Shown here: piece after piece, positions 1 to 64,000 of the stretch
Layout: each line of letters begins with the position of its first letter
Position numbering within the stretch: position 1 is the stretch's first letter
From: Candidatus Legionella polyplacis
GTDB lineage: Bacteria > Pseudomonadota > Gammaproteobacteria > Legionellales > Legionellaceae
DNA: 64,000 nucleotides
Direction of reading: 5' to 3'
Assembly: GCF_037013735.1 (NCBI RefSeq)
Contig: NZ_CP135136.1
Location: 310,001 to 374,000, forward strand
The notes under the pieces: model-generated
The model's input: the letters and a program-made list of their open reading frames with translations, nothing else
Database searches by the model: none
Told to the model about the DNA's origin: nothing
Program-made: the position numbers and the translations under genes

Positions 1-2
1 AA

Positions 3-1595
3 ATGTTACCTAGAATAGAACTAATGCAAAACAGTTTTTTCCTTGAAGAAAAAAAAAATAATTACAATTTTTTTTGTAAAAAAATTTCTAAAAAATCACC
101 AAAACTTAGTTATGCATTAAAAACAATTACAACATATCCACAAAAAACATCTCCAAAACAATGGATAATAATTTTTAAAAAACGTCTTAAAAATTTAGGA
201 TTTCCAGGAGAATATCCTCTCACCAAGAATAATTATCAATGCTATCAATATTTACTAGCAACATTGGATAAATTAAGACAATATAAATTACTTATTTCAA
301 ATATGAATAAAAATCAAGCAATTACAGCATTAAAAGATTTAATAGAATTTAACTCTTTGCTATTAAACAAATATACTAATATTAAAATATTAAATCCACT
401 TAAAACATCAGGAACCTTTATGAAAGAGATATGGATTAAAAATATGGATACACAATATCATTACAAAATTTTTAATCTCTCTTCGTTTATACCAAATAAC
501 TTAAAAAAAAAAATAATATTCTACAATTATAAAAAATCCTTAAATATAATAAAAAAAAATATAATACGTTTACGAAAAAATAAATCGAATATTATTATTA
601 GTTATTCCAAATACAATAATGCAGGACAATTACAAATTGTAAATTCAATCATTAAAAACCTAAAAAATATCTATCCAATATTTTTAAACACAAATAAACA
701 AAAAAATAATAAGTTAATAAATTTTTCTGAAAATTATCGAATATCATTTAAAAAAAATAATATATTAACAGATGGAATTAACGTATTAAACAATTTTATT
801 CAATGTCCATTTAAAGCACTATCTTTTTATCATTTGAATATAAAAAAACAATTTTATCAATTCTCAGAAGAAATAATTAATAAAGAAAAAGGAATTCTTC
901 TTCATAAAACAATGGAAATACTGTGGAAATACTTAAAAAACCAACATAATTTATTAAAATTTAATAAAAAAACAATAAAATACCTAATAAATTTATCTAT
1001 TAAAAATAGTATCAACCTATTACAAAAAAAATTTTTATTTCTATTAAATCCATTAGTAAAAAAAAATGAAATAACACGATTAAAACAAATAATAAAATTA
1101 TCTCTAAAATGGGAAAAAAAAAGAGAACCTTTTAAAATAAAATATCTAGAAAACAAACATCTTATTCACATAAACAACATTAATTTTTATATCAGAACTG
1201 ATAGAATTGACGAAGATAAAAACAAAAAATTATGGATTATTGATTATAAAAGTAATTTACCAAAAAACTTTCTACATGAAAATACAAACAACATAATAAA
1301 TAACTTACAATTATCATTATTTACCTTGTTAAAAAATAATATTAGTATTATATTATTTCAAAAATTAAAAACTAATTCTTTTTCATACAAAGGAATTAGT
1401 TTTAATAAAAATCTACCAAATTCTTGCAATAATCTAATTATAAAAAATAATTTACACTATTATCAAAAAAAATATTACAATCAAATTGTCAACCTTTTAA
1501 ATAATTTTAATAAAGGACACTATCCACCAAATCCTCATACACCATCTATTTGTAATAAATGTAAATATAAAATTCTTTGTAGAAAAAATATATAA
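3..1595 (+). CDS. PD-(D/E)XK nuclease-family DNA repair protein, C-terminal part (5' end outside window)
   Basis: The reading frame is already open at the window edge, so the first Met seen is probably internal. The C-terminal third looks like a RecB/AddB-type nuclease: a G-x3-H-x3-E element near residue 300, then TDRID (Asp400) and IDYK (Asp414, Lys416) as the metal and catalytic motif. Cys268 together with C517-x2-C520-x5-C526 resembles the four-cysteine iron-sulfur staple of such nucleases. The upstream part matches my memory of the 'probable DNA repair protein' family (TIGR03623) in spacing (W..F...L, GFPG, LD) but is Lys/Asn-rich and diverged. Its role would be DNA end processing. It stands alone, 195 bases before fabF. 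The family assignment is from motifs only; it may be decaying. Confidence 0.68.
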   Translation: MLPRIELMQNSFFLEEKKNNYNFFCKKISKKSPKLSYALKTITTYPQKTSPKQWIIIFKKRLKNLGFPGEYPLTKNNYQCYQYLLATLDKLRQYKLLISNMNKNQAITALKDLIEFNSLLLNKYTNIKILNPLKTSGTFMKEIWIKNMDTQYHYKIFNLSSFIPNNLKKKIIFYNYKKSLNIIKKNIIRLRKNKSNIIISYSKYNNAGQLQIVNSIIKNLKNIYPIFLNTNKQKNNKLINFSENYRISFKKNNILTDGINVLNNFIQCPFKALSFYHLNIKKQFYQFSEEIINKEKGILLHKTMEILWKYLKNQHNLLKFNKKTIKYLINLSIKNSINLLQKKFLFLLNPLVKKNEITRLKQIIKLSLKWEKKREPFKIKYLENKHLIHINNINFYIRTDRIDEDKNKKLWIIDYKSNLPKNFLHENTNNIINNLQLSLFTLLKNNISIILFQKLKTNSFSYKGISFNKNLPNSCNNLIIKNNLHYYQKKYYNQIVNLLNNFNKGHYPPNPHTPSICNKCKYKILCRKNI

Positions 1596-1790
1596 AATAT
1601 TTATTTTACCATTCATATATAAAATTTAATTATGTTTAATTAAAATTAATATCATATATACTTAACTATTCTCACAACGTAAAACCAAAATCTATTGTAA
1701 AATAAAATCAAATATTAATTAACAATCAATCACTGATATGTTTATAAAATAAAATATTTCACTTCAAAACTAATCAAAAATATAATAATA

Positions 1791-3020
1791 ATGAAAAAAA
1801 GAGTAGTTGTAACAGGAATGGAAATAATTTCCTCCATTGGAATTGGAATCGAATCATTTTGGAAATCCGCAATAAAAGGAAAAAGTGGAATAAATCGCAT
1901 TAAAAATTATAATCCAACTCCATATCCAACACAAATTGCTGGAGAAATACAAGATTTACCTATAATAGATATTCCAAAATTCAAAAATAAAAATTATTAC
2001 CCAAAAGTAACTAAATACGCTATTTATTGTACACAACAAGCTATTAAAACATCTAATCTAACTATAAAAGAACTTAATCAAGCAGGAATTTTTATTGGAA
2101 CAAGCTTAGGAGGACTTCCTGAACTTGAATCTGCATATCAAACATTTTATAAAATAAACTGGAAAAAAATACCAGCATTAAGTATATTAAAAGGAATGCC
2201 TAACTCTACCGCAAATCATATAGCTATTTTATTTGATATCAAAGGAATCAACTCTACAACATCTAACGCCTGCATTTCTTCTGCAGAAGCTATAAAAAAT
2301 GCTTATGAACAAATACTTTATGGAAATTTAAACATTGCTATATGCGGAGGATCTGAATCATTACTATGGGAAACCATAATGGCATCATGGTGTAAACTCC
2401 GAATTATGTCTACCCAAAATACCAATCCTAAAAAAGCATGTAAACCATTTGATATTAATCGAGACGGTATGGTTATAGCAGATGGAGCAGGGATACTAAT
2501 ATTAGAAGAGCTAAATCATGCAAAAACAAGAGGAGCAAAAATAATAGCCGAAATCATTGGAATAGGAAGCTCATGCGACGCTTACCATATAACAATACCA
2601 AATTCTAAAGGTCAAGAAAAAGCAATATCTAAAGCAATAAAAAATGCAAAAATCAATATATCTGATATACAATACATTCATGCGCATGGAACAGGAACTA
2701 AATTAAATGATATTATCGAAACACAAACAATAAAAAACATTTTTGGAAACAAAGCTTATGATATACCGATCACTGCACAAAAATCAATGATTGGACATAC
2801 AATTGGTGCATCAGGAGTTATGCAAATTATTGCAATCATCTTAAGTTTAAAAAACAATATTCTACTTCCTACAATAAATTTAAATAATCCCGATCCAAAA
2901 TGTGATCTAGATTATATACCTAACATAATGAGAAAAAAAAATATCCATATAGCATTATCTAATCACTTTGCTTTTGGAGGATCAAATATCGCAATCATAT
3001 TAAAAAAATATTATAATTAA
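1791..3020 (+). CDS. fabF: 3-oxoacyl-ACP synthase II (KAS II)
   Basis: Condensing enzyme of fatty acid elongation: it joins malonyl-ACP to the growing acyl-ACP chain in the cytoplasm. At 409 residues it has the usual family length. The thiolase-fold catalytic set is intact: nucleophile Cys161 in SNACISSAEA, His299 in HAHGTGTKLND, Lys331, His336 in KSMIGHTIGASG, and the C-terminal glycine-rich loop NHFAFGGSN. The N-terminus VVVTGMEIIS is the standard KAS start, so the ATG is secure. FabF rather than FabB is the better fit by the N-terminus and overall length. No acpP or fabG lies beside it in the window, so the usual fab cluster has been broken up. Confidence 0.95.
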   Translation: MKKRVVVTGMEIISSIGIGIESFWKSAIKGKSGINRIKNYNPTPYPTQIAGEIQDLPIIDIPKFKNKNYYPKVTKYAIYCTQQAIKTSNLTIKELNQAGIFIGTSLGGLPELESAYQTFYKINWKKIPALSILKGMPNSTANHIAILFDIKGINSTTSNACISSAEAIKNAYEQILYGNLNIAICGGSESLLWETIMASWCKLRIMSTQNTNPKKACKPFDINRDGMVIADGAGILILEELNHAKTRGAKIIAEIIGIGSSCDAYHITIPNSKGQEKAISKAIKNAKINISDIQYIHAHGTGTKLNDIIETQTIKNIFGNKAYDIPITAQKSMIGHTIGASGVMQIIAIILSLKNNILLPTINLNNPDPKCDLDYIPNIMRKKNIHIALSNHFAFGGSNIAIILKKYYN

Positions 3021-3103
3021 TAAATAATATTGTTAATTAAAATTTAATTTAACAACCAAACAGATAAATAAAAAAATTAACAAATAAAATTTATAAGAAT
3101 ATT

Positions 3104-3131
3104 TTGACTAAACTAATCAATCGATTATAAT
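3104..3131 (+). promoter_or_regulatory. Sigma-70-type promoter for rpsP-trmD-rplS
   Basis: TTGACT (3104-3109), a 16-base spacer, then a perfect TATAAT (3126-3131). Transcription would begin about 7 bases later, giving a leader of about 65 bases before rpsP. A perfect -10 is weak evidence in so AT-rich a genome, but a matching -35 at correct spacing just upstream of a ribosomal operon is convincing. Confidence 0.55.
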
Positions 3132-3204
3132 ATATTACATACCTTATTTATATAAAGTAATATTACAACTTATAATGAAATTATATTTCTAAATAAAAAT
3201 AATT

Positions 3205-3465
3205 ATGCTTATTATACGTCTAAAAAAAACTGGAACTAAAAAGAAATCACTTTATAAAATAATAGTAATAGAAAATAAAAACAAACAAAACGGAAAATAT
3301 ATAGAAAAAATAGGATATTTCAATTCATTAATTAATGATAATGATAAAAAAAGACTCTATATAAATATTGATCGATTAAATTATTGGAAAAATATTGGAG
3401 CAAAACTATCTAAACGAGTATATTCTCTACTAAAAGAAAAACATAGAGTAAATAATACTTCATAA
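3205..3465 (+). CDS. rpsP: 30S ribosomal protein S16
   Basis: Small-subunit protein that helps fold the 5' domain of 16S rRNA. The N-terminus MLIIRLKKTGTKKKSLYKI corresponds to the conserved MVxIRLxRxGxKxxPxY start, followed by the GKYIEKIGYFN block. At 86 residues it is normal in length. It is the first gene of the classic rpsP-rimM-trmD-rplS operon and has a good promoter about 75 bases upstream. rimM, which should follow, is absent: only 118 non-coding bases separate rpsP from trmD. Confidence 0.95.
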   Translation: MLIIRLKKTGTKKKSLYKIIVIENKNKQNGKYIEKIGYFNSLINDNDKKRLYINIDRLNYWKNIGAKLSKRVYSLLKEKHRVNNTS

Positions 3466-3583
3466 GTATACAACTATATATATTTTTTTAAATATCAAAA
3501 TACTATTATTTGCCATAATTAACGGTAATGATAGTAATAATAAAAAATATTTTTTAATATAAACATAATTATAATTTATTCAA

Positions 3584-4279
3584 ATGTTACATTTAGGTGT
3601 TATTACTGTTATTCCGGAAATGTTTGACTCTTTAAAATATGGAATTATAGGTCGATCTATTAAAAAAAAATTAATAAAAATTAATTTTTGGAATCCAAAA
3701 AACTATACAAAAAACTCAAAACGTAGAATAGATGATAGACCATACGGTGGAGGACCAGGAATGGTAATTATGTATGAACCAATTTATCAAGCAATCATAC
3801 AAGCAAAAAAAAATATGCCATCACCACATAAAAGTATATATTTAACTTCTCATGGAAGAAAAATAACACAATCTTACTTATTAAAAAATGTAATAAACAA
3901 TAATCAATCATTAATATTCATATCTGGAAGATATAAGGGTATTGATGAACGAATCATAATAAAACATGTTAACGAAGAATGGTCTATAGGAGACTTTATC
4001 ATAAGCGGAGGTGAATTCGCGGCAATGGTTTTTATAGATGCTATTACGCGACTTATTCCTGGGACCTTAAATAATAAAGATTCTATAACTCAAGATTCCT
4101 TTTCTAATGGATTATTAGATCATCCACATTATACAAGACCTATAAAAATAGATAATCTTAATGTTCCATCAATACTATTAAGTGGAAATCATTCAAAAAT
4201 AAAAAAATGGAGAAAAGAAAAAAGCTTAAAAAACACCATTCTAAAACGTCCAGACTTATTAGAACATAAACTAAAATAA
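3584..4279 (+). CDS. trmD: tRNA (guanine-N1-)-methyltransferase
   Basis: Methylates G37 of tRNAs next to the anticodon using S-adenosylmethionine, preventing +1 frameshifting. SPOUT-family trefoil-knot motifs are present: the N-terminal VITVIPEMF, the YGGGPGMV loop, SGRYKGIDER and the knot segment GDFIISGGEFAAM. At 231 residues it is slightly shorter than E. coli TrmD (255), the loss being at the C-terminus. It sits between rpsP and rplS in their ancestral order and is probably co-transcribed with them. Confidence 0.96.
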   Translation: MLHLGVITVIPEMFDSLKYGIIGRSIKKKLIKINFWNPKNYTKNSKRRIDDRPYGGGPGMVIMYEPIYQAIIQAKKNMPSPHKSIYLTSHGRKITQSYLLKNVINNNQSLIFISGRYKGIDERIIIKHVNEEWSIGDFIISGGEFAAMVFIDAITRLIPGTLNNKDSITQDSFSNGLLDHPHYTRPIKIDNLNVPSILLSGNHSKIKKWRKEKSLKNTILKRPDLLEHKLK

Positions 4280-4365
4280 AACATAATTTTTTTAAAATAT
4301 CAAATATAACAAAATAATATAAATTAACAATTTATATTAAATTATAAAAGGAAATATGCAAAAAC

Positions 4366-4743
4366 ATGAATAATATTCTTAATCAAATAAACTTCAATTT
4401 AACAAAAAACAAAAAAATCCCAAAATTTAATCCTGGAGATACAATAATAGTTCAAATAATAATTAATGAAAACGATAATAGAAAAAGATTACAAAACTTC
4501 GAAGGAATAGTTATTGCAAAAAAAAACAGAGGATTAAACTCTTCTTTTACTATAAGAAAAATTTCTCATAACATAGGAATCGAAAGAGTTTTACCAACAT
4601 ATAGTCCAATTATAAAAAACATTTTAATAAAAAAACAAGGGTTAGTAAAACGAGCAAAACTATACTATTTTCGGTCCCTAAAAGGGAAATCAGCTAAGAT
4701 CAAAGAAAAATCTTCAAAAATTCATAAAAATTACAACAAATAA
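4366..4743 (+). CDS. rplS: 50S ribosomal protein L19
   Basis: Large-subunit protein at the 30S/50S interface. It has the [11 protein letters not shown] beta-barrel start, the block [16 protein letters not shown], and [22 protein letters not shown], the standard L19 core. At 125 residues it is about ten longer than E. coli L19 (115) because of a Lys/Ser-rich C-terminal tail. It is the last gene of the rpsP operon and is followed by a 113-base spacer convergent with atpC. Confidence 0.95.
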
Positions 4744-4856
4744 AAAAAATCATGAAATTATACTCTAATGAGTAATATTATATTTTGAATAACAAATAAT
4801 TAATTCTTACAATAATTATGTGTCCGAAAAATATAAATCATTTTCTATATCAACTG

Positions 4857-5360
4857 CTATTTAATTTTAATAAATTTATCTGATTTATTAAAATTCATTA
4901 TACTTATTCCTATTTTTAAAGCAGACAGTCTTTTAATGTTAAAACAATAATTTAATAAATTAACCATATTTTCATTCCCTCCATATTCATTCTTATTAAT
5001 TTTATAAAAATTAACTATATCCATATTTAAACCTAAACTTTTAATAAATCTTCTATCATTTAATAAATCTTGTGTAAAATACCCAAAACAATGATCTAAA
5101 ATAGTATCAACTAAAATAATAACACGATATGGATGTACTTGAATAAATCCTCTTATAGAATCTAATATATATTCTTTTATATTTCCATTTGAAAAAAACA
5201 ATTTAACTGTACTTTTACTTTTAAGAATAGCCAATAAAGGATGATGTCCTGGCATTATTCCTATATCTCCAAGAACACTATTAACAACAACCATTTTGAC
5301 TATTCCAGAAAAAATCTCTTTTTTAGTACTTATCAAACTAAATCTGATATTTTTTTTCAT
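4857..5360 (-). CDS. atpC: ATP synthase F1 epsilon subunit
   Basis: Epsilon subunit of the rotor stalk. It couples F1 to the c-ring and can inhibit ATP hydrolysis. The N-terminal beta-sandwich is clear: FSGIVKMVVVNSVLGDIGIM followed by PGHHPLLAILK. The C-terminal helical domain is poorly conserved and long, 167 residues in total against about 140 usually, with Asn/Lys-rich sequence before a last helix (NLLNYCFNIKRLSALKI) that may match the normal second helix. It is the last gene of the atp operon, 18 bases after atpD. The extension may change the inhibitory function. Confidence 0.9.
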   Translation of the reverse strand: MKKNIRFSLISTKKEIFSGIVKMVVVNSVLGDIGIMPGHHPLLAILKSKSTVKLFFSNGNIKEYILDSIRGFIQVHPYRVIILVDTILDHCFGYFTQDLLNDRRFIKSLGLNMDIVNFYKINKNEYGGNENMVNLLNYCFNIKRLSALKIGISIMNFNKSDKFIKIK

Positions 5361-5378
5361 AAAAAAACTATAATAAAA

Positions 5379-7648
<2,270 letters not shown>

Positions 7649-7742
7649 AAAACTCTATCTTAACCATGTTAATAATTTCATATAACCCATTTTTATTTTA
7701 ACAATAAACATTTATAAATCCTCATTATAAAAAAACAAATAT

Positions 7743-9308
7743 TTAATTTAAATTTGTTAAATATTCTTTTTTAAATTTTAAAATAATATCTATCATTTTT
7801 GATAATACATTATCCGAATATAAAGTTTCTTTATTTACTTCTTCTATAAACTGTTCATAATTTATTTTCGAATAACTATGCAAACTTTTTTCAAAAATAT
7901 TAATTTTATCTATAGGAATATCATCAAGATATCCTTTGTCTAATGCAATAATAGATATAGCAATTTCAAAAACAGAAACAGGAGAATATTTCTTTTGTTT
8001 TAATAATTCCATCACTCTTTTTCCTCTATCTAATTGCATTAAAGTTATTTTATCCAGATCAGAAGAAAATTGAGAAAAAGCTTCCAATTCATGATATTGA
8101 GCTAAAGATAATCTTACTCTTCCGCTTAATTTTTTAATTATATCAGTTTGAGCAGAACTTCCAACACGAGAAACAGAAAGACCAGAATTTACTGCTGGTC
8201 TTACTCCAGAATTAAATAAATCTGAATCAAGAAATATTTGACCATCTGTTATAGATATTACATTTGTTGGAACAAACGAAGAAACATCACCAGACTGAGT
8301 TTCAATTATAGGAAAAGCTGTTAATGATCCAGTTTTTCCCTTTATCTTTCCCTTTGTCAATTTTTCTACTTCTTCTTCTCTAATTCTTGCAGAACGCTCT
8401 AATAACCTAGAATGAAGATAAAAAATATCACCAGGATAAGCTTCTCTACCAGGAGGTCTTCTTAACAATAATGAAATTTGTCTATAAGCCCATGCTTGTC
8501 TTGTTAAATCATCATATATAATTATGGCATCCTCACCATTTTCCATAAAAAATTCACCCATTGAACAAGCAGAATATGGAGAAATAAATTGTAAAGATGC
8601 TGAATCTGAAGCAGAAGCTACAACAAATATTGTATGCTTCATGGAATCATTTTTTTCTAAAATTTTTATATTTGATATAACTGAAGAAAGTTTTTGACCA
8701 ATGGCTACATAAATACATTTTATTCCAGTATTTTTTTGATTAATAATAATATCCATTGCAATAGTTGTTTTTCCTGTTTGTCTATCACCAATTATCAATT
8801 CTCTTTGTCCTTTTCCAACTGGAGTCATAATATCTATAGATTTCAAACCAGTATGTACAGGTTGAGAAATAGACTTTCTAGAAATTAATTGAGGAGCATC
8901 TCTTTCTACAGGAAGCATTTTATCAAAATGAATTTTTCCTTTTCCATCAATAGGTTTTCCTAATGGATTAACGACACGTCCAAGAAAATTATAACCAACT
9001 GGAATTTCCAAATAATTACCTGTACAACGAACTTTTTGCCCTTCAGATAAATGTAAATATTCACCTAAAACAATAGCATTAACATAAATATCATTAAAAC
9101 CTAAAACCAAACCAAAAATATTATTTTGATAAAAATAAATCATCTCTCCTAAAAATACATCAGAAAGACCACTAATTTCAACTATACCATCCTTTAAACT
9201 AATGATAGTACCCTCATTTCTCATTTCACAAGAAATATCTAACTCTTCTATTCTTTTTCTTAAAACATCACTTATTTCTATTTCACTCAAATTAATGTTT
9301 TTTAACAT
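7743..9308 (-). CDS. atpA: ATP synthase F1 alpha subunit
   Basis: Non-catalytic nucleotide-binding subunit of the F1 head. It carries Walker [14 protein letters not shown], the alpha signature [17 protein letters not shown] and [13 protein letters not shown]. At 521 residues it is slightly longer than E. coli AtpA (513). The start at [20 protein letters not shown] fits the family N-terminus that binds the delta subunit, and AAAGGT lies upstream. It is flanked by atpH and atpG in the standard order. Confidence 0.97.
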
Positions 9309-9323
9309 AAATTTTACCTTTTA

Positions 9324-9869
9324 TTATTCAGTTAAATTTACTTTTAACTTTTCCAATTTTCTTTTTATTGAATTATCAATAACAAAATCACCAATAATTA
9401 AAATTACACCTCCTAAAATTGATTTATCTATTAATATCTCCAATTTAATCTCAGAATCTAATTTCTTATTAAGAATATTAATCAATTTTTTCTGATATGA
9501 AATTGACAATTTCAAAAAAGTAATTACATAAACCATAGTTATGTTTTTCATTTCATAATACAAAAAACTAAATTCTCGATAAATTTCAGACAAAAATAAA
9601 AAATGTCCATTACTAATTACAACATCTAAAAATTTTTCTAAAATATTTCTATCTTTAAAATCATCAAACATATCTAACATTAAAAGATTTTTTTGCTGAC
9701 TAACAGTTAAATTATATCTTCTAATCAAACTAACTATTTCTGTATTCAATACAATTTTTGTAAAAAATTTTAAAATATTTAACCAATCAACCATAGTTCT
9801 ATTCTTCATAGAATAAGCAAGAATTATTTCTACATAAATTTTTTTCAAATTTTTATTAAAAGTAATCAT
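9324..9869 (-). CDS. atpH: ATP synthase F1 delta subunit
   Basis: Peripheral-stalk subunit linking the b dimer to the top of F1. Delta subunits are poorly conserved. Here the call rests on length (181 residues), position between atpF and atpA, the N-terminal YVEIILAYSM helix (family AxPYAxALFE) and the C-terminal LDSEIKLEILIDKSILGGVILIIGDFVIDNSIKRKL, which corresponds to the [23 protein letters not shown](G/K)RL block. It starts one base after atpF ends. Confidence 0.92.
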   Translation of the reverse strand: MITFNKNLKKIYVEIILAYSMKNRTMVDWLNILKFFTKIVLNTEIVSLIRRYNLTVSQQKNLLMLDMFDDFKDRNILEKFLDVVISNGHFLFLSEIYREFSFLYYEMKNITMVYVITFLKLSISYQKKLINILNKKLDSEIKLEILIDKSILGGVILIIGDFVIDNSIKRKLEKLKVNLTE

Positions 9870-9870
9870 T

Positions 9871-10347
9871 TTAAATTTCCTTAATTAAAAAATTTAACAG
9901 ATCTTCATGATCTTTTTTATTAACTTCTCTGGATATAATTTTTTCCACAGCTAAAATAACAAAACAACCAAAATTTTTTCTTAATTCATTTTTAACATTT
10001 ATAACTTCTTTATCTAAATATTCCTTTATACCTTTTATATATTGATCTGCTTCGTTTCTAGCATCTTTTTTTGCCTTTTCAATTAAATAAAAAGCTCTTT
10101 CATTAGCCTTACTTATAATAATATTAGACATTTCTTTTGCTTTTTCTAATTCTAAGGTAATTTGGTCCTTCATTAAACTCCACTCTTTCTTATTACTTTC
10201 AGCTTCAGAAAAATCTTTAATTATCTTATTTTTTCTTTCTTCAATAATCTTTTCTAATGGAGGCCAAATAAACTTCGTCATAAACCAAATAAATACAGCA
10301 AAAACAACAATCTGAATAAAAAAAGTTAAATTAATATCCAATTTCAT
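9871..10347 (-). CDS. atpF: ATP synthase Fo b subunit
   Basis: Peripheral stator stalk: one N-terminal membrane helix (about residues 7-27, IQIVVFAVFIWFMTKFIWPP) followed by a long, charged amphipathic helix that dimerises. At 158 residues it matches E. coli b (156). An AGAGGA motif abuts the ATG with no spacing, which is unusual, but the N-terminus (DINLT) is the family start. A 114-base gap to atpE upstream is longer than in most atp operons. Confidence 0.95.
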   Translation of the reverse strand: MKLDINLTFFIQIVVFAVFIWFMTKFIWPPLEKIIEERKNKIIKDFSEAESNKKEWSLMKDQITLELEKAKEMSNIIISKANERAFYLIEKAKKDARNEADQYIKGIKEYLDKEVINVKNELRKNFGCFVILAVEKIISREVNKKDHEDLLNFLIKEI

Positions 10348-10461
10348 TCCTCTTGTTCTATATATAACATTAATGAACTTTCTTATAAAACATTAAAATT
10401 ATTTCGTTAATTTTATAAAAAATAAATAATAAACTATTAATACTCACATTATATTTATTTT

Positions 10462-10758
<297 letters not shown>

Positions 10759-10836
10759 TTATCCTCCAACATATTTAATAATATTATTAAAATATAATAT
10801 CATATCTTCATTACACAAATTTAACAAATTATTTTA

Positions 10837-11664
<828 letters not shown>

Positions 11665-11748
11665 CTAATTCCCCTAATCTAAAATTTACTTTTCGAATTA
11701 AAATAACACATTATTACCAATACCTTTATAAAATTGTTACATATATAT

Positions 11749-12132
11749 TTATATATATATACTATTAAAGTATAAAAACAATCCAATAACCCATAAGATT
11801 AACAATATACATAAAAAAAAAACTAAAAAATTAATTTTTACTAAACAAAAAATTAAAGTAAATATAACAACACTAAATAAAATCTTTAACACCTCTCCAA
11901 AATAAAATTTTTCTAAGGTAAACTTATTGAAATTATTTAAACAATAAAACACAAAAAATAAAAAAGGGAAAATCGTACTTAATCCACTCAACAAAACAGT
12001 TATCATTTCATTTACTGTAAAAATATATTTAAAAATAATAGAAAATATTATTGTACTAATAATTTGAAATATAATAACACACCAAATTAAATAATAATTT
12101 TTTGATCGATCCATATTTAATATATATATCAA
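11749..12132 (-). CDS. atpI: ATP synthase assembly protein AtpI
   Basis: Small membrane protein that aids c-ring assembly and is usually the first gene of atp operons. I see four hydrophobic segments spread over 127 residues and little sequence conservation, as usual for AtpI. The call therefore rests on topology, length and position just before atpB. The internal Met seven codons in (MDRSKNYYLIW) is an equally good start, since the first six residues have no clear ribosome site. The 365-base spacer upstream must hold the operon promoter. Confidence 0.8.
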   Translation of the reverse strand: MIYILNMDRSKNYYLIWCVIIFQIISTIIFSIIFKYIFTVNEMITVLLSGLSTIFPFLFFVFYCLNNFNKFTLEKFYFGEVLKILFSVVIFTLIFCLVKINFLVFFLCILLILWVIGLFLYFNSIYI

Positions 12133-12497
12133 TATTTAAAAAAAAATTAAATTTTATAAAAATAAAAATTTTAATTTTTATTTTTATAAATATATGTGAT
12201 GATAATAACAAACTAAATCTAATTCATCAAAATTAAAATATTTATCTATAAATAAAATTAAAATATTTAAAAATATAAAAATTATATAAAAACATATAAT
12301 TAACATTTTTTAAATCTAAATTTATCTTTTTTAAATTAAATTTAAATAATAATTTATTCATATAAACACTAAATAAAATATAAATATTTTTATTCATCAA
12401 ACTTAATATTCTTCAGTAAAAATAAAAAATAATTACGTTCTATTATTTAATAGTATAATATATTAAAACTTAAATTAGTTAAAAACATTAAATATCA
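12133..12497. other. Gene-free spacer between divergent atpI and rsmI
   Basis: 365 bases of nearly pure A/T with no ORF or RNA that I can recognise. It must contain the promoters of the atp operon (leftward) and rsmI (rightward), but A/T saturation makes single -10 boxes uninformative. The one distinct structure is a perfect inverted repeat listed separately. Confidence 0.6.
12155..12188. repeat. Perfect 16-bp inverted repeat with 2-base loop
   Basis: Arms 12155-12170 and 12173-12188 are exact reverse complements (TATAAAAATAAAAATT) around a TT loop. It lies in the leader side of the atp operon. It could extrude as a cruciform, be an RNA hairpin in the atp leader, or be chance in A/T DNA. Confidence 0.6.
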
Positions 12498-13199
12498 ATG
12501 CCTAATGAAATCGGAAAGCTCTATATAGTTGCAACACCAATAGGAAACCGTGATGATATCAGTTTACGAGCTATAAAAATTCTTAAAAAAGTTAATTATA
12601 TCTTATCAGAAAACACTAAATATTCTTATTATTTCCTTAAATCATTTAATATAATAAAACCATTAATTTCATTTCACATTTTTAACGAAAACAAAATTAG
12701 TGATCATATTATAAATAAATTAAAAAATGGAAAATCATTTGCATTAATCAGTAATGCTGGAACGCCATTAATCAATGATCCAGGATTTCCTTTAGTAAAA
12801 AAAGCACGAAAAGAAAAAATTCCTGTCATACCAATTCCTGGAGCATGTGCCTTAATTGCAGCAATATGTTCTTCTGGAATACCATGTAATACATTTTTCT
12901 TTACTGGATTTTTATCTTCTAATTCTAATAACAGAAAAAAACAAATTGAATATATAAAATATAAAAAAGAAACAACTATCATATATGAAACTAAATACAA
13001 AATCATAGAATCAATAAATAATATAAACGAAATATATGGAATACAATATAAATATGCTATTTTCAAAGAAATAACCAAATCTTTTGAAACTTTCATATTT
13101 GAAACTGGAGATAAAATAAAATCCTGGATTTTATTAAATCAATATAATAAAAAAGGAGAATTTATAATCATTTTACCAAAATATACAATAAAAAATTAA
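12498..13199 (+). CDS. rsmI: 16S rRNA (cytidine-2'-O-)-methyltransferase RsmI
   Basis: Methylates the ribose of C1402 in the 16S rRNA decoding centre. Tetrapyrrole-methylase fold motifs: KLYIVATPIGNRDDISLRA at the N-terminus, SNAGTPLINDPGFPLV, and IPIPGACALIAA with GFL downstream. At 233 residues it is shorter than E. coli RsmI (286). The missing part is the C-terminal small domain, while the SAM-binding and catalytic core is complete. It stands alone, convergent with mnmE. Confidence 0.93.
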   Translation: MPNEIGKLYIVATPIGNRDDISLRAIKILKKVNYILSENTKYSYYFLKSFNIIKPLISFHIFNENKISDHIINKLKNGKSFALISNAGTPLINDPGFPLVKKARKEKIPVIPIPGACALIAAICSSGIPCNTFFFTGFLSSNSNNRKKQIEYIKYKKETTIIYETKYKIIESINNINEIYGIQYKYAIFKEITKSFETFIFETGDKIKSWILLNQYNKKGEFIIILPKYTIKN

Positions 13200-13291
13200 T
13201 AACATAAAATTATATAAAAAATATTTCGTTATAAAAGAATATGTATAAAGAAGTAAATAAAATAATAAATTATTTTCAATAAATGTACATT

Positions 13292-14638
13292 TTACTTTCC
13301 TATACAAAAATTAGAAAAAATTTCTTCTAATAAATCATTCGAAGAAAATTCCCCAGTAATTTCTCCTAAATATTGATGAGCTAATTTTAAATCTTCAGCT
13401 AATAATTCATCTAACTGACAAGAAATTATCTTCTTCTTACTAAATAACAAAAAACTATATGCCTTATCTAAGGCATTTTTATGTCTTTTTTTAATTAAAA
13501 TTTTTTCATCTATTGACTGCTGAATATTATTAAAAAATAATTCTCTTATAAAATCTTGAATAAGATCTATTCCCATTTTTTTTTTAGCAGAGATATAAAC
13601 AATATTCGAGCACCTTTTCGGTGTAATATTTAAAATATCAATTTTATTAAAAATAATAAGAATAGGTATATTTTTTAATGAAAATTTATTAAGTATTTTA
13701 TTCGATTTAATTTTTTGTAAAGATTCTATAGAATCAATAACAAAAAAAATACAGTCAGCATAAGAAGCTTCTCTTTTTGCCAATCTAATTCCTTCTTTTT
13801 CAATAATTCCTGATTTCTTTCTTAAACCAGCAGTATCTACTAAATGCAAAAGAAAATTATCTAAAAAAATATCTGTTCTAATAAGATCTCTAGTAGTACC
13901 AGGTATACTAGTTACCATAGAAATTTGTTTATTAGACAAAGTATTAATTAAAGTGGATTTTCCAACATTAGTATTTCCTAAAATAACAATTTTTAAACCT
14001 TCAACATATTTTTTTCCTTGTACAGTATTTTTTTTAATTTTTTCAAACAAAAACAAAATATCGTTTATTTTATTTAATATTTTCTTTTGATTTAAATTAA
14101 ACACTTCTTCAGCAAAATCAATAAATGCCTCAATAGAAATACGAAGATTAACAATTTTCTTATTAAGAAATTTAATCATCTTACCAAAATTACCACATAA
14201 TAAACGCATAGACATATTTAAACTTATTTTAGATGTAGATTGAATAATATCAGAAATTGCTTCTGCTTGAGTTAAATCAATTTTTCCATTAATAAAAGCT
14301 CTTTTAGAAAATTCCCCAGGAAAAGCCAATCTAGCACCATAATAAATACATTCCTCTAATAAAATATCTAATATAATTGGAGAACCATGCAAATGAAACT
14401 CAATCACATCCTCCCCTGTGAAAGACTTTGGAGCCTTGAAATAAGTAATTAATCCTTTATCTAAAATTTTCTTATCTCTACCAGTAAATAAACAAAAATG
14501 GCATTTTCTTGGAATCAAGAACTCAGCATTGCTAATTTTCAACGCAATAGAATATGAAGAACTACCTGACAAACGAACAATACCTACCGCGCCTCTCCCT
14601 ATTGGAGTAATTACAGAAACTATAGTATCTAAAATCAT
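13292..14638 (-). CDS. mnmE: tRNA-modification GTPase MnmE
   Basis: With MnmG it makes the aminomethyl-uridine modification at U34 of tRNAs. Domains: N-terminal tetrahydrofolate-binding domain (DTIVSVITPIGRGAVGIVRLS), helical domain, and an inserted GTPase with G1 GNTNVGKSTL, G3 DTAGLR and G4 NKID. The protein ends in the catalytic CIGK motif. At 448 residues it is full length. It is the last gene of the rpmH-rnpA-yidC-mnmE block. mnmG is not beside it. Confidence 0.97.
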   Translation of the reverse strand: MILDTIVSVITPIGRGAVGIVRLSGSSSYSIALKISNAEFLIPRKCHFCLFTGRDKKILDKGLITYFKAPKSFTGEDVIEFHLHGSPIILDILLEECIYYGARLAFPGEFSKRAFINGKIDLTQAEAISDIIQSTSKISLNMSMRLLCGNFGKMIKFLNKKIVNLRISIEAFIDFAEEVFNLNQKKILNKINDILFLFEKIKKNTVQGKKYVEGLKIVILGNTNVGKSTLINTLSNKQISMVTSIPGTTRDLIRTDIFLDNFLLHLVDTAGLRKKSGIIEKEGIRLAKREASYADCIFFVIDSIESLQKIKSNKILNKFSLKNIPILIIFNKIDILNITPKRCSNIVYISAKKKMGIDLIQDFIRELFFNNIQQSIDEKILIKKRHKNALDKAYSFLLFSKKKIISCQLDELLAEDLKLAHQYLGEITGEFSSNDLLEEIFSNFCIGK

Positions 14639-14695
14639 TTAAAAAAAAACTGTATTTACCAAAATTTAAAATTTAAAATAACTATAAAAATAGTC

Positions 14696-16396
14696 TTATC
14701 CATATCTTTTTAAAAAAATCCATTGTTGAACTATAGAAATCATGTTATTAACACTCCAATACAATAATAAACCTGATGGAAAATTCCAAAATAAAACAGT
14801 AAACAAAATTGGAAAAAAAATAATCATCATATTTTGCATAAAATCTTCTTGGGAAGAAGAATTCAATTTTTGTTGAAATAACATTGTTAAACCCATAATT
14901 ATAGATAGTATATGATAAGGATCTGCAACACTTAAATCCTTTATCCAAAAAATAAAATTAGCTTGTCTAAACTCTATACTCTCTAATAAAACCCAATAAA
15001 GAGCAATAAACACTGGAACTTGTATTAAAATGGGTAAACAACTACTAAAAGGATTTATTTTTTCTTGACGATACAAATCTATAGTTAATTTATTTATTTT
15101 ATTCTTATCATCACCATAAAAATCACGTAAAGATTTAAGTTTTGGTTGTAATTTCTTCATAGAAGACATAGATTTATAACTTGTCATAGATAAACGATAA
15201 AACAATAATTTTATTAAAATTGTTGTTAAAACAATAGACCATCCCCAATTACCTGTAATAGTATTTATTAATTTCATTAAACTAAATAGTAAAGAAGATA
15301 AAAACCAGAACCAACCATAATCGATTGTTAAATTCAATGCAGGAGAAATATTTTTTAACACACTTGCTATTTTAGGTCCTATATATAATTTAAAAGAAAT
15401 TATCTTATTCCTTTTAGGAATAACAATTAAATTTTTTGAAATAATTCCAATAACATGAATATTACTTCTATTAATTACCTTAGTATAAATAAAACTATCA
15501 CTACTCCTATTTGTTAAATTTTTAGATAATGATTTACTATGAAATATCCAAGCATTTAAAAAATAATGTTGTTGCATAGCAATCCATCCATTAAAAAACT
15601 TTTCTACCAAATTATTTTTTTCCATACTTTTAAAACTAATTTTTTTATAAAAATGATGTCCAATATTAGAATAAGAAGCTCCAATATAAGATCCTACATG
15701 AAAAAGATTTGAATACTCTTTTTCAGGTAAAATATTTAACAACTGGGAATTAACATATAATTTTAAAGGATATTCACCAATATTTTTAATCAAATACCTT
15801 ACAGAAATCAAATAACTGTTCTTAACAAAAGAAAAAATCTTTTTTACTTCCAAAAAATGATCTATTTTTGAATACAGAACTACATTAAACATGTTATTTT
15901 TTTTATTTTCTAAATTATAATCAACTCTATTTGAACTAAAATTTAATTTTAACATTTCTAACTTTTTATTACGTAATAAATATAAAAAATTATTTGCAGC
16001 AAAGAAATTATTTTTTTTACAATCCAAAATCTTTACTGAATCTCTACTATTTATTCTTACAGGATATTTTACCAATTCCGCTAATATTATATTTCCATTC
16101 TTTAAACTAATATATAAGTTTAATACACTAGTTTTAATATGTACTAAAGAATATTTTTTCAAAAAATTCAAATAAACAGAACTATATTTGCTTGAATACC
16201 TCAATTTTTTTAGAAAAAATATTTTTTTTTCTTGAATAAAAGAAGAAAAATCTTCATTTTTTTGATCCGTACCAATAAAAGTGCTTTTATTATATGATGA
16301 ATTTGTAAAAAATAAACGATCTTTTTCCCATGCCATCCACAAAAAATATACAACTAGAAAAAAAACCATATACAATAAGATTCGCAAATTGACCAT
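14696..16396 (-). CDS. yidC: Membrane protein insertase YidC
   Basis: Inserts and folds inner-membrane proteins, with or without SecYEG; the c and a subunits of ATP synthase are typical clients. The N-terminal signal-anchor helix (RILLYMVFFLVVYFLW) is followed by a diverged periplasmic P1 domain and the five-helix core: NWGWSIVLTTILIK, PILIQVPVFIALYWVL, and the last helix before VNNMISIVQQW. At 566 residues it is a normal gammaproteobacterial length. The gap to rnpA (156 bases) lacks yidD, normally found there. Confidence 0.95.
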   Translation of the reverse strand: MVNLRILLYMVFFLVVYFLWMAWEKDRLFFTNSSYNKSTFIGTDQKNEDFSSFIQEKKIFFLKKLRYSSKYSSVYLNFLKKYSLVHIKTSVLNLYISLKNGNIILAELVKYPVRINSRDSVKILDCKKNNFFAANNFLYLLRNKKLEMLKLNFSSNRVDYNLENKKNNMFNVVLYSKIDHFLEVKKIFSFVKNSYLISVRYLIKNIGEYPLKLYVNSQLLNILPEKEYSNLFHVGSYIGASYSNIGHHFYKKISFKSMEKNNLVEKFFNGWIAMQQHYFLNAWIFHSKSLSKNLTNRSSDSFIYTKVINRSNIHVIGIISKNLIVIPKRNKIISFKLYIGPKIASVLKNISPALNLTIDYGWFWFLSSLLFSLMKLINTITGNWGWSIVLTTILIKLLFYRLSMTSYKSMSSMKKLQPKLKSLRDFYGDDKNKINKLTIDLYRQEKINPFSSCLPILIQVPVFIALYWVLLESIEFRQANFIFWIKDLSVADPYHILSIIMGLTMLFQQKLNSSSQEDFMQNMMIIFFPILFTVLFWNFPSGLLLYWSVNNMISIVQQWIFLKRYG

Positions 16397-16552
16397 AAAA
16401 ATGATTTCCTATCTATTTCACTAATAAATACAAATAAACTAATTAATAATTTAGATTTTCCTACTACTTAATGCAATTTTTTTAAAAAATTTACTATACT
16501 ATAAAGAAATAGTTCTTTTCAATAAAAAAGATTCTTTTCTTCCACTTTTTTT

Positions 16553-16900
16553 TCAAATATTAATTTTCTGAATTTTTTTCCAAACATCATTTAATATATA
16601 AATGACACACTGATTACTTAAGCCAACTATCTTTGCATTTACTAAAATAACTATATCTAAATTATTAATAAAAGTAATTAACCTAAAAGTTTCTTTTATA
16701 AGTCTTTTAATATTATTTCTATTACAAGACTTTTTTATTATTCTTTTAGATAAAACTATTCCAAGTCTACTGGTATCCCCTAATAAATTCTTCCAAAACA
16801 ATAAAATAAAACAAAAAACTACCATTCTTTCTGAATTCCTAAAAACCAATTCAAAATCTTTGGTCTTAAATATTCTTCTACTCTTACCAAAAAAATACAT
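16553..16900 (-). CDS. rnpA: Ribonuclease P protein component
   Basis: Protein cofactor of RNase P, which trims tRNA 5' leaders. The RNR signature is present as SCNRNNIKRLIKETFR, preceded by RLGIVLSKRIIKK. At 115 residues its length is normal. It lies between rpmH and yidC, as in most bacteria. The RNase P RNA gene itself is not in this window. Confidence 0.94.
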   Translation of the reverse strand: MYFFGKSRRIFKTKDFELVFRNSERMVVFCFILLFWKNLLGDTSRLGIVLSKRIIKKSCNRNNIKRLIKETFRLITFINNLDIVILVNAKIVGLSNQCVIYILNDVWKKIQKINI

Positions 16901-16948
16901 AATAATTATTCCTCTATAAGAATAAACTACCTTATATTAAATTTATTA

Positions 16949-17083
16949 TTAAACCGACAACCTTTTTCGCCCTTTCATTCTCCGCCTACTTAATACTAAT
17001 CGACCATTTTTTGTAGACATTCTACATCTAAAACCGTGACACCTTTTTCTTTTTAAATTACTAGGCTGAAAAGTTCTTTTCAT
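16949..17083 (-). CDS. rpmH: 50S ribosomal protein L34
   Basis: 44-residue large-subunit protein with the textbook start [18 protein letters not shown] and end [12 protein letters not shown]. The frame is open for another 18 codons upstream, but the family start and length fix the ATG at 17083. First gene of the rpmH-rnpA-yidC-mnmE block next to the origin, with a good promoter just upstream. Confidence 0.97.
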
Positions 17084-17135
17084 AAATATTTTCCAATAAA
17101 ATATACAAAAATAAATAAAAATCAAAGTATTAAAC

Positions 17136-17164
17136 AATATATGTAATTTTTATTAATTAGTCAA
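17136..17164 (-). promoter_or_regulatory. Promoter for rpmH-rnpA-yidC-mnmE
   Basis: On the minus strand, TTGACT (17164-17159), a 17-base spacer, then TATATT (17141-17136), about 50 bases before the rpmH start. It has optimal spacing and a near-consensus -35. It lies about 45 bases from the first DnaA-box-like site, so replication and L34 transcription could influence one another. Confidence 0.5.
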
Positions 17165-17210
17165 CAAAATTTAACATAAATTTTTTTAATAAAGATTAAA
17201 TATATACAAG

Positions 17211-17329
17211 TTATGCACAACTTATTCACAATATCAAAAATTATTCACAACAATAAATATAAAATATTATATATGTGTATTTATAAATACACATATATAA
17301 AAATATATTTTTGTTCATAGTTATACACA
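17211..17329 (+). promoter_or_regulatory. Cluster of four DnaA-box-like sites
   Basis: Four 9-mers in the same orientation close to the TTATNCACA consensus: TTATGCACA (17211-17219), TTATTCACA (17222-17230), TTATTCACA (17241-17249) and TTATACACA (17321-17329). The first two start 11 bases apart, roughly one helical turn. I see no more such sites in the rest of the spacer. The C in each is notable in DNA that otherwise hardly contains C. Confidence 0.7.
17267..17300. repeat. 34-bp perfect palindrome inside oriC
   Basis: Arms 17267-17283 and 17284-17300 are exact reverse complements with no loop, centred on GTGTATTTATAAATACAC. It includes G and C in matching positions (GTGT/ACAC), so it is not just an A/T run. 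It sits between the third and fourth DnaA-box-like sites. A binding site for a dimeric regulator or a cruciform is possible. Confidence 0.75.
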
Positions 17330-17482
17330 TAATATAAAAAATATTATCACTTTTAAAATTTTAAAAAAATCGTAGAGACTATACAAAAGTAAAAAAAAAT
17401 TTTTTATATACTAATATTAAGAAATATAATTCTATCTTTTATTAAAGAATTTACTTAAATATATTAAGATCTTTATTCTATG

Positions 17483-17505
17483 AAAGAATTAATATTCTTT
17501 TTTTT
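17483..17505 (+). terminator. Hairpin followed by T-run in the oriC spacer
   Basis: AAAGAAT (17483-17489), loop TAAT, ATTCTTT (17494-17500), then more T to 17505. The shape resembles an intrinsic terminator read rightward, but the stem has only one G-C pair and no gene ends just upstream. It may simply be an origin hairpin. Confidence 0.25.
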
Positions 17506-17559
17506 ATGTAACATATATATATATATTATTATTTATGTATTGCTTCAAAAAAGAAAATA

Positions 17560-17588
17560 TTGACAATTTCTAAAAATACTAAGATAAT
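17560..17588 (+). promoter_or_regulatory. Possible promoter reading toward dnaA
   Basis: A perfect TTGACA (17560-17565), a 17-base spacer, then GATAAT (17583-17588). It would give a leader of more than 400 bases before dnaA, and transcription across the spacer could help open the origin. Confidence 0.35.
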
Positions 17589-18015
17589 TGACTCTAAATA
17601 AAAGTAATAAAAAACCAAAAATATGTAATAAAATAAAAGAAACTTAGAATTAAACATCTAATTTCATAAAAAATTGCTTAATTTTTATTAAAAAATAAGA
17701 AAAATATTTATTCATACAAAAATATGAAAAAAGAATAAAAACAAATATATTTATACTTTAAAAGTATTTGGCAAAATAATAAATTTTAAATTTTTTTGTA
17801 AAATTTTATTAGAAATAAAATATTTTAATTAACTAATATTATTCAATAATAAAATCTTATTAAGATATAAAATAAACAAAAAATATATAAAATCCATTAA
17901 ATTAAAATTTAGAATTTTTATTAAATAAAATTTTATAAATACCAAAAATCCTAAAAAATTAGATGTTTACAGTAAAAAATTTATATTGAAAAAATTATTC
18001 ATATGCTTTAAAAAA

Positions 18016-19380
18016 ATGTTGAACAATAAAAACCAAAAAAATCTATTAATAATATGGAAAAAATGTCTACTTTCTTTAAGAAAAAATTACCCAAAACAAT
18101 TTAACACATGGATTAAACCAATACAAATAGAAGATAAAAAAAATCATATTAATTTATTGGTACCCAATCAATTTGTAAAAAATGAAATCAAAGAAAATTT
18201 TTTCTCAGAAATAAAAAAAACAATAAAATACTTGAGCAATAACAAAATTAACGTTATCTATTTAAAAATAGGAACTAAAAAAATTAACGATTCTATAAAA
18301 AAAAAAAAATTATTTAAATATAAAAAAAAAATATTTAATTCCTTTAGTTATCTTAATAATTTTAATAAAAAATTTACTTTTACTAACTTTATTGAAGGAA
18401 GTTCCAATTTTCTAGCAAAATCGATAGCTATGAAAGTATCTATGTTACCAGGCAAAAAATATAATCCATTGTTAATCTACGGAAAAACAGGATTAGGTAA
18501 AACTCATTTAATTCATTCCATAGGTAACAAAATACTAAAAAATAATCCTGAATATAAAATATTATATTTACATTCAGAAAATTTTGTATTTAATATGATT
18601 AAATCAATAAAAGAAAAAAGCATTATTGAATTTAAAAACTTTTATAGATCTTTAAATGGATTATTCTTAGAAGATATTCAATTTTTTGCAAACAAAAAAT
18701 ATTCTCAAAATGAATTCTTTCACACTTTTAACACTTTATTAGAACAACAACAACAAGTAGTTTTAACTTCTAATCTTTCTCCCAAAATAATTACTGGGTT
18801 AACAGAACAATTAAAATCAAAATTAAATTACGGTTTAACCGTAAAAATTGAACCACCAAATTTTAATACACGTATCTTAATATTGATTGAAAAAGCAAAA
18901 CAATTAAATATAAATTTACCTAAAAAAGTAATATACTTTATAGCAAATCACATTAATTCTAATGTATTAGAATTAGAAGAAGCACTGAAAAATATTGCTG
19001 AAAATTCTATTTTTACTAAAAAAAAAATAGATATAAAATTAACTAAAAATAGTTTAAGAAATCTTATTACCATAAGAAAGAAATCTGTAGATACTGACAG
19101 TATTAAAAAAGCAGTAATGAAATACTATAATATACAAACAAAAGAATTTTTATCTCAAAAACGATACGCTCATTTAGTAAGATCTAGGCAAATGGCAATA
19201 CTATTAATTAGAAAACTAACAAATCTAAGTTTCAATAATATTAGTACAATTTTTAATAAAAAAAATCATACAACAGCATTGTATTCTTACAAAAAAATGA
19301 GGAAATTAATACAATTAAATAATAATCTTTTAAGAGATTACAAAAAAATACTTGAAATAATATTTTCAAAATATAATTAA
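18016..19380 (+). CDS. dnaA: Chromosomal replication initiator DnaA (diverged AAA+ site)
   Basis: Origin-binding AAA+ ATPase. I take the ATG at 18016 (454 residues, MLNNKNQ); a TTG ten codons earlier is possible. Domain I is recognisable (PKQFNTWIKPIQ). Walker A is intact (GKTGLGKTHL, Lys162), and Walker B is LEDIQF (Glu219-Asp220 instead of Asp-Asp). Box VII reads EQLKSKLNYGL where E. coli has DRLKSRFGWGL, so the positions of R281 and the arginine finger R285 hold Gln265 and Lys269. Sensor II R334 is Leu318 (NVLELEEAL for NVRELEGAL). Domain IV keeps the helix-turn-helix and RSRQMA, but the DHTT signature is NHTT. ATP-dependent switching is probably weakened. It lies seven bases before dnaN. 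Confidence 0.96.
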   Translation: MLNNKNQKNLLIIWKKCLLSLRKNYPKQFNTWIKPIQIEDKKNHINLLVPNQFVKNEIKENFFSEIKKTIKYLSNNKINVIYLKIGTKKINDSIKKKKLFKYKKKIFNSFSYLNNFNKKFTFTNFIEGSSNFLAKSIAMKVSMLPGKKYNPLLIYGKTGLGKTHLIHSIGNKILKNNPEYKILYLHSENFVFNMIKSIKEKSIIEFKNFYRSLNGLFLEDIQFFANKKYSQNEFFHTFNTLLEQQQQVVLTSNLSPKIITGLTEQLKSKLNYGLTVKIEPPNFNTRILILIEKAKQLNINLPKKVIYFIANHINSNVLELEEALKNIAENSIFTKKKIDIKLTKNSLRNLITIRKKSVDTDSIKKAVMKYYNIQTKEFLSQKRYAHLVRSRQMAILLIRKLTNLSFNNISTIFNKKNHTTALYSYKKMRKLIQLNNNLLRDYKKILEIIFSKYN

Positions 19381-19387
19381 CAATTTA

Positions 19388-20530
19388 ATGAAAAAGAAAA
19401 ATATAATTTTTTATATAAAAATATCTAAAAAAACTTTTTTAAATGCTTTATCAATAGTTTTAGGAGCCATAGATAAAAAAAATAATACATTAACAATATT
19501 AGATAATGTTTTAATTGATTCTAAAAAAGATAAAATAGTCTTATCTGCTACAAATTTAGAAATTAAAATTACAACATATATTGTATGTAACAAAAATATG
19601 GAAAATCAAATTAAAATTCCTGGAACAATTACTATTCCAGGAAAAAAATTGTTCCATATATTAAAATTATTGGATTTAAACGATATTCCATCAATTATTG
19701 CAATTAAAAATTCTGCATTAATTAAAACCAATAATAGTAAATTCTTACTCAATACTTTATCTTATAAAAACTATCCAATTAGTGAATTTAAAAATCCAAC
19801 TATTAAAATAATGATAAAATCTTATGATATTGTTAATTTATTTCAATTTACTTATTTTATCATACCAAAAAGTGATTCAAGAATATACTTAAATGGATTA
19901 TTATTAGATTTTACAAAAGGACAAATAACATCAGTTTCTACTGATGGTTACAGAATGGCTATAAAGAAATTCTTTTATGAAAAAATTAATTTTAGTTCCC
20001 AATTTTTATTGCCTAAAAAAGGTGTACAAGAAATACTTAAACTATTGTCTAATACAGAAAATACAGATCTTATTATCTCTGGGAATGAAAATTATTTGCA
20101 ATTTTCCACAAAATTATATAGTATCGAATTAAAACTAATAAAAGCAAAATTTCCTTCATATCAAAAAATCATTCCTACACATCAAGATAAGATTATTCTT
20201 ATAGATCGAGATAAATTTAAACGAGCATTAAAAAGAATTTCAATACTAACTAATGAAAAATCAAAAGCTATTTTATTGCATATAAAACCCTCTGTATTAA
20301 TTTTAACAAGTACTAATAAAGAACAAGAAAATGCTATAGAATTATTAAACGCGGATACAAAAGGAAAAGAAATCAAAATAGGTGTAAATGTAGATTATTT
20401 ATTAGAAATTTTAAACATATTACCAAAAGGATTAGTTAAATTATCAATGCAATCTTCAGATAGTAGTATTTTAATACAAATAAATAATAATAATAACTAT
20501 AAATACATAGTAATGCCTATGAAAATATAG
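19388..20530 (+). CDS. dnaN: DNA polymerase III beta subunit (sliding clamp)
   Basis: Ring-shaped processivity clamp that tethers Pol III to DNA. The call rests on length (380 residues; E. coli 366), on three repeated clamp domains, the conserved SVSTDGYRMA segment in the middle domain, and the C-terminus YIVMPMKI (family MPMRL), which forms part of the partner-binding pocket. A Lys-rich N-terminal stretch adds a few residues. It is co-oriented with dnaA seven bases upstream. recF, which usually follows, is missing. Confidence 0.96.
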   Translation: MKKKNIIFYIKISKKTFLNALSIVLGAIDKKNNTLTILDNVLIDSKKDKIVLSATNLEIKITTYIVCNKNMENQIKIPGTITIPGKKLFHILKLLDLNDIPSIIAIKNSALIKTNNSKFLLNTLSYKNYPISEFKNPTIKIMIKSYDIVNLFQFTYFIIPKSDSRIYLNGLLLDFTKGQITSVSTDGYRMAIKKFFYEKINFSSQFLLPKKGVQEILKLLSNTENTDLIISGNENYLQFSTKLYSIELKLIKAKFPSYQKIIPTHQDKIILIDRDKFKRALKRISILTNEKSKAILLHIKPSVLILTSTNKEQENAIELLNADTKGKEIKIGVNVDYLLEILNILPKGLVKLSMQSSDSSILIQINNNNNYKYIVMPMKI

Positions 20531-20621
20531 GAATATTATTTTCTATATTCTTATTAAATTCTGTTATCATGTAATAATGAATTTTTTATTTAATTAGTTT
20601 ATTATATAAAATTTAAAATAA

Positions 20622-23069
<2,448 letters not shown>

Positions 23070-23101
23070 TATTTTTTTTACATTTTTCAATTAATGAAAA
23101 A

Positions 23102-23226
23102 CGGTAATTTTATAAATATAAATAAATCTACGGCGAGTGATATTATAAATTCCGACAGGTCTGGAAGGAAGCATCGGTAGTAATTAATTCGGGTGTACGA
23201 ATAGAATATATTTTATAAAATTACCG
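23102..23226 (+). ncRNA. ffs: 4.5S signal recognition particle RNA
   Basis: The domain IV core that binds Ffh is unmistakable: ACAGGTCTGGAAGGAAGCA around 23155-23173. The two ends pair perfectly: CGGTAATTTTATAAA from 23102 with its exact reverse complement ending at 23226, closing one long hairpin of about 125 bases. The GGTGTACG segment after the core matches the usual opposite strand. It lies between gyrB and dnaX. E. coli 4.5S RNA is 114 bases. The RNA forms the SRP with Ffh, targeting inner-membrane proteins co-translationally. Confidence 0.95.
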
Positions 23227-23277
23227 AAAGTAAAAAAATTATTAATTATTATTATTTTAATACAATATTTTTTATAC

Positions 23278-24390
23278 ATGAATTATATTACATTAGCTAT
23301 AAAATGGAGACCTCGTAGTTTTTCAGAACTAAAAGGTCAAGAATCTACAGTACATATTTTATGTAATTCTATATTAAATAATAGAATACATCATTCTTAT
23401 ATTTTTAGTGGTGAAAGAGGAATTGGAAAAACAAGTATAGCTAGAATTTTTTCAAAATCTTTAAATTGTGTAAAAGGAATTACAATTGATCCGTGTCAGA
23501 AATGTGATATTTGTAAAAATATTGATAATGGATGTTTTATAGATCTTATTGAAATAGATGGTGCTTCTAAAACAAAAGTTGAAGATATAAAAGATATTTT
23601 GGATAATGTTTATTGCTTACCTTGTCAAGGAAGATTTAGAATCTATTTAATTGATGAAGTACATATGTTATCCCAGCATAGCTTTAATGCTTTATTAAAA
23701 ATATTAGAAGAACCTCCTTCTCATGTAAAATTTTTATTAGCTACTACAAATTTACAAAAAATACCATGTACAGTTTTATCTAGATGTTTACATTTTGAGC
23801 TTCAGCCTTTTTCTATAGAACTGATTAAAGAACATTTAAAATTTGTAATGGAAAATGAAAAATTTTTTTATGAAGAAAAAGCATTATGCTTTTTAGCTAA
23901 ATTATCTAAAGGAAGTATGAGAGATGCTTTGAATTTATTAGATAAAAGTATTAATATTTGTAAAAATAATTATTTAAGTTTGGATAATATCAAATATTTT
24001 ATTAAAATTGGTAAAAAAAACTATGCATTGAAAATTTTAGAATGTTTAGCCAATAATGAAATTAAATCTTTAATTTTGATTATGGAAGATGCTGTTAAAA
24101 ATAACAGTTGTTATTCTTATATTTTAGAAAAAATATTAATTTATTTACATAAAATAACAATTTTACAGTTTTTTCCGAAATGGAAATGTATTCAAAATTT
24201 TCATTTATCTTTTAATAAATCAATACAATTAATAGCCAATAAAATTCCATCGCAATATGTTCAGTTGTTATATCGCATTTGTTTAAAACATTATAAAGAT
24301 ATAGACTTTGCTCCTATTCCTAGTATAGGATTTGAAATGATTATATTTCGTATGTTAAATATTCAACAAAAGTTTATTAAAAATAATTGA
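23278..24390 (+). CDS. dnaX: DNA polymerase III clamp-loader subunit DnaX, short gamma-like form
   Basis: AAA+ motor subunit of the clamp loader. It has Walker A GERGIGKTS, four zinc-binding cysteines (Cys64, Cys73, Cys76, Cys79), Walker B LIDEVHML, and sensor/arginine finger SRC (VLSRCLHFEL). It stops at 370 residues, almost exactly where domain III ends in E. coli DnaX (643 residues). Domains IV and V, which bind the DnaB helicase and the polymerase alpha subunit, are absent. So there is no tau form, and I see no need for the programmed frameshift. It follows the SRP RNA, a usual neighbour. Confidence 0.96.
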   Translation: MNYITLAIKWRPRSFSELKGQESTVHILCNSILNNRIHHSYIFSGERGIGKTSIARIFSKSLNCVKGITIDPCQKCDICKNIDNGCFIDLIEIDGASKTKVEDIKDILDNVYCLPCQGRFRIYLIDEVHMLSQHSFNALLKILEEPPSHVKFLLATTNLQKIPCTVLSRCLHFELQPFSIELIKEHLKFVMENEKFFYEEKALCFLAKLSKGSMRDALNLLDKSINICKNNYLSLDNIKYFIKIGKKNYALKILECLANNEIKSLILIMEDAVKNNSCYSYILEKILIYLHKITILQFFPKWKCIQNFHLSFNKSIQLIANKIPSQYVQLLYRICLKHYKDIDFAPIPSIGFEMIIFRMLNIQQKFIKNN

Positions 24391-24576
24391 TTTTTTAATA
24401 ATTTTTTTAAAATAATTAAATTTGTACAGTTTTTTAGAAAAATATTTGTAATTTAATATATTTTCTAGAAAAAATATTTATTTAGTTTTAATTGAAAATG
24501 ATTTGATTTAGAAATAATATTGTTAAATATTAAAAATTATTTAGTAATTAAATTTTAAAAAATTTAGGAGTTTTAG

Positions 24577-24909
24577 ATGAATATTAATCAAAACTTTAGT
24601 AAATTAATAGAAGAAGCAAAAAAAATTCAGGAAAAAGTGCAAGATACTCAACAACAGTTATCCAATGTAATAGTAGAAGGAAAATCAGGGGGGGGATTAG
24701 TAATAATAAAAATGGATGGTAATCATGAAGTGAGAAATGGATGGGTAAAGATTGATCCTACTTTGATTGATAACATTAGTATGTTAGAGGATTTAGTAGC
24801 TGCAGCAATAAATGATGCTAAAAGAAAGATAGAAAAAATATCTAAGGAAAAAATGAATAAATTAACTACAGGATTTGAAATTCCTATAGATTTAATGAAA
24901 AATTCTTGA
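24577..24909 (+). CDS. ybaB: YbaB/EbfC nucleoid-associated protein
   Basis: Small dimeric DNA-binding protein often encoded after dnaX. Signature features: a Gln/Lys-rich N-terminal helix ([16 protein letters not shown]), the [20 protein letters not shown] strand pair, the [12 protein letters not shown] helix, and a hydrophobic C-terminus. At 110 residues its length is typical. AGGAG lies seven bases before the ATG. The gene contains a run of eight G (24688-24695), exceptional in this genome. recR, the usual next gene, is missing. Confidence 0.93.
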
Positions 24910-24919
24910 TAATAAAAAT

Positions 24920-24953
24920 ATTTTTTTTAATTGAAGTTTCAATTAAAAAAAAT
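24920..24953. repeat. Perfect 16-bp inverted repeat after ybaB
   Basis: Arms 24920-24935 and 24938-24953 are exact reverse complements around a GT loop, with core AATTGAA/TTCAATT. It begins ten bases after the ybaB stop, so it may end or stabilise the dnaX-ybaB transcript. It is symmetrical and lacks a free U-tail, so it is not a classical intrinsic terminator. Confidence 0.6.
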
Positions 24954-25031
24954 TAAATTAGAGAGAGTATGTTTATTTATAATATAATTATATTTTTTAA
25001 ATTAGTTTTTAATTTTTAAAATTTTTTGTTT

Positions 25032-26161
25032 ATGTTAAGTAAAAATATATATTCAATATTATATAAGAATTATTTTAAAAAAAATAAAAGTATTTCTTTT
25101 TTAAATTTTATGAGAATAATTTTGTATTCTCCATTGATAGGATATTATAATAATTCGAATTTTAAAAAATTTGGAATTAAAAAAGATTTTATTACTTCTC
25201 CAGAATTAACTTCTTTATATGGATCTGTTATTGCAATTCAAAGCAACCAAATATTATGTCAGTTGGTTGATCCAATTATTATAGAATGTGGTGCTGGTAG
25301 TGGAAAGTTGTGTATAGATATTTTACTTTATTTAGAAAAGTATGGTTCATTACCAAAATTTTATTATATATTAGAAATTAGTGAAACATTACGTAATCAT
25401 CAATTTTTTTTAATAAAAAAAAAATTCCTCATTTATTTAATCGTATTAAATGGTTTAAAAAATGGCCAAGAAAGAAAATTAATGGACTAATTATTGCCAA
25501 TGAATTTTTAGATGCTTTTCCAGTACATAGATTTTTCAAAACTAAAGATAAAATATTAGAAAGTTATATTAAATATGATTCAGATCATCAATTAAAAGAA
25601 GTATTTAAATCTTGTAGAAATTATACTTTAATTCAATATTTAAAAAAATTTTTTCCTAAAAATTTATATGATTATTATTCAGAAGTTAATTTATTAATTG
25701 ATTTTTGGATAAAAAAATGTTATAAAATTCTCTATCGAGGAGTAGTATTAATTATTGATTATGGATTTCCTTTGCATGAGTATTATCATCCTGATCGATA
25801 TATGGGAACCATAATGTGTCATTATCGTCATAGATCTCATACTAATCCTTTAATACATTTAGGTAGACAAGATATAACTTCTCATGTTAATTTCACACAA
25901 GTTGCTGAATCTGCAAAATTAACAGGTTTCAAGGTATCAGGATATACAAATCAATCTTCTTTTTTAATTTCTAGTGGATTTTTAGATTTATTAAAAGAAA
26001 ATATGAATAATAATTTCTTTATTACACAAATTGCTAAAAGTTTATTACAACCTCATGAAATGGGAGAATTATTTAAAGTTTTAGCTTTAAATAAAAATTT
26101 AGATATTCCTTTAATTGGATTTGAAATAAATAATAAAAAAAATAGCTTATTTTTGTCTTGA
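25032..26161 (+). pseudogene. MidA/NDUFAF7-type SAM-dependent methyltransferase, frameshifted at a poly-A tract
   Basis: Two in-frame pieces of one COG1565-family methyltransferase. The first (25032 to about 25424) has the SAM motif ECGAGSGKLCIDIL and YILEISETLRNHQ. The second, in another frame, continues IPHLFNRIKWFKKW and then GLIIANEFLDAFP, IIDYGFP and RHRSHTNPLIHLGRQDI. The shift falls at ten consecutive A (25415-25424); one extra A restores a single frame of about 376 residues to the stop at 26161. No other stop or gap is seen, so the gene is either newly inactivated or rescued by slippage. NDUFAF7 methylates a complex I arginine; the bacterial target is uncertain. Confidence 0.85.
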
Positions 26162-26219
26162 TTTGTTTTAAGACATATTTTTAATTATTTACAAAATATA
26201 AATACCAAAAAATATTTTT

Positions 26220-27014
26220 TTATATAGCTATAGGTGCTGTTATTTTTAAATGAGATTTGTAATTCATGAATTCAAAATCAGAATATTTATAAGAAAAAAT
26301 AGATTTAGGTTTTCTTTTTATTTTTAAAATAGGTAAAGGAAATGGTTTTCGTGATATTTGCAAATTTACTTGATCTATATGGTTAGTATAGATATGACAA
26401 TCTCCACCTGTCCAAACAAGTTTTTTTACATTAAGATTACATTGTTGAGCGATCATGTGAGTTAAAAGTGAATATGAAGCTATATTGAATGGTACTCCTA
26501 AAAATGCATCAGCAGAACGTTGATAAATTTGGCAAGAAATAGTGTTGTTATAAATAAAAAATTGGAATAAAACATGACAGGGTGCTATAGACATTTTATG
26601 TATATCTTCAACATTCCATGAATTAACTAGTAATCTTCTAGAATTTGGATTTTTTTTAATTTCTTTTATTATATTTTTTATTTGATCTATACTATTTCCT
26701 TTTGTTGTCTTCCATGATCTCCATTGATGACCATATATAGGTCCTAGATTTCCTTTGGAATCGGCCCATGCATTCCATATATTTACTCCATTTTTTTTTA
26801 GATATTTAACATTGGTTTCTCCTCGTAAAAACCATAACAGTTCATAAATAAAACTACGTATATGAATTTTTTTTGTAGTAATTAATGGAAATCCATTTGT
26901 TAATTCAAAATGCATTTGATAGCCAAATATAGAAATAGTTGGTATGTTAGTTCTGTTATTTTTTTTTATTCCGTATTTTAAAATTTTTTTTAAGAATTTT
27001 ATATAAATTTTCAT
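26220..27014 (-). CDS. thyA: Thymidylate synthase
   Basis: Makes dTMP from dUMP with methylene-tetrahydrofolate as methyl donor. It is exactly E. coli length (264 residues), with the nucleophile Cys146 in [12 protein letters not shown], the dUMP-binding [17 protein letters not shown], and the PIYGHQWR arginine region. The C-terminus is ITAPIAI, as in the family. It connects with folE and folD elsewhere in the window. lgt, its usual neighbour in gammaproteobacteria, is absent. Confidence 0.97.
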
Positions 27015-27545
27015 ATGTTTACTTTTTATATCTATAATTGTTAGATAATCTTTTAAGATATTAAATAATTAATTTTTAATTGAAATAATTAATTATAAAA
27101 ATATAAATTACTTAAATAAAAAATTATATTATAAAGTATAGTTTTAGATTTAAAATAATTTATTTTATTGAAATAATTGATATATAACATTGTTATATTA
27201 ATTTCATATAAATATGATCGGTATTGTTTTAAATTTATTATTAATATAAATTTTGATTTTTAATCAATATTAAAGTTTATGTTGTTAAGATATAAATTAA
27301 TGATTTATTACTAGAGTTTTATACTATTTAAATATTGGTAATTTGTAATTAAAAAATTTTTTGTTTTTTTATCCATAAATAATGGTTTTTAAAAAAAATA
27401 AAAATTTTTTCTATTTTCATTGTAAAATAATGTTTATTAATTTTTTGCAAAAGATTTAATATAAAAAATTTTATTGTTAGTACTTCTGCTTTAAAGAAAT
27501 ATTATTAAAAATAATAACAAATTTTATTATTATTTTTCAGATTTT
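27015..27545. other. Gene-free spacer between divergent thyA and ansA
   Basis: 531 bases of A/T-rich DNA with no ORF, tRNA or recognisable gene remnant. A 12-base direct repeat, ATTGAAATAATT, occurs at 27079-27090 and 27167-27178, probably low-complexity chance. Promoters of both genes must lie here, but I cannot single them out. Confidence 0.5.
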
Positions 27546-28568
27546 ATGAGAAAACGCACTCTTATTATAAATACAGGAGGTACAATCAGTAGCATTAAAA
27601 CAAGTAATGGATATACTCCAATAACAGGTTATGTAAAATCAGCTTTGGAAAAAATTCCTTGTTTAAAAAATAATAATATGCCTGATTATGTAATTAAAGA
27701 ATATGATCCTTTATTAGATTCTTCTAATATTTCTATTGAGTCTTGGAATAAAATTGGTACTGATATTAAAAATGAGTATCAATATTATGATGGATTTGTT
27801 ATTTTACATGGAACAGATACTATGTCATATACTGCTTCAATCCTATCTTTTATGTTAGAAAATTTAGGGAAACCTGTGATAATTACTGGATCACAAATTC
27901 CTTTATTAGAATTTAAAAGTGATGCAATAAATAATATTATTACTTCTCTTTTTTTTAGTTCTATTCAATTTATTTATGAAGTTTGTATTTATTTTAATCG
28001 TTATTTATTAAGAGGCAATAGAACTAAAAAGATGAGCACTTATTGTCTTAATGCTTTTAGATCTCCTAATTTTTCTTGTTTGGCATTTGTTGGGATGTCT
28101 GTGAAATTTTATAAAGAATTATTACTTCCTCAGCCAAAAAAAAGATTTAAATTACAGAAATTAAATGCTAAGCTAATTATTAGTTTTCGTTTGTTTCCTG
28201 GAATATCTATTGATATTTTAGGAAGATTATTGCAATATCCATTACATGGATTAATATTAGAAACATATGGTTCTGGAAATGCTCAAAATAATAATTTTCA
28301 ATTTTTGAAAATTTTAAAGAGAGCTTGTAAAAATGGAATACTAATTGTTAATTGTAGTCAATGTATTCAAGGATGTGTTAATATGAATCAGTATTTAACT
28401 GGATATTGGTTAAAAAAATTAGGATTAATTAATGGATGGGATTTAACATTAGAAGCAGCTTATTGTAAATTACTTTATTTGTTAAATAAAAATTTATCAA
28501 TTAAAGTTATAAAAAAAATGATGGTTAGTAATTTATGTGGGGAACTAACTGTACCTTATGGGGTATAG
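27546..28568 (+). CDS. ansA: L-asparaginase I (cytoplasmic type)
   Basis: Hydrolyses asparagine to aspartate and ammonia. Both catalytic threonine motifs are present: INTGGTISS at the N-terminus and LHGTDTMSYTAS, followed by KPVIITGSQIPL. The lack of a signal peptide and the length (340 residues; E. coli AnsA 338) support the cytoplasmic type I. It stands alone. With the malic enzyme and lower TCA genes in this window it suggests amino acids as a carbon and energy source. Confidence 0.93.
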   Translation: MRKRTLIINTGGTISSIKTSNGYTPITGYVKSALEKIPCLKNNNMPDYVIKEYDPLLDSSNISIESWNKIGTDIKNEYQYYDGFVILHGTDTMSYTASILSFMLENLGKPVIITGSQIPLLEFKSDAINNIITSLFFSSIQFIYEVCIYFNRYLLRGNRTKKMSTYCLNAFRSPNFSCLAFVGMSVKFYKELLLPQPKKRFKLQKLNAKLIISFRLFPGISIDILGRLLQYPLHGLILETYGSGNAQNNNFQFLKILKRACKNGILIVNCSQCIQGCVNMNQYLTGYWLKKLGLINGWDLTLEAAYCKLLYLLNKNLSIKVIKKMMVSNLCGELTVPYGV

Positions 28569-28884
28569 TTTAATATTCTTTAATTTTATGTTTAGTAAAA
28601 TATATAAAAGAATTTATTTCAAAAAATAATAATTAATTTTAAGCTGTGTTAATAAAAAAATAATATAATTAGTTTTTTAATTTATTGTTTTTATATAACA
28701 ACATATAAAATATATTTTTTTTAATTTTATAATTGAAATATAAAAATTTATTATTTTAATAATGGATGATATATTAAATTAATAATTCCTAGAATACTTG
28801 GGAAAATATATTTAAAAAAATAAAATTTAATATCAAAGTAGGATATGAATCGTTATTTTTAAAATTTATAGGAATATATAAAAT
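28569..28884. other. Gene-free spacer before the sdh operon
   Basis: 316 bases of A/T-rich DNA between ansA and sdhC. No ORF or RNA gene is seen. It must hold the promoter of the sdh-suc gene block. gltA, which lies upstream of sdhC in many gammaproteobacteria, is not here and I see no remnant of it. Confidence 0.5.
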
Positions 28885-29292
28885 ATGGTCAATAACTCGA
28901 GAAATTTTAAAATTACTAAAAAAAATAGACCTGTAAATTTATATTTGAATTTTACTGATTTTAATTTAATGATGATTGTTTCTATTTTACATAGAATTTC
29001 TGGATTTATTTTATTTTTATTTTTTCCATTTATATTTTATTATTTTCATTTATTGGCTAAAGACAAAGTCTTTTTTCTTTATGTTACACAGATATTATTT
29101 TTTTATACATATTTTAAAATATTAGTTTGGATTTTTAGTATGTTTTTTATTCATCATTTATTATTTGGAATACGTCATTTGTTGATGGATTTTGTTTTCG
29201 TTAATACAATTGGAATTGGGAAAGTAACTATTTATTTTATGATTATTATTGAATGTTTATTATTATGTGTTGTTGGGGTGTCATTAATATGA
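28885..29292 (+). CDS. sdhC: Succinate dehydrogenase cytochrome b556 subunit
   Basis: Membrane anchor of complex II that helps bind haem b and ubiquinone. It has the N-terminal RPVNLYLNF segment, the SILHRISGFILFL helix (quinone-site Ser and Arg) and HHLLFGIRHLLMDF, with the haem-ligand His. Three membrane helices in 135 residues is normal. The stop overlaps the sdhD start (ATGA). First gene of the sdhCDAB-sucAB-sucCD block. Confidence 0.95.
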   Translation: MVNNSRNFKITKKNRPVNLYLNFTDFNLMMIVSILHRISGFILFLFFPFIFYYFHLLAKDKVFFLYVTQILFFYTYFKILVWIFSMFFIHHLLFGIRHLLMDFVFVNTIGIGKVTIYFMIIIECLLLCVVGVSLI

Positions 29293-29639
29293 TAAAACAA
29301 AGATATATGGGTAGTTTAACTGGCAGTGGAATAAAAGATTGGATTATACAACGTGTTACTTCAATGTATTTACTCTTTTATTTTTTATGGTTTTCGATAT
29401 ATTGGCTTTTTTGTCATAGATTGACTTATGATAATTGGGTTAAATTATTTAATTCTAATGTATTTAAAGTATCAAGTGTACTTACATTATTTTTTTTAAA
29501 TTTACATGTTTGGATTGGTTTATGGACAATAATAACTGATTATGTAAAAAAAATATTTTATCGTTTATTACTATATATAGTAGTATATATTTATTTAATG
29601 ATTCAATTTATATATGGAGTTATAGTTATTTTTAGGTAA
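29289..29639 (+). CDS. sdhD: Succinate dehydrogenase membrane anchor subunit
   Basis: Second membrane anchor of complex II. I chose the start at the ATG that overlaps the sdhC stop in ATGA, giving [18 protein letters not shown] (116 residues). A longer frame would begin inside sdhC. Features: [15 protein letters not shown] (first helix) and [15 protein letters not shown], matching the family HaWiGlw..DY motif with its haem/quinone residues. It ends seven bases before sdhA. Confidence 0.94.
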
Positions 29640-29646
29640 TTTAAAA

Positions 29647-31440
29647 ATGTTGGTTAATGCTTATAAAAAATTTGATGTTATAATTATTGGAGCTGGTGGC
29701 GCTGGAATGCGAACTGCGTTGCAATTATCTAAATCTAAGATTAAAGTTGCTTTATTTTCAAAGGTTTTTCCCACTCGTTCTCATACTGTTTCAGCTCAAG
29801 GAGGAATTACTGCTGCATTAGGAAATGTAGATAATGATTCTTGGGAATGGCATATGTATGACACTGTTAAAGGTTCAGATTATATTGGAGATCAAAATTG
29901 TATCGAATATTTATGTAGAAACGCACCTGATGCTGTGTATGAGTTAGAACATATGGGTTTACCATTTTCAAGAACAAAAGATGGAAAGATTTATCAACGT
30001 CCATTTGGGGGGCAAACTAAAAATTTTGGATATGAACAGGCTACACGTACTTGTGCTGCAGAGGATAGAACTGGGCATGCTTTATTGCATGTTTTGTATC
30101 AACAAAATTTAAAAGAAAAAACTTGTATTTTTAGTGAATGGTATGTTATTGATTTAGTAAAAGATATGTCAGATTGTATAGTAGGAGTAACTGCTATTTG
30201 TATTGAAACAGGAGAGATTTATTTTATACAATCTCGTGTTTGTGTCATTGCAACTGGAGGTGCTGGTCATATTTATCAATTTACTACAAATGCTTATATT
30301 AATACTGGTGATGGATTAGGAATGGTGTTACGGGCAGGTTTTCCATTGCAAGATATGGAAATGTGGCAGTTTCATCCTACTGGAATTTTAGGTTCAGGTG
30401 TTTTAATTACTGAAGGGTGTCGAGGTGAAGGTGGATATTTAATTAATAAATATGGTGAGCGTTTTATGGAAAATTATGCTCCAATGGTTAAAGATTTGGC
30501 ATCTAGAGATGTTGTATCTAGGTCTATAGCAAAGGAAATAGATTGTGGAAGAGGCTTTATAGATAATAGTAATAGTGAAGGTATTGGTTATGTAAAATTA
30601 AAAATAGATCATTTAGGGTTGGATTTGATTCAGTCTAGATTACCTGGTATTCGTGAATTGTCTATGAAATTTGCTTCGATAGATCCAGTTTATGATGCAA
30701 TACCAGTAGTACCAACATGTCATTATAGTATGGGTGGTATACCTACTAATATTTATGGACAAGTTTTAACTCAAAAAGATAACATGGATAATATCGTAGA
30801 GGGTCTTTATGCTGTTGGAGAATGCGCATGTGTTTCTGTTCATGGTGCGAACAGATTGGGAGGTAATTCTTTATTAGATTTAATAGTTTTTGGAAAAGCT
30901 GTTGGATTACATATAGAAAATATGTGGAGATTGAAAACGATTCCTAGTCTTAATAAATTCATCAGTAATGATGATATTATTTGTTCTTTATCTCGATATT
31001 TAAAATGGGAAAATAAAAAAGATAAAAATGGAGAAAATCCTTATCTAATATATAAGGAAATGAAAAGAATTATGCAAGATAATTTTGGAGTTTTTAGAAC
31101 TGGGAAATTGATGCAATTGGGTATAAATAAATTAAAATTATTGAAAGAGCGTTTAGATAATTCTATTTTATTTGATAAAAGTAAAATTTTTAATACTGAA
31201 AGAATTTTTGTATTAGAATTAGATAATTTAATGGAAGTCGCATTTGCTACTGCAAAATCAGCATTAATTAGAACAGAAAGTAGAGGTGCTCATTTTCGAG
31301 AAGATTTTCCTAAACGAGATGATATTAATTGGATGAAACATACTTTGTTTTTTAAAAAGAATGAAACTGTTTCTTTTCGTTCTGTTAATGTTGATACAAA
31401 ATTTATTAAATCTTTTAATCCAAAGGAACGTATTTATTAG
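29647..31440 (+). CDS. sdhA: Succinate dehydrogenase flavoprotein subunit
   Basis: Catalytic subunit oxidising succinate to fumarate. It has the dinucleotide-binding [15 protein letters not shown], the covalent FAD attachment His46 in [11 protein letters not shown], the substrate-site HPTGI and RGEGG segments, and the FAD-binding [13 protein letters not shown] near the end. At 597 residues it is full length (E. coli 588). A run of six G at about 30007 lies in a conserved GGQT stretch. It lies between sdhD and sdhB. Confidence 0.97.
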
Positions 31441-31472
31441 TTAGTATTTTAACTGAATAAGAAGGAAAAATT

Positions 31473-32198
31473 TTGAGTAATTTTAAAAAAATATATTTAT
31501 CAATTTATCGTTATTATCCTGATAAAGATAATAAACCGCATATGAAAAATTATATAGTTAATGTCCCTTACGATAAGGATATCATGTTGCTTTCTGTTTT
31601 AGAAAAGATAAAATTAGAACAAGATTCTACACTCGCTTTTAGACGTTCATGCAGAGAAGGGGTATGTGGTTCTGATGCTATAAATATTAATGGAAAAAAT
31701 GTATTAAGTTGTGTTACAAAAGTATTTTCTATAAAAAGTAAAAAGTTAATATTAAGACCGTTGCCAGGGTTTCCTGTAATACGTGATTTAGTAGTGGATT
31801 TAAGTATTTTTTATAAACAATATGAACGTATTAGACCTTATTTATTGAATAAGCAGAAAAAAATGTTTCATTCTGAATATCGACAATCTCAAGATGATAG
31901 AAAAAAATTGAATGGTTCATATGAATGTATTTTGTGTGCTTGTTGTTCTAGTTCTTGCCCATCTTATTGGTGGAATCCTGATAAGTTTATTGGTCCAGCT
32001 GCTCTTGTTCAAGCATATAGATTTATAGTTGATAGTCGTGATACAGAAAAATTGGATAGACTTTATAAATTACGAGATCCATTTAGTGTGTTTCGTTGTA
32101 GATCTATTATGAATTGTACCACTGTATGTCCAAAAAATATTAATATAACAGAGATTATTTCAAAAATTCGTTTAAAATTATTAAAGATGTTTTTTTGA
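31473..32198 (+). CDS. sdhB: Succinate dehydrogenase iron-sulfur subunit
   Basis: Electron wire of complex II. [2Fe-2S] ligands: Cys60, Cys65 and Cys80 in SCREGVCGSDAININGKNV, with Asp in the fourth position as in E. coli. The other clusters use CILCACCSSSCPSYWW and CRSIMNCTTVCPKN. The start appears to be TTG (31473), preceded by GAAGGA at a good distance and matching the family length (241 residues). 40 bases separate it from sucA. Confidence 0.97.
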   Translation: MSNFKKIYLSIYRYYPDKDNKPHMKNYIVNVPYDKDIMLLSVLEKIKLEQDSTLAFRRSCREGVCGSDAININGKNVLSCVTKVFSIKSKKLILRPLPGFPVIRDLVVDLSIFYKQYERIRPYLLNKQKKMFHSEYRQSQDDRKKLNGSYECILCACCSSSCPSYWWNPDKFIGPAALVQAYRFIVDSRDTEKLDRLYKLRDPFSVFRCRSIMNCTTVCPKNINITEIISKIRLKLLKMFF

Positions 32199-32238
32199 TT
32201 TATAAAAATTTAAATAAAAGTATTTTGTAAATGAAGAA

Positions 32239-35076
32239 ATGAAAGATATTAATAAAAATTTAACTAAGATCAATTTAATTTTTGATTTGTCTATAGATAA
32301 TATGTTTTATATTTGTAATTTATATGAAGATTTTGTAAATAGTTCATTATTAAATTTTGATATTTGGAAAGATGTTTTTAATAAGATTAAAGAATTAGAT
32401 AATAGAATATTAATGAAGAAAACGGTTATAAATAAGAAAGAAAATTATATTGAAACTGTAAATTTTAGTAGTGATGAAAGAATCAAACAATTTATTAAAA
32501 ATAGTAAAATAAAAGATTTAATAAATTCTTATAGAAGTTTTGGACATTATTTAGCTTCATTGAATCCATTATTTTTTTCAGAAAAAATAAATAAAAATAA
32601 TTTTATAAAACAAAAATTAGATATAAATACATATAAGTTTAATAATTTTGATATAAATCAGTCTTTTCATGATTGTATTAATACATTTCAGATGGATTTA
32701 AATAAGACTTTAAGTGATTTAAAAGAAGTTTATTGTAAAAATATTGGTGTTGAATATTTGCATATCCAGGATGAATTAATAGTCGATTGGATTCAGCAAT
32801 ATTTGGAATCAGTTAAAAATAAGCAAAATTTTTCTATAGAAAAAAAATATTTTATATTAAAAAGTTTGATAGCTTCTAATGAATTTGAAAAGTTTTTAAG
32901 TGTTAGGTATGTTGGTCAAAAAAGATTTTCTTTAGAAGGAGGCGATGTATTAATTCCGGTTGTTCGAGAAATAATTAATATGTCAGGGGAAAATAAAGTT
33001 AAAAATATTGTTATCGGTATGGCACATAGAGGTCGTTTAAATATATTATCTAATATTATGGGGAAAAAAGTTAGTGATTTGTTTGGTGAATATGATAAAG
33101 GAATTCAATTTAGTAGATATTATACTGGGGATGTTAAATATCATTTGGGATGTTCTTCTAATTTGTTTAGTCTTAATGGAAATATTGTTCATGTTTATTT
33201 ATCTTTTAATCCATCACATTTAGAAATTGTGAATCCTGTGATTCAAGGAATTTCACGTGCTCTATTAAATAAAAATAATGATTTGAAAAAGAAAAATACT
33301 GTTCTTCCTATAATTATTCATGGAGATGCTGCATTTTCTGGGCAGGGTGTTGTTATGGAAACGTTTAATTTATCACGTATTGATAATTATACGACTGGTG
33401 GAACAATACATATTGTATTAAATAACCAAATTGGTTTTACAACTAGTAATATATGTGATTTAAGATCTACTTTTTATTGTACAGATATAGCAAAAATGTT
33501 AGAGATACCAGTTTTTCATGTTAATGGGAATAATCCTGAATCTGTATTGTTCGTTATTAAGATTGCTTTTGAATTTAGAAAGCGTTTTAAAAGGGATGTT
33601 ATTGTTGATATAATTTGTTATAGGCGTCATGGACATAATGAAATTGACGATCCATTTATTACTCAACCAAATATGTATAAAAAAATTGAAAGAATTCCTA
33701 CAGTTTTAGATCTATATATTAAAAAACTTATGAAAGAAAAAATTATAAATAAGGAGAAAGTAATTTATTTTGTTAAAAAGTATTTTTCTTTATTAGAAAA
33801 AGATAAGATTTTAATAGATAATTTACGAAATGAAATTTTTAAAAAGAGTAATCTTAATAGAGATTCTTTATTATCATTTCATGATATACATGATGTTAAT
33901 ACTATTAATACAGGAATATCTAAAAAAATTTTTATAAAAATTTCTAAAGATATAAATTCTGTTCCAGATAATTTTATTTTTCATCCTGTTGTTAAAAGAA
34001 TTTTAATAGAACGACAAAAAATGTCTATTGGAAATATTCCGATAAATTGGGGATATTCAGAAATGCTTACTTATGCTAGTTTATTGCATGATGGTTATGA
34101 TATTAGAATATCAGGACAGGATAGTATTCGTGGAACATTTTGTCATAGGCATGCAATATATTATGATATGGAAACTAATAATTCTTATGGACCATTACAT
34201 GTTATGGCAAGTAATTACGGAAGAAATTTTACAATAATTAATTCTCCACTTTCGGAGGAATCTGTATTAGCTTTTGAATATGGTTATTCTATTTTTAATA
34301 CTCGTTGTTTGGTTATTTGGGAGGCACAATTTGGAGATTTTGCAAATGTTGCTCAGGTTGTTATTGATCAATTTCTTGTTTCTGGGGAAAGTAAATGGGG
34401 AATTTCTTCTGGATTAGTTTTATTTTTGCCTCATGGTTATGAGGGACAAGGACCTGAACATTCTTCAGCTAGAATAGAGAGATTTTTACAATTATCAGCA
34501 CAGGATAATATACAAGTTTGTGTACCAACGGAGCCTGCTCAAGTTTTTCATATATTACGTAGACAAGTTATAGGTCCTATACAAAAACCTTTAATAGTTA
34601 TGATGCCTAAAAGTTTACTGAGAAATAAATTATCAGTTTCATCTATAGATGATTTTGTTTTTGGGAAATTTTACGCAATTTATTCTAAAATAAATAGAAT
34701 TGAAGAAAAAAAAATTAATAAAATTATATTATGTTGTGGTAAAATTTATTATGAGATTTTTAATAGGATAAAAGAAAGGAGTATAATTAATATTCATTTA
34801 ATTAGGTTGGAACAACTTTATCCTTTTCCTAAAAAAGAGATTTTAGATGAAATAGATAAATTTTCTTCGGTAAATACAGTAGTTTGGTGCCAAGAAGAGC
34901 CTAAAAATCAGGGAGCTTGGAGTTATATTAAAATAAACCTTGAAGAATATTTAAGAATCAGAGATAAACATTTTGTATATATTGGAAGGGATTGTTTGGC
35001 TTCAACTGCTGTAGGAAATTTTCAACGTCATATTGTTGAACAAAAAAAAATTATTGAAGATGCTATTAATTTATAG
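32239..35076 (+). CDS. sucA: 2-oxoglutarate dehydrogenase E1 component
   Basis: Thiamine-diphosphate decarboxylase that starts conversion of 2-oxoglutarate to succinyl-CoA. Conserved segments: KRFSLEGGDVLIP, GMAHRGRLNILSN, the ThDP/Mg2+ motif HGDAAFSGQGVVMET, RRHGHNEIDDP, and the transketolase-like LAFEYGYS. At 945 residues it is full length (E. coli 933). The N-terminal 100 residues are Asn/Lys-rich and diverged, but the catalytic body is well kept. It is followed by sucB after 134 bases. Confidence 0.97.
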   Translation: MKDINKNLTKINLIFDLSIDNMFYICNLYEDFVNSSLLNFDIWKDVFNKIKELDNRILMKKTVINKKENYIETVNFSSDERIKQFIKNSKIKDLINSYRSFGHYLASLNPLFFSEKINKNNFIKQKLDINTYKFNNFDINQSFHDCINTFQMDLNKTLSDLKEVYCKNIGVEYLHIQDELIVDWIQQYLESVKNKQNFSIEKKYFILKSLIASNEFEKFLSVRYVGQKRFSLEGGDVLIPVVREIINMSGENKVKNIVIGMAHRGRLNILSNIMGKKVSDLFGEYDKGIQFSRYYTGDVKYHLGCSSNLFSLNGNIVHVYLSFNPSHLEIVNPVIQGISRALLNKNNDLKKKNTVLPIIIHGDAAFSGQGVVMETFNLSRIDNYTTGGTIHIVLNNQIGFTTSNICDLRSTFYCTDIAKMLEIPVFHVNGNNPESVLFVIKIAFEFRKRFKRDVIVDIICYRRHGHNEIDDPFITQPNMYKKIERIPTVLDLYIKKLMKEKIINKEKVIYFVKKYFSLLEKDKILIDNLRNEIFKKSNLNRDSLLSFHDIHDVNTINTGISKKIFIKISKDINSVPDNFIFHPVVKRILIERQKMSIGNIPINWGYSEMLTYASLLHDGYDIRISGQDSIRGTFCHRHAIYYDMETNNSYGPLHVMASNYGRNFTIINSPLSEESVLAFEYGYSIFNTRCLVIWEAQFGDFANVAQVVIDQFLVSGESKWGISSGLVLFLPHGYEGQGPEHSSARIERFLQLSAQDNIQVCVPTEPAQVFHILRRQVIGPIQKPLIVMMPKSLLRNKLSVSSIDDFVFGKFYAIYSKINRIEEKKINKIILCCGKIYYEIFNRIKERSIINIHLIRLEQLYPFPKKEILDEIDKFSSVNTVVWCQEEPKNQGAWSYIKINLEEYLRIRDKHFVYIGRDCLASTAVGNFQRHIVEQKKIIEDAINL

Positions 35077-35210
35077 TTTTAATATAAAATATATTTAAAA
35101 TTTGTATTATTTTTTTGATTTTTTTTAAACAATAAATATTTTATACATAGAAATAATGTACTATGTATATTAGTAATAAATTATATTTTTGAATATAAAG
35201 GTTTTTAAAA

Positions 35211-36452
35211 ATGTTATTTGAAGTTAAAGTTCCTTTATTGCCAGAATCAGTTTTAGAAGCAACAGTAATAGCTTTTCATAAAAAAATAGGTGATAAAGTA
35301 GTTTGTAGTGAAAATATTGTTGATTTAGAAACAGATAAAATTGTTTTAGAAGTTCCATCATCTGTAAATGGAATATTGAAAGAAATTTTTTTTTCTATAG
35401 GTGATAAGGTTTTGTCTAATGATTTATTGGCATATATTGAGATTAATGATACTAATCATAAATTATCTTTGGATAATACAAAAAAAGGATTAACAGAAGA
35501 TATTAATAAAGATTGTGATGTCATAATTAATAAGAGTTTAAATAGAATGAACAAAAATATTATGTCTCCTTCCCGAAGGAGGTTAATGAAAATTAAAGGT
35601 TTGTATTCAAATGATGTTTTTCATTTAGATAATCAAAGTTCTTCTAAAAAAAATGATGTTTGTTCTGATAGAGATATAGATAGGATTTTAAAGAAAGATA
35701 AAAAAGGTTACACTAATAATGATATTGGTATAAATTCATTTTTATTAAACAAAAATGAAGAAATAAGAGTTCCAATGAATAGTATTCGGTCTAAGATTTC
35801 TGAGAGATTACTTTATGTTAAAAATAATTTTGCTATGTTAACAACTTTTAATGAAATCAATTTAAATGCAATTGTTAATTTAAGAAATAAATATAAAGAA
35901 AGTTTTGAAAAAAAATATAATGTTAAATTAGGATTAATTTCTTTGTTTATTAAAGCTGTTGTAGAATCTTTAAAGAAATATCCTATCATCAATGCTTTTA
36001 TTGATGGTAATGATATTGTTTATCATAATTATTATAATATTGGTGTTGCAATATCTAGTAAAAGAGGATTAGTTGTTCCAGTGTTGAGAAATGTAGATAC
36101 AATGAATATTGCTGGTATAGAAAATGCTATTAAAGATTTTGTTAATAAAGTTATAGAAAATAAATTAACTATTGAAGAAATGAATGGTGGTACATTTACT
36201 ATTACCAATGGTGGTGTTTTTGGTTCTTTATTATCAACTCCTATTATTAATCCTCCTCAATCTGGAATATTAGGAATGCATAAAATTGAGGATCGTCCTA
36301 TTGTTGAATATGGGAAAATTGTTATAAGACCTATGATGTATATTGCTTTTTCTTATGATCATCGTTTAATTGATGGAAAGGATTCTATACAATTTGTTCT
36401 TTCCATAAAAAAATTTTTAGAGGATCCTGCATGTTTATTGTTAGAAATTTAA
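35211..36452 (+). CDS. sucB: 2-oxoglutarate dehydrogenase E2 (dihydrolipoyl succinyltransferase)
   Basis: Core of the 2-oxoglutarate dehydrogenase complex. The lipoyl domain has its modified Lys43 in [14 protein letters not shown] short peripheral-subunit-binding domain follows a charged linker ([13 protein letters not shown]). The catalytic domain contains [15 protein letters not shown] and the C-terminal active-site [11 protein letters not shown]. At 413 residues its length is typical. The E3 subunit lpd is not in this window and must come from elsewhere. Confidence 0.97.
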
Positions 36453-36483
36453 ATTATGGATTTTATAAAAGAGAGAAAAAATA

Positions 36484-37656
36484 ATGAATTTACATGAATA
36501 TCAATCTAAACAATTATTTGTTGATTTTGGTTTACAAGTTCCCGTTGGAAAGGTTATTTTTAATGTAGATGAGGCTTTATTATTTATTTCAAAATATGAT
36601 TTTATATCGGAATGGGTTATTAAGGCCCAAGTTCATTCTGGTGAGAGAGGAAAAAATGGTGGGATAAAATTTGTATCAAATAATAAATTGGATATGGTTA
36701 ATGCAGTTAATTCTTTGTTGCATAAAAAGTTGTTGATTGGAAAAGAATCTCATTTAGTTTTTCCTGTAGAAAAAATTTTATTAGAAGAAAAAGTTAATAA
36801 GATTAAGAAAGAATTTTATTTAGGAATTACCATAGATAATTTTAAGCAAAAAATTATTTTAATGGTATCTAGTTTTGGAGGAATGGATATTGAAGAGTCT
36901 GTTAAAAAAGATTCAGGAAAAATTTTTAAAATTTGTGTAGATCCTTTTTTAAGGATTATGCCATTTCAGTTGCGATTTATTGCGTTTAAATTAGGTTTAC
37001 AAGGTGAATTATTAAAAGATTTTATTTTTTTAATTGAGAAAATTAGTGATATGTTTTTTAAGTATGATTTATCTTTGTTAGAAATTAATCCTTTAGTTTT
37101 AACGAATAACCATGAATATATATGTTTAGATGGAAAAATACGAGTAGATGATAATGCTTTATATCGTCAAAGTTATTTAAAAGATATGAGAGATATTAAG
37201 CAAGAAGAATATAAAGAGAGTTGGGCATCGAAATGGAATTTAAATTATATTTCTTTAAATGGAAATATAGGTTGTATGGTAAATGGAGCTGGTTTAGCTA
37301 TGGCAACAATGGATATGATTAAGTTTTATGGAGGTATTCCTGCTAACTTTTTAGATGTAGGTGGTAGTGTAACAAGAGATCAAGTAGTTGAAGCGTTTAA
37401 AATTATTTTTTCAGATAAAAAAATAAAAGGTATATTGATTAATATTTTTGGTGGCATTGTTCGGTGCGATATTATTGCTGACGGTATAATATTTGCTATC
37501 AAAAATATTTGTATTGATATACCTATTGTGATTAGATTTAATGGAAATAATTCTGATGTAGCTTTTAATTTATTGAAAAAATTTGGTTTTGCAAACGTTA
37601 TTAGTTTTATTGATATAACTGATGCTATAAAGAAGATTGTTGATCTTACTATATAA
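36484..37656 (+). CDS. sucC: Succinyl-CoA synthetase beta subunit
   Basis: ADP-forming succinyl-CoA ligase, nucleotide-binding (ATP-grasp) subunit. It starts MNLHEYQSKQLF as in all SucC, with VIKAQVHSGERGKNGGIKF in the grasp loop and GGIVRCDIIADGI near the end. At 390 residues it is normal. It lies 31 bases after sucB, with a GAGAGA ribosome site, and 56 bases before sucD. Confidence 0.97.
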   Translation: MNLHEYQSKQLFVDFGLQVPVGKVIFNVDEALLFISKYDFISEWVIKAQVHSGERGKNGGIKFVSNNKLDMVNAVNSLLHKKLLIGKESHLVFPVEKILLEEKVNKIKKEFYLGITIDNFKQKIILMVSSFGGMDIEESVKKDSGKIFKICVDPFLRIMPFQLRFIAFKLGLQGELLKDFIFLIEKISDMFFKYDLSLLEINPLVLTNNHEYICLDGKIRVDDNALYRQSYLKDMRDIKQEEYKESWASKWNLNYISLNGNIGCMVNGAGLAMATMDMIKFYGGIPANFLDVGGSVTRDQVVEAFKIIFSDKKIKGILINIFGGIVRCDIIADGIIFAIKNICIDIPIVIRFNGNNSDVAFNLLKKFGFANVISFIDITDAIKKIVDLTI

Positions 37657-37712
37657 AGTAAATTAAGAAATTTAATTATAATTAAAATAAATCAATTAGG
37701 AATATTGCTGAA

Positions 37713-38588
37713 ATGAGTATATTGATTGATAAAAATACAAAAGTTATTTGTCAGGGTTTTACTGGGAAGCAGGGAACTTTTCATTGTAAAAAATCAATTG
37801 AGTATGGTACTAAATTTGTAGGTGGTGTTACTCCAGGAAAAGGTGGATGTAATCATTTGGGATTACCAGTGTTTAATACTGTTTTAGAAGCAGTTGAAGA
37901 AACTAATGCTAATGCTTCTGTTATTTATGTTCCAGCTCCTTTTTGTAAGGATTCGATTTTAGAAGCGATAGAATCTAATATTAAGCTAATTGTTTGTATT
38001 ACTGAAGGTATACCTATTTTAGATATGTTAGAAATTAAGTATTATTTAAAGTTAAATAAGAAAATAAATTTTATTGGACCTAATTGTCCTGGAGTTATAA
38101 CTCCAGGAGAATGTAAAATAGGTATTATGCCAGGATTTATTCATAAATCTGGAAATATAGGAGTTATATCTAGATCTGGAACTTTAACATATGAAGCAGT
38201 TAAGTGTATTACTGATAGTGGATTTGGGCAAAGTACTTGTGTTGGAATAGGTGGAGATCCAATTATAGGAATGGATTTTGTTGATGTTCTATATTTATTT
38301 GAAAAAGATAGTAGAACTGATTTAATTGTATTAATTGGGGAAATTGGTGGATCTTTAGAGGAAAAAGCTGCAGATTTTATTAAGAGATATATCAAAAAGC
38401 CAGTTGTAGCATATATAGCAGGCGTAACTGCTCCTTATAATAAACGTATGGGTCATGCTGGAGCTATAATATCTAATGGAAAAGGTATGGCTAAAGACAA
38501 ATGTTTTGCTTTAGAAAATGTTGGTGTTAATGTTGTTTATTCTCCAGAGCATATAGGAGTAGTTATATCAGAGATATTAAATAAGTAG
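37713..38588 (+). CDS. sucD: Succinyl-CoA synthetase alpha subunit
   Basis: CoA-binding, phosphohistidine subunit that makes ATP at the substrate level while releasing succinate. The Rossmann segment [13 protein letters not shown] is at the N-terminus, and the phosphorylated His248 lies in [12 protein letters not shown]. At 291 residues it is normal (E. coli 289). It closes the sdh-suc block and is convergent with folE 47 bases downstream. Confidence 0.97.
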
Positions 38589-38635
38589 GGAAAAGAGAAC
38601 AATAGTTGTTTAGAAAAATTATTGTAAAAAATATT

Positions 38636-39175
38636 TTATTTTATTAGTGTAAGGAATTCATTTCTTTTATGGGGTTTATTTTTTATTTCATCAGTCATAG
38701 ATAGTGTTGTTAAATAAGGATTTTGTTTTTTAAAGTTTCTCATTTCTATGCATAAATGTTTAGCTTCAATCATTACTCCAACTCCTTTTGCTTTTAAAAT
38801 GTGTGAAATGTAGTTAGCTATTTCTGTAGTCAATCGTTCTTGTATTTGTAAACGTCTGGAATAGTATTCGATAATTTCTATTATTTTAGATATACCCAAT
38901 ATTTTTCCATTTGGTATATAACCAATATGACAATATCCTAAAAATGGTAATAAATGATGTTCGCATATAGAATATATTTTTATTTTTTTAATAAGAATTA
39001 GGTCTTTGATTTCAGATTGGAAGATAGAATTGTTAATTATTTTTTTAAGATCTTTTTTATATCCACTGGTAAGATAACGAAAAGTTTTTGCTGCTCGTTC
39101 TGGTGTTTTTTTTAATCCGTCTCTTTTTAAATCTTCCCCGATAGTTTCTAAGATTTTTTTATATAATTCTTGCAT
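38636..39175 (-). CDS. folE: GTP cyclohydrolase I
   Basis: Commits GTP to the pterin branch of folate synthesis. The zinc site is intact: SICEHHLLPF and, later, KHLCIEMR. The active-site GYIPNGKILGISK is also present. At 179 residues the domain is complete. It ends a small cluster and lies one base downstream of hinT. With thyA and folD in this window it suggests retained folate metabolism. Confidence 0.95.
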   Translation of the reverse strand: MQELYKKILETIGEDLKRDGLKKTPERAAKTFRYLTSGYKKDLKKIINNSIFQSEIKDLILIKKIKIYSICEHHLLPFLGYCHIGYIPNGKILGISKIIEIIEYYSRRLQIQERLTTEIANYISHILKAKGVGVMIEAKHLCIEMRNFKKQNPYLTTLSMTDEIKNKPHKRNEFLTLIK

Positions 39176-39176
39176 T

Positions 39177-39518
39177 TTATCCTGGAGGCCATTTCATTTG
39201 ACGTCCTGCCAATAAGTGTAAATGTACATGATTTATTTTTTGACCTCCTTGTTTATTAATATTAAATATTAATCTATAGCCTTTTTGATTTATTTGTTTT
39301 TTTTCAGCAATTAATTTTGCGTTTAATATAATATCGTTAATGATGTATATATTTTCTTGATTTATTTCATTTATAGTTGATATATGTTTTATTGGTATAA
39401 TGAGTAAATGTATAGGTGCTTGAGGTTTTATATCTTGTAAAATAATAATTGTTGATGTTTGTAAAATAATGTTTGATTTAACTTTTTTATTAATTATTTT
39501 GCAAAATAAGCAGTTCAT
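39177..39518 (-). CDS. hinT: HIT-family purine nucleoside phosphoramidase
   Basis: Cleaves AMP-lysine and similar phosphoramidates and acts on stalled aminoacyl-adenylates. Family marks: CLFCKIINKK at the start, IKHISTINE, and the catalytic histidine triad NHVHLHLLAGRQM. At 113 residues it is normal. It lies directly before folE, one base apart, so they are probably co-transcribed; the pairing itself has no clear functional meaning. Confidence 0.93.
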   Translation of the reverse strand: MNCLFCKIINKKVKSNIILQTSTIIILQDIKPQAPIHLLIIPIKHISTINEINQENIYIINDIILNAKLIAEKKQINQKGYRLIFNINKQGGQKINHVHLHLLAGRQMKWPPG

Positions 39519-39728
39519 AATATTGTGTATTTTAATGTTTATATTAAGATTTTAAAAAAAAAAGTATTGAATTTTAGTTAAATATAATTATTAAATTAAT
39601 TTTATTAATAGTAGTATATATATATGTTATATATTTTTCAATATGTAGGTTTTTGTTTATTTTTTTTAGATGTACCATTAATTTGTTGTATTAAAATTAA
39701 AAAATGTTATTCTAATTTTTAATAGAAT

Positions 39729-41102
39729 TTATTTAGAGATTTTAAACCATTTTGTAGTGTTAATATTATCTTCTATTTTTATATTTAGTTTTGTTAATTT
39801 ATTTCTAATATTATCTGCTTTTTCCCAATTCTTTTCTTTTCTTGCTTTTTCTCGTGTTTTTAGTAAATATTTTATGTATTGATTGTTTTTATTGGTAAAT
39901 AGATGTTTTGATTTTGTTTTATTGATGTGTATTTTAGGTATTACTAATCCTAGTAATGACATTAAATATCGTAGAGTTATTGCAAGATTTGGAGAATGTG
40001 TTTTATTAATGTCAGTTTTTAATTCAAATAAAATAGACAATACTTTTGGTGTATTAAAATCATTATTCATTGCTGTTTGGAATTTTTCAATCCAATGTTG
40101 ATTTAATGTATTATGTTTTGTTGTTATATGTCTTAGACATTTATATAAATTATTTAGAGATGTTTTCGATTTTTGCAATTCTTTTTCATTGTAGGTTAAA
40201 GGACTTCTATAGTGACTGCTTAAAAAGAAATATCTGATAGTATTTGGATGGTATTTTTGTAAGATTTTTTGGATAGTTAAAGTATTTTTTATAGAGTTTG
40301 ACATTTTTTTATTGTTTGTAGTTAACAGTCCAACATGAATCCAATAGTTAGATGGTATTTTGTTATTTATTGCTTCGCTTTGTGCTATTTCGTTTTCATG
40401 ATGTGGAAATTGTAAATCTATTCCTCCTCCATGGATATCACATTGGGATCCTATTTCTTTCATAATCATTGTTGAGCATTCTATATGCCATCCAGGTCTT
40501 CCATTTCCCCATGGGGATGGCCAATTTGGTTCATTTTTTTTGGATTTTTTCCATAATGCGAAATCCAGTGGAGATTTTTTATTTTTTATAATATTTATTC
40601 TTGATCCAACAATGAGCTTTGAAATATTTTTTTTAGATAATTTTCCATATTCTTTGAAATTGCTTACTTTGAAGTATACATTTCCATCATGATCTGTATA
40701 AGCATATCCCTTTTTAATAAGTTTGTTTATTATGTTAATAATATTTTTTATATATTGACTAGCTCTTGGTTCCTTATTAGGTTTTATTAAATTTAAATTT
40801 TTAGTATCTTTTCGTAATTTTTTTATGTAATTATTTGTCAATTTATATATAGAAATATTTTTTTCTTTAGCTTTAGCAATAATTTTATCATCTATATCTG
40901 TTATATTACGTATGTAGTTTATAGTAAATCCTTTAAATTTTAAAAATCGAATAATTGTATCGAATACTATCATTGTTCTTGCATGTCCTAAGTGACAATG
41001 GTTATATACAGTTATGCCACAAACGTATATTTGTATTTTTTTAGGAGTAATTGGTTTAAATAGTTCTTTTTTATTTGTTAGAGAGTTATATAGATATAAC
41101 AT
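39729..41102 (-). CDS. cysS: Cysteinyl-tRNA synthetase
   Basis: Class I synthetase charging tRNA-Cys. I chose the ATG at 41102, which overlaps the glnS stop in TAATG and gives the family N-terminus MLYLYNSLTNKKE (457 residues; E. coli 461). Zinc ligands in YVCGIT, WHIECSTM and HGGGIDLQFPHHENE are present. The HIGH motif is HLGHAR. The KMSKS loop reads KKMSNS: Asn269 replaces the second lysine. It is expected to be essential. Confidence 0.96.
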   Translation of the reverse strand: MLYLYNSLTNKKELFKPITPKKIQIYVCGITVYNHCHLGHARTMIVFDTIIRFLKFKGFTINYIRNITDIDDKIIAKAKEKNISIYKLTNNYIKKLRKDTKNLNLIKPNKEPRASQYIKNIINIINKLIKKGYAYTDHDGNVYFKVSNFKEYGKLSKKNISKLIVGSRINIIKNKKSPLDFALWKKSKKNEPNWPSPWGNGRPGWHIECSTMIMKEIGSQCDIHGGGIDLQFPHHENEIAQSEAINNKIPSNYWIHVGLLTTNNKKMSNSIKNTLTIQKILQKYHPNTIRYFFLSSHYRSPLTYNEKELQKSKTSLNNLYKCLRHITTKHNTLNQHWIEKFQTAMNNDFNTPKVLSILFELKTDINKTHSPNLAITLRYLMSLLGLVIPKIHINKTKSKHLFTNKNNQYIKYLLKTREKARKEKNWEKADNIRNKLTKLNIKIEDNINTTKWFKISK

Positions 41103-42766
41103 TAAGATGTTCCTTTTTGTATATTCCATTTGTTTTTGAGATCTACAATTCTGTGAAAAGTAGAGGTTTTGTTTAATTTTGTTTTTTTGACTTGATAATA
41201 TCCTATTCTTTCAAATTGAAAGATTTCATTAATTGGTTGGTTTGTTAATGATGGTTCGCACCATCCAGTTTTTATTATCATTGAGTATGGATTTAAGAAT
41301 TTTAAAAAGTTTTTTTCAGAATTGGGATTTTTGTTTATGAATAATTTGTTGTATTGAATGATATTAACTTTATGTGCATGTGCAATAGAAACCCAGTGAA
41401 TAATTCCTTTATTTTTTTTATTGTGAATATTTTTTTTAAGAGAATTTTTATCATATGTACAGTGTAATTCAATTATTTCTCCATTTTTATCACGGATTAT
41501 TTCTGTACAACGGATTGTATATGAATATTTTAATCGTACTTCATTTATCATTGATAAACGAAAATATTTTTTTGGTGGGTTTTCTATAAAGTCATTTTTT
41601 TCGATATATAATTCTTTACTGAACGGGATTATACGATCTTTTGTTAAACATTTTTTTTGTGGATAATATGTAGCGTTAAATTCTTCTATTTTATGATTCG
41701 GATAGTTTGTTATGATTATTTTTAATGGATTGATTACACAAAATGCTCTTTTTGCTATTTTATTTAGATCATTTCTTACATATTGTTCTAAAATTGAATA
41801 ATCAATAATAGATTCGCTTTTAGAAATTCCTAGTGATTCGCAAAATTGTTTAATTGATGATGCTGGGTACCCCCTTTTTCTCATTCCACATATTGTGGGC
41901 AATCTAGGATCATTCCAACCTGAAACAATATTTTTTTCTATTAAAGATTTTATTTTTCTTTTGCTTGTTAAAGTATGAGTTAAAGAAAGTTTAGAGAATT
42001 CAATTTGGGTTGGTATAGACGATGTAATAGGTAGATTTTTTATAAACCAATTATATAGTTTTTTATGATCTTGAAATTCTAAAGTACATAATGAATGTGT
42101 AATATTTTCTATGGAATCTGATATTGGTTGTGCATAGTCGTACATAGGGTAAATACACCATTTTTTTTTAGTTTTTGGATGTGATGTATGACAAATTCTA
42201 TACAGGATAGGATCTCTAAGGTTTATATTTGGAGATTTCATATTTATTTTTGCACGTAATACATGAGATCCATTAGGAAACTTTCCGGATTTCATCTGTA
42301 AGAATAAAGATAGATTTTCTGATATTGATCTGTTTCTGTAGGGACTATTAATACCTGGATAGTTTATAGTTCCTCTATATTTTTGTATTTCTTCTGAGTT
42401 TAAACTATCGACATATGCTTTTCCTGATTTAATTAAATGAATGGCGTATTTATATAGTTGATAGTAGTAATTTGAGGAATATTTTATTGAAAAGGATTTA
42501 AAACCCAACCATTTGATATCTTTTATTATATTCTTTGCAAATTCTGAAGTTTCTGTTTTAGGATTTGTGTCATCAAAACGTATATGGAATTTTCCTTTAA
42601 ATTCTTTAGCAATATTAAAATTAAGAAATATAGATTTTGCATGACCAATATGTAGATAGCCATTAGGTTCCGGAGGAAATCTTGTTATTATTTTTTTATT
42701 TTTGTTTTTTAATAAATAGTTTTTAACTATTTGTTTGATAAAATTATTGTTATTGTTTTTTTTCAT
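41102..42766 (-). CDS. glnS: Glutaminyl-tRNA synthetase
   Basis: Class I synthetase charging tRNA-Gln directly. It has the PPEPNGYLHIGHAKS active-site start, RFDDTNP, and the KMSKS-equivalent loop LTSKRKIKSL (family VMSKRKL). At 554 residues it is full length (E. coli 554) with the two C-terminal anticodon-binding barrels. Translationally coupled to cysS through a TAATG overlap. A GlnRS fits a gamma- or betaproteobacterial ancestry. Confidence 0.97.
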   Translation of the reverse strand: MKKNNNNNFIKQIVKNYLLKNKNKKIITRFPPEPNGYLHIGHAKSIFLNFNIAKEFKGKFHIRFDDTNPKTETSEFAKNIIKDIKWLGFKSFSIKYSSNYYYQLYKYAIHLIKSGKAYVDSLNSEEIQKYRGTINYPGINSPYRNRSISENLSLFLQMKSGKFPNGSHVLRAKINMKSPNINLRDPILYRICHTSHPKTKKKWCIYPMYDYAQPISDSIENITHSLCTLEFQDHKKLYNWFIKNLPITSSIPTQIEFSKLSLTHTLTSKRKIKSLIEKNIVSGWNDPRLPTICGMRKRGYPASSIKQFCESLGISKSESIIDYSILEQYVRNDLNKIAKRAFCVINPLKIIITNYPNHKIEEFNATYYPQKKCLTKDRIIPFSKELYIEKNDFIENPPKKYFRLSMINEVRLKYSYTIRCTEIIRDKNGEIIELHCTYDKNSLKKNIHNKKNKGIIHWVSIAHAHKVNIIQYNKLFINKNPNSEKNFLKFLNPYSMIIKTGWCEPSLTNQPINEIFQFERIGYYQVKKTKLNKTSTFHRIVDLKNKWNIQKGTS

Positions 42767-43258
42767 TGTTGATTTTATATCAATAAATTTTTGTAAATTT
42801 TATCATAAAAATTTTTGATTTTATAAAATAGATTGAATTTATATTATAAAAGTTTTTATTTTTTTATTTAGATATTTTATGGTTGTTTTATAGTAGTATT
42901 TGATTTGTTAAATTAACATATTTAAATTTAATAAAATAATTGTTATTTATTTTATTACTACTTATGTTCATAATACAAATATTAATATTTATGAATAAGA
43001 ATATTTTGTTTTAAAAAAGATAAGTTTTGGTTAATATATTGTTTATTTAAATTAAGGAATTTAAATAAAACACCTAAAGAGATGGTAATAATTATTATAT
43101 ATTTAAATTTTATTTTTTCCTTTCTTTTTTTTTGATATTTTTTTCATTTATACTTATTAAGTATTTTTTATATAAAATAGTTTTATTAAAAAAAAGTTTT
43201 TTGTTTATCTTTAATAGGATTTTATTTTAAAGTATTGTGAAAGTTTTATTATTTTATT
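42767..43258. other. Gene-free spacer between divergent glnS and folD
   Basis: 492 bases, A/T-rich with long T runs. No tRNA, small ORF or gene remnant is recognisable. It carries the two divergent promoters, which I cannot place with confidence. Confidence 0.5.
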
Positions 43259-44113
43259 ATGAAAACTTTGTTTTTGGATGGGAAAAAAGTTTTAAATAAT
43301 TATTTATCAAATATTGAGTGGAATATAAAGAAAATGAGATATGGGAAAATTAATTTCCCAGGATTAGCTATAGTAATGGTTGGAAATTGCGAATCTTCTA
43401 AAATTTATGTCCAAAATAAATGTAAAATTTTTTCTAAAATTGGGATCGATTTTTATATTTTTAATAATCCATCTGATATTGCAGAAAAAGAATTAATTGA
43501 ATTAATTAAAGATTTAAATAATAATAAGAATTTTTGTGGAATTTTAATTCAATTTCCTTTGCCTAAAGAGATAAATATTAATAATGTTATAGAATCTATT
43601 AATCCTTTTAAAGATGTTGATGGATTTCACCCCTATAATATAGGGAAATTAATACAAAATAATCCTTTGTTTAGGCCTTGTGTCGGTTTTGGTATTATTA
43701 GTTTATTAAATTATTATAAAATTTCTATTAGAAAACAATATGTTGTAGTTGTTGGATCTTCTATTACTGTTGGCAGGCCTATTGTTTTAGAGTTTTTAAA
43801 TTCTGGAGCTACGGTTACTGTATGTAATAGATTAACATTGAATTTAAAAGATTATGTTAAAAAAGCTGATATTGTTGTTTTAGCTACTGGTGTTATTAAT
43901 GTAATATCTGTTGATTGGTTATGTTCTAATCAAATAATTATTGATGTTGGTATTCATAGGTTGAGGGATGGAAAGCTAAGGGGGGATATTGATTTTAATG
44001 CTGTGAATGGAAAAGTTTCTTGGATTACTCCTGTTCCTGGAGGTGTTGGACCTATGACAATATTAAGTTTATTGCAGAATATTTTACTTTCATTAAAAAT
44101 TTTAGGTTTTTAG
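43259..44113 (+). CDS. folD: Methylenetetrahydrofolate dehydrogenase/cyclohydrolase
   Basis: Interconverts 5,10-methylene-, methenyl- and 10-formyl-tetrahydrofolate. The active-site stretch SSKIYVQNKCK has the catalytic Lys, GILIQFPLPK and KDVDGFHPYNIGKL match the family, and the C-terminus has TPVPGGVGPMT. The NADP-loop reads VVGSSITVGRP, where GRSxxVGxP is usual (Arg to Ser). At 284 residues it is normal. It supplies one-carbon units to thyA and links to the glycine cleavage genes. Confidence 0.95.
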   Translation: MKTLFLDGKKVLNNYLSNIEWNIKKMRYGKINFPGLAIVMVGNCESSKIYVQNKCKIFSKIGIDFYIFNNPSDIAEKELIELIKDLNNNKNFCGILIQFPLPKEININNVIESINPFKDVDGFHPYNIGKLIQNNPLFRPCVGFGIISLLNYYKISIRKQYVVVVGSSITVGRPIVLEFLNSGATVTVCNRLTLNLKDYVKKADIVVLATGVINVISVDWLCSNQIIIDVGIHRLRDGKLRGDIDFNAVNGKVSWITPVPGGVGPMTILSLLQNILLSLKILGF

Positions 44114-44178
44114 TAAGAAATTTTATAAAATTATTTTATAATGATTTTTAATTTTAAGATTTTTTAAAAAAAAAGTTT

Positions 44179-44964
44179 ATGAGAATTTTTCCTATAAAAT
44201 CTTTACAAGATAATTATATCTGGGTCGGGATAGATAAAAAAAATAATGTTTTTTGCGTTGATCCAGGAGATTCTGATTATCTTTTATCTTATGTTAGGAA
44301 AAATAACTTTAAAATAAGTGCTATTTTAATTACTCATGCACATATTGATCATATTTTTGGAGTTAAAAAGATAATTTGTTATTATCCTAATGTATTGGTT
44401 TTTGGTCCAAAAGATAAAGAATTGTTTGTAGTAAATTGTTCGGTAATGGAAGGTGATGTGTTAAATGTTTTTGATTGGAAATTTTTTGTAATGGAAACCC
44501 CTGGTCATACTGCTACTCATGTTAGTTATTATGAATGTAATCAACGGTGGTTGTTTTGTGGAGATACTTTATTTTCTGGAGGTTGCGGAAAAGTATATAA
44601 TGATAATGAATCTTATTTAGAACTTTATTTTTCACTGATGAGATTGGTTCTATTACCAGAAGATACTAAAGTGTTTTGTGCTCATGAGTATACATTGAAT
44701 AATTTACGTTTTGCTTATGAATTGGAATCTGATAATGTTTATATTTATAAATATTATAGGTTTTTATTAAAAAATAATATGTATTGCACATTACCGTCTA
44801 CATTAAGAATAGAAAAAAAGATTAATCCATTTTTACGTATACAAACGAATATTATGAATAAATATTTTTCTAAATTTATTGGTAGTGGTAGTAGCAATAT
44901 GTCTATTGAAGATGTATTATTTATATTTAAATACATTAGATTAAAGAAAGATAGTTTTTATTAA
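44179..44964 (+). CDS. gloB: Hydroxyacylglutathione hydrolase (glyoxalase II)
   Basis: Metallo-beta-lactamase-fold thioesterase that splits lactoyl-glutathione to lactate and glutathione, detoxifying methylglyoxal. Metal-binding motifs: THAHIDHIFG, TPGHTATHVSY, FCGDTLFSGGCGK and FCAHEYTLNN. At 261 residues it is normal (about 250). No gloA lies nearby. It is convergent with surE, 12 bases apart. Confidence 0.94.
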   Translation: MRIFPIKSLQDNYIWVGIDKKNNVFCVDPGDSDYLLSYVRKNNFKISAILITHAHIDHIFGVKKIICYYPNVLVFGPKDKELFVVNCSVMEGDVLNVFDWKFFVMETPGHTATHVSYYECNQRWLFCGDTLFSGGCGKVYNDNESYLELYFSLMRLVLLPEDTKVFCAHEYTLNNLRFAYELESDNVYIYKYYRFLLKNNMYCTLPSTLRIEKKINPFLRIQTNIMNKYFSKFIGSGSSNMSIEDVLFIFKYIRLKKDSFY

Positions 44965-44976
44965 TTTTTAATAATT

Positions 44977-45744
44977 TTATATTTTTATATGGATAGAATT
45001 TATCCATATTTTTAATTCATTGAAAATTTTATAATTGGTTAGATTTGTGTTTATTGGTGTAATAGAAATATAATTATTTTTAATAGCATAAAAATCTGTT
45101 CCAGGACCAGTGTCGGATTTTAGTCCAGGTAAGCCAATCCAATATATTTTATTTCCTCTTGGATCATAATCTTTAATTAAAGATTTTGGATAATGACGTG
45201 TTCCTAATCTAGATATTTTTATTCCTTTTATTTTATTTAACGGAATATTTGGAACATTTATATTTAGTATTGTTTTTGGTGGGAAAATATTTTCGTATAA
45301 ATTGGTTACTAATTGACGTGCAATAATAGCAGCTACATTATAATAATAAATATTATCATTTTTGTTTTTTGATATTGATAATGAAATTGCTGGAAGTTTT
45401 AGATATCTTCCTTCCATAGCTGCAGCGATAGTTCCGGAATATATGATATCATCCCCTAAATTAGGTTGATCATTGATTCCTGATATTACAATATCAAATT
45501 TTTTATTAATTAATCCTGTAAGACCTAGATGAACACAATCAACTGGTGTGCCAGTTACACTGTAATAATTATTTTTTAATTTATTAATTTTTAAAGGTTT
45601 TGTGAGAGTTAAAGCATTACTATATCCACTGCAATTTCGATCTGGTGCTATAACAATAGTTTCTGCTATAAGTGACATTTCTTTTCTAAGAAATTTAATT
45701 CCTGGAGAATATATTCCGTCATCGTTACTTATTAATATTTTCAT
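44977..45744 (-). CDS. surE: 5'/3'-nucleotidase SurE
   Basis: Divalent-metal phosphatase acting on nucleoside monophosphates. Family motifs: ILISNDDGIYSPGI (metal-binding Asp pair), PDRNCSGYSNALTL, SGINDQPNLGDDIIYSGT and the AAAMEG helix. At 255 residues it is normal. In many gammaproteobacteria it lies with pcm and nlpD; those are not here, so the gene has been left alone. Confidence 0.94.
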   Translation of the reverse strand: MKILISNDDGIYSPGIKFLRKEMSLIAETIVIAPDRNCSGYSNALTLTKPLKINKLKNNYYSVTGTPVDCVHLGLTGLINKKFDIVISGINDQPNLGDDIIYSGTIAAAMEGRYLKLPAISLSISKNKNDNIYYYNVAAIIARQLVTNLYENIFPPKTILNINVPNIPLNKIKGIKISRLGTRHYPKSLIKDYDPRGNKIYWIGLPGLKSDTGPGTDFYAIKNNYISITPINTNLTNYKIFNELKIWINSIHIKI

Positions 45745-45990
45745 AAGATATTTTTAATATTAATGGTTTTATAAAAAATATTTTTTTTAATAGGATTGTA
45801 TTTCTATTTTTTTTAAATAGTTTTATTTGTTCAAATTTATAATAAATTCTAAAAATTTAAATGATCTAAATTTGAGATTACATATATATTATCATATAAT
45901 TATTTAGAAAATTTTAATAGTTTTTTAAAAGTTTTATTTTAAATAAAAATATTAATTTTTATAAATTTTGGTTTTAATTTTTTTATTTTA

Positions 45991-47721
45991 ATGATTATGT
46001 TAAATTATAGAATAACATACAATAAATATAGTGATGAATTAGTACTTGAAACTTCTATGGAAAGAGAAATGTTACTTTGTATTCCTTGGTTAAATAAAGG
46101 AACTGCATTTACCAATGAAGAGCGTCGTATATTTTCTTTATTTGGAAATCTTCCTAACAGAGTTGAAACCTTAAAAGAACAAGTAAGAAGAGCTTATTTG
46201 CAATATTCAAATTATAAAAGTAATATTCAAAAGTATATTTATTTAAATAATTTACGTAATGAAAATTATGTTCTTTTTTATAAATTGTTATCTTGTTATT
46301 TAAATGAAATGATAAATATAATTTATACTCCAAATATTAGTTTGGCTGTAGAAAATTTTAATTATGAATTTCGCAGAGGAAATGGTTTATATATTTCTTT
46401 TGAAGATATTAATAGGCTAGATGTGATTTTAAATAATACTTTATATTCTAATATAGATATTATTGTTGTTACAGATGGTGAGTGTGTTCTTGGAATAGGA
46501 GATCAAGGGATAGGTGGGATAGAAATATCTATAGCGAAACTGATAATTTATACTGTTTGTGGTGGGATTAATCCTAATCGTATATTGCCTGTATTTTTAG
46601 ATGTTGGTACAAATAATGTTAATTTATTAAATAATATTTTTTATTTAGGATATAGACATTTGCGTGTATCGGTAGAAGACTATAACAGTTTTATTTGTTG
46701 TTTTATTGATAAGGTAAAAAAATATTTTCCAAAGGTTTTTTTACATTTAGAAGATTTAAGTAGTATTAATGGAAATTTTATTTTAAATAAATTTAAAAAA
46801 GATATATGTGTTTTTAATGATGATATCCAAGGAACTGGTGCGGTTACTTTAGCAGCTTTATTATCTGCTTTAGATATTACTAATCAAAAATTAGAAGATC
46901 AGCGTATTGTTATTTTTGGCGCTGGATCTGCTGGAATCGGTATAAGTAATCAAATTGTTGATGCAATGTTACGTTTAGGTTTTACTAGGGAAAAAGCATT
47001 TTCATGTTTATGGCTTATAGATAAACAAGGTTTATTAATAGATTCTGATATTTCATTGAAGGCTTTTCAAAAACCTTATGCTCGTAAAATTTATGAAATT
47101 TCGAAATGGCCTTGTTTTGTTCAAAATAATCTTTCATTATTAAATGTTATACGTATGATACATCCTACTATTTTAATTGGGACATCTGGACAATATGGAG
47201 CTTTTTCCGAAAAAATTATTAGGTCTTTATGTTCATATATGCAAGATAGTTTTCCTATTATATTTGCTTTATCAAATCCAATTGAAAAAATTGAAGCATA
47301 TCCGGAAAATATAATAAAGTGGAGTTGTGGTAGGGCAGTTGTAGCTACAGGAACATTTTTCCCGAAAGTTTGTTATAAAAATAGATTGCTGGAAATTACT
47401 CAATGTAATAATGCTGTGATTTTTCCTGGTATAGGATTGGGAATTTCTTCTGTAAAAGCAAGAAGATTATCTGAAAATATGATTTGGTCAGCAATACAAG
47501 TGTTAAGAAGATATTCTCCTTCTAAAATTGATATTTCTTTATCTTTGTTACCATATTTGGATAAAATTCAGTTTATATCTAAAAAAATAGCTGTTTCTGT
47601 AGCTGAAACTGCTATTATTGAAAATATTGCTGGAATTGATATTATTGATTCTGACATAGAGAAAGTTGTAGAAAATTCATTTTGGGTACCTAATTATCTT
47701 CCTTATAAAAAATATGTATAA
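45991..47721 (+). CDS. maeA: NAD-type malic enzyme
   Basis: Oxidative decarboxylation of malate to pyruvate. It has the malic enzyme signature FNDDIQGTGAVTLAALLSAL, the active-site VVTDGECVLGIGDQG, and the Rossmann FGAGSAGIGISNQI. At 576 residues with the long N-terminal domain it is the eukaryote-like MaeA/SfcA type, not the MaeB fusion. NAD rather than NADP use is inferred from the type. It probably makes pyruvate from TCA intermediates. Confidence 0.92.
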   Translation: MIMLNYRITYNKYSDELVLETSMEREMLLCIPWLNKGTAFTNEERRIFSLFGNLPNRVETLKEQVRRAYLQYSNYKSNIQKYIYLNNLRNENYVLFYKLLSCYLNEMINIIYTPNISLAVENFNYEFRRGNGLYISFEDINRLDVILNNTLYSNIDIIVVTDGECVLGIGDQGIGGIEISIAKLIIYTVCGGINPNRILPVFLDVGTNNVNLLNNIFYLGYRHLRVSVEDYNSFICCFIDKVKKYFPKVFLHLEDLSSINGNFILNKFKKDICVFNDDIQGTGAVTLAALLSALDITNQKLEDQRIVIFGAGSAGIGISNQIVDAMLRLGFTREKAFSCLWLIDKQGLLIDSDISLKAFQKPYARKIYEISKWPCFVQNNLSLLNVIRMIHPTILIGTSGQYGAFSEKIIRSLCSYMQDSFPIIFALSNPIEKIEAYPENIIKWSCGRAVVATGTFFPKVCYKNRLLEITQCNNAVIFPGIGLGISSVKARRLSENMIWSAIQVLRRYSPSKIDISLSLLPYLDKIQFISKKIAVSVAETAIIENIAGIDIIDSDIEKVVENSFWVPNYLPYKKYV

Positions 47722-47900
47722 GTTAATAAATAATTTGAAATACATTGAATATGAAGGATTATTTTGTTTTTTTCTTTTAAAGAAAAATAAAATTGATATG
47801 TTATAAATAAAGTAGATAAAGTATTAAATTTATTAGAAAGATTGTATTATGTAGGTGTATTAATGGGTTTATTTTTTTTAAGTTGAATGAAAATGTAGAA

Positions 47901-48728
47901 ATGTTTGATTTAAAATCAATAATAGAATATGGGTATAAAAAACGAAAATTATTATTGTCTTCTGACAAATTTTTTAATCAAATAGTTAAAGCAATAGATG
48001 ATGTAGTTTTTGGATTAAATAATGGAAAATATAGGGTTGCTGAAAAAAAATTTGGAAAATGGATTGTTAATTCTTGGGTTAAAAAAGCTATTTTTCTTTA
48101 TTTTAAGTTGAATAAAAATTCAATTATTGATTGTAAGTATTGTAAATACTATGATAAATTTTCATTTCGTTTTTTAAAATTTTCAGAGAAAGAGTTTAGT
48201 GAAAGAAATATTCGTGTTGTTCCACATGCTGTTATACGTAATGGAGTTTTTATTGGAAATAATTCAGTTTTAATGCCTTGTTTTATTAATATTGGAGCTT
48301 ATATTGGAAAAGGAACTATGATTGATACATGGGCAACTATTGGTTCTTGTGCTCAAATTGGTGATAATGTTCATATATCCGGAGGGGCTGGTATAGGTGG
48401 TGTGTTAGAACCTATACAAGATAGTCCTACTATTATTGAAGATAATTGTTTTATAGGTGCAAGGTCAGAGATAGTGGAAGGAGTTATTGTAGAGAGTTAT
48501 TCGGTTATTTCTATGGGAGTTTTTATTGGAAAGAGTACTAAAATTTATAATCGATTAACTGGATCTATTAGTTATGGTCGCATACCGTGTGGATCTGTTG
48601 TAGTTCCAGGTAGTATTCCTAGTAGAGATGGAAATTATAGTTTATCATGTGCTGTAATCGTAAAAAAGGTGGATAAAAAGACTTTTTGTAAAGTGAAAAT
48701 TAATGATATTTTACGTAATGGGATTTGA
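47901..48728 (+). CDS. dapD: Tetrahydrodipicolinate N-succinyltransferase
   Basis: Succinylates tetrahydrodipicolinate in the diaminopimelate/lysine pathway. The left-handed beta helix hexapeptide repeats run from about residue 100. The motifs [20 protein letters not shown] and [16 protein letters not shown] are near identical to E. coli. I prefer the ATG at 47901 ([11 protein letters not shown], 275 residues; E. coli 274) over a TTG six codons upstream. Followed by dapE after six bases: the two steps act in sequence. Confidence 0.96.
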
Positions 48729-48734
48729 TATTTT

Positions 48735-49889
48735 ATGAGTATAAATAACAATATTAAGATAATTTTAGAAAAATTGATAAGTTTTCCTTCTGTTACTCCG
48801 TATGATATGGGATGTCAAAATTATATTATGAATTATTTAAGATGTATAGGATTTAGTTGTTATCAATTTAATAATTTTCCTGTTTCTAATTTTTTTGCGT
48901 TTATTGGTAAATCTTCTCCTATGTTGGTATTTGCAGGTCATACTGATGTGGTTTCTGTTGGGGATGAGAATCAATGGATATATTTTCCTTTTTGTTTAAA
49001 AGAGAAAAATGGAATGTTTTATGGTCGTGGTGTTGCTGATATGAAAGGAGCTATTGCTTCTATGATGGTTGCAGTTAAAAGATTTATTGATTCTTTTTCA
49101 ACATTTAATGGTAGTATAGGATTTTTAATTACTAGTGGTGAGGAAGGAGATCAATTTCATTTAGGTACTTCATATGCTATGAAAAGGTTAAAATTAAATG
49201 GAATTATTCCTGATTTTTGTATTGTCGGGGAACCATCTAGTAATAATGTTGTAGGAGATTGTATTAAAGTAGGTCACCGTGGTTCGTTGAATGGAGAATT
49301 AATATTAAAAGGAATACAAGGTCATGTTGCATATCCAAATCATTCTTTAAATATAATACATCAGTTAAATTCAATTTTATTTGAGTTGTCTAATAAAAAG
49401 TTTGATGAATGCTGTGATAAATTTTTTCCAAAAACTTCTTTTCAGGCTACATATATTAAGGTTGATGAAGGATATAATCGTGGTAATAATGTTTTACCAG
49501 GAAGTTTAGTACTTAATTTTAATTTTCGTTTTTCGAGTCAACAAAATTTTCAGTCATTGAAAAAGATATTATTGTTATGTTTAGATAAAAGAAATATATG
49601 TTATTCGATTAAGTGGAAATTTAATACTAGACCATTGTTATTAAAACGTAAATTTTTGTTGGATATTGGTATTCAATCAATAAAAGAAGTAACAAATAAT
49701 TTTCCTTATATTTCTACTTGTGGTGGTGTTTCTGATTCTAGATTTATAGCATGCTATGGTGTAGATACTATAGAGCTAGGATTAGTTAATAAAACTATTC
49801 ATCAAGTCAATGAAAGAGTTTCTGTATCAAGTTTAGGGAAGTTGGTTTCTATATATTTTACTATTATAAAACGTATTTTATTGAAATAA
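48735..49889 (+). CDS. dapE: Succinyl-diaminopimelate desuccinylase
   Basis: Zinc M20-family hydrolase releasing LL-diaminopimelate. Metal ligands: FAGHTDVVSVGD, GVADMKGAIAS, TSGEEGD and GEPSS; the substrate-side STCGGVSDSRF and the last zinc His in NKTIHQVNE are present. At 384 residues it is full length (E. coli 375). It forms a two-gene unit with dapD. Its retention suggests the cell still makes peptidoglycan or lysine. Confidence 0.96.
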   Translation: MSINNNIKIILEKLISFPSVTPYDMGCQNYIMNYLRCIGFSCYQFNNFPVSNFFAFIGKSSPMLVFAGHTDVVSVGDENQWIYFPFCLKEKNGMFYGRGVADMKGAIASMMVAVKRFIDSFSTFNGSIGFLITSGEEGDQFHLGTSYAMKRLKLNGIIPDFCIVGEPSSNNVVGDCIKVGHRGSLNGELILKGIQGHVAYPNHSLNIIHQLNSILFELSNKKFDECCDKFFPKTSFQATYIKVDEGYNRGNNVLPGSLVLNFNFRFSSQQNFQSLKKILLLCLDKRNICYSIKWKFNTRPLLLKRKFLLDIGIQSIKEVTNNFPYISTCGGVSDSRFIACYGVDTIELGLVNKTIHQVNERVSVSSLGKLVSIYFTIIKRILLK

Positions 49890-50199
49890 AATAATTAAAA
49901 AATGGGATTTTATTGTATTATTTAATAAATTGTTTTTATTTTTATTTTTAAAAAGATTGCGGTACAGTAAATTTAGGATGATTGTTTTTTAAAGTTTTAA
50001 AATAAAATCTTTATGGCTAAGTTTAATGTTTGTATTTATAACTTTTAATTTTTATTCATTATTTTTATTAGATATATTTATTTTATTTAGTTATTTGATT
50101 TTGTTTTATGAGTCTAATATAGAGTTTTTTTTTAAAAAAATGTATTTTGATTGGTTTTTATTTTAAGATTTTTATTTTAGTTTTTTTGTTTATAGAAGA
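49890..50199. other. Gene-free spacer between convergent dapE and aroK
   Basis: 310 bases. No ORF or RNA is recognised. aroB, which often follows aroK, is absent and I see no trace of it in the translations. The DNA is T-rich on the + strand as elsewhere in this half. Confidence 0.45.
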
Positions 50200-50733
50200 T
50201 TACAATGTATTGTTATAAAGATATTTTATGATATTATTTGATACTGTTTTTGTTGTTAGTTTATCAGTTTCAAAGATTATATCAGATAATTTTATATATA
50301 TTGGTTCTCTTTCTTTTTTTAAGATTTTTAGTTGATTTTTTATATTTTTTGCTCTTAGTAATGGATGTTTACTGTCTTTTTTAGTTCTTTCATATTGTTC
50401 TTGTAAGGAAGTTTTTAGATATATTACAGTTCCTCTTGAAGTTAATGCATATTGATTTTCTGTTATTGTGACAGATCCTTCTCCTGTTGCTAGTACTATA
50501 TTAGTTTTTTTTGTTAATTCTTCTATAATTTTTTTTTCTCTTTTTCTAAATCCATCTATTCCTTCTATATCAAGAATCCAAGATATATCAGCTCCTGTTC
50601 TTTTTTTAAGAACAGTATCAGAATCATAAAATTCAAATTTTAATTCTTTTGCTAAAATTTTTCCTATTGTGCTTTTCCCCGATCCAATTGGTCCTATTAG
50701 AAATATATTTCTGATTTTAATAGAAATATTCAT
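50200..50733 (-). CDS. aroK: Shikimate kinase (altered substrate loop)
   Basis: Phosphorylates shikimate on the way to chorismate. Walker A is LIGPIGSGKSTIG; the shikimate-binding FYDSDT and GFRKREKK (Arg) and the C-terminal KKEREPIY (Arg) segments are present. The Walker B/shikimate glycine triad, normally ATGGGS, reads ATGEGS: Glu85 replaces the central glycine. At 177 residues it is complete. It may retain weak or altered activity; no other aro gene lies in this window. Confidence 0.92.
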   Translation of the reverse strand: MNISIKIRNIFLIGPIGSGKSTIGKILAKELKFEFYDSDTVLKKRTGADISWILDIEGIDGFRKREKKIIEELTKKTNIVLATGEGSVTITENQYALTSRGTVIYLKTSLQEQYERTKKDSKHPLLRAKNIKNQLKILKKEREPIYIKLSDIIFETDKLTTKTVSNNIIKYLYNNTL

Positions 50734-50992
50734 TATATAAATATAATTTTAATTATTGATTAAGTTGTTTCTATTATACCTGAAAAATATGAAAATATTT
50801 TATAAATTATTTATTTTTAAAAAAAAAGTATTTTTAGTAAAAATGAATTTTAAAGTTTATTTTGTTAAATAAGATAGAGTGTTTTTTATCTTTAGTGAAC
50901 AAATAAAATTAAAAATTAATAAACTTAAAATTATATTAATTATAATTAATGGGTTTTATTGATGCTTCTTATTGATTGTTGATTTTATTATA

Positions 50993-51646
50993 TTATATTT
51001 TAATATATTTCAAAATTTTTTTAAAAATTTCTTCTTTTTCTTTGTTTGCATTTATTTTATAAAATTTTGGAAAATTTGAAAAATTTATTTTTTTCCAGTT
51101 ATTATAATATTTTATAATGGGTTTTGTATTAATATAGTATGAATATAACCTATTTTTAATTGAATTTTCTTGATCATCTTCTCTATGTATTAATGGTTCT
51201 CCTGTAATATCATCGATTCCATAAGTTTTAGGAGGATTGAAGTTTATATGATAAATTCTTCCTGAAGATGGATGGATTCTTCTACCTGAAATACGTTTTA
51301 TTAGTACTTTTTCTGGAATTTGAAGTTCTATAATAAAATTTATAAGAATGTTTTTTTTTTTTAATGAGTGCGCTTGATTTATTGTTCTTGGAAATCCGTC
51401 AAATAAAAGTCCATTTTTATTTTTAGAATTTTTAATATGTTTCATGATCATATTAATAATAAAGTTGTCTGGTAATAATTTTCCTTTTTTTATTAAATTA
51501 AAATCATTATTTTTAATATTCAGTAGTTTTATATTTGATCTTAATATATTTCCGGTAGAGATATGTAATAAATTAAAATGGTTGGCTATCATATTACCTT
51601 GAGTGCTTTTCCCAGATCCAGGAAATCCTAATAATATTATATTCAT
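50993..51646 (-). CDS. adk: Adenylate kinase
   Basis: Balances ATP, ADP and AMP. The P-loop is GFPGSGKSTQG; ISTGNILR and DGFPRTINQA bind AMP; the LID domain RRIHPSSGRIYHINFNPPK with GEPLIHREDD is the long bacterial form. At 217 residues it is normal (E. coli 214). The P-loop Ser (family Gly before TQ) is a minor change. It stands alone between two long spacers. Confidence 0.96.
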   Translation of the reverse strand: MNIILLGFPGSGKSTQGNMIANHFNLLHISTGNILRSNIKLLNIKNNDFNLIKKGKLLPDNFIINMIMKHIKNSKNKNGLLFDGFPRTINQAHSLKKKNILINFIIELQIPEKVLIKRISGRRIHPSSGRIYHINFNPPKTYGIDDITGEPLIHREDDQENSIKNRLYSYYINTKPIIKYYNNWKKINFSNFPKFYKINANKEKEEIFKKILKYIKI

Positions 51647-51958
51647 AGTGTTGTTATTGTTTATTTTGAGATAAAATGTCTATATTTATCAAATATTGTG
51701 AATGTATATAAAATCAATTTTTTTAATGTACAAAATAGGTATTTATTAAATTGTATATTTTGATATAGGAAAAAGCAATATAAAGTGTTTTAAAATAGGA
51801 AGGTAATGTGTAGTTTTAAGATATTTGATTGATTTGATGATTTTATATAAATATCATTTAATTTTAATGTAGTTTTAGAGAATTTTATTAGGGATTATAT
51901 GTTATTTTATTAGTTATTAAGAATAGGATTAAAAAGTATTTTATTCAATTATAAATAA
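51647..51958. other. Gene-free spacer between divergent adk and the exonuclease gene
   Basis: 312 bases, A/T-rich. I see no ORF, RNA gene or clear promoter. Long purine/AT tracts are present but unremarkable. Confidence 0.45.
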
Positions 51959-52735
51959 ATGAATGTTATGGTTTTTGATATTGAGACTGTTCCTGATATT
52001 GAATTGGGTAAAAGGATTTATGGTTTGAATGGTCTTTCAAATGAGAACGTATTTTTGGCACTTTGTGCGTTAAGAAAAACTAGTGTCGGCCATAGTTTTT
52101 TTCCTCATTTTTTACAAAAAATTATTGTTATTTCTGTATTATTTAAATATGATGATTATGTTAAAGTGTGGTCTTTAGGTTCTATACAGTCCAATGAAAA
52201 AGAATTATTAAAAAGATTTTTTTTTGGTATTGAAAAATATGTTCCTATTTTAGTTAGTTGGAATGGTTGTAGGTTTGATTTACCAGTAATTCATTATCGT
52301 TCTTTATTACATAAAGTTTCATCTCGTATTTATTGGGAAATAGGAAGTTGTAGAAGAGAATTTCGGTGGAATAATTATTTAAATAGATTTCATTATCGAC
52401 ATATTGATTTAATGGATATATTATCTGCATATCAAAATGTGGCTTTTACATCTTTAGATATTATTTCTTCCATGTTAGGATTTCCTGGTAAGATTAAAAT
52501 GAGTGGAGAAAAGGTTTGGGATGTTTTTAATTCTGGTAATATCAAAGATATTAGAAATTATTGTGAAATTGATGTGTTAAATACATATTGTATTTATTTA
52601 CGTTTTGAATTAATACGTGGAATTTTAACTGAGAGTGAATATGAATATTCCATGAAGAGTTTATTTTTTTATTTAAGAAAGGAAAAAAATAGGGATCATT
52701 TAAAAGATTTTTTAGATCTTATGAATTTTAAGTAA
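51959..52735 (+). CDS. Predicted 3'-5' exonuclease, PolB-like proofreading domain
   Basis: Stand-alone DEDD exonuclease resembling the proofreading domain of family B polymerases. Motif I is VFDIETVPD; motif II is SWNGCRFDLPVI (Asn, Asp); the middle motif is YRHIDLMDIL; motif III is IRNYCEIDVLNTY, with Tyr and Asp for metal catalysis. At 258 residues it matches the COG3298-type family I recall. Its role in repair or RNA trimming is unknown. It is convergent with ftsK across 71 bases. Confidence 0.85.
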   Translation: MNVMVFDIETVPDIELGKRIYGLNGLSNENVFLALCALRKTSVGHSFFPHFLQKIIVISVLFKYDDYVKVWSLGSIQSNEKELLKRFFFGIEKYVPILVSWNGCRFDLPVIHYRSLLHKVSSRIYWEIGSCRREFRWNNYLNRFHYRHIDLMDILSAYQNVAFTSLDIISSMLGFPGKIKMSGEKVWDVFNSGNIKDIRNYCEIDVLNTYCIYLRFELIRGILTESEYEYSMKSLFFYLRKEKNRDHLKDFLDLMNFK

Positions 52736-52806
52736 AAGAATAATATTCATGATTATGAATAATATGGTTTTTAATATAGATTGATTGTTTATTAACAATA
52801 AAATTA

Positions 52807-54819
52807 TCAATATGTTTTATTAATCCAGTAGTTAATTATTTTATTTATTTCTTGATTACTAATTATGGGTCCATGTATTCTTGTGATTTTTTTTTGCGGA
52901 GATAAGTAAAGCATGTCTCCTTTTCCTAATAGTTGTTCGGCTCCCTGTTGGTCTAAGATAATATAAGAATCGATTTTTGAAGAGACTTGAAAAGCTATAC
53001 GTGCTGGGATATTAGCTTTGATAATTCCTGTCAATATATTTACTGATGGTCGTTGTGTAGATATTATAAAATGTATTCCAGATGCTCTAGATTTTTGTGC
53101 TATGTATACAATTAATGATTCTATGTTTTTTTTTTCTGTTAAAATTATGTCGGCTAGTTCGTCAATAATTATTATTATATATGGAAGATTGTTTTGTATA
53201 TTTTGGTTTTGAATGCAATATTTCTTGTTTTTTGAATTATATTTTTTGATTTTAGAATTTTTTTTATTAAATTCTTCTATATTACGTACTTTTAAAGTAT
53301 TCATTAAATGAAAACGTTTTTTCATTTCTTTAATAATCCAATTAAGAGTTGTTGATACTTTTTTTGCTTCTGTTATTACTGGCATTAATAGATGTGGTAT
53401 TTGATTATATGTAGATAATTCAATTATTTTAGGATCGATCATGATAAATTGAACTTGTTTAGGAGTGGATTTTAAAAGAATACTGAGAATCATAGAATGT
53501 ATATTCATTGATTTTCCTGATCCAGTTGTTCCTGCAATTAGGATATGAGGCATTTCTTTTAAATCAATAGTAACAGGATTACCAATTGTATTTACTCCTA
53601 ATCCTATGGTAATTGGAGAATATGATTCTTGATATTCTTTTGAAAGTAAGATATCAGAAAGTTTTATAGTATTTTGTATTTTATTTGGTAATTCTAAACC
53701 TATGGTAGTTTTTTTTGGGATGGATTCAATAATTTTTATTGATGTTACTGATAGTAATCTTGCCAAGTCTTTTGATAAGGATAGTATTGTTCTTATTTTT
53801 GTACCAGAATATAATTGAAGTTCAAATCTTGTTATAATTGGTCCTTGTTGTATATTAACTACATTAGCTTTAATACTAAATTGCAATAAGGTATTTTTAA
53901 TTTTTTCTGCAATATATTTATTATCGTTTTTTATGTATTTATTTGAATTATTTTGTTTTTTATTTTTTATAGGAATGATGTTAGATAAATTTATTGTTTT
54001 TCTTTTTGTATAATTTTTACAGTGTTTTTCAAAAATTGGGTTTAATTTTGAATTATTATTATTATTATGTATTTTTATTAATTTATTTTGTTTAATAATA
54101 AAATTAGTATTTTTATTGATAATATTTTTTTTTGTATATTCAAGTTGTTCTTTTTTTTTAATAAAAAAAAATATTTTTATTTTTTTAAAAGTCCATTTTA
54201 TTATTTTGGATAAAATATATAGAGTTTTTTTTATTAGGTGAGTCCAAGAAATTTTAGTGATAAAATTTATGCTAATTAAAAATATTGTTGTAAGTATGAG
54301 TATGGTTCCTTCTTTATTAAAAAGCATTTCTAGATTATTTAAGATAAATTTTCCTAATATTCCGTTTTTATGATAAGTAAGATCATTATTTTGATTTTGG
54401 AAATTTAAAGTTAATATACTATTTCCACTAATTATAAATAGAAAAAATCCTATATTTTTTATATATATATCAGTATGATGGATTTTAATATCTTTATGAT
54501 TATAAATTAATAAATTAAATGTTATATATAATATCCAAATTGGAATAAAAAAAGAAAAATATCCAAAGAGATAATATAATATATTTGCTATGTGTAATCC
54601 TACAATGCCACAGTAATTAGATATTTTTTTATAGTTTTCTTTATTCAGAATATATTTTTTCATATTGTTGTTAATGTTATAGGAATATAAGGATATTAAA
54701 ATAAATATTGATGACATAATTGTCAAAAGTAAGTAAGTTTCTTTTAAATATTTTTTTAAAAGGTTTTTTTTAGGATTTACTTCAACGTTATTTGGAGAAT
54801 GAAGTTTATGTTTTTCCAT
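52807..54819 (-). CDS. ftsK: DNA translocase FtsK (lacks gamma domain)
   Basis: Septum-anchored DNA pump. The N-terminus has about four membrane helices (within residues 30-190). A short Lys/Asn-rich linker follows, then the RecA-like motor with Walker A GTTGSGKSMN (Lys436), Walker B IIIIIDELADI and the QRPSVNILTG region. It ends at residue 670, just after GPIISNQEINKI, where other FtsK proteins continue into the winged-helix gamma domain. Without gamma it should not read KOPS or activate XerCD. Division and some DNA pumping could remain. Confidence 0.94.
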   Translation of the reverse strand: MEKHKLHSPNNVEVNPKKNLLKKYLKETYLLLTIMSSIFILISLYSYNINNNMKKYILNKENYKKISNYCGIVGLHIANILYYLFGYFSFFIPIWILYITFNLLIYNHKDIKIHHTDIYIKNIGFFLFIISGNSILTLNFQNQNNDLTYHKNGILGKFILNNLEMLFNKEGTILILTTIFLISINFITKISWTHLIKKTLYILSKIIKWTFKKIKIFFFIKKKEQLEYTKKNIINKNTNFIIKQNKLIKIHNNNNNSKLNPIFEKHCKNYTKRKTINLSNIIPIKNKKQNNSNKYIKNDNKYIAEKIKNTLLQFSIKANVVNIQQGPIITRFELQLYSGTKIRTILSLSKDLARLLSVTSIKIIESIPKKTTIGLELPNKIQNTIKLSDILLSKEYQESYSPITIGLGVNTIGNPVTIDLKEMPHILIAGTTGSGKSMNIHSMILSILLKSTPKQVQFIMIDPKIIELSTYNQIPHLLMPVITEAKKVSTTLNWIIKEMKKRFHLMNTLKVRNIEEFNKKNSKIKKYNSKNKKYCIQNQNIQNNLPYIIIIIDELADIILTEKKNIESLIVYIAQKSRASGIHFIISTQRPSVNILTGIIKANIPARIAFQVSSKIDSYIILDQQGAEQLLGKGDMLYLSPQKKITRIHGPIISNQEINKIINYWINKTY

Positions 54820-54909
54820 AATTGTAAATTTTATAAAAAAATGATATATGTATTTATTATATTCTATATAATATATTTATTTGTGATTTAATAAAAATAT
54901 GAATTAATT

Positions 54910-55914
54910 ATGAATAGTTTTGTTAATAAATATTCATTGGTTATAATTGGTTCTGGTCCTGCTGGTTATACTGCAGCTATATATGCTGCTCGTGCTAATT
55001 TAAATCCAATTGTTATTGCAGGAGATCAACCAGGAGGTCAGTTAACTACTACAACATCTGTTGATAATTGGCCTGGAAATATTAGTAAATTTCATGGTCC
55101 AGAATTAATGGAAAATATAAAACGCCATGTATTACAGTTGAATGTGAATATTGTTTATGATAGAGTCACTAATGTAAATTTAAAGGGTAGACCATTTTTT
55201 TTAAAAGGGGAAAAGAATGTTTATTTTTGTGATGCTTTAATTATTGCTACAGGTTCTTCTCATAGATTTTTAGGTATAAGTTCAGAAAAAAAATATTTAG
55301 GGCATGGTGTATCTTTTTGTGCCACATGTGATGGATATTTTTTTCGTAATAAAAGAGTTTGTGTTGTTGGAGGGGGGAATACAGCAGTGGAAGAAGCATT
55401 ATATTTATCGAATATTGTTGATCATGTGATTTTAATTCATAGAAAGAATGTGTTACGTGCTGAGTTTGTTTTGCAGAATAAATTATTTAAAAAGGTTGAT
55501 GATGGTAAAATAGAAATATTGTGGAATCATACAGTAATTGATATTTTAGGAGATGGATCTACAGTTAATGGAATAACTGCATATGATTTAAAGAATCAGA
55601 ATTCTAAATTTTTAGATGTTAATGGTGTTTTTATTGCTATAGGTTTTACACCAAATACGAATATATTTAAAGATCAATTGTTAATTGATAAAAATGGATA
55701 TATTGTTGTTAATTTTTTTAAAACTAATGATATTAATTATTGTACTAATAATAGTGATGTAATGGCTACATCCACATCTGTTTCTGGAGTGTTTGCTTGT
55801 GGTGATGTTATGGATCCTATATATAGACAAGCAATTACAGCTTCTGGGTTTGGTTCTATGGCTGCTTTAGATGCAGAAAGGTATTTTAGTTTATATTTTT
55901 CAAAAAAGAGGTAA
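54910..55914 (+). CDS. trxB: Thioredoxin reductase
   Basis: FAD/NADPH enzyme that keeps thioredoxin reduced. It has the FAD-binding IIGSGPAGYTAAIYAARA, the redox CATCDG, the NADP-binding VVGGGNTAVEEALYLS, and VFACGDVMDPIYRQ. At 334 residues it is normal (E. coli 321) with a short insert before the last FAD motif. Its partner trxA lies at 61.3 kb in the same window. Divergent from ftsK across 90 bases. Confidence 0.96.
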   Translation: MNSFVNKYSLVIIGSGPAGYTAAIYAARANLNPIVIAGDQPGGQLTTTTSVDNWPGNISKFHGPELMENIKRHVLQLNVNIVYDRVTNVNLKGRPFFLKGEKNVYFCDALIIATGSSHRFLGISSEKKYLGHGVSFCATCDGYFFRNKRVCVVGGGNTAVEEALYLSNIVDHVILIHRKNVLRAEFVLQNKLFKKVDDGKIEILWNHTVIDILGDGSTVNGITAYDLKNQNSKFLDVNGVFIAIGFTPNTNIFKDQLLIDKNGYIVVNFFKTNDINYCTNNSDVMATSTSVSGVFACGDVMDPIYRQAITASGFGSMAALDAERYFSLYFSKKR

Positions 55915-56394
55915 TAGAATTTTATTTGTTTTTCAATAAAATATTATAATATTTTGGTTATAAAAGTTTTGTTTAGTTAATTTATTAATTTATAGGTTTG
56001 TAATAATTGTGTTTTTCTATATTATTTTTTAGTTGACTTTTTAAAAAATGAAGAGTTGATTTTGTATATGATTAAATGATTGTTATGTTGAAATCATATG
56101 AATAAATATGTACATTATAACAATGTTTGTTTAATATTTTATATATTAAATTTTACATAATTATTATATTCGTTTATTTAATATTAGGAATAATATTAAT
56201 ATATTATTTTTTAATAAAAATTTGTAATGTTATTGTTTTTTATTATTAAGGTTAGTTAATAACAATTAATTATCTATTAAATTTTTTTTATGAAATTGTT
56301 TTTTGACATATTTTATATAAGTTTATATTAATAGTTGATATAGTTGTTTTTAAAGTTTAGTGGTTCAAAGGTTTTATGAAATTAGGTTATTTTT
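55915..56394. other. Gene-free spacer between trxB and the ABC permease gene
   Basis: 480 bases of A/T-rich DNA. It contains the promoter described at 56303-56331 near its right end. I find no binding-protein gene or remnant, nor a tRNA. An ATG at 56376 starts a very short frame out of register with the permease. Confidence 0.5.
56303..56331 (+). promoter_or_regulatory. Promoter for the NitT-like ABC transporter operon
   Basis: A perfect TTGACA (56303-56308), a 17-base spacer, and TATTAA (56326-56331), giving a leader of about 55 bases before the permease start. No operator-like inverted repeat overlaps it. Confidence 0.45.
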
Positions 56395-58140
56395 GTGCGC
56401 TACTATAATAATAGTTTTTGTTATATTTATAAAGAAAAAATTAAGAATTTTGTTAATTGCTCAGATTTATTGTTTTTTTTGTTGTTTTTTTTAATTTGTT
56501 TTTTATTTATTATAGCTGGGAAGCAAATGGTATATCCATATAAGGTAGGTCAGAAATTAACGATTTCTCTTTCTTTATTTAAGTTGCCATTATATTCATT
56601 ACGTACTGTATTGCGTATGTTTATTGCTTTAATATTATCAATTTTATTTACCTTTATATTTGGAACTTTTGCTGCAAAAAGTAATAAAGCCGAAAAGATT
56701 ATTATACCATTAATTGATATATTACAGTCGGTACCTGTGTTAAGTTTTATATCTATCACTGTTAATAGTTTTATTTATTTATTTCCAGGATGTTTACTTG
56801 GTGCAGAGTTTGCTTCTATTTTTGCTATTTTTACAGCTCAAGTTTGGAATATTGTTCTTGGATTTTATCAGTCATTAAGATTATTACCTAATGATTTAAA
56901 AGAAGTAGCAGAAATTTTTCAACTTTCGGCTTGGCAAAAATTTTGGAAGATAGAGGTTCCATTTTCTATTTCAAATTTGTTATGGAATATAATGATTTCT
57001 ATGTCATCTAGTTGGTTTTTTGTTGTGGTATCAGAAGCAATTTCTATTGCTCATTATAGTATTCATTTACCTGGAATTGGTTCTTATATTGCATTGGCAA
57101 TTGAATATCGCGATTTACTGGCTGTTTGTTATTCTATTTTTGCTATGATTATTATTATTTTTCTTTATGATCAAATTTTATTTAGACCATTAATTGTTTG
57201 GTCAGAAAAATTTAAAATTAAACAATGTATTAATGAAGATGAATATAAGTCATGGTTAATTAATTTAATGAGAAGTGGAGTATTAATAAAGATAATATAC
57301 AAGAAAATATGTATATTTAGGGATAATTTTATTAATACTTATTGGATTAAAAAAATATGTATAAAAAAATTTAATTTTATTAGGTATTTATGTTTGAAAC
57401 AAATTAATTGGTTATTAAATTTTTTTATTTTGATTTTTATAGGAACAATTATTTGTATACTAATTAAATTTGTTTTGATGAAATTTAATTTAATAGAAAT
57501 TTTTCATGTTTGTTTGCTTGGTGCAATAACTAGTGTTCGAGTTTTGGTTTTGATTATAATAAGTTCTTTGATTTGGATACCTGTTGGTGTTTATATTGGA
57601 TTAAATCCAAAATTTTCTCAGAAAATTCAGCCTGTTATTCAATTTGTTTCTTCTATTCCTGCAAATTTATTTTATCCATTATTTGTCATTGTTATTGTTT
57701 ATTTTCATTTAAATATTGAAATATTTTTGACTCCTTTAATGATTCTTGGAATGCAATGGTACATACTATTTAATGTTATTGCTGGAGCTAGTAATATTCC
57801 TAGTGATCTTCGTTTGGTTGCAGATAATTTTAATCTTACAGGTTGGAAGTGGTGGAGACGTTTAGTACTTCCTAGTATATTTCCGTTTTATATTACCGGA
57901 GCTGTGACTGCTTCTGGAGGAGCTTGGAATGCTAGTGTTGTTTCAGAGTATGTAAGTTGGGGAAATATTGTTTTAAAAGCAAGTGGATTAGGTGGATATA
58001 TTCAAACAAACATAATAGATAATAATTTTCCTAAAGTTATTTTAGGGACAATTGTGATGTGTATTTATGTTTTGATGTTTAATCATTTAATTTGGAAACC
58101 ACTTTATCGTTTAGCCAGAAATCGTTTTTGTTTATTTTAA
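56395..58140 (+). CDS. NitT/TauT-type ABC transporter permease, two fused domains
   Basis: Inner-membrane channel of an importer. Two homologous BPD_transp_1 halves are fused. The first has its cytoplasmic coupling (EAA) loop at FQLSAWQKFWKIEVPF, the second at FNLTGWKWWRRLVLPS. Membrane helices flank each, with a linker at about residues 285-330. The start codon appears to be GTG at 56395. At 581 residues the layout matches fused permeases I associate with sulfonate/nitrate-like transporters in Legionella relatives. The substrate is unknown. Followed by its ATPase 11 bases later. Confidence 0.88.
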   Translation: MRYYNNSFCYIYKEKIKNFVNCSDLLFFLLFFLICFLFIIAGKQMVYPYKVGQKLTISLSLFKLPLYSLRTVLRMFIALILSILFTFIFGTFAAKSNKAEKIIIPLIDILQSVPVLSFISITVNSFIYLFPGCLLGAEFASIFAIFTAQVWNIVLGFYQSLRLLPNDLKEVAEIFQLSAWQKFWKIEVPFSISNLLWNIMISMSSSWFFVVVSEAISIAHYSIHLPGIGSYIALAIEYRDLLAVCYSIFAMIIIIFLYDQILFRPLIVWSEKFKIKQCINEDEYKSWLINLMRSGVLIKIIYKKICIFRDNFINTYWIKKICIKKFNFIRYLCLKQINWLLNFFILIFIGTIICILIKFVLMKFNLIEIFHVCLLGAITSVRVLVLIIISSLIWIPVGVYIGLNPKFSQKIQPVIQFVSSIPANLFYPLFVIVIVYFHLNIEIFLTPLMILGMQWYILFNVIAGASNIPSDLRLVADNFNLTGWKWWRRLVLPSIFPFYITGAVTASGGAWNASVVSEYVSWGNIVLKASGLGGYIQTNIIDNNFPKVILGTIVMCIYVLMFNHLIWKPLYRLARNRFCLF

Positions 58141-58151
58141 AATAAAAATAT

Positions 58152-59474
58152 ATGATTTATAATTCAGAATTGTCATCAAAAGTTATTATTTCTTTAGAAA
58201 AATGCTCTAAAGTTTTTAAAAAAGGGTTCAGAAAAGATTTGTTGGTATTTGATGAAATAAGTTTTCAATTAAAAGATAAAGAAATTGTTACTATTCTTGG
58301 AAAGTCAGGATCTGGAAAATCTACTTTGTTACGTATTATTGCTGGTTTAATACCTCCTTCTTCTGGAAAAGTAATATATCGTGGAAAAGAAATTTTTGGA
58401 CCAGTTCCTGGTATTGCTATGGTTTTTCAATCTTTTGCTTTAATGCCTTGGTTAACTGTTTTAGAAAACGTAGAATTGGGATTAGAGGCTCAAGGTGTTT
58501 CTAAAAAGGAAAGACGTATTCGTTCCATTGAAACTATTGATATTATTGGTTTAGATGGGTTTGAGTCAGCATTCCCAAAGGAATTGTCTGGAGGTATGTG
58601 TCAGAGAGTTGGATTGGCTAGGGCATTGGTTGTTGATCCTGATGTTTTACTTATGGATGAGCCTTTTTCTGCTTTGGATGTTTTAACAGCTGAAAATTTA
58701 AAATCAGATTTATTAAGATTACTGGAGCAAAAGAAAACTAATATAAATGCAATATTATTGGTTACTCATAATATTGAAGAAGCGGTTATGCTTTCTGATC
58801 GTATTATAATTTTTGGTAGTGATCCTGGATATATTTCTGCGGAGGTTGAAGTTAATTTATTGAAACCTAGAAATCCTAATAAATCTGAATTTAGAGATTT
58901 TGTGGATCATGTTTATAGATTAATGACAACTGAACCAAGGTATCAGTCTAAATGTACTAAAAATAAGAAGCAGATTAATTTATGGTATCGTTTGCCAGAT
59001 GTTGATCCAGCGGAATTATCTGGTTTAATTGAAACTATGAAATTTTTTAAAGGAAATATTGAATTATTAGATTTGGCAGATGAGTTAATGATGGATATTG
59101 ATGATTTATTTCCCATTTTAGAAAGTTTGACTATATTAGGATTTGCTGATGTATCTGATGGAAAAATTAAACTAAGCATTTTAGGTGTACAATTTTCAAA
59201 TGCTGATTTGCAAGGTCGTAAACGAATATTTTCTTGTTGTTTATTGGAAAAAGTATTTTTAGCTCGTTATATACGTTATGTACTGGATCAAAAATATGAT
59301 CATCAAGTTTCAGAGGAATATTTTTTAAATAAACTTGAGTATTATTTAGATGAAAAAGAATCTAAGAGAGTTTTACATACAATGATAGATTGGGCTAGAT
59401 ATGCTGAAATTTTTGCTTATGATTTTAATACAGGTATTCTGAGTTTAGAAAATCCTGGTATTAAGGAAAAATAG
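58152..59474 (+). CDS. NitT/TauT-type ABC transporter ATPase with AAA-associated C-terminal domain
   Basis: Motor subunit for the permease just upstream. It has Walker A GKSGSGKSTLL, Q-loop FQSFALMPWLTV, signature LSGGMCQRVGLARAL, Walker B VLLMDEPFSALD and the H-loop THNIEEAV. After residue 270 an extra domain (about 170 residues) follows, with YRLPDVDPAELSGLIE and LADELMMDIDDLFPILE, matching the 'AAA-associated' domain (PF09821) as I recall it. Its role may be regulatory. No substrate-binding protein is encoded nearby. Confidence 0.9.
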   Translation: MIYNSELSSKVIISLEKCSKVFKKGFRKDLLVFDEISFQLKDKEIVTILGKSGSGKSTLLRIIAGLIPPSSGKVIYRGKEIFGPVPGIAMVFQSFALMPWLTVLENVELGLEAQGVSKKERRIRSIETIDIIGLDGFESAFPKELSGGMCQRVGLARALVVDPDVLLMDEPFSALDVLTAENLKSDLLRLLEQKKTNINAILLVTHNIEEAVMLSDRIIIFGSDPGYISAEVEVNLLKPRNPNKSEFRDFVDHVYRLMTTEPRYQSKCTKNKKQINLWYRLPDVDPAELSGLIETMKFFKGNIELLDLADELMMDIDDLFPILESLTILGFADVSDGKIKLSILGVQFSNADLQGRKRIFSCCLLEKVFLARYIRYVLDQKYDHQVSEEYFLNKLEYYLDEKESKRVLHTMIDWARYAEIFAYDFNTGILSLENPGIKEK

Positions 59475-59578
59475 ATTTTAATTAAGATATTTATTTAGTA
59501 TATGTTATGTGCATATTGAGTTGATAATTAATCATAAAGATGGATTTTGATAAATGTTATTATTTTTACGTGCATTTT

Positions 59579-60274
59579 TTATATAGGAGTTTTATTTTTT
59601 TTATAAAAAAGTTTTGTATAAATGTGTTTTATTAATTCTTTTTTTAATTCAATTAATTTTTTATGAAAAAAATGTCCTGTTTTTTTAAATGAAATTATTG
59701 GTATAGGAGGGGAAAATTGTTGAGAAAATTTTTTTGTTGTTGATATTGGTATTATATGATCTTGATTACCTTGAAAAATTATCCAAGATATTTTTTTAAT
59801 GTTTTTATTATAATCAAAATGGTAATGATTAATAGGAGGAGCTATAGTTATTAGTAATGTGTTTTTAAAATGCAAAGCTGTTTTATAGGCTACATAAGAT
59901 CCAAAAGAAAATCCTGAAAATAAAAATTTAAATTTTTTATTTTTATTTTTTAATAAGTTTACAAGACTTAGCATGTCTTGTGTTTCTCCGTATCCTTTAT
60001 CATATTTTCCTTCTGATTTTCCTACTCCTCTAAAATTAAATGTTGCACTGGGTATTCCTAAAGTATTAAAGGAATTTGCTATGGTTGTAACGATTTTATT
60101 ATACATATTTCCTCCTTTTAATGGGTGAGGATGTCCTATTATTACAATATATTTTTTTTTATTTATTCTGCAGGGGATTTGTATTATTCCTTCTAAGTAA
60201 CCTGAATTTCCTTTAAACATAAAAAAATGTTTGTTTAGTTGATTTTTTTTTAGTTTATCAATAATCATATGCAA
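59579..60274 (-). CDS. Alpha/beta hydrolase (COG2945-like)
   Basis: Small serine hydrolase of unknown substrate. The family motif GHPHPLKGGNMYNK is at the N-terminal strand, FNFRGVGKSEG forms the oxyanion region, the nucleophile elbow is GFSFGS, and the acid and histidine lie in QGNQDHIIP and KTGHFFH. At 231 residues it is normal. It is alone and divergent from panC. A role in lipid or ester turnover is possible but not shown. Confidence 0.85.
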   Translation of the reverse strand: MHMIIDKLKKNQLNKHFFMFKGNSGYLEGIIQIPCRINKKKYIVIIGHPHPLKGGNMYNKIVTTIANSFNTLGIPSATFNFRGVGKSEGKYDKGYGETQDMLSLVNLLKNKNKKFKFLFSGFSFGSYVAYKTALHFKNTLLITIAPPINHYHFDYNKNIKKISWIIFQGNQDHIIPISTTKKFSQQFSPPIPIISFKKTGHFFHKKLIELKKELIKHIYTKLFYKKNKTPI

Positions 60275-60425
60275 ATTTTATATAGGATAAAGTTTTGATT
60301 ACTATTTTAGTAATTTTATCATATAGGTAAAATAAAATTTATTATATTGTTAAATAGTTTTTGTAGAAAAAATATGTTATATATTTTATAATTAGTTTAC
60401 TTTTTATGAATATTTTGTAATTGAA

Positions 60426-61190
60426 ATGAAAGTTTTTTCTAAAATTTTAAAATGGATAGAATTTCGTGATTCTTTGTCTTGTTATAAGTCTTTAGGTTTT
60501 ATTCCTACAATGGGGAATTTACATGATGGACACTTTTCTTTATTTAAAAAAAGTCAGGAAGAAAATGATTTGACTATTGTTAGTATATTTGTAAATCCTA
60601 TTCAATTTGAATCTGATAAAGAATATATAAATTATCCTCGTACATTAAAAAATGATTTGAGTAGTTTGATTGATTTAAAAGTTGATTTTTGTTTGCTTCC
60701 TAAAAATAATGATATTTATTCAAGTAGAGATCATTACAAAATACAAGAAAATTTTTTTTCAAATAGAATGGAAGGTTTAATAAGGTCTAATTATGTAACA
60801 GGTATGCTTACTATAATTATGAAATTATTAAATATAATAAAGCCAAATAAAATTTATTTTGGTGAGAAAGATTATCAACAATACAATTTAGTATTAAATA
60901 TGATTAATGCGTTTTTTATTAATGTTGATGTTATAGTTTGTCCTACGATTAGAGAAAAAAGTGGATTAGCTTGCAGTTCTCGTAATAGTTTTTTAACTGA
61001 AGAGGAACGACATAAAGCTAATTTATTTTCTTACATATTTTTAAATGAAAAAAATTTAGTAAATATTAAAAAAAAACTTAATGAAAATGGAATACATATA
61101 GAATATTTAGAAGAATATGATTCTAGACGTTTTATAGCAGTTAAGATAGGAAAAGTACGTTTAATTGATAATTATTTAATAGATAAGTAA
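60426..61190 (+). CDS. panC: Pantothenate synthetase
   Basis: Joins pantoate and beta-alanine using ATP. It has the HIGH-like PTMGNLHDGHFSL (His33, His36), the pantoate-binding NPIQF, FGEKDYQQYN with the key Lys and Gln, and the KMSKS-like SSRNSFLT. The family RPGHFxGV loop reads RSNYVTGM (Tyr123 for His). At 254 residues it is a little short (E. coli 283), at the C-terminus. panB and panD are not adjacent, so pantoate and beta-alanine may come from the host or from elsewhere in the chromosome. Confidence 0.93.
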   Translation: MKVFSKILKWIEFRDSLSCYKSLGFIPTMGNLHDGHFSLFKKSQEENDLTIVSIFVNPIQFESDKEYINYPRTLKNDLSSLIDLKVDFCLLPKNNDIYSSRDHYKIQENFFSNRMEGLIRSNYVTGMLTIIMKLLNIIKPNKIYFGEKDYQQYNLVLNMINAFFINVDVIVCPTIREKSGLACSSRNSFLTEEERHKANLFSYIFLNEKNLVNIKKKLNENGIHIEYLEEYDSRRFIAVKIGKVRLIDNYLIDK

Positions 61191-61308
61191 TATATAGGTT
61201 TTCTTACAAAAGAATAAGATTTTTTCTTTCTTTTTTTTTACGATTTAGTATAATACAAAATTAAAATGTGTATTTGTTAATACAAATATATTGTAAGGGA
61301 TATTGTTT

Positions 61309-61629
61309 ATGTATATAAAGATATTAGATGATAAAAATTTTGATAATGAATTAATGAATTCAAGTGGTTTTTTTTTAGTAGATTTTTGGGCAGATTGGTG
61401 TAATCCTTGTATGGTATTATTTCCTATATTAGAGGAGTTATCTATAGAGTATAAGGGTATTATCCTTTTTGGGAAAATTAATGTTGATTCTAATTTAGAC
61501 ATACCTAAGAGGTATAATGTGATGAGTATTCCTACCTTGATTTTGTTTAAAGATGGTATTTTGGTTGACAGAAAAATTGGAAGTGCTAGTAAATTAGATA
61601 TTTTGAATTTTATTGATTTAAATAGATAA
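61309..61629 (+). CDS. trxA: Thioredoxin
   Basis: Disulfide reductase reduced by TrxB. I chose the ATG at 61309 (106 residues) because TAAGGGA lies at proper distance; a TTG two codons earlier is too close. The active site is WCNPC (Cys31, Cys34) instead of the nearly universal WCGPC, and the cis-proline is in MSIPTLILF. The fold is otherwise typical (LVDFWADW, LFKDG). A TATAAT (61249-61254) lies about 55 bases upstream. Confidence 0.93.
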   Translation: MYIKILDDKNFDNELMNSSGFFLVDFWADWCNPCMVLFPILEELSIEYKGIILFGKINVDSNLDIPKRYNVMSIPTLILFKDGILVDRKIGSASKLDILNFIDLNR

Positions 61630-61720
61630 AAATAATATTTGTAATATAAAAAGTTTTACATATTTTTGTACTAATTTTTGTGTAAAGTTAAATATGATGA
61701 TTTTTAGATTAAATTGCTAT

Positions 61721-63121
61721 TTAATTGTGAGAGGCCATTATTTTTTTAAGAGTTTTATAGAAATATTCAATTTCTGTTTTAGTTCTCATTTCTGTTGCGC
61801 AAGTTAATATACAATTCTTTAGTTCTGGATAATGTTGTTCTACTTTGTATCCTCCAAATATTCCATATTTTTCTAGATCTGATAGTATTTTTTCTACTGC
61901 ATAATATTTATGTTTTACTTTAATTAATGCCTCATGAAAAAATGGTGTTTTAAAAAGTAGTGTTATACCTTTTATTTTTATAAGTTTTTGTATTAAATTT
62001 TTTGTTTTTTCATGACATTCGATAGCTATATTATTTAACCCTTTTGATCCTAAAACACTTAAATAAATTGTTGCAGCTATAGCTAATAGATTTTGATTTG
62101 TACATATATTAGATGTTGCTTTTTCTCTTCTTATATGTTGTTCTCTGGTTTGTAGAACCAGAGTAAATCCTATTTTCCCATTTTTATCAGTGGTTTTTCC
62201 TACAATTTTTCCAGGCATTTGTCTGACATATTTCATTTTGGTTCCAAAGAATCCAAAGTATGGACCTCCATAGAACATGGGACAACCAAGTGGTTGTCCT
62301 TCTCCACATGTTATTGTAACTCCATTTTTACCCCATGTACCTGGTGGAGTAAGTATTGCTAAAGATAATGGATTTACACAAGCTATGCTAATTATATTAT
62401 TTTGATTTGCCCAGTATGTTAATTCATCTACTGGTTCAAGGCAACCAAAGAAATTAGGTTGTGTAATTACTATTGCAGTAATATTTTTACTTTTATATTT
62501 ATTTAATTCAGATAAATTTGTTATTCCTGTTTGTTGATTAAATGGTATGTAGATAATTTTTATTTTTTGATGATTATTTAGAATAGTTTTTAAAGTGTAT
62601 TTATACAATGGATGTAAAGAGTTAGGAATTAATATTATTTTTTTTTCTTTGGTAATTTCGTTTATGTTATTAGAATTTTTAATTCGTATTGCCATGAATA
62701 TTGCTTCTGCTAATGCAGTTGATCCATCATACATAGATGAATTGGATATTTCCATTTTAGTTAATTCTGATATCATACTTTGATATTCGTAAAGTATTTG
62801 TAATGTTCCTTGACTGGCTTCTGGTTGATATGGTGTGTAGGAAGTTAAAAATTCACTTCTAGATGCTATATCCCATACAATGGATGGAATAAAGTGTTCA
62901 TAACTTCCTGCTCCAATAAAACAAATTCCTTTTTTATTTTTTTTTGCTAATTTACTTGCTATTTTTAGCATACTTATTTCGTTGATCTTTTTCGGAATAT
63001 TTTTAAAATTATTTGAAAATAGAAATGGTGGTATTTCTCTAAATAATTCTTTGATTTTTTTAATTCCAATTGTGGATAACATAGAATTTACGTCTGATTT
63101 TGTATGTGGTATATATGGCAT
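61721..63121 (-). CDS. gcvPA: Glycine dehydrogenase (decarboxylating) subunit 1
   Basis: N-terminal half of the P-protein of the glycine cleavage system, encoded as a separate gene. It starts MPYIPHTKSDVNSMLSTIG, and carries YTPYQPEASQGTLQ, MYDGSTALAEA and, near the end, QTREQHIRREKATSNICTN, all typical of GcvPA. At 466 residues it matches the alpha chain. The PLP lysine belongs to the beta chain (gcvPB), which is not downstream here: trxA convergent on the other strand occupies that place. Function depends on gcvPB elsewhere. Confidence 0.95.
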   Translation of the reverse strand: MPYIPHTKSDVNSMLSTIGIKKIKELFREIPPFLFSNNFKNIPKKINEISMLKIASKLAKKNKKGICFIGAGSYEHFIPSIVWDIASRSEFLTSYTPYQPEASQGTLQILYEYQSMISELTKMEISNSSMYDGSTALAEAIFMAIRIKNSNNINEITKEKKIILIPNSLHPLYKYTLKTILNNHQKIKIIYIPFNQQTGITNLSELNKYKSKNITAIVITQPNFFGCLEPVDELTYWANQNNIISIACVNPLSLAILTPPGTWGKNGVTITCGEGQPLGCPMFYGGPYFGFFGTKMKYVRQMPGKIVGKTTDKNGKIGFTLVLQTREQHIRREKATSNICTNQNLLAIAATIYLSVLGSKGLNNIAIECHEKTKNLIQKLIKIKGITLLFKTPFFHEALIKVKHKYYAVEKILSDLEKYGIFGGYKVEQHYPELKNCILTCATEMRTKTEIEYFYKTLKKIMASHN

Positions 63122-63141
63122 AATTTTTAATTATTTGTTGA

Positions 63142-63528
63142 TTATTTAATAGTTTTTTTGTATAGATTTTCATCTAACAGATTTTTTGTTTCATTGATAT
63201 TTGTAGGTTGTATTTTTATTAACCATCCCTTATTATAAGGGTCATTATTGATTATTGATGGATCACGTTCTACGTTTTTATTTATTTCAATTACTGTTCC
63301 TGTAATTGGGCTATAAATATCTGATGCTGCTTTTATAGATTCAATGATAGCTATTATATCCTTTGCTTTTATTGTTTGATATTTTTTTATAGAAAAATTA
63401 ATAAAAATTAAATCTCCAAGTGTTTCTTGAGCATAATTAGTGATTCCAATTTTGCATATTGTTTTTAGATTATTTATTTCAATCCATTCATGTGTATCTG
63501 TAAATTTTAACTGATAGTTTTTTTTCAT
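63142..63528 (-). CDS. gcvH: Glycine cleavage system H protein
   Basis: Shuttles the aminomethyl group on a lipoyl arm. The lipoylation site is Lys66 in AIIESIKAASDIYSPITG; the start KFTDTHEWIE and the GITNYAQETLGDLIFI segment are characteristic. At 128 residues it is normal. It lies 20 bases before gcvPA. gcvT is absent from this window. Confidence 0.96.
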   Translation of the reverse strand: MKKNYQLKFTDTHEWIEINNLKTICKIGITNYAQETLGDLIFINFSIKKYQTIKAKDIIAIIESIKAASDIYSPITGTVIEINKNVERDPSIINNDPYNKGWLIKIQPTNINETKNLLDENLYKKTIK

Positions 63529-63730
63529 TGTTATTAAAATTATTTTATATATAAAATTTTATTATAATATAAATTGTATTAATTATAAAAAAAATTATGG
63601 TAAGGTACATTCTTATTTTTTTTAAGTATTTGTTTAAGATTATTAGTTTATTATTTTTAATAAATTAGTTTTGTAGATTGTGTAGTATTACATTTTTTAT
63701 TATTTTTGAAAGTTTTATATAAATAAAAGT

Positions 63731-64000
63731 TTAATTTCTTAAACCAATGCCTTTTTTTAGAAGTATTTTATTAATCGTAAAGAATACAATTATTATTATA
63801 CAGATTATAAATATTGAAATGTTTATATTTTTTTCTTCATTATTAGTTATAGCGTAACGTAATATCTTTATCATGTAAAATATTGGATTTATGTACAAAA
63901 TAGTTTTCCATGTGTTGGATAGCATATTACTTGTATAAAAAATTCCTCCCAAATAAGTTAATGGTGTAAGAAAGAAATTTGGGATTATTGTAATATCATC
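63731..64000 (-). CDS. ABC-2 type transporter permease, C-terminal part (5' end outside window)
   Basis: Minus-strand frame running off the window edge. The visible 89 residues include FFLTPLTYLGGIFYTSNML, an ABC-2 permease signature as in YadH/NodJ proteins (LTPLTYLGGVFY), then LYINPIFYMIKILRYA, and two hydrophobic helices up to the stop. The frame is open to base 64000, so no start can be chosen. The ATPase partner is probably upstream outside the window. Substrate unknown. Confidence 0.85.
   Translation of the reverse strand, partial: DDITIIPNFFLTPLTYLGGIFYTSNMLSNTWKTILYINPIFYMIKILRYAITNNEEKNINISIFIICIIIIVFFTINKILLKKGIGLRN

Follow-up and report, generated by a model that had tools for sequence, protein, structure and literature searches.

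Nearly all bacterial DnaA proteins have an arginine finger, sensor I and sensor II, and these elements are held to form the core of initiation control in bacteria. In E. coli DnaA, D269 serves tight nucleotide binding, R285 and R281 mediate ATP recognition between protomers, and R334 acts in hydrolysis. Hda is the activator of ATP hydrolysis by DnaA, and DciA is a helicase loader. Work on E. coli indicates that R285 and R281 are needed for functional domain III contacts, and that R334 is dispensable for initiation complexes and needed for hydrolysis (PMC5742627). E. coli DnaA(R334A) has been described as hyperactive and hydrolysis-deficient (PMC6606810), and Caulobacter DnaA(R357A), which lacks the equivalent of R334, causes over-initiation and is unable to substitute for the wild type (PMC3193534).

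We describe here a DnaA with five replaced switch residues, encoded in a Legionellaceae genome that consists of a single contig of 530,980 bases. The organism, Candidatus Legionella polyplacis, is a louse symbiont, and the window that we analysed is a 64-kb stretch of its genome containing dnaA (Table 1). The protein is identified as a DnaA orthologue by the TIGR00362 equivalog model (427.4 bits against a curated cut-off of 343.9) and carries, in order, the Pfam domains DnaA_N, Bac_DnaA and Bac_DnaA_C, which correspond to domains I, III and IV. DnaA is single, no second copy having been found in the genome, and a TTG at 17986 offers an alternative start. The gene is flanked by the rnpA side on one flank and by dnaN on the other, followed by gyrB and dnaX; Rfam and tRNA scans of the 64-kb window returned no matches. 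In the AlphaFold2 model (mean pLDDT 85.5, with AAA+ blocks mostly around 90), domain III matches DnaA of B. subtilis (8bv3; TM 0.94, 1.5 A) and of T. maritima (2z4r; TM 0.94, 1.3 A), with 8btg also among the structure matches, and the fold is probably intact, models of this type being insensitive to point changes and speaking to fold and not to ATP handling.

Table 1. Features of the dnaA region, in coordinates of the window.
Feature	Position	Strand	Evidence or remark
rnpA side	16553-16900	-	flanks dnaA
oriC-like cluster of four same-strand DnaA boxes TTATNCACA (at 17211, 17222, 17241, 17321)	17211..17329	+	shuffles; sister genome
A+T-rich palindrome between boxes 3 and 4	17268..17299		kept in sister
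sigma-70-like promoter TTGACA-17-GATAAT, probably of dnaA	17560..17588	+	11/12 consensus bases; kept in sister
dnaA, chromosomal replication initiator DnaA, 454 aa from ATG	18016..19380	+	TIGR00362; Pfam domains; AlphaFold2 model
Walker A GKTGLGKT, residues 156-163, retained (K178 = Lys162)	18481..18504	+	alignment; survey
codons 203-347, protein identical in both species, holding all five replaced sites	18622..19056	+	27 synonymous, 0 nonsynonymous codon differences
Walker B Glu219-Asp220 (E. coli D235-D236; D235 replaced by Glu, D236 kept)	18670..18675	+	D235 in 129/129 others
sensor I Asn253 (E. coli D269)	18772..18774	+	D in 127/129 others
box VII Gln265, CAA (E. coli R281)	18808..18810	+	R in 129/129 others
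box VII Lys269, AAA (E. coli arginine finger R285)	18820..18822	+	R in 128/129 others
sensor II Leu318, TTA (E. coli R334)	18967..18969	+	R in 128/129 others
dnaN, sliding clamp, divergence control	19388..20530	+	TIGR00663, 252 bits

Alignment with E. coli K-12 DnaA and with relatives places Gln265, Lys269 and Leu318 at R281, R285 and R334, exactly the residue numbers given in the original prediction, and agrees with it on the Glu-Asp Walker B. Its statements that Walker A and the box-binding residues are retained are likewise borne out (K178 and T179 in the former; R399, R407, H434 and T435 among the latter). The further claim that the DHTT signature of domain IV has become NHTT is correct for this species and fails as a lineage trait, as the sister genome encodes DHTT, and Asn occupies the same site in 11 of 80 DnaAs of other phyla. 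Sensor I, where Asn253 stands for D269, was absent from that prediction. Canonical residues are found in every one of the 27 Legionellaceae relatives checked for the same replacements.

The closest of the genomes sampled, that of the sister species (529,746 bases; DnaA 91% identical), encodes the identical five changes with differing synonymous codons nearby, and the alignments with E. coli K-12 DnaA and with Legionella are ungapped around the five sites; sequencing error and misalignment are ruled out by these two observations. DnaA identity to other members of the family is up to about 46%. We compared the protein with 129 other DnaAs (27 from Legionellaceae, 21 from other gammaproteobacteria, that of E. 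coli and 80 from other phyla), none of which lacks more than two of the five residues. Because the five sites are near-invariant across this set, the losses do not represent chance drift in an unconserved region. Thirty-eight AAA+ positions are conserved at >=97%, and eight of them are lost in this DnaA. All three of the arginines originally named fall among these eight (Fisher P = 0.007), as do all five residues of the extended set, which was defined partly post hoc (P = 1e-4). Only 6 of the 21 arginines that are invariant in Legionellaceae are kept. Tyr stands in place of R245, a residue of the B motif for single-strand binding, at a position that is highly variable in other phyla.

When both genomes were searched with the TIGR03420 profile for Hda, the sole match was DnaA itself, whereas Hda is present in all three free-living Legionellaceae genomes searched with this model. 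The DciA profile (PF05258) has no match in either symbiont genome, and DciA is present in the one free-living Legionellaceae genome searched. DnaB is present, and a search for a loader of the DnaC/DnaI/IstB type returned, besides DnaA, only weakly matching ATPases of other kinds.

Among gammaproteobacterial lineages, a changed switch residue is found in three of four without Hda versus 1 of 18 with Hda (P = 0.01), in a small set in which one of the three Hda-less cases (L128) has a probably broken dnaA. As a general cause, Hda loss is suggestive only, since the 80 DnaAs of other phyla, including phyla without Hda, keep all five residues. Loss of Hda may thus permit the switch residues to change and not by itself be the cause. 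Individual lineages differ in what they retain. In L125 (G457, 1.0-Mb genome), where a search for Hda found none, DnaA is intact and has Cys at R334, which makes it a separate, independent case in which the switch is partly lost. L128 (G204, 1.0-Mb genome) carries D269N, has no Hda, and encodes a domain IV that is unalignable past about E. coli residue 425 in a frameshift-like manner; its congener G311 gave no DnaA match. The divergent DnaA of L137 (G038, 1.7-Mb genome) has D269G and R285F with R281 and R334 kept, and a possible Hda is present there.

E204 and D236 are kept, as are the contacts R227 (AID-1), K243 and L290 (AID-2) and, in domain I, F46, which binds the helicase in E. coli. With Walker A in place, nucleotide may still bind as a structural ligand. 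This retention bears on the possibility that the ATP switch persists by compensation, with Lys269 serving as a lysine finger, other side chains replacing sensors I and II, and assembly remaining ATP-dependent. Such a reading is consistent with the kept Walker A, E204 and D236, with a Lys at the finger position being the mildest change, with the strong constraint on domain III and with a fold predicted to be intact. However, Leu stands at sensor II and Gln at R281, the aligned segments show no adjacent Arg that could take over, the five near-universal residues are altered together, and Hda is absent; we regard compensation of this kind as unlikely. We favour instead, with moderate confidence, a constitutive origin binder in an Hda-less genome: the protein would still initiate replication but would no longer have the ATP/ADP switch.

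Codons 203-347 show 27 synonymous differences between the two species and no amino-acid change, so purifying selection on the altered AAA+ domain is strong and the domain is not decaying. The rest of dnaA contains 65 synonymous and 41 nonsynonymous codon differences (P = 1.4e-5 against codons 203-347), and no part of DnaA is now under tighter constraint than the altered domain. In the two-species comparison, dN/dS is 0.075 for the whole gene, the seventh lowest of 56 ORFs in the window, with omega at ~0.03 in domain III and ~0.2 in domain IV. All five replacements predate the split of the two species, and the new residues have not changed since. Before that split, DnaA diverged more than DnaN: identity to Legionellaceae is 58% in domain III (79% for E. 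coli DnaA) and 34% in domain IV (80% for E. coli DnaA), and that of DnaN is 40% (38% for E. coli DnaN). These sequence comparisons suggest that this DnaA changed rapidly and was then frozen, and that it is not in ongoing decay. Domain IV (19069-19377) is the fastest-evolving part, with 21 of 103 residues differing between the two species while the box contacts and the boxes are kept; its counterpart in free-living relatives is well conserved, at 88% identity.

These data also bear on the two alternatives of the original prediction, of which the constitutive, ATP-insensitive binder fits the loss of the switch residues and Hda with box contacts and boxes kept, whereas a gene on its way to loss is disfavoured by the low dN/dS and by the contrast between silent and amino-acid changes. 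Under the latter alternative, dnaA would be disappearing as it has in Blochmannia, Wigglesworthia and Carsonella, and replication would no longer need DnaA. Several symbionts have lost dnaA (PMC4389277, PMC7198777), DnaA here is far more diverged than DnaN on the stem branch, domain IV evolves faster than the rest, and DciA and Hda are both gone. Yet the frame is intact in two species, the boxes are conserved along with codons 203-347, and the decay-like case, L128, differs in that its domain IV no longer aligns. We therefore consider impending loss improbable, and a constitutive origin binder remains the reading that we prefer.

AT-biased drift alone is an insufficient explanation of the changes, as other AAA+ proteins keep their motifs and DnaN is no more diverged from Legionellaceae than E. 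coli DnaN is. Five such proteins encoded alongside this DnaA (FtsH, ClpX, HslU, Lon and DnaX) retain the arginine-finger or sensor II motifs that were sought in them by pattern (DnaX was named by family model, the other four by motif and length), and AT bias alone thus does not erase such motifs. AT bias is nevertheless likely to have supplied the mutations, in keeping with the small share of Legionellaceae-invariant arginines that is kept.

The region upstream of dnaA retains the features of an origin. Four TTATNCACA boxes occur within 119 bases of the intergenic region, compared with 0-2 in 5000 dinucleotide shuffles, and this cluster beside dnaA is the only one seen in the 64-kb window. The sister has the same four box sites; the two species differ in the degenerate base 5 at three of them and in the last base of one. 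The sign of the GC skew switches at dnaA, between 18 and 22 kb. Recognition of the boxes beside dnaA is probably still selected, because the boxes, the palindrome and the promoter-like site are kept and the GC skew switches here; over the whole upstream region, the number of promoter-like sites is not above that in shuffles. The approximately 430 bases between the promoter-like site and the dnaA start (17589-18015) are mostly poorly conserved between the species; this stretch may be a long leader, or it may contain a second promoter that escaped notice. That the protein has been repurposed as a DNA-binding regulator or nucleoid protein and is no longer an initiator would accord with kept DNA-binding residues alongside a lost ATP cycle, and with Caulobacter DnaA doubling as a transcription factor (PMC3193534), but we judge it very unlikely given that no box cluster was seen in the window other than the one adjoining dnaA at the GC skew sign change and that F46 of domain I, which binds helicase in E. 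coli, is kept.

For the constitutive origin binder that we prefer, the following course of events can be proposed. Loss of Hda, in a symbiont that exerts little control over its cell cycle, would first have relaxed selection for ATP hydrolysis and sensing. The residues themselves could then have fallen to AT-biased mutation, a single G-to-A step being able to turn R into K or Q and D into N. The domain may subsequently have been fixed as an ATP-independent assembly module acting through R227, K243 and L290, with box-guided cooperativity at the four-box origin helping assembly. From the residue pattern we predict that regulated hydrolysis is lacking, that nucleotide is bound more weakly and that ATP does not gate assembly. 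DnaA would bind the boxes at the oriC adjoining its own gene and start replication with no ATP/ADP switching. Such an always-on origin binder would imply that over-initiation is tolerated, or is limited by the supply of DnaA. We infer the ATP independence, the order of events and the continued initiation by this DnaA from sequence.

Several points weigh against this explanation. Phyla that lack Hda nevertheless keep the five residues, so the loss of Hda is not enough on its own to explain the changes. Functional DnaA complexes of E. coli depend on R281 and R285, and the loss of both with function kept therefore calls for a compensation, for which no candidate was identified. No DciA or other dedicated loader that would account for helicase loading was found. 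The fuller proposal, that an initiator could assemble at and open oriC without an ATP/ADP switch, have DnaB loaded without DciA or a dedicated loader, and be selectively maintained in this state, is one that we advance only tentatively.

No report of such a DnaA was found in the literature searched, coverage of which was partial. A conserved natural DnaA that has lost its arginine finger and the residues of both sensors, and whose genome encodes neither Hda nor DciA, offers a natural test of what the ATP cycle is needed for, that is, which of its parts are required to start replication and which are merely regulatory.

Several known systems can be compared with this DnaA. It shares with the DnaAs of E. 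coli and free-living Legionellaceae the four-domain order, Walker A, R227, K243, L290 and the box-contact residues, along with the gene order rnpA-rpmH-dnaA-dnaN and DnaA boxes adjoining the gene, but differs from them in the replacement of D235, D269, R281, R285 and R334 and in the absence of Hda; Legionella moreover has DciA, which this genome lacks. Similarly, E. coli DnaA(R334A) and Caulobacter DnaA(R357A) lack the sensor II arginine, with failure of ATP hydrolysis predicted here as well, whereas in those mutants sensor II alone is changed, the arginine finger still reads ATP and the protein is hyperactive. The reduced gammaproteobacteria L125 (R334C) and L128 (D269N) resemble this lineage in having no Hda found and a switch residue lost, but each has lost just one of the five, and the gene of L128 is pseudogene-like. 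Buchnera and other small dnaA-bearing symbionts were not found among the genomes sampled, and so are not among the controls. This DnaA could represent an intermediate state toward symbiont life without dnaA. The symbionts that lack the gene (Blochmannia of Camponotus, Wigglesworthia and Carsonella) likewise have a reduced genome and presumably relaxed initiation control; here, in contrast, dnaA is intact, under purifying selection and accompanied by a conserved box cluster.
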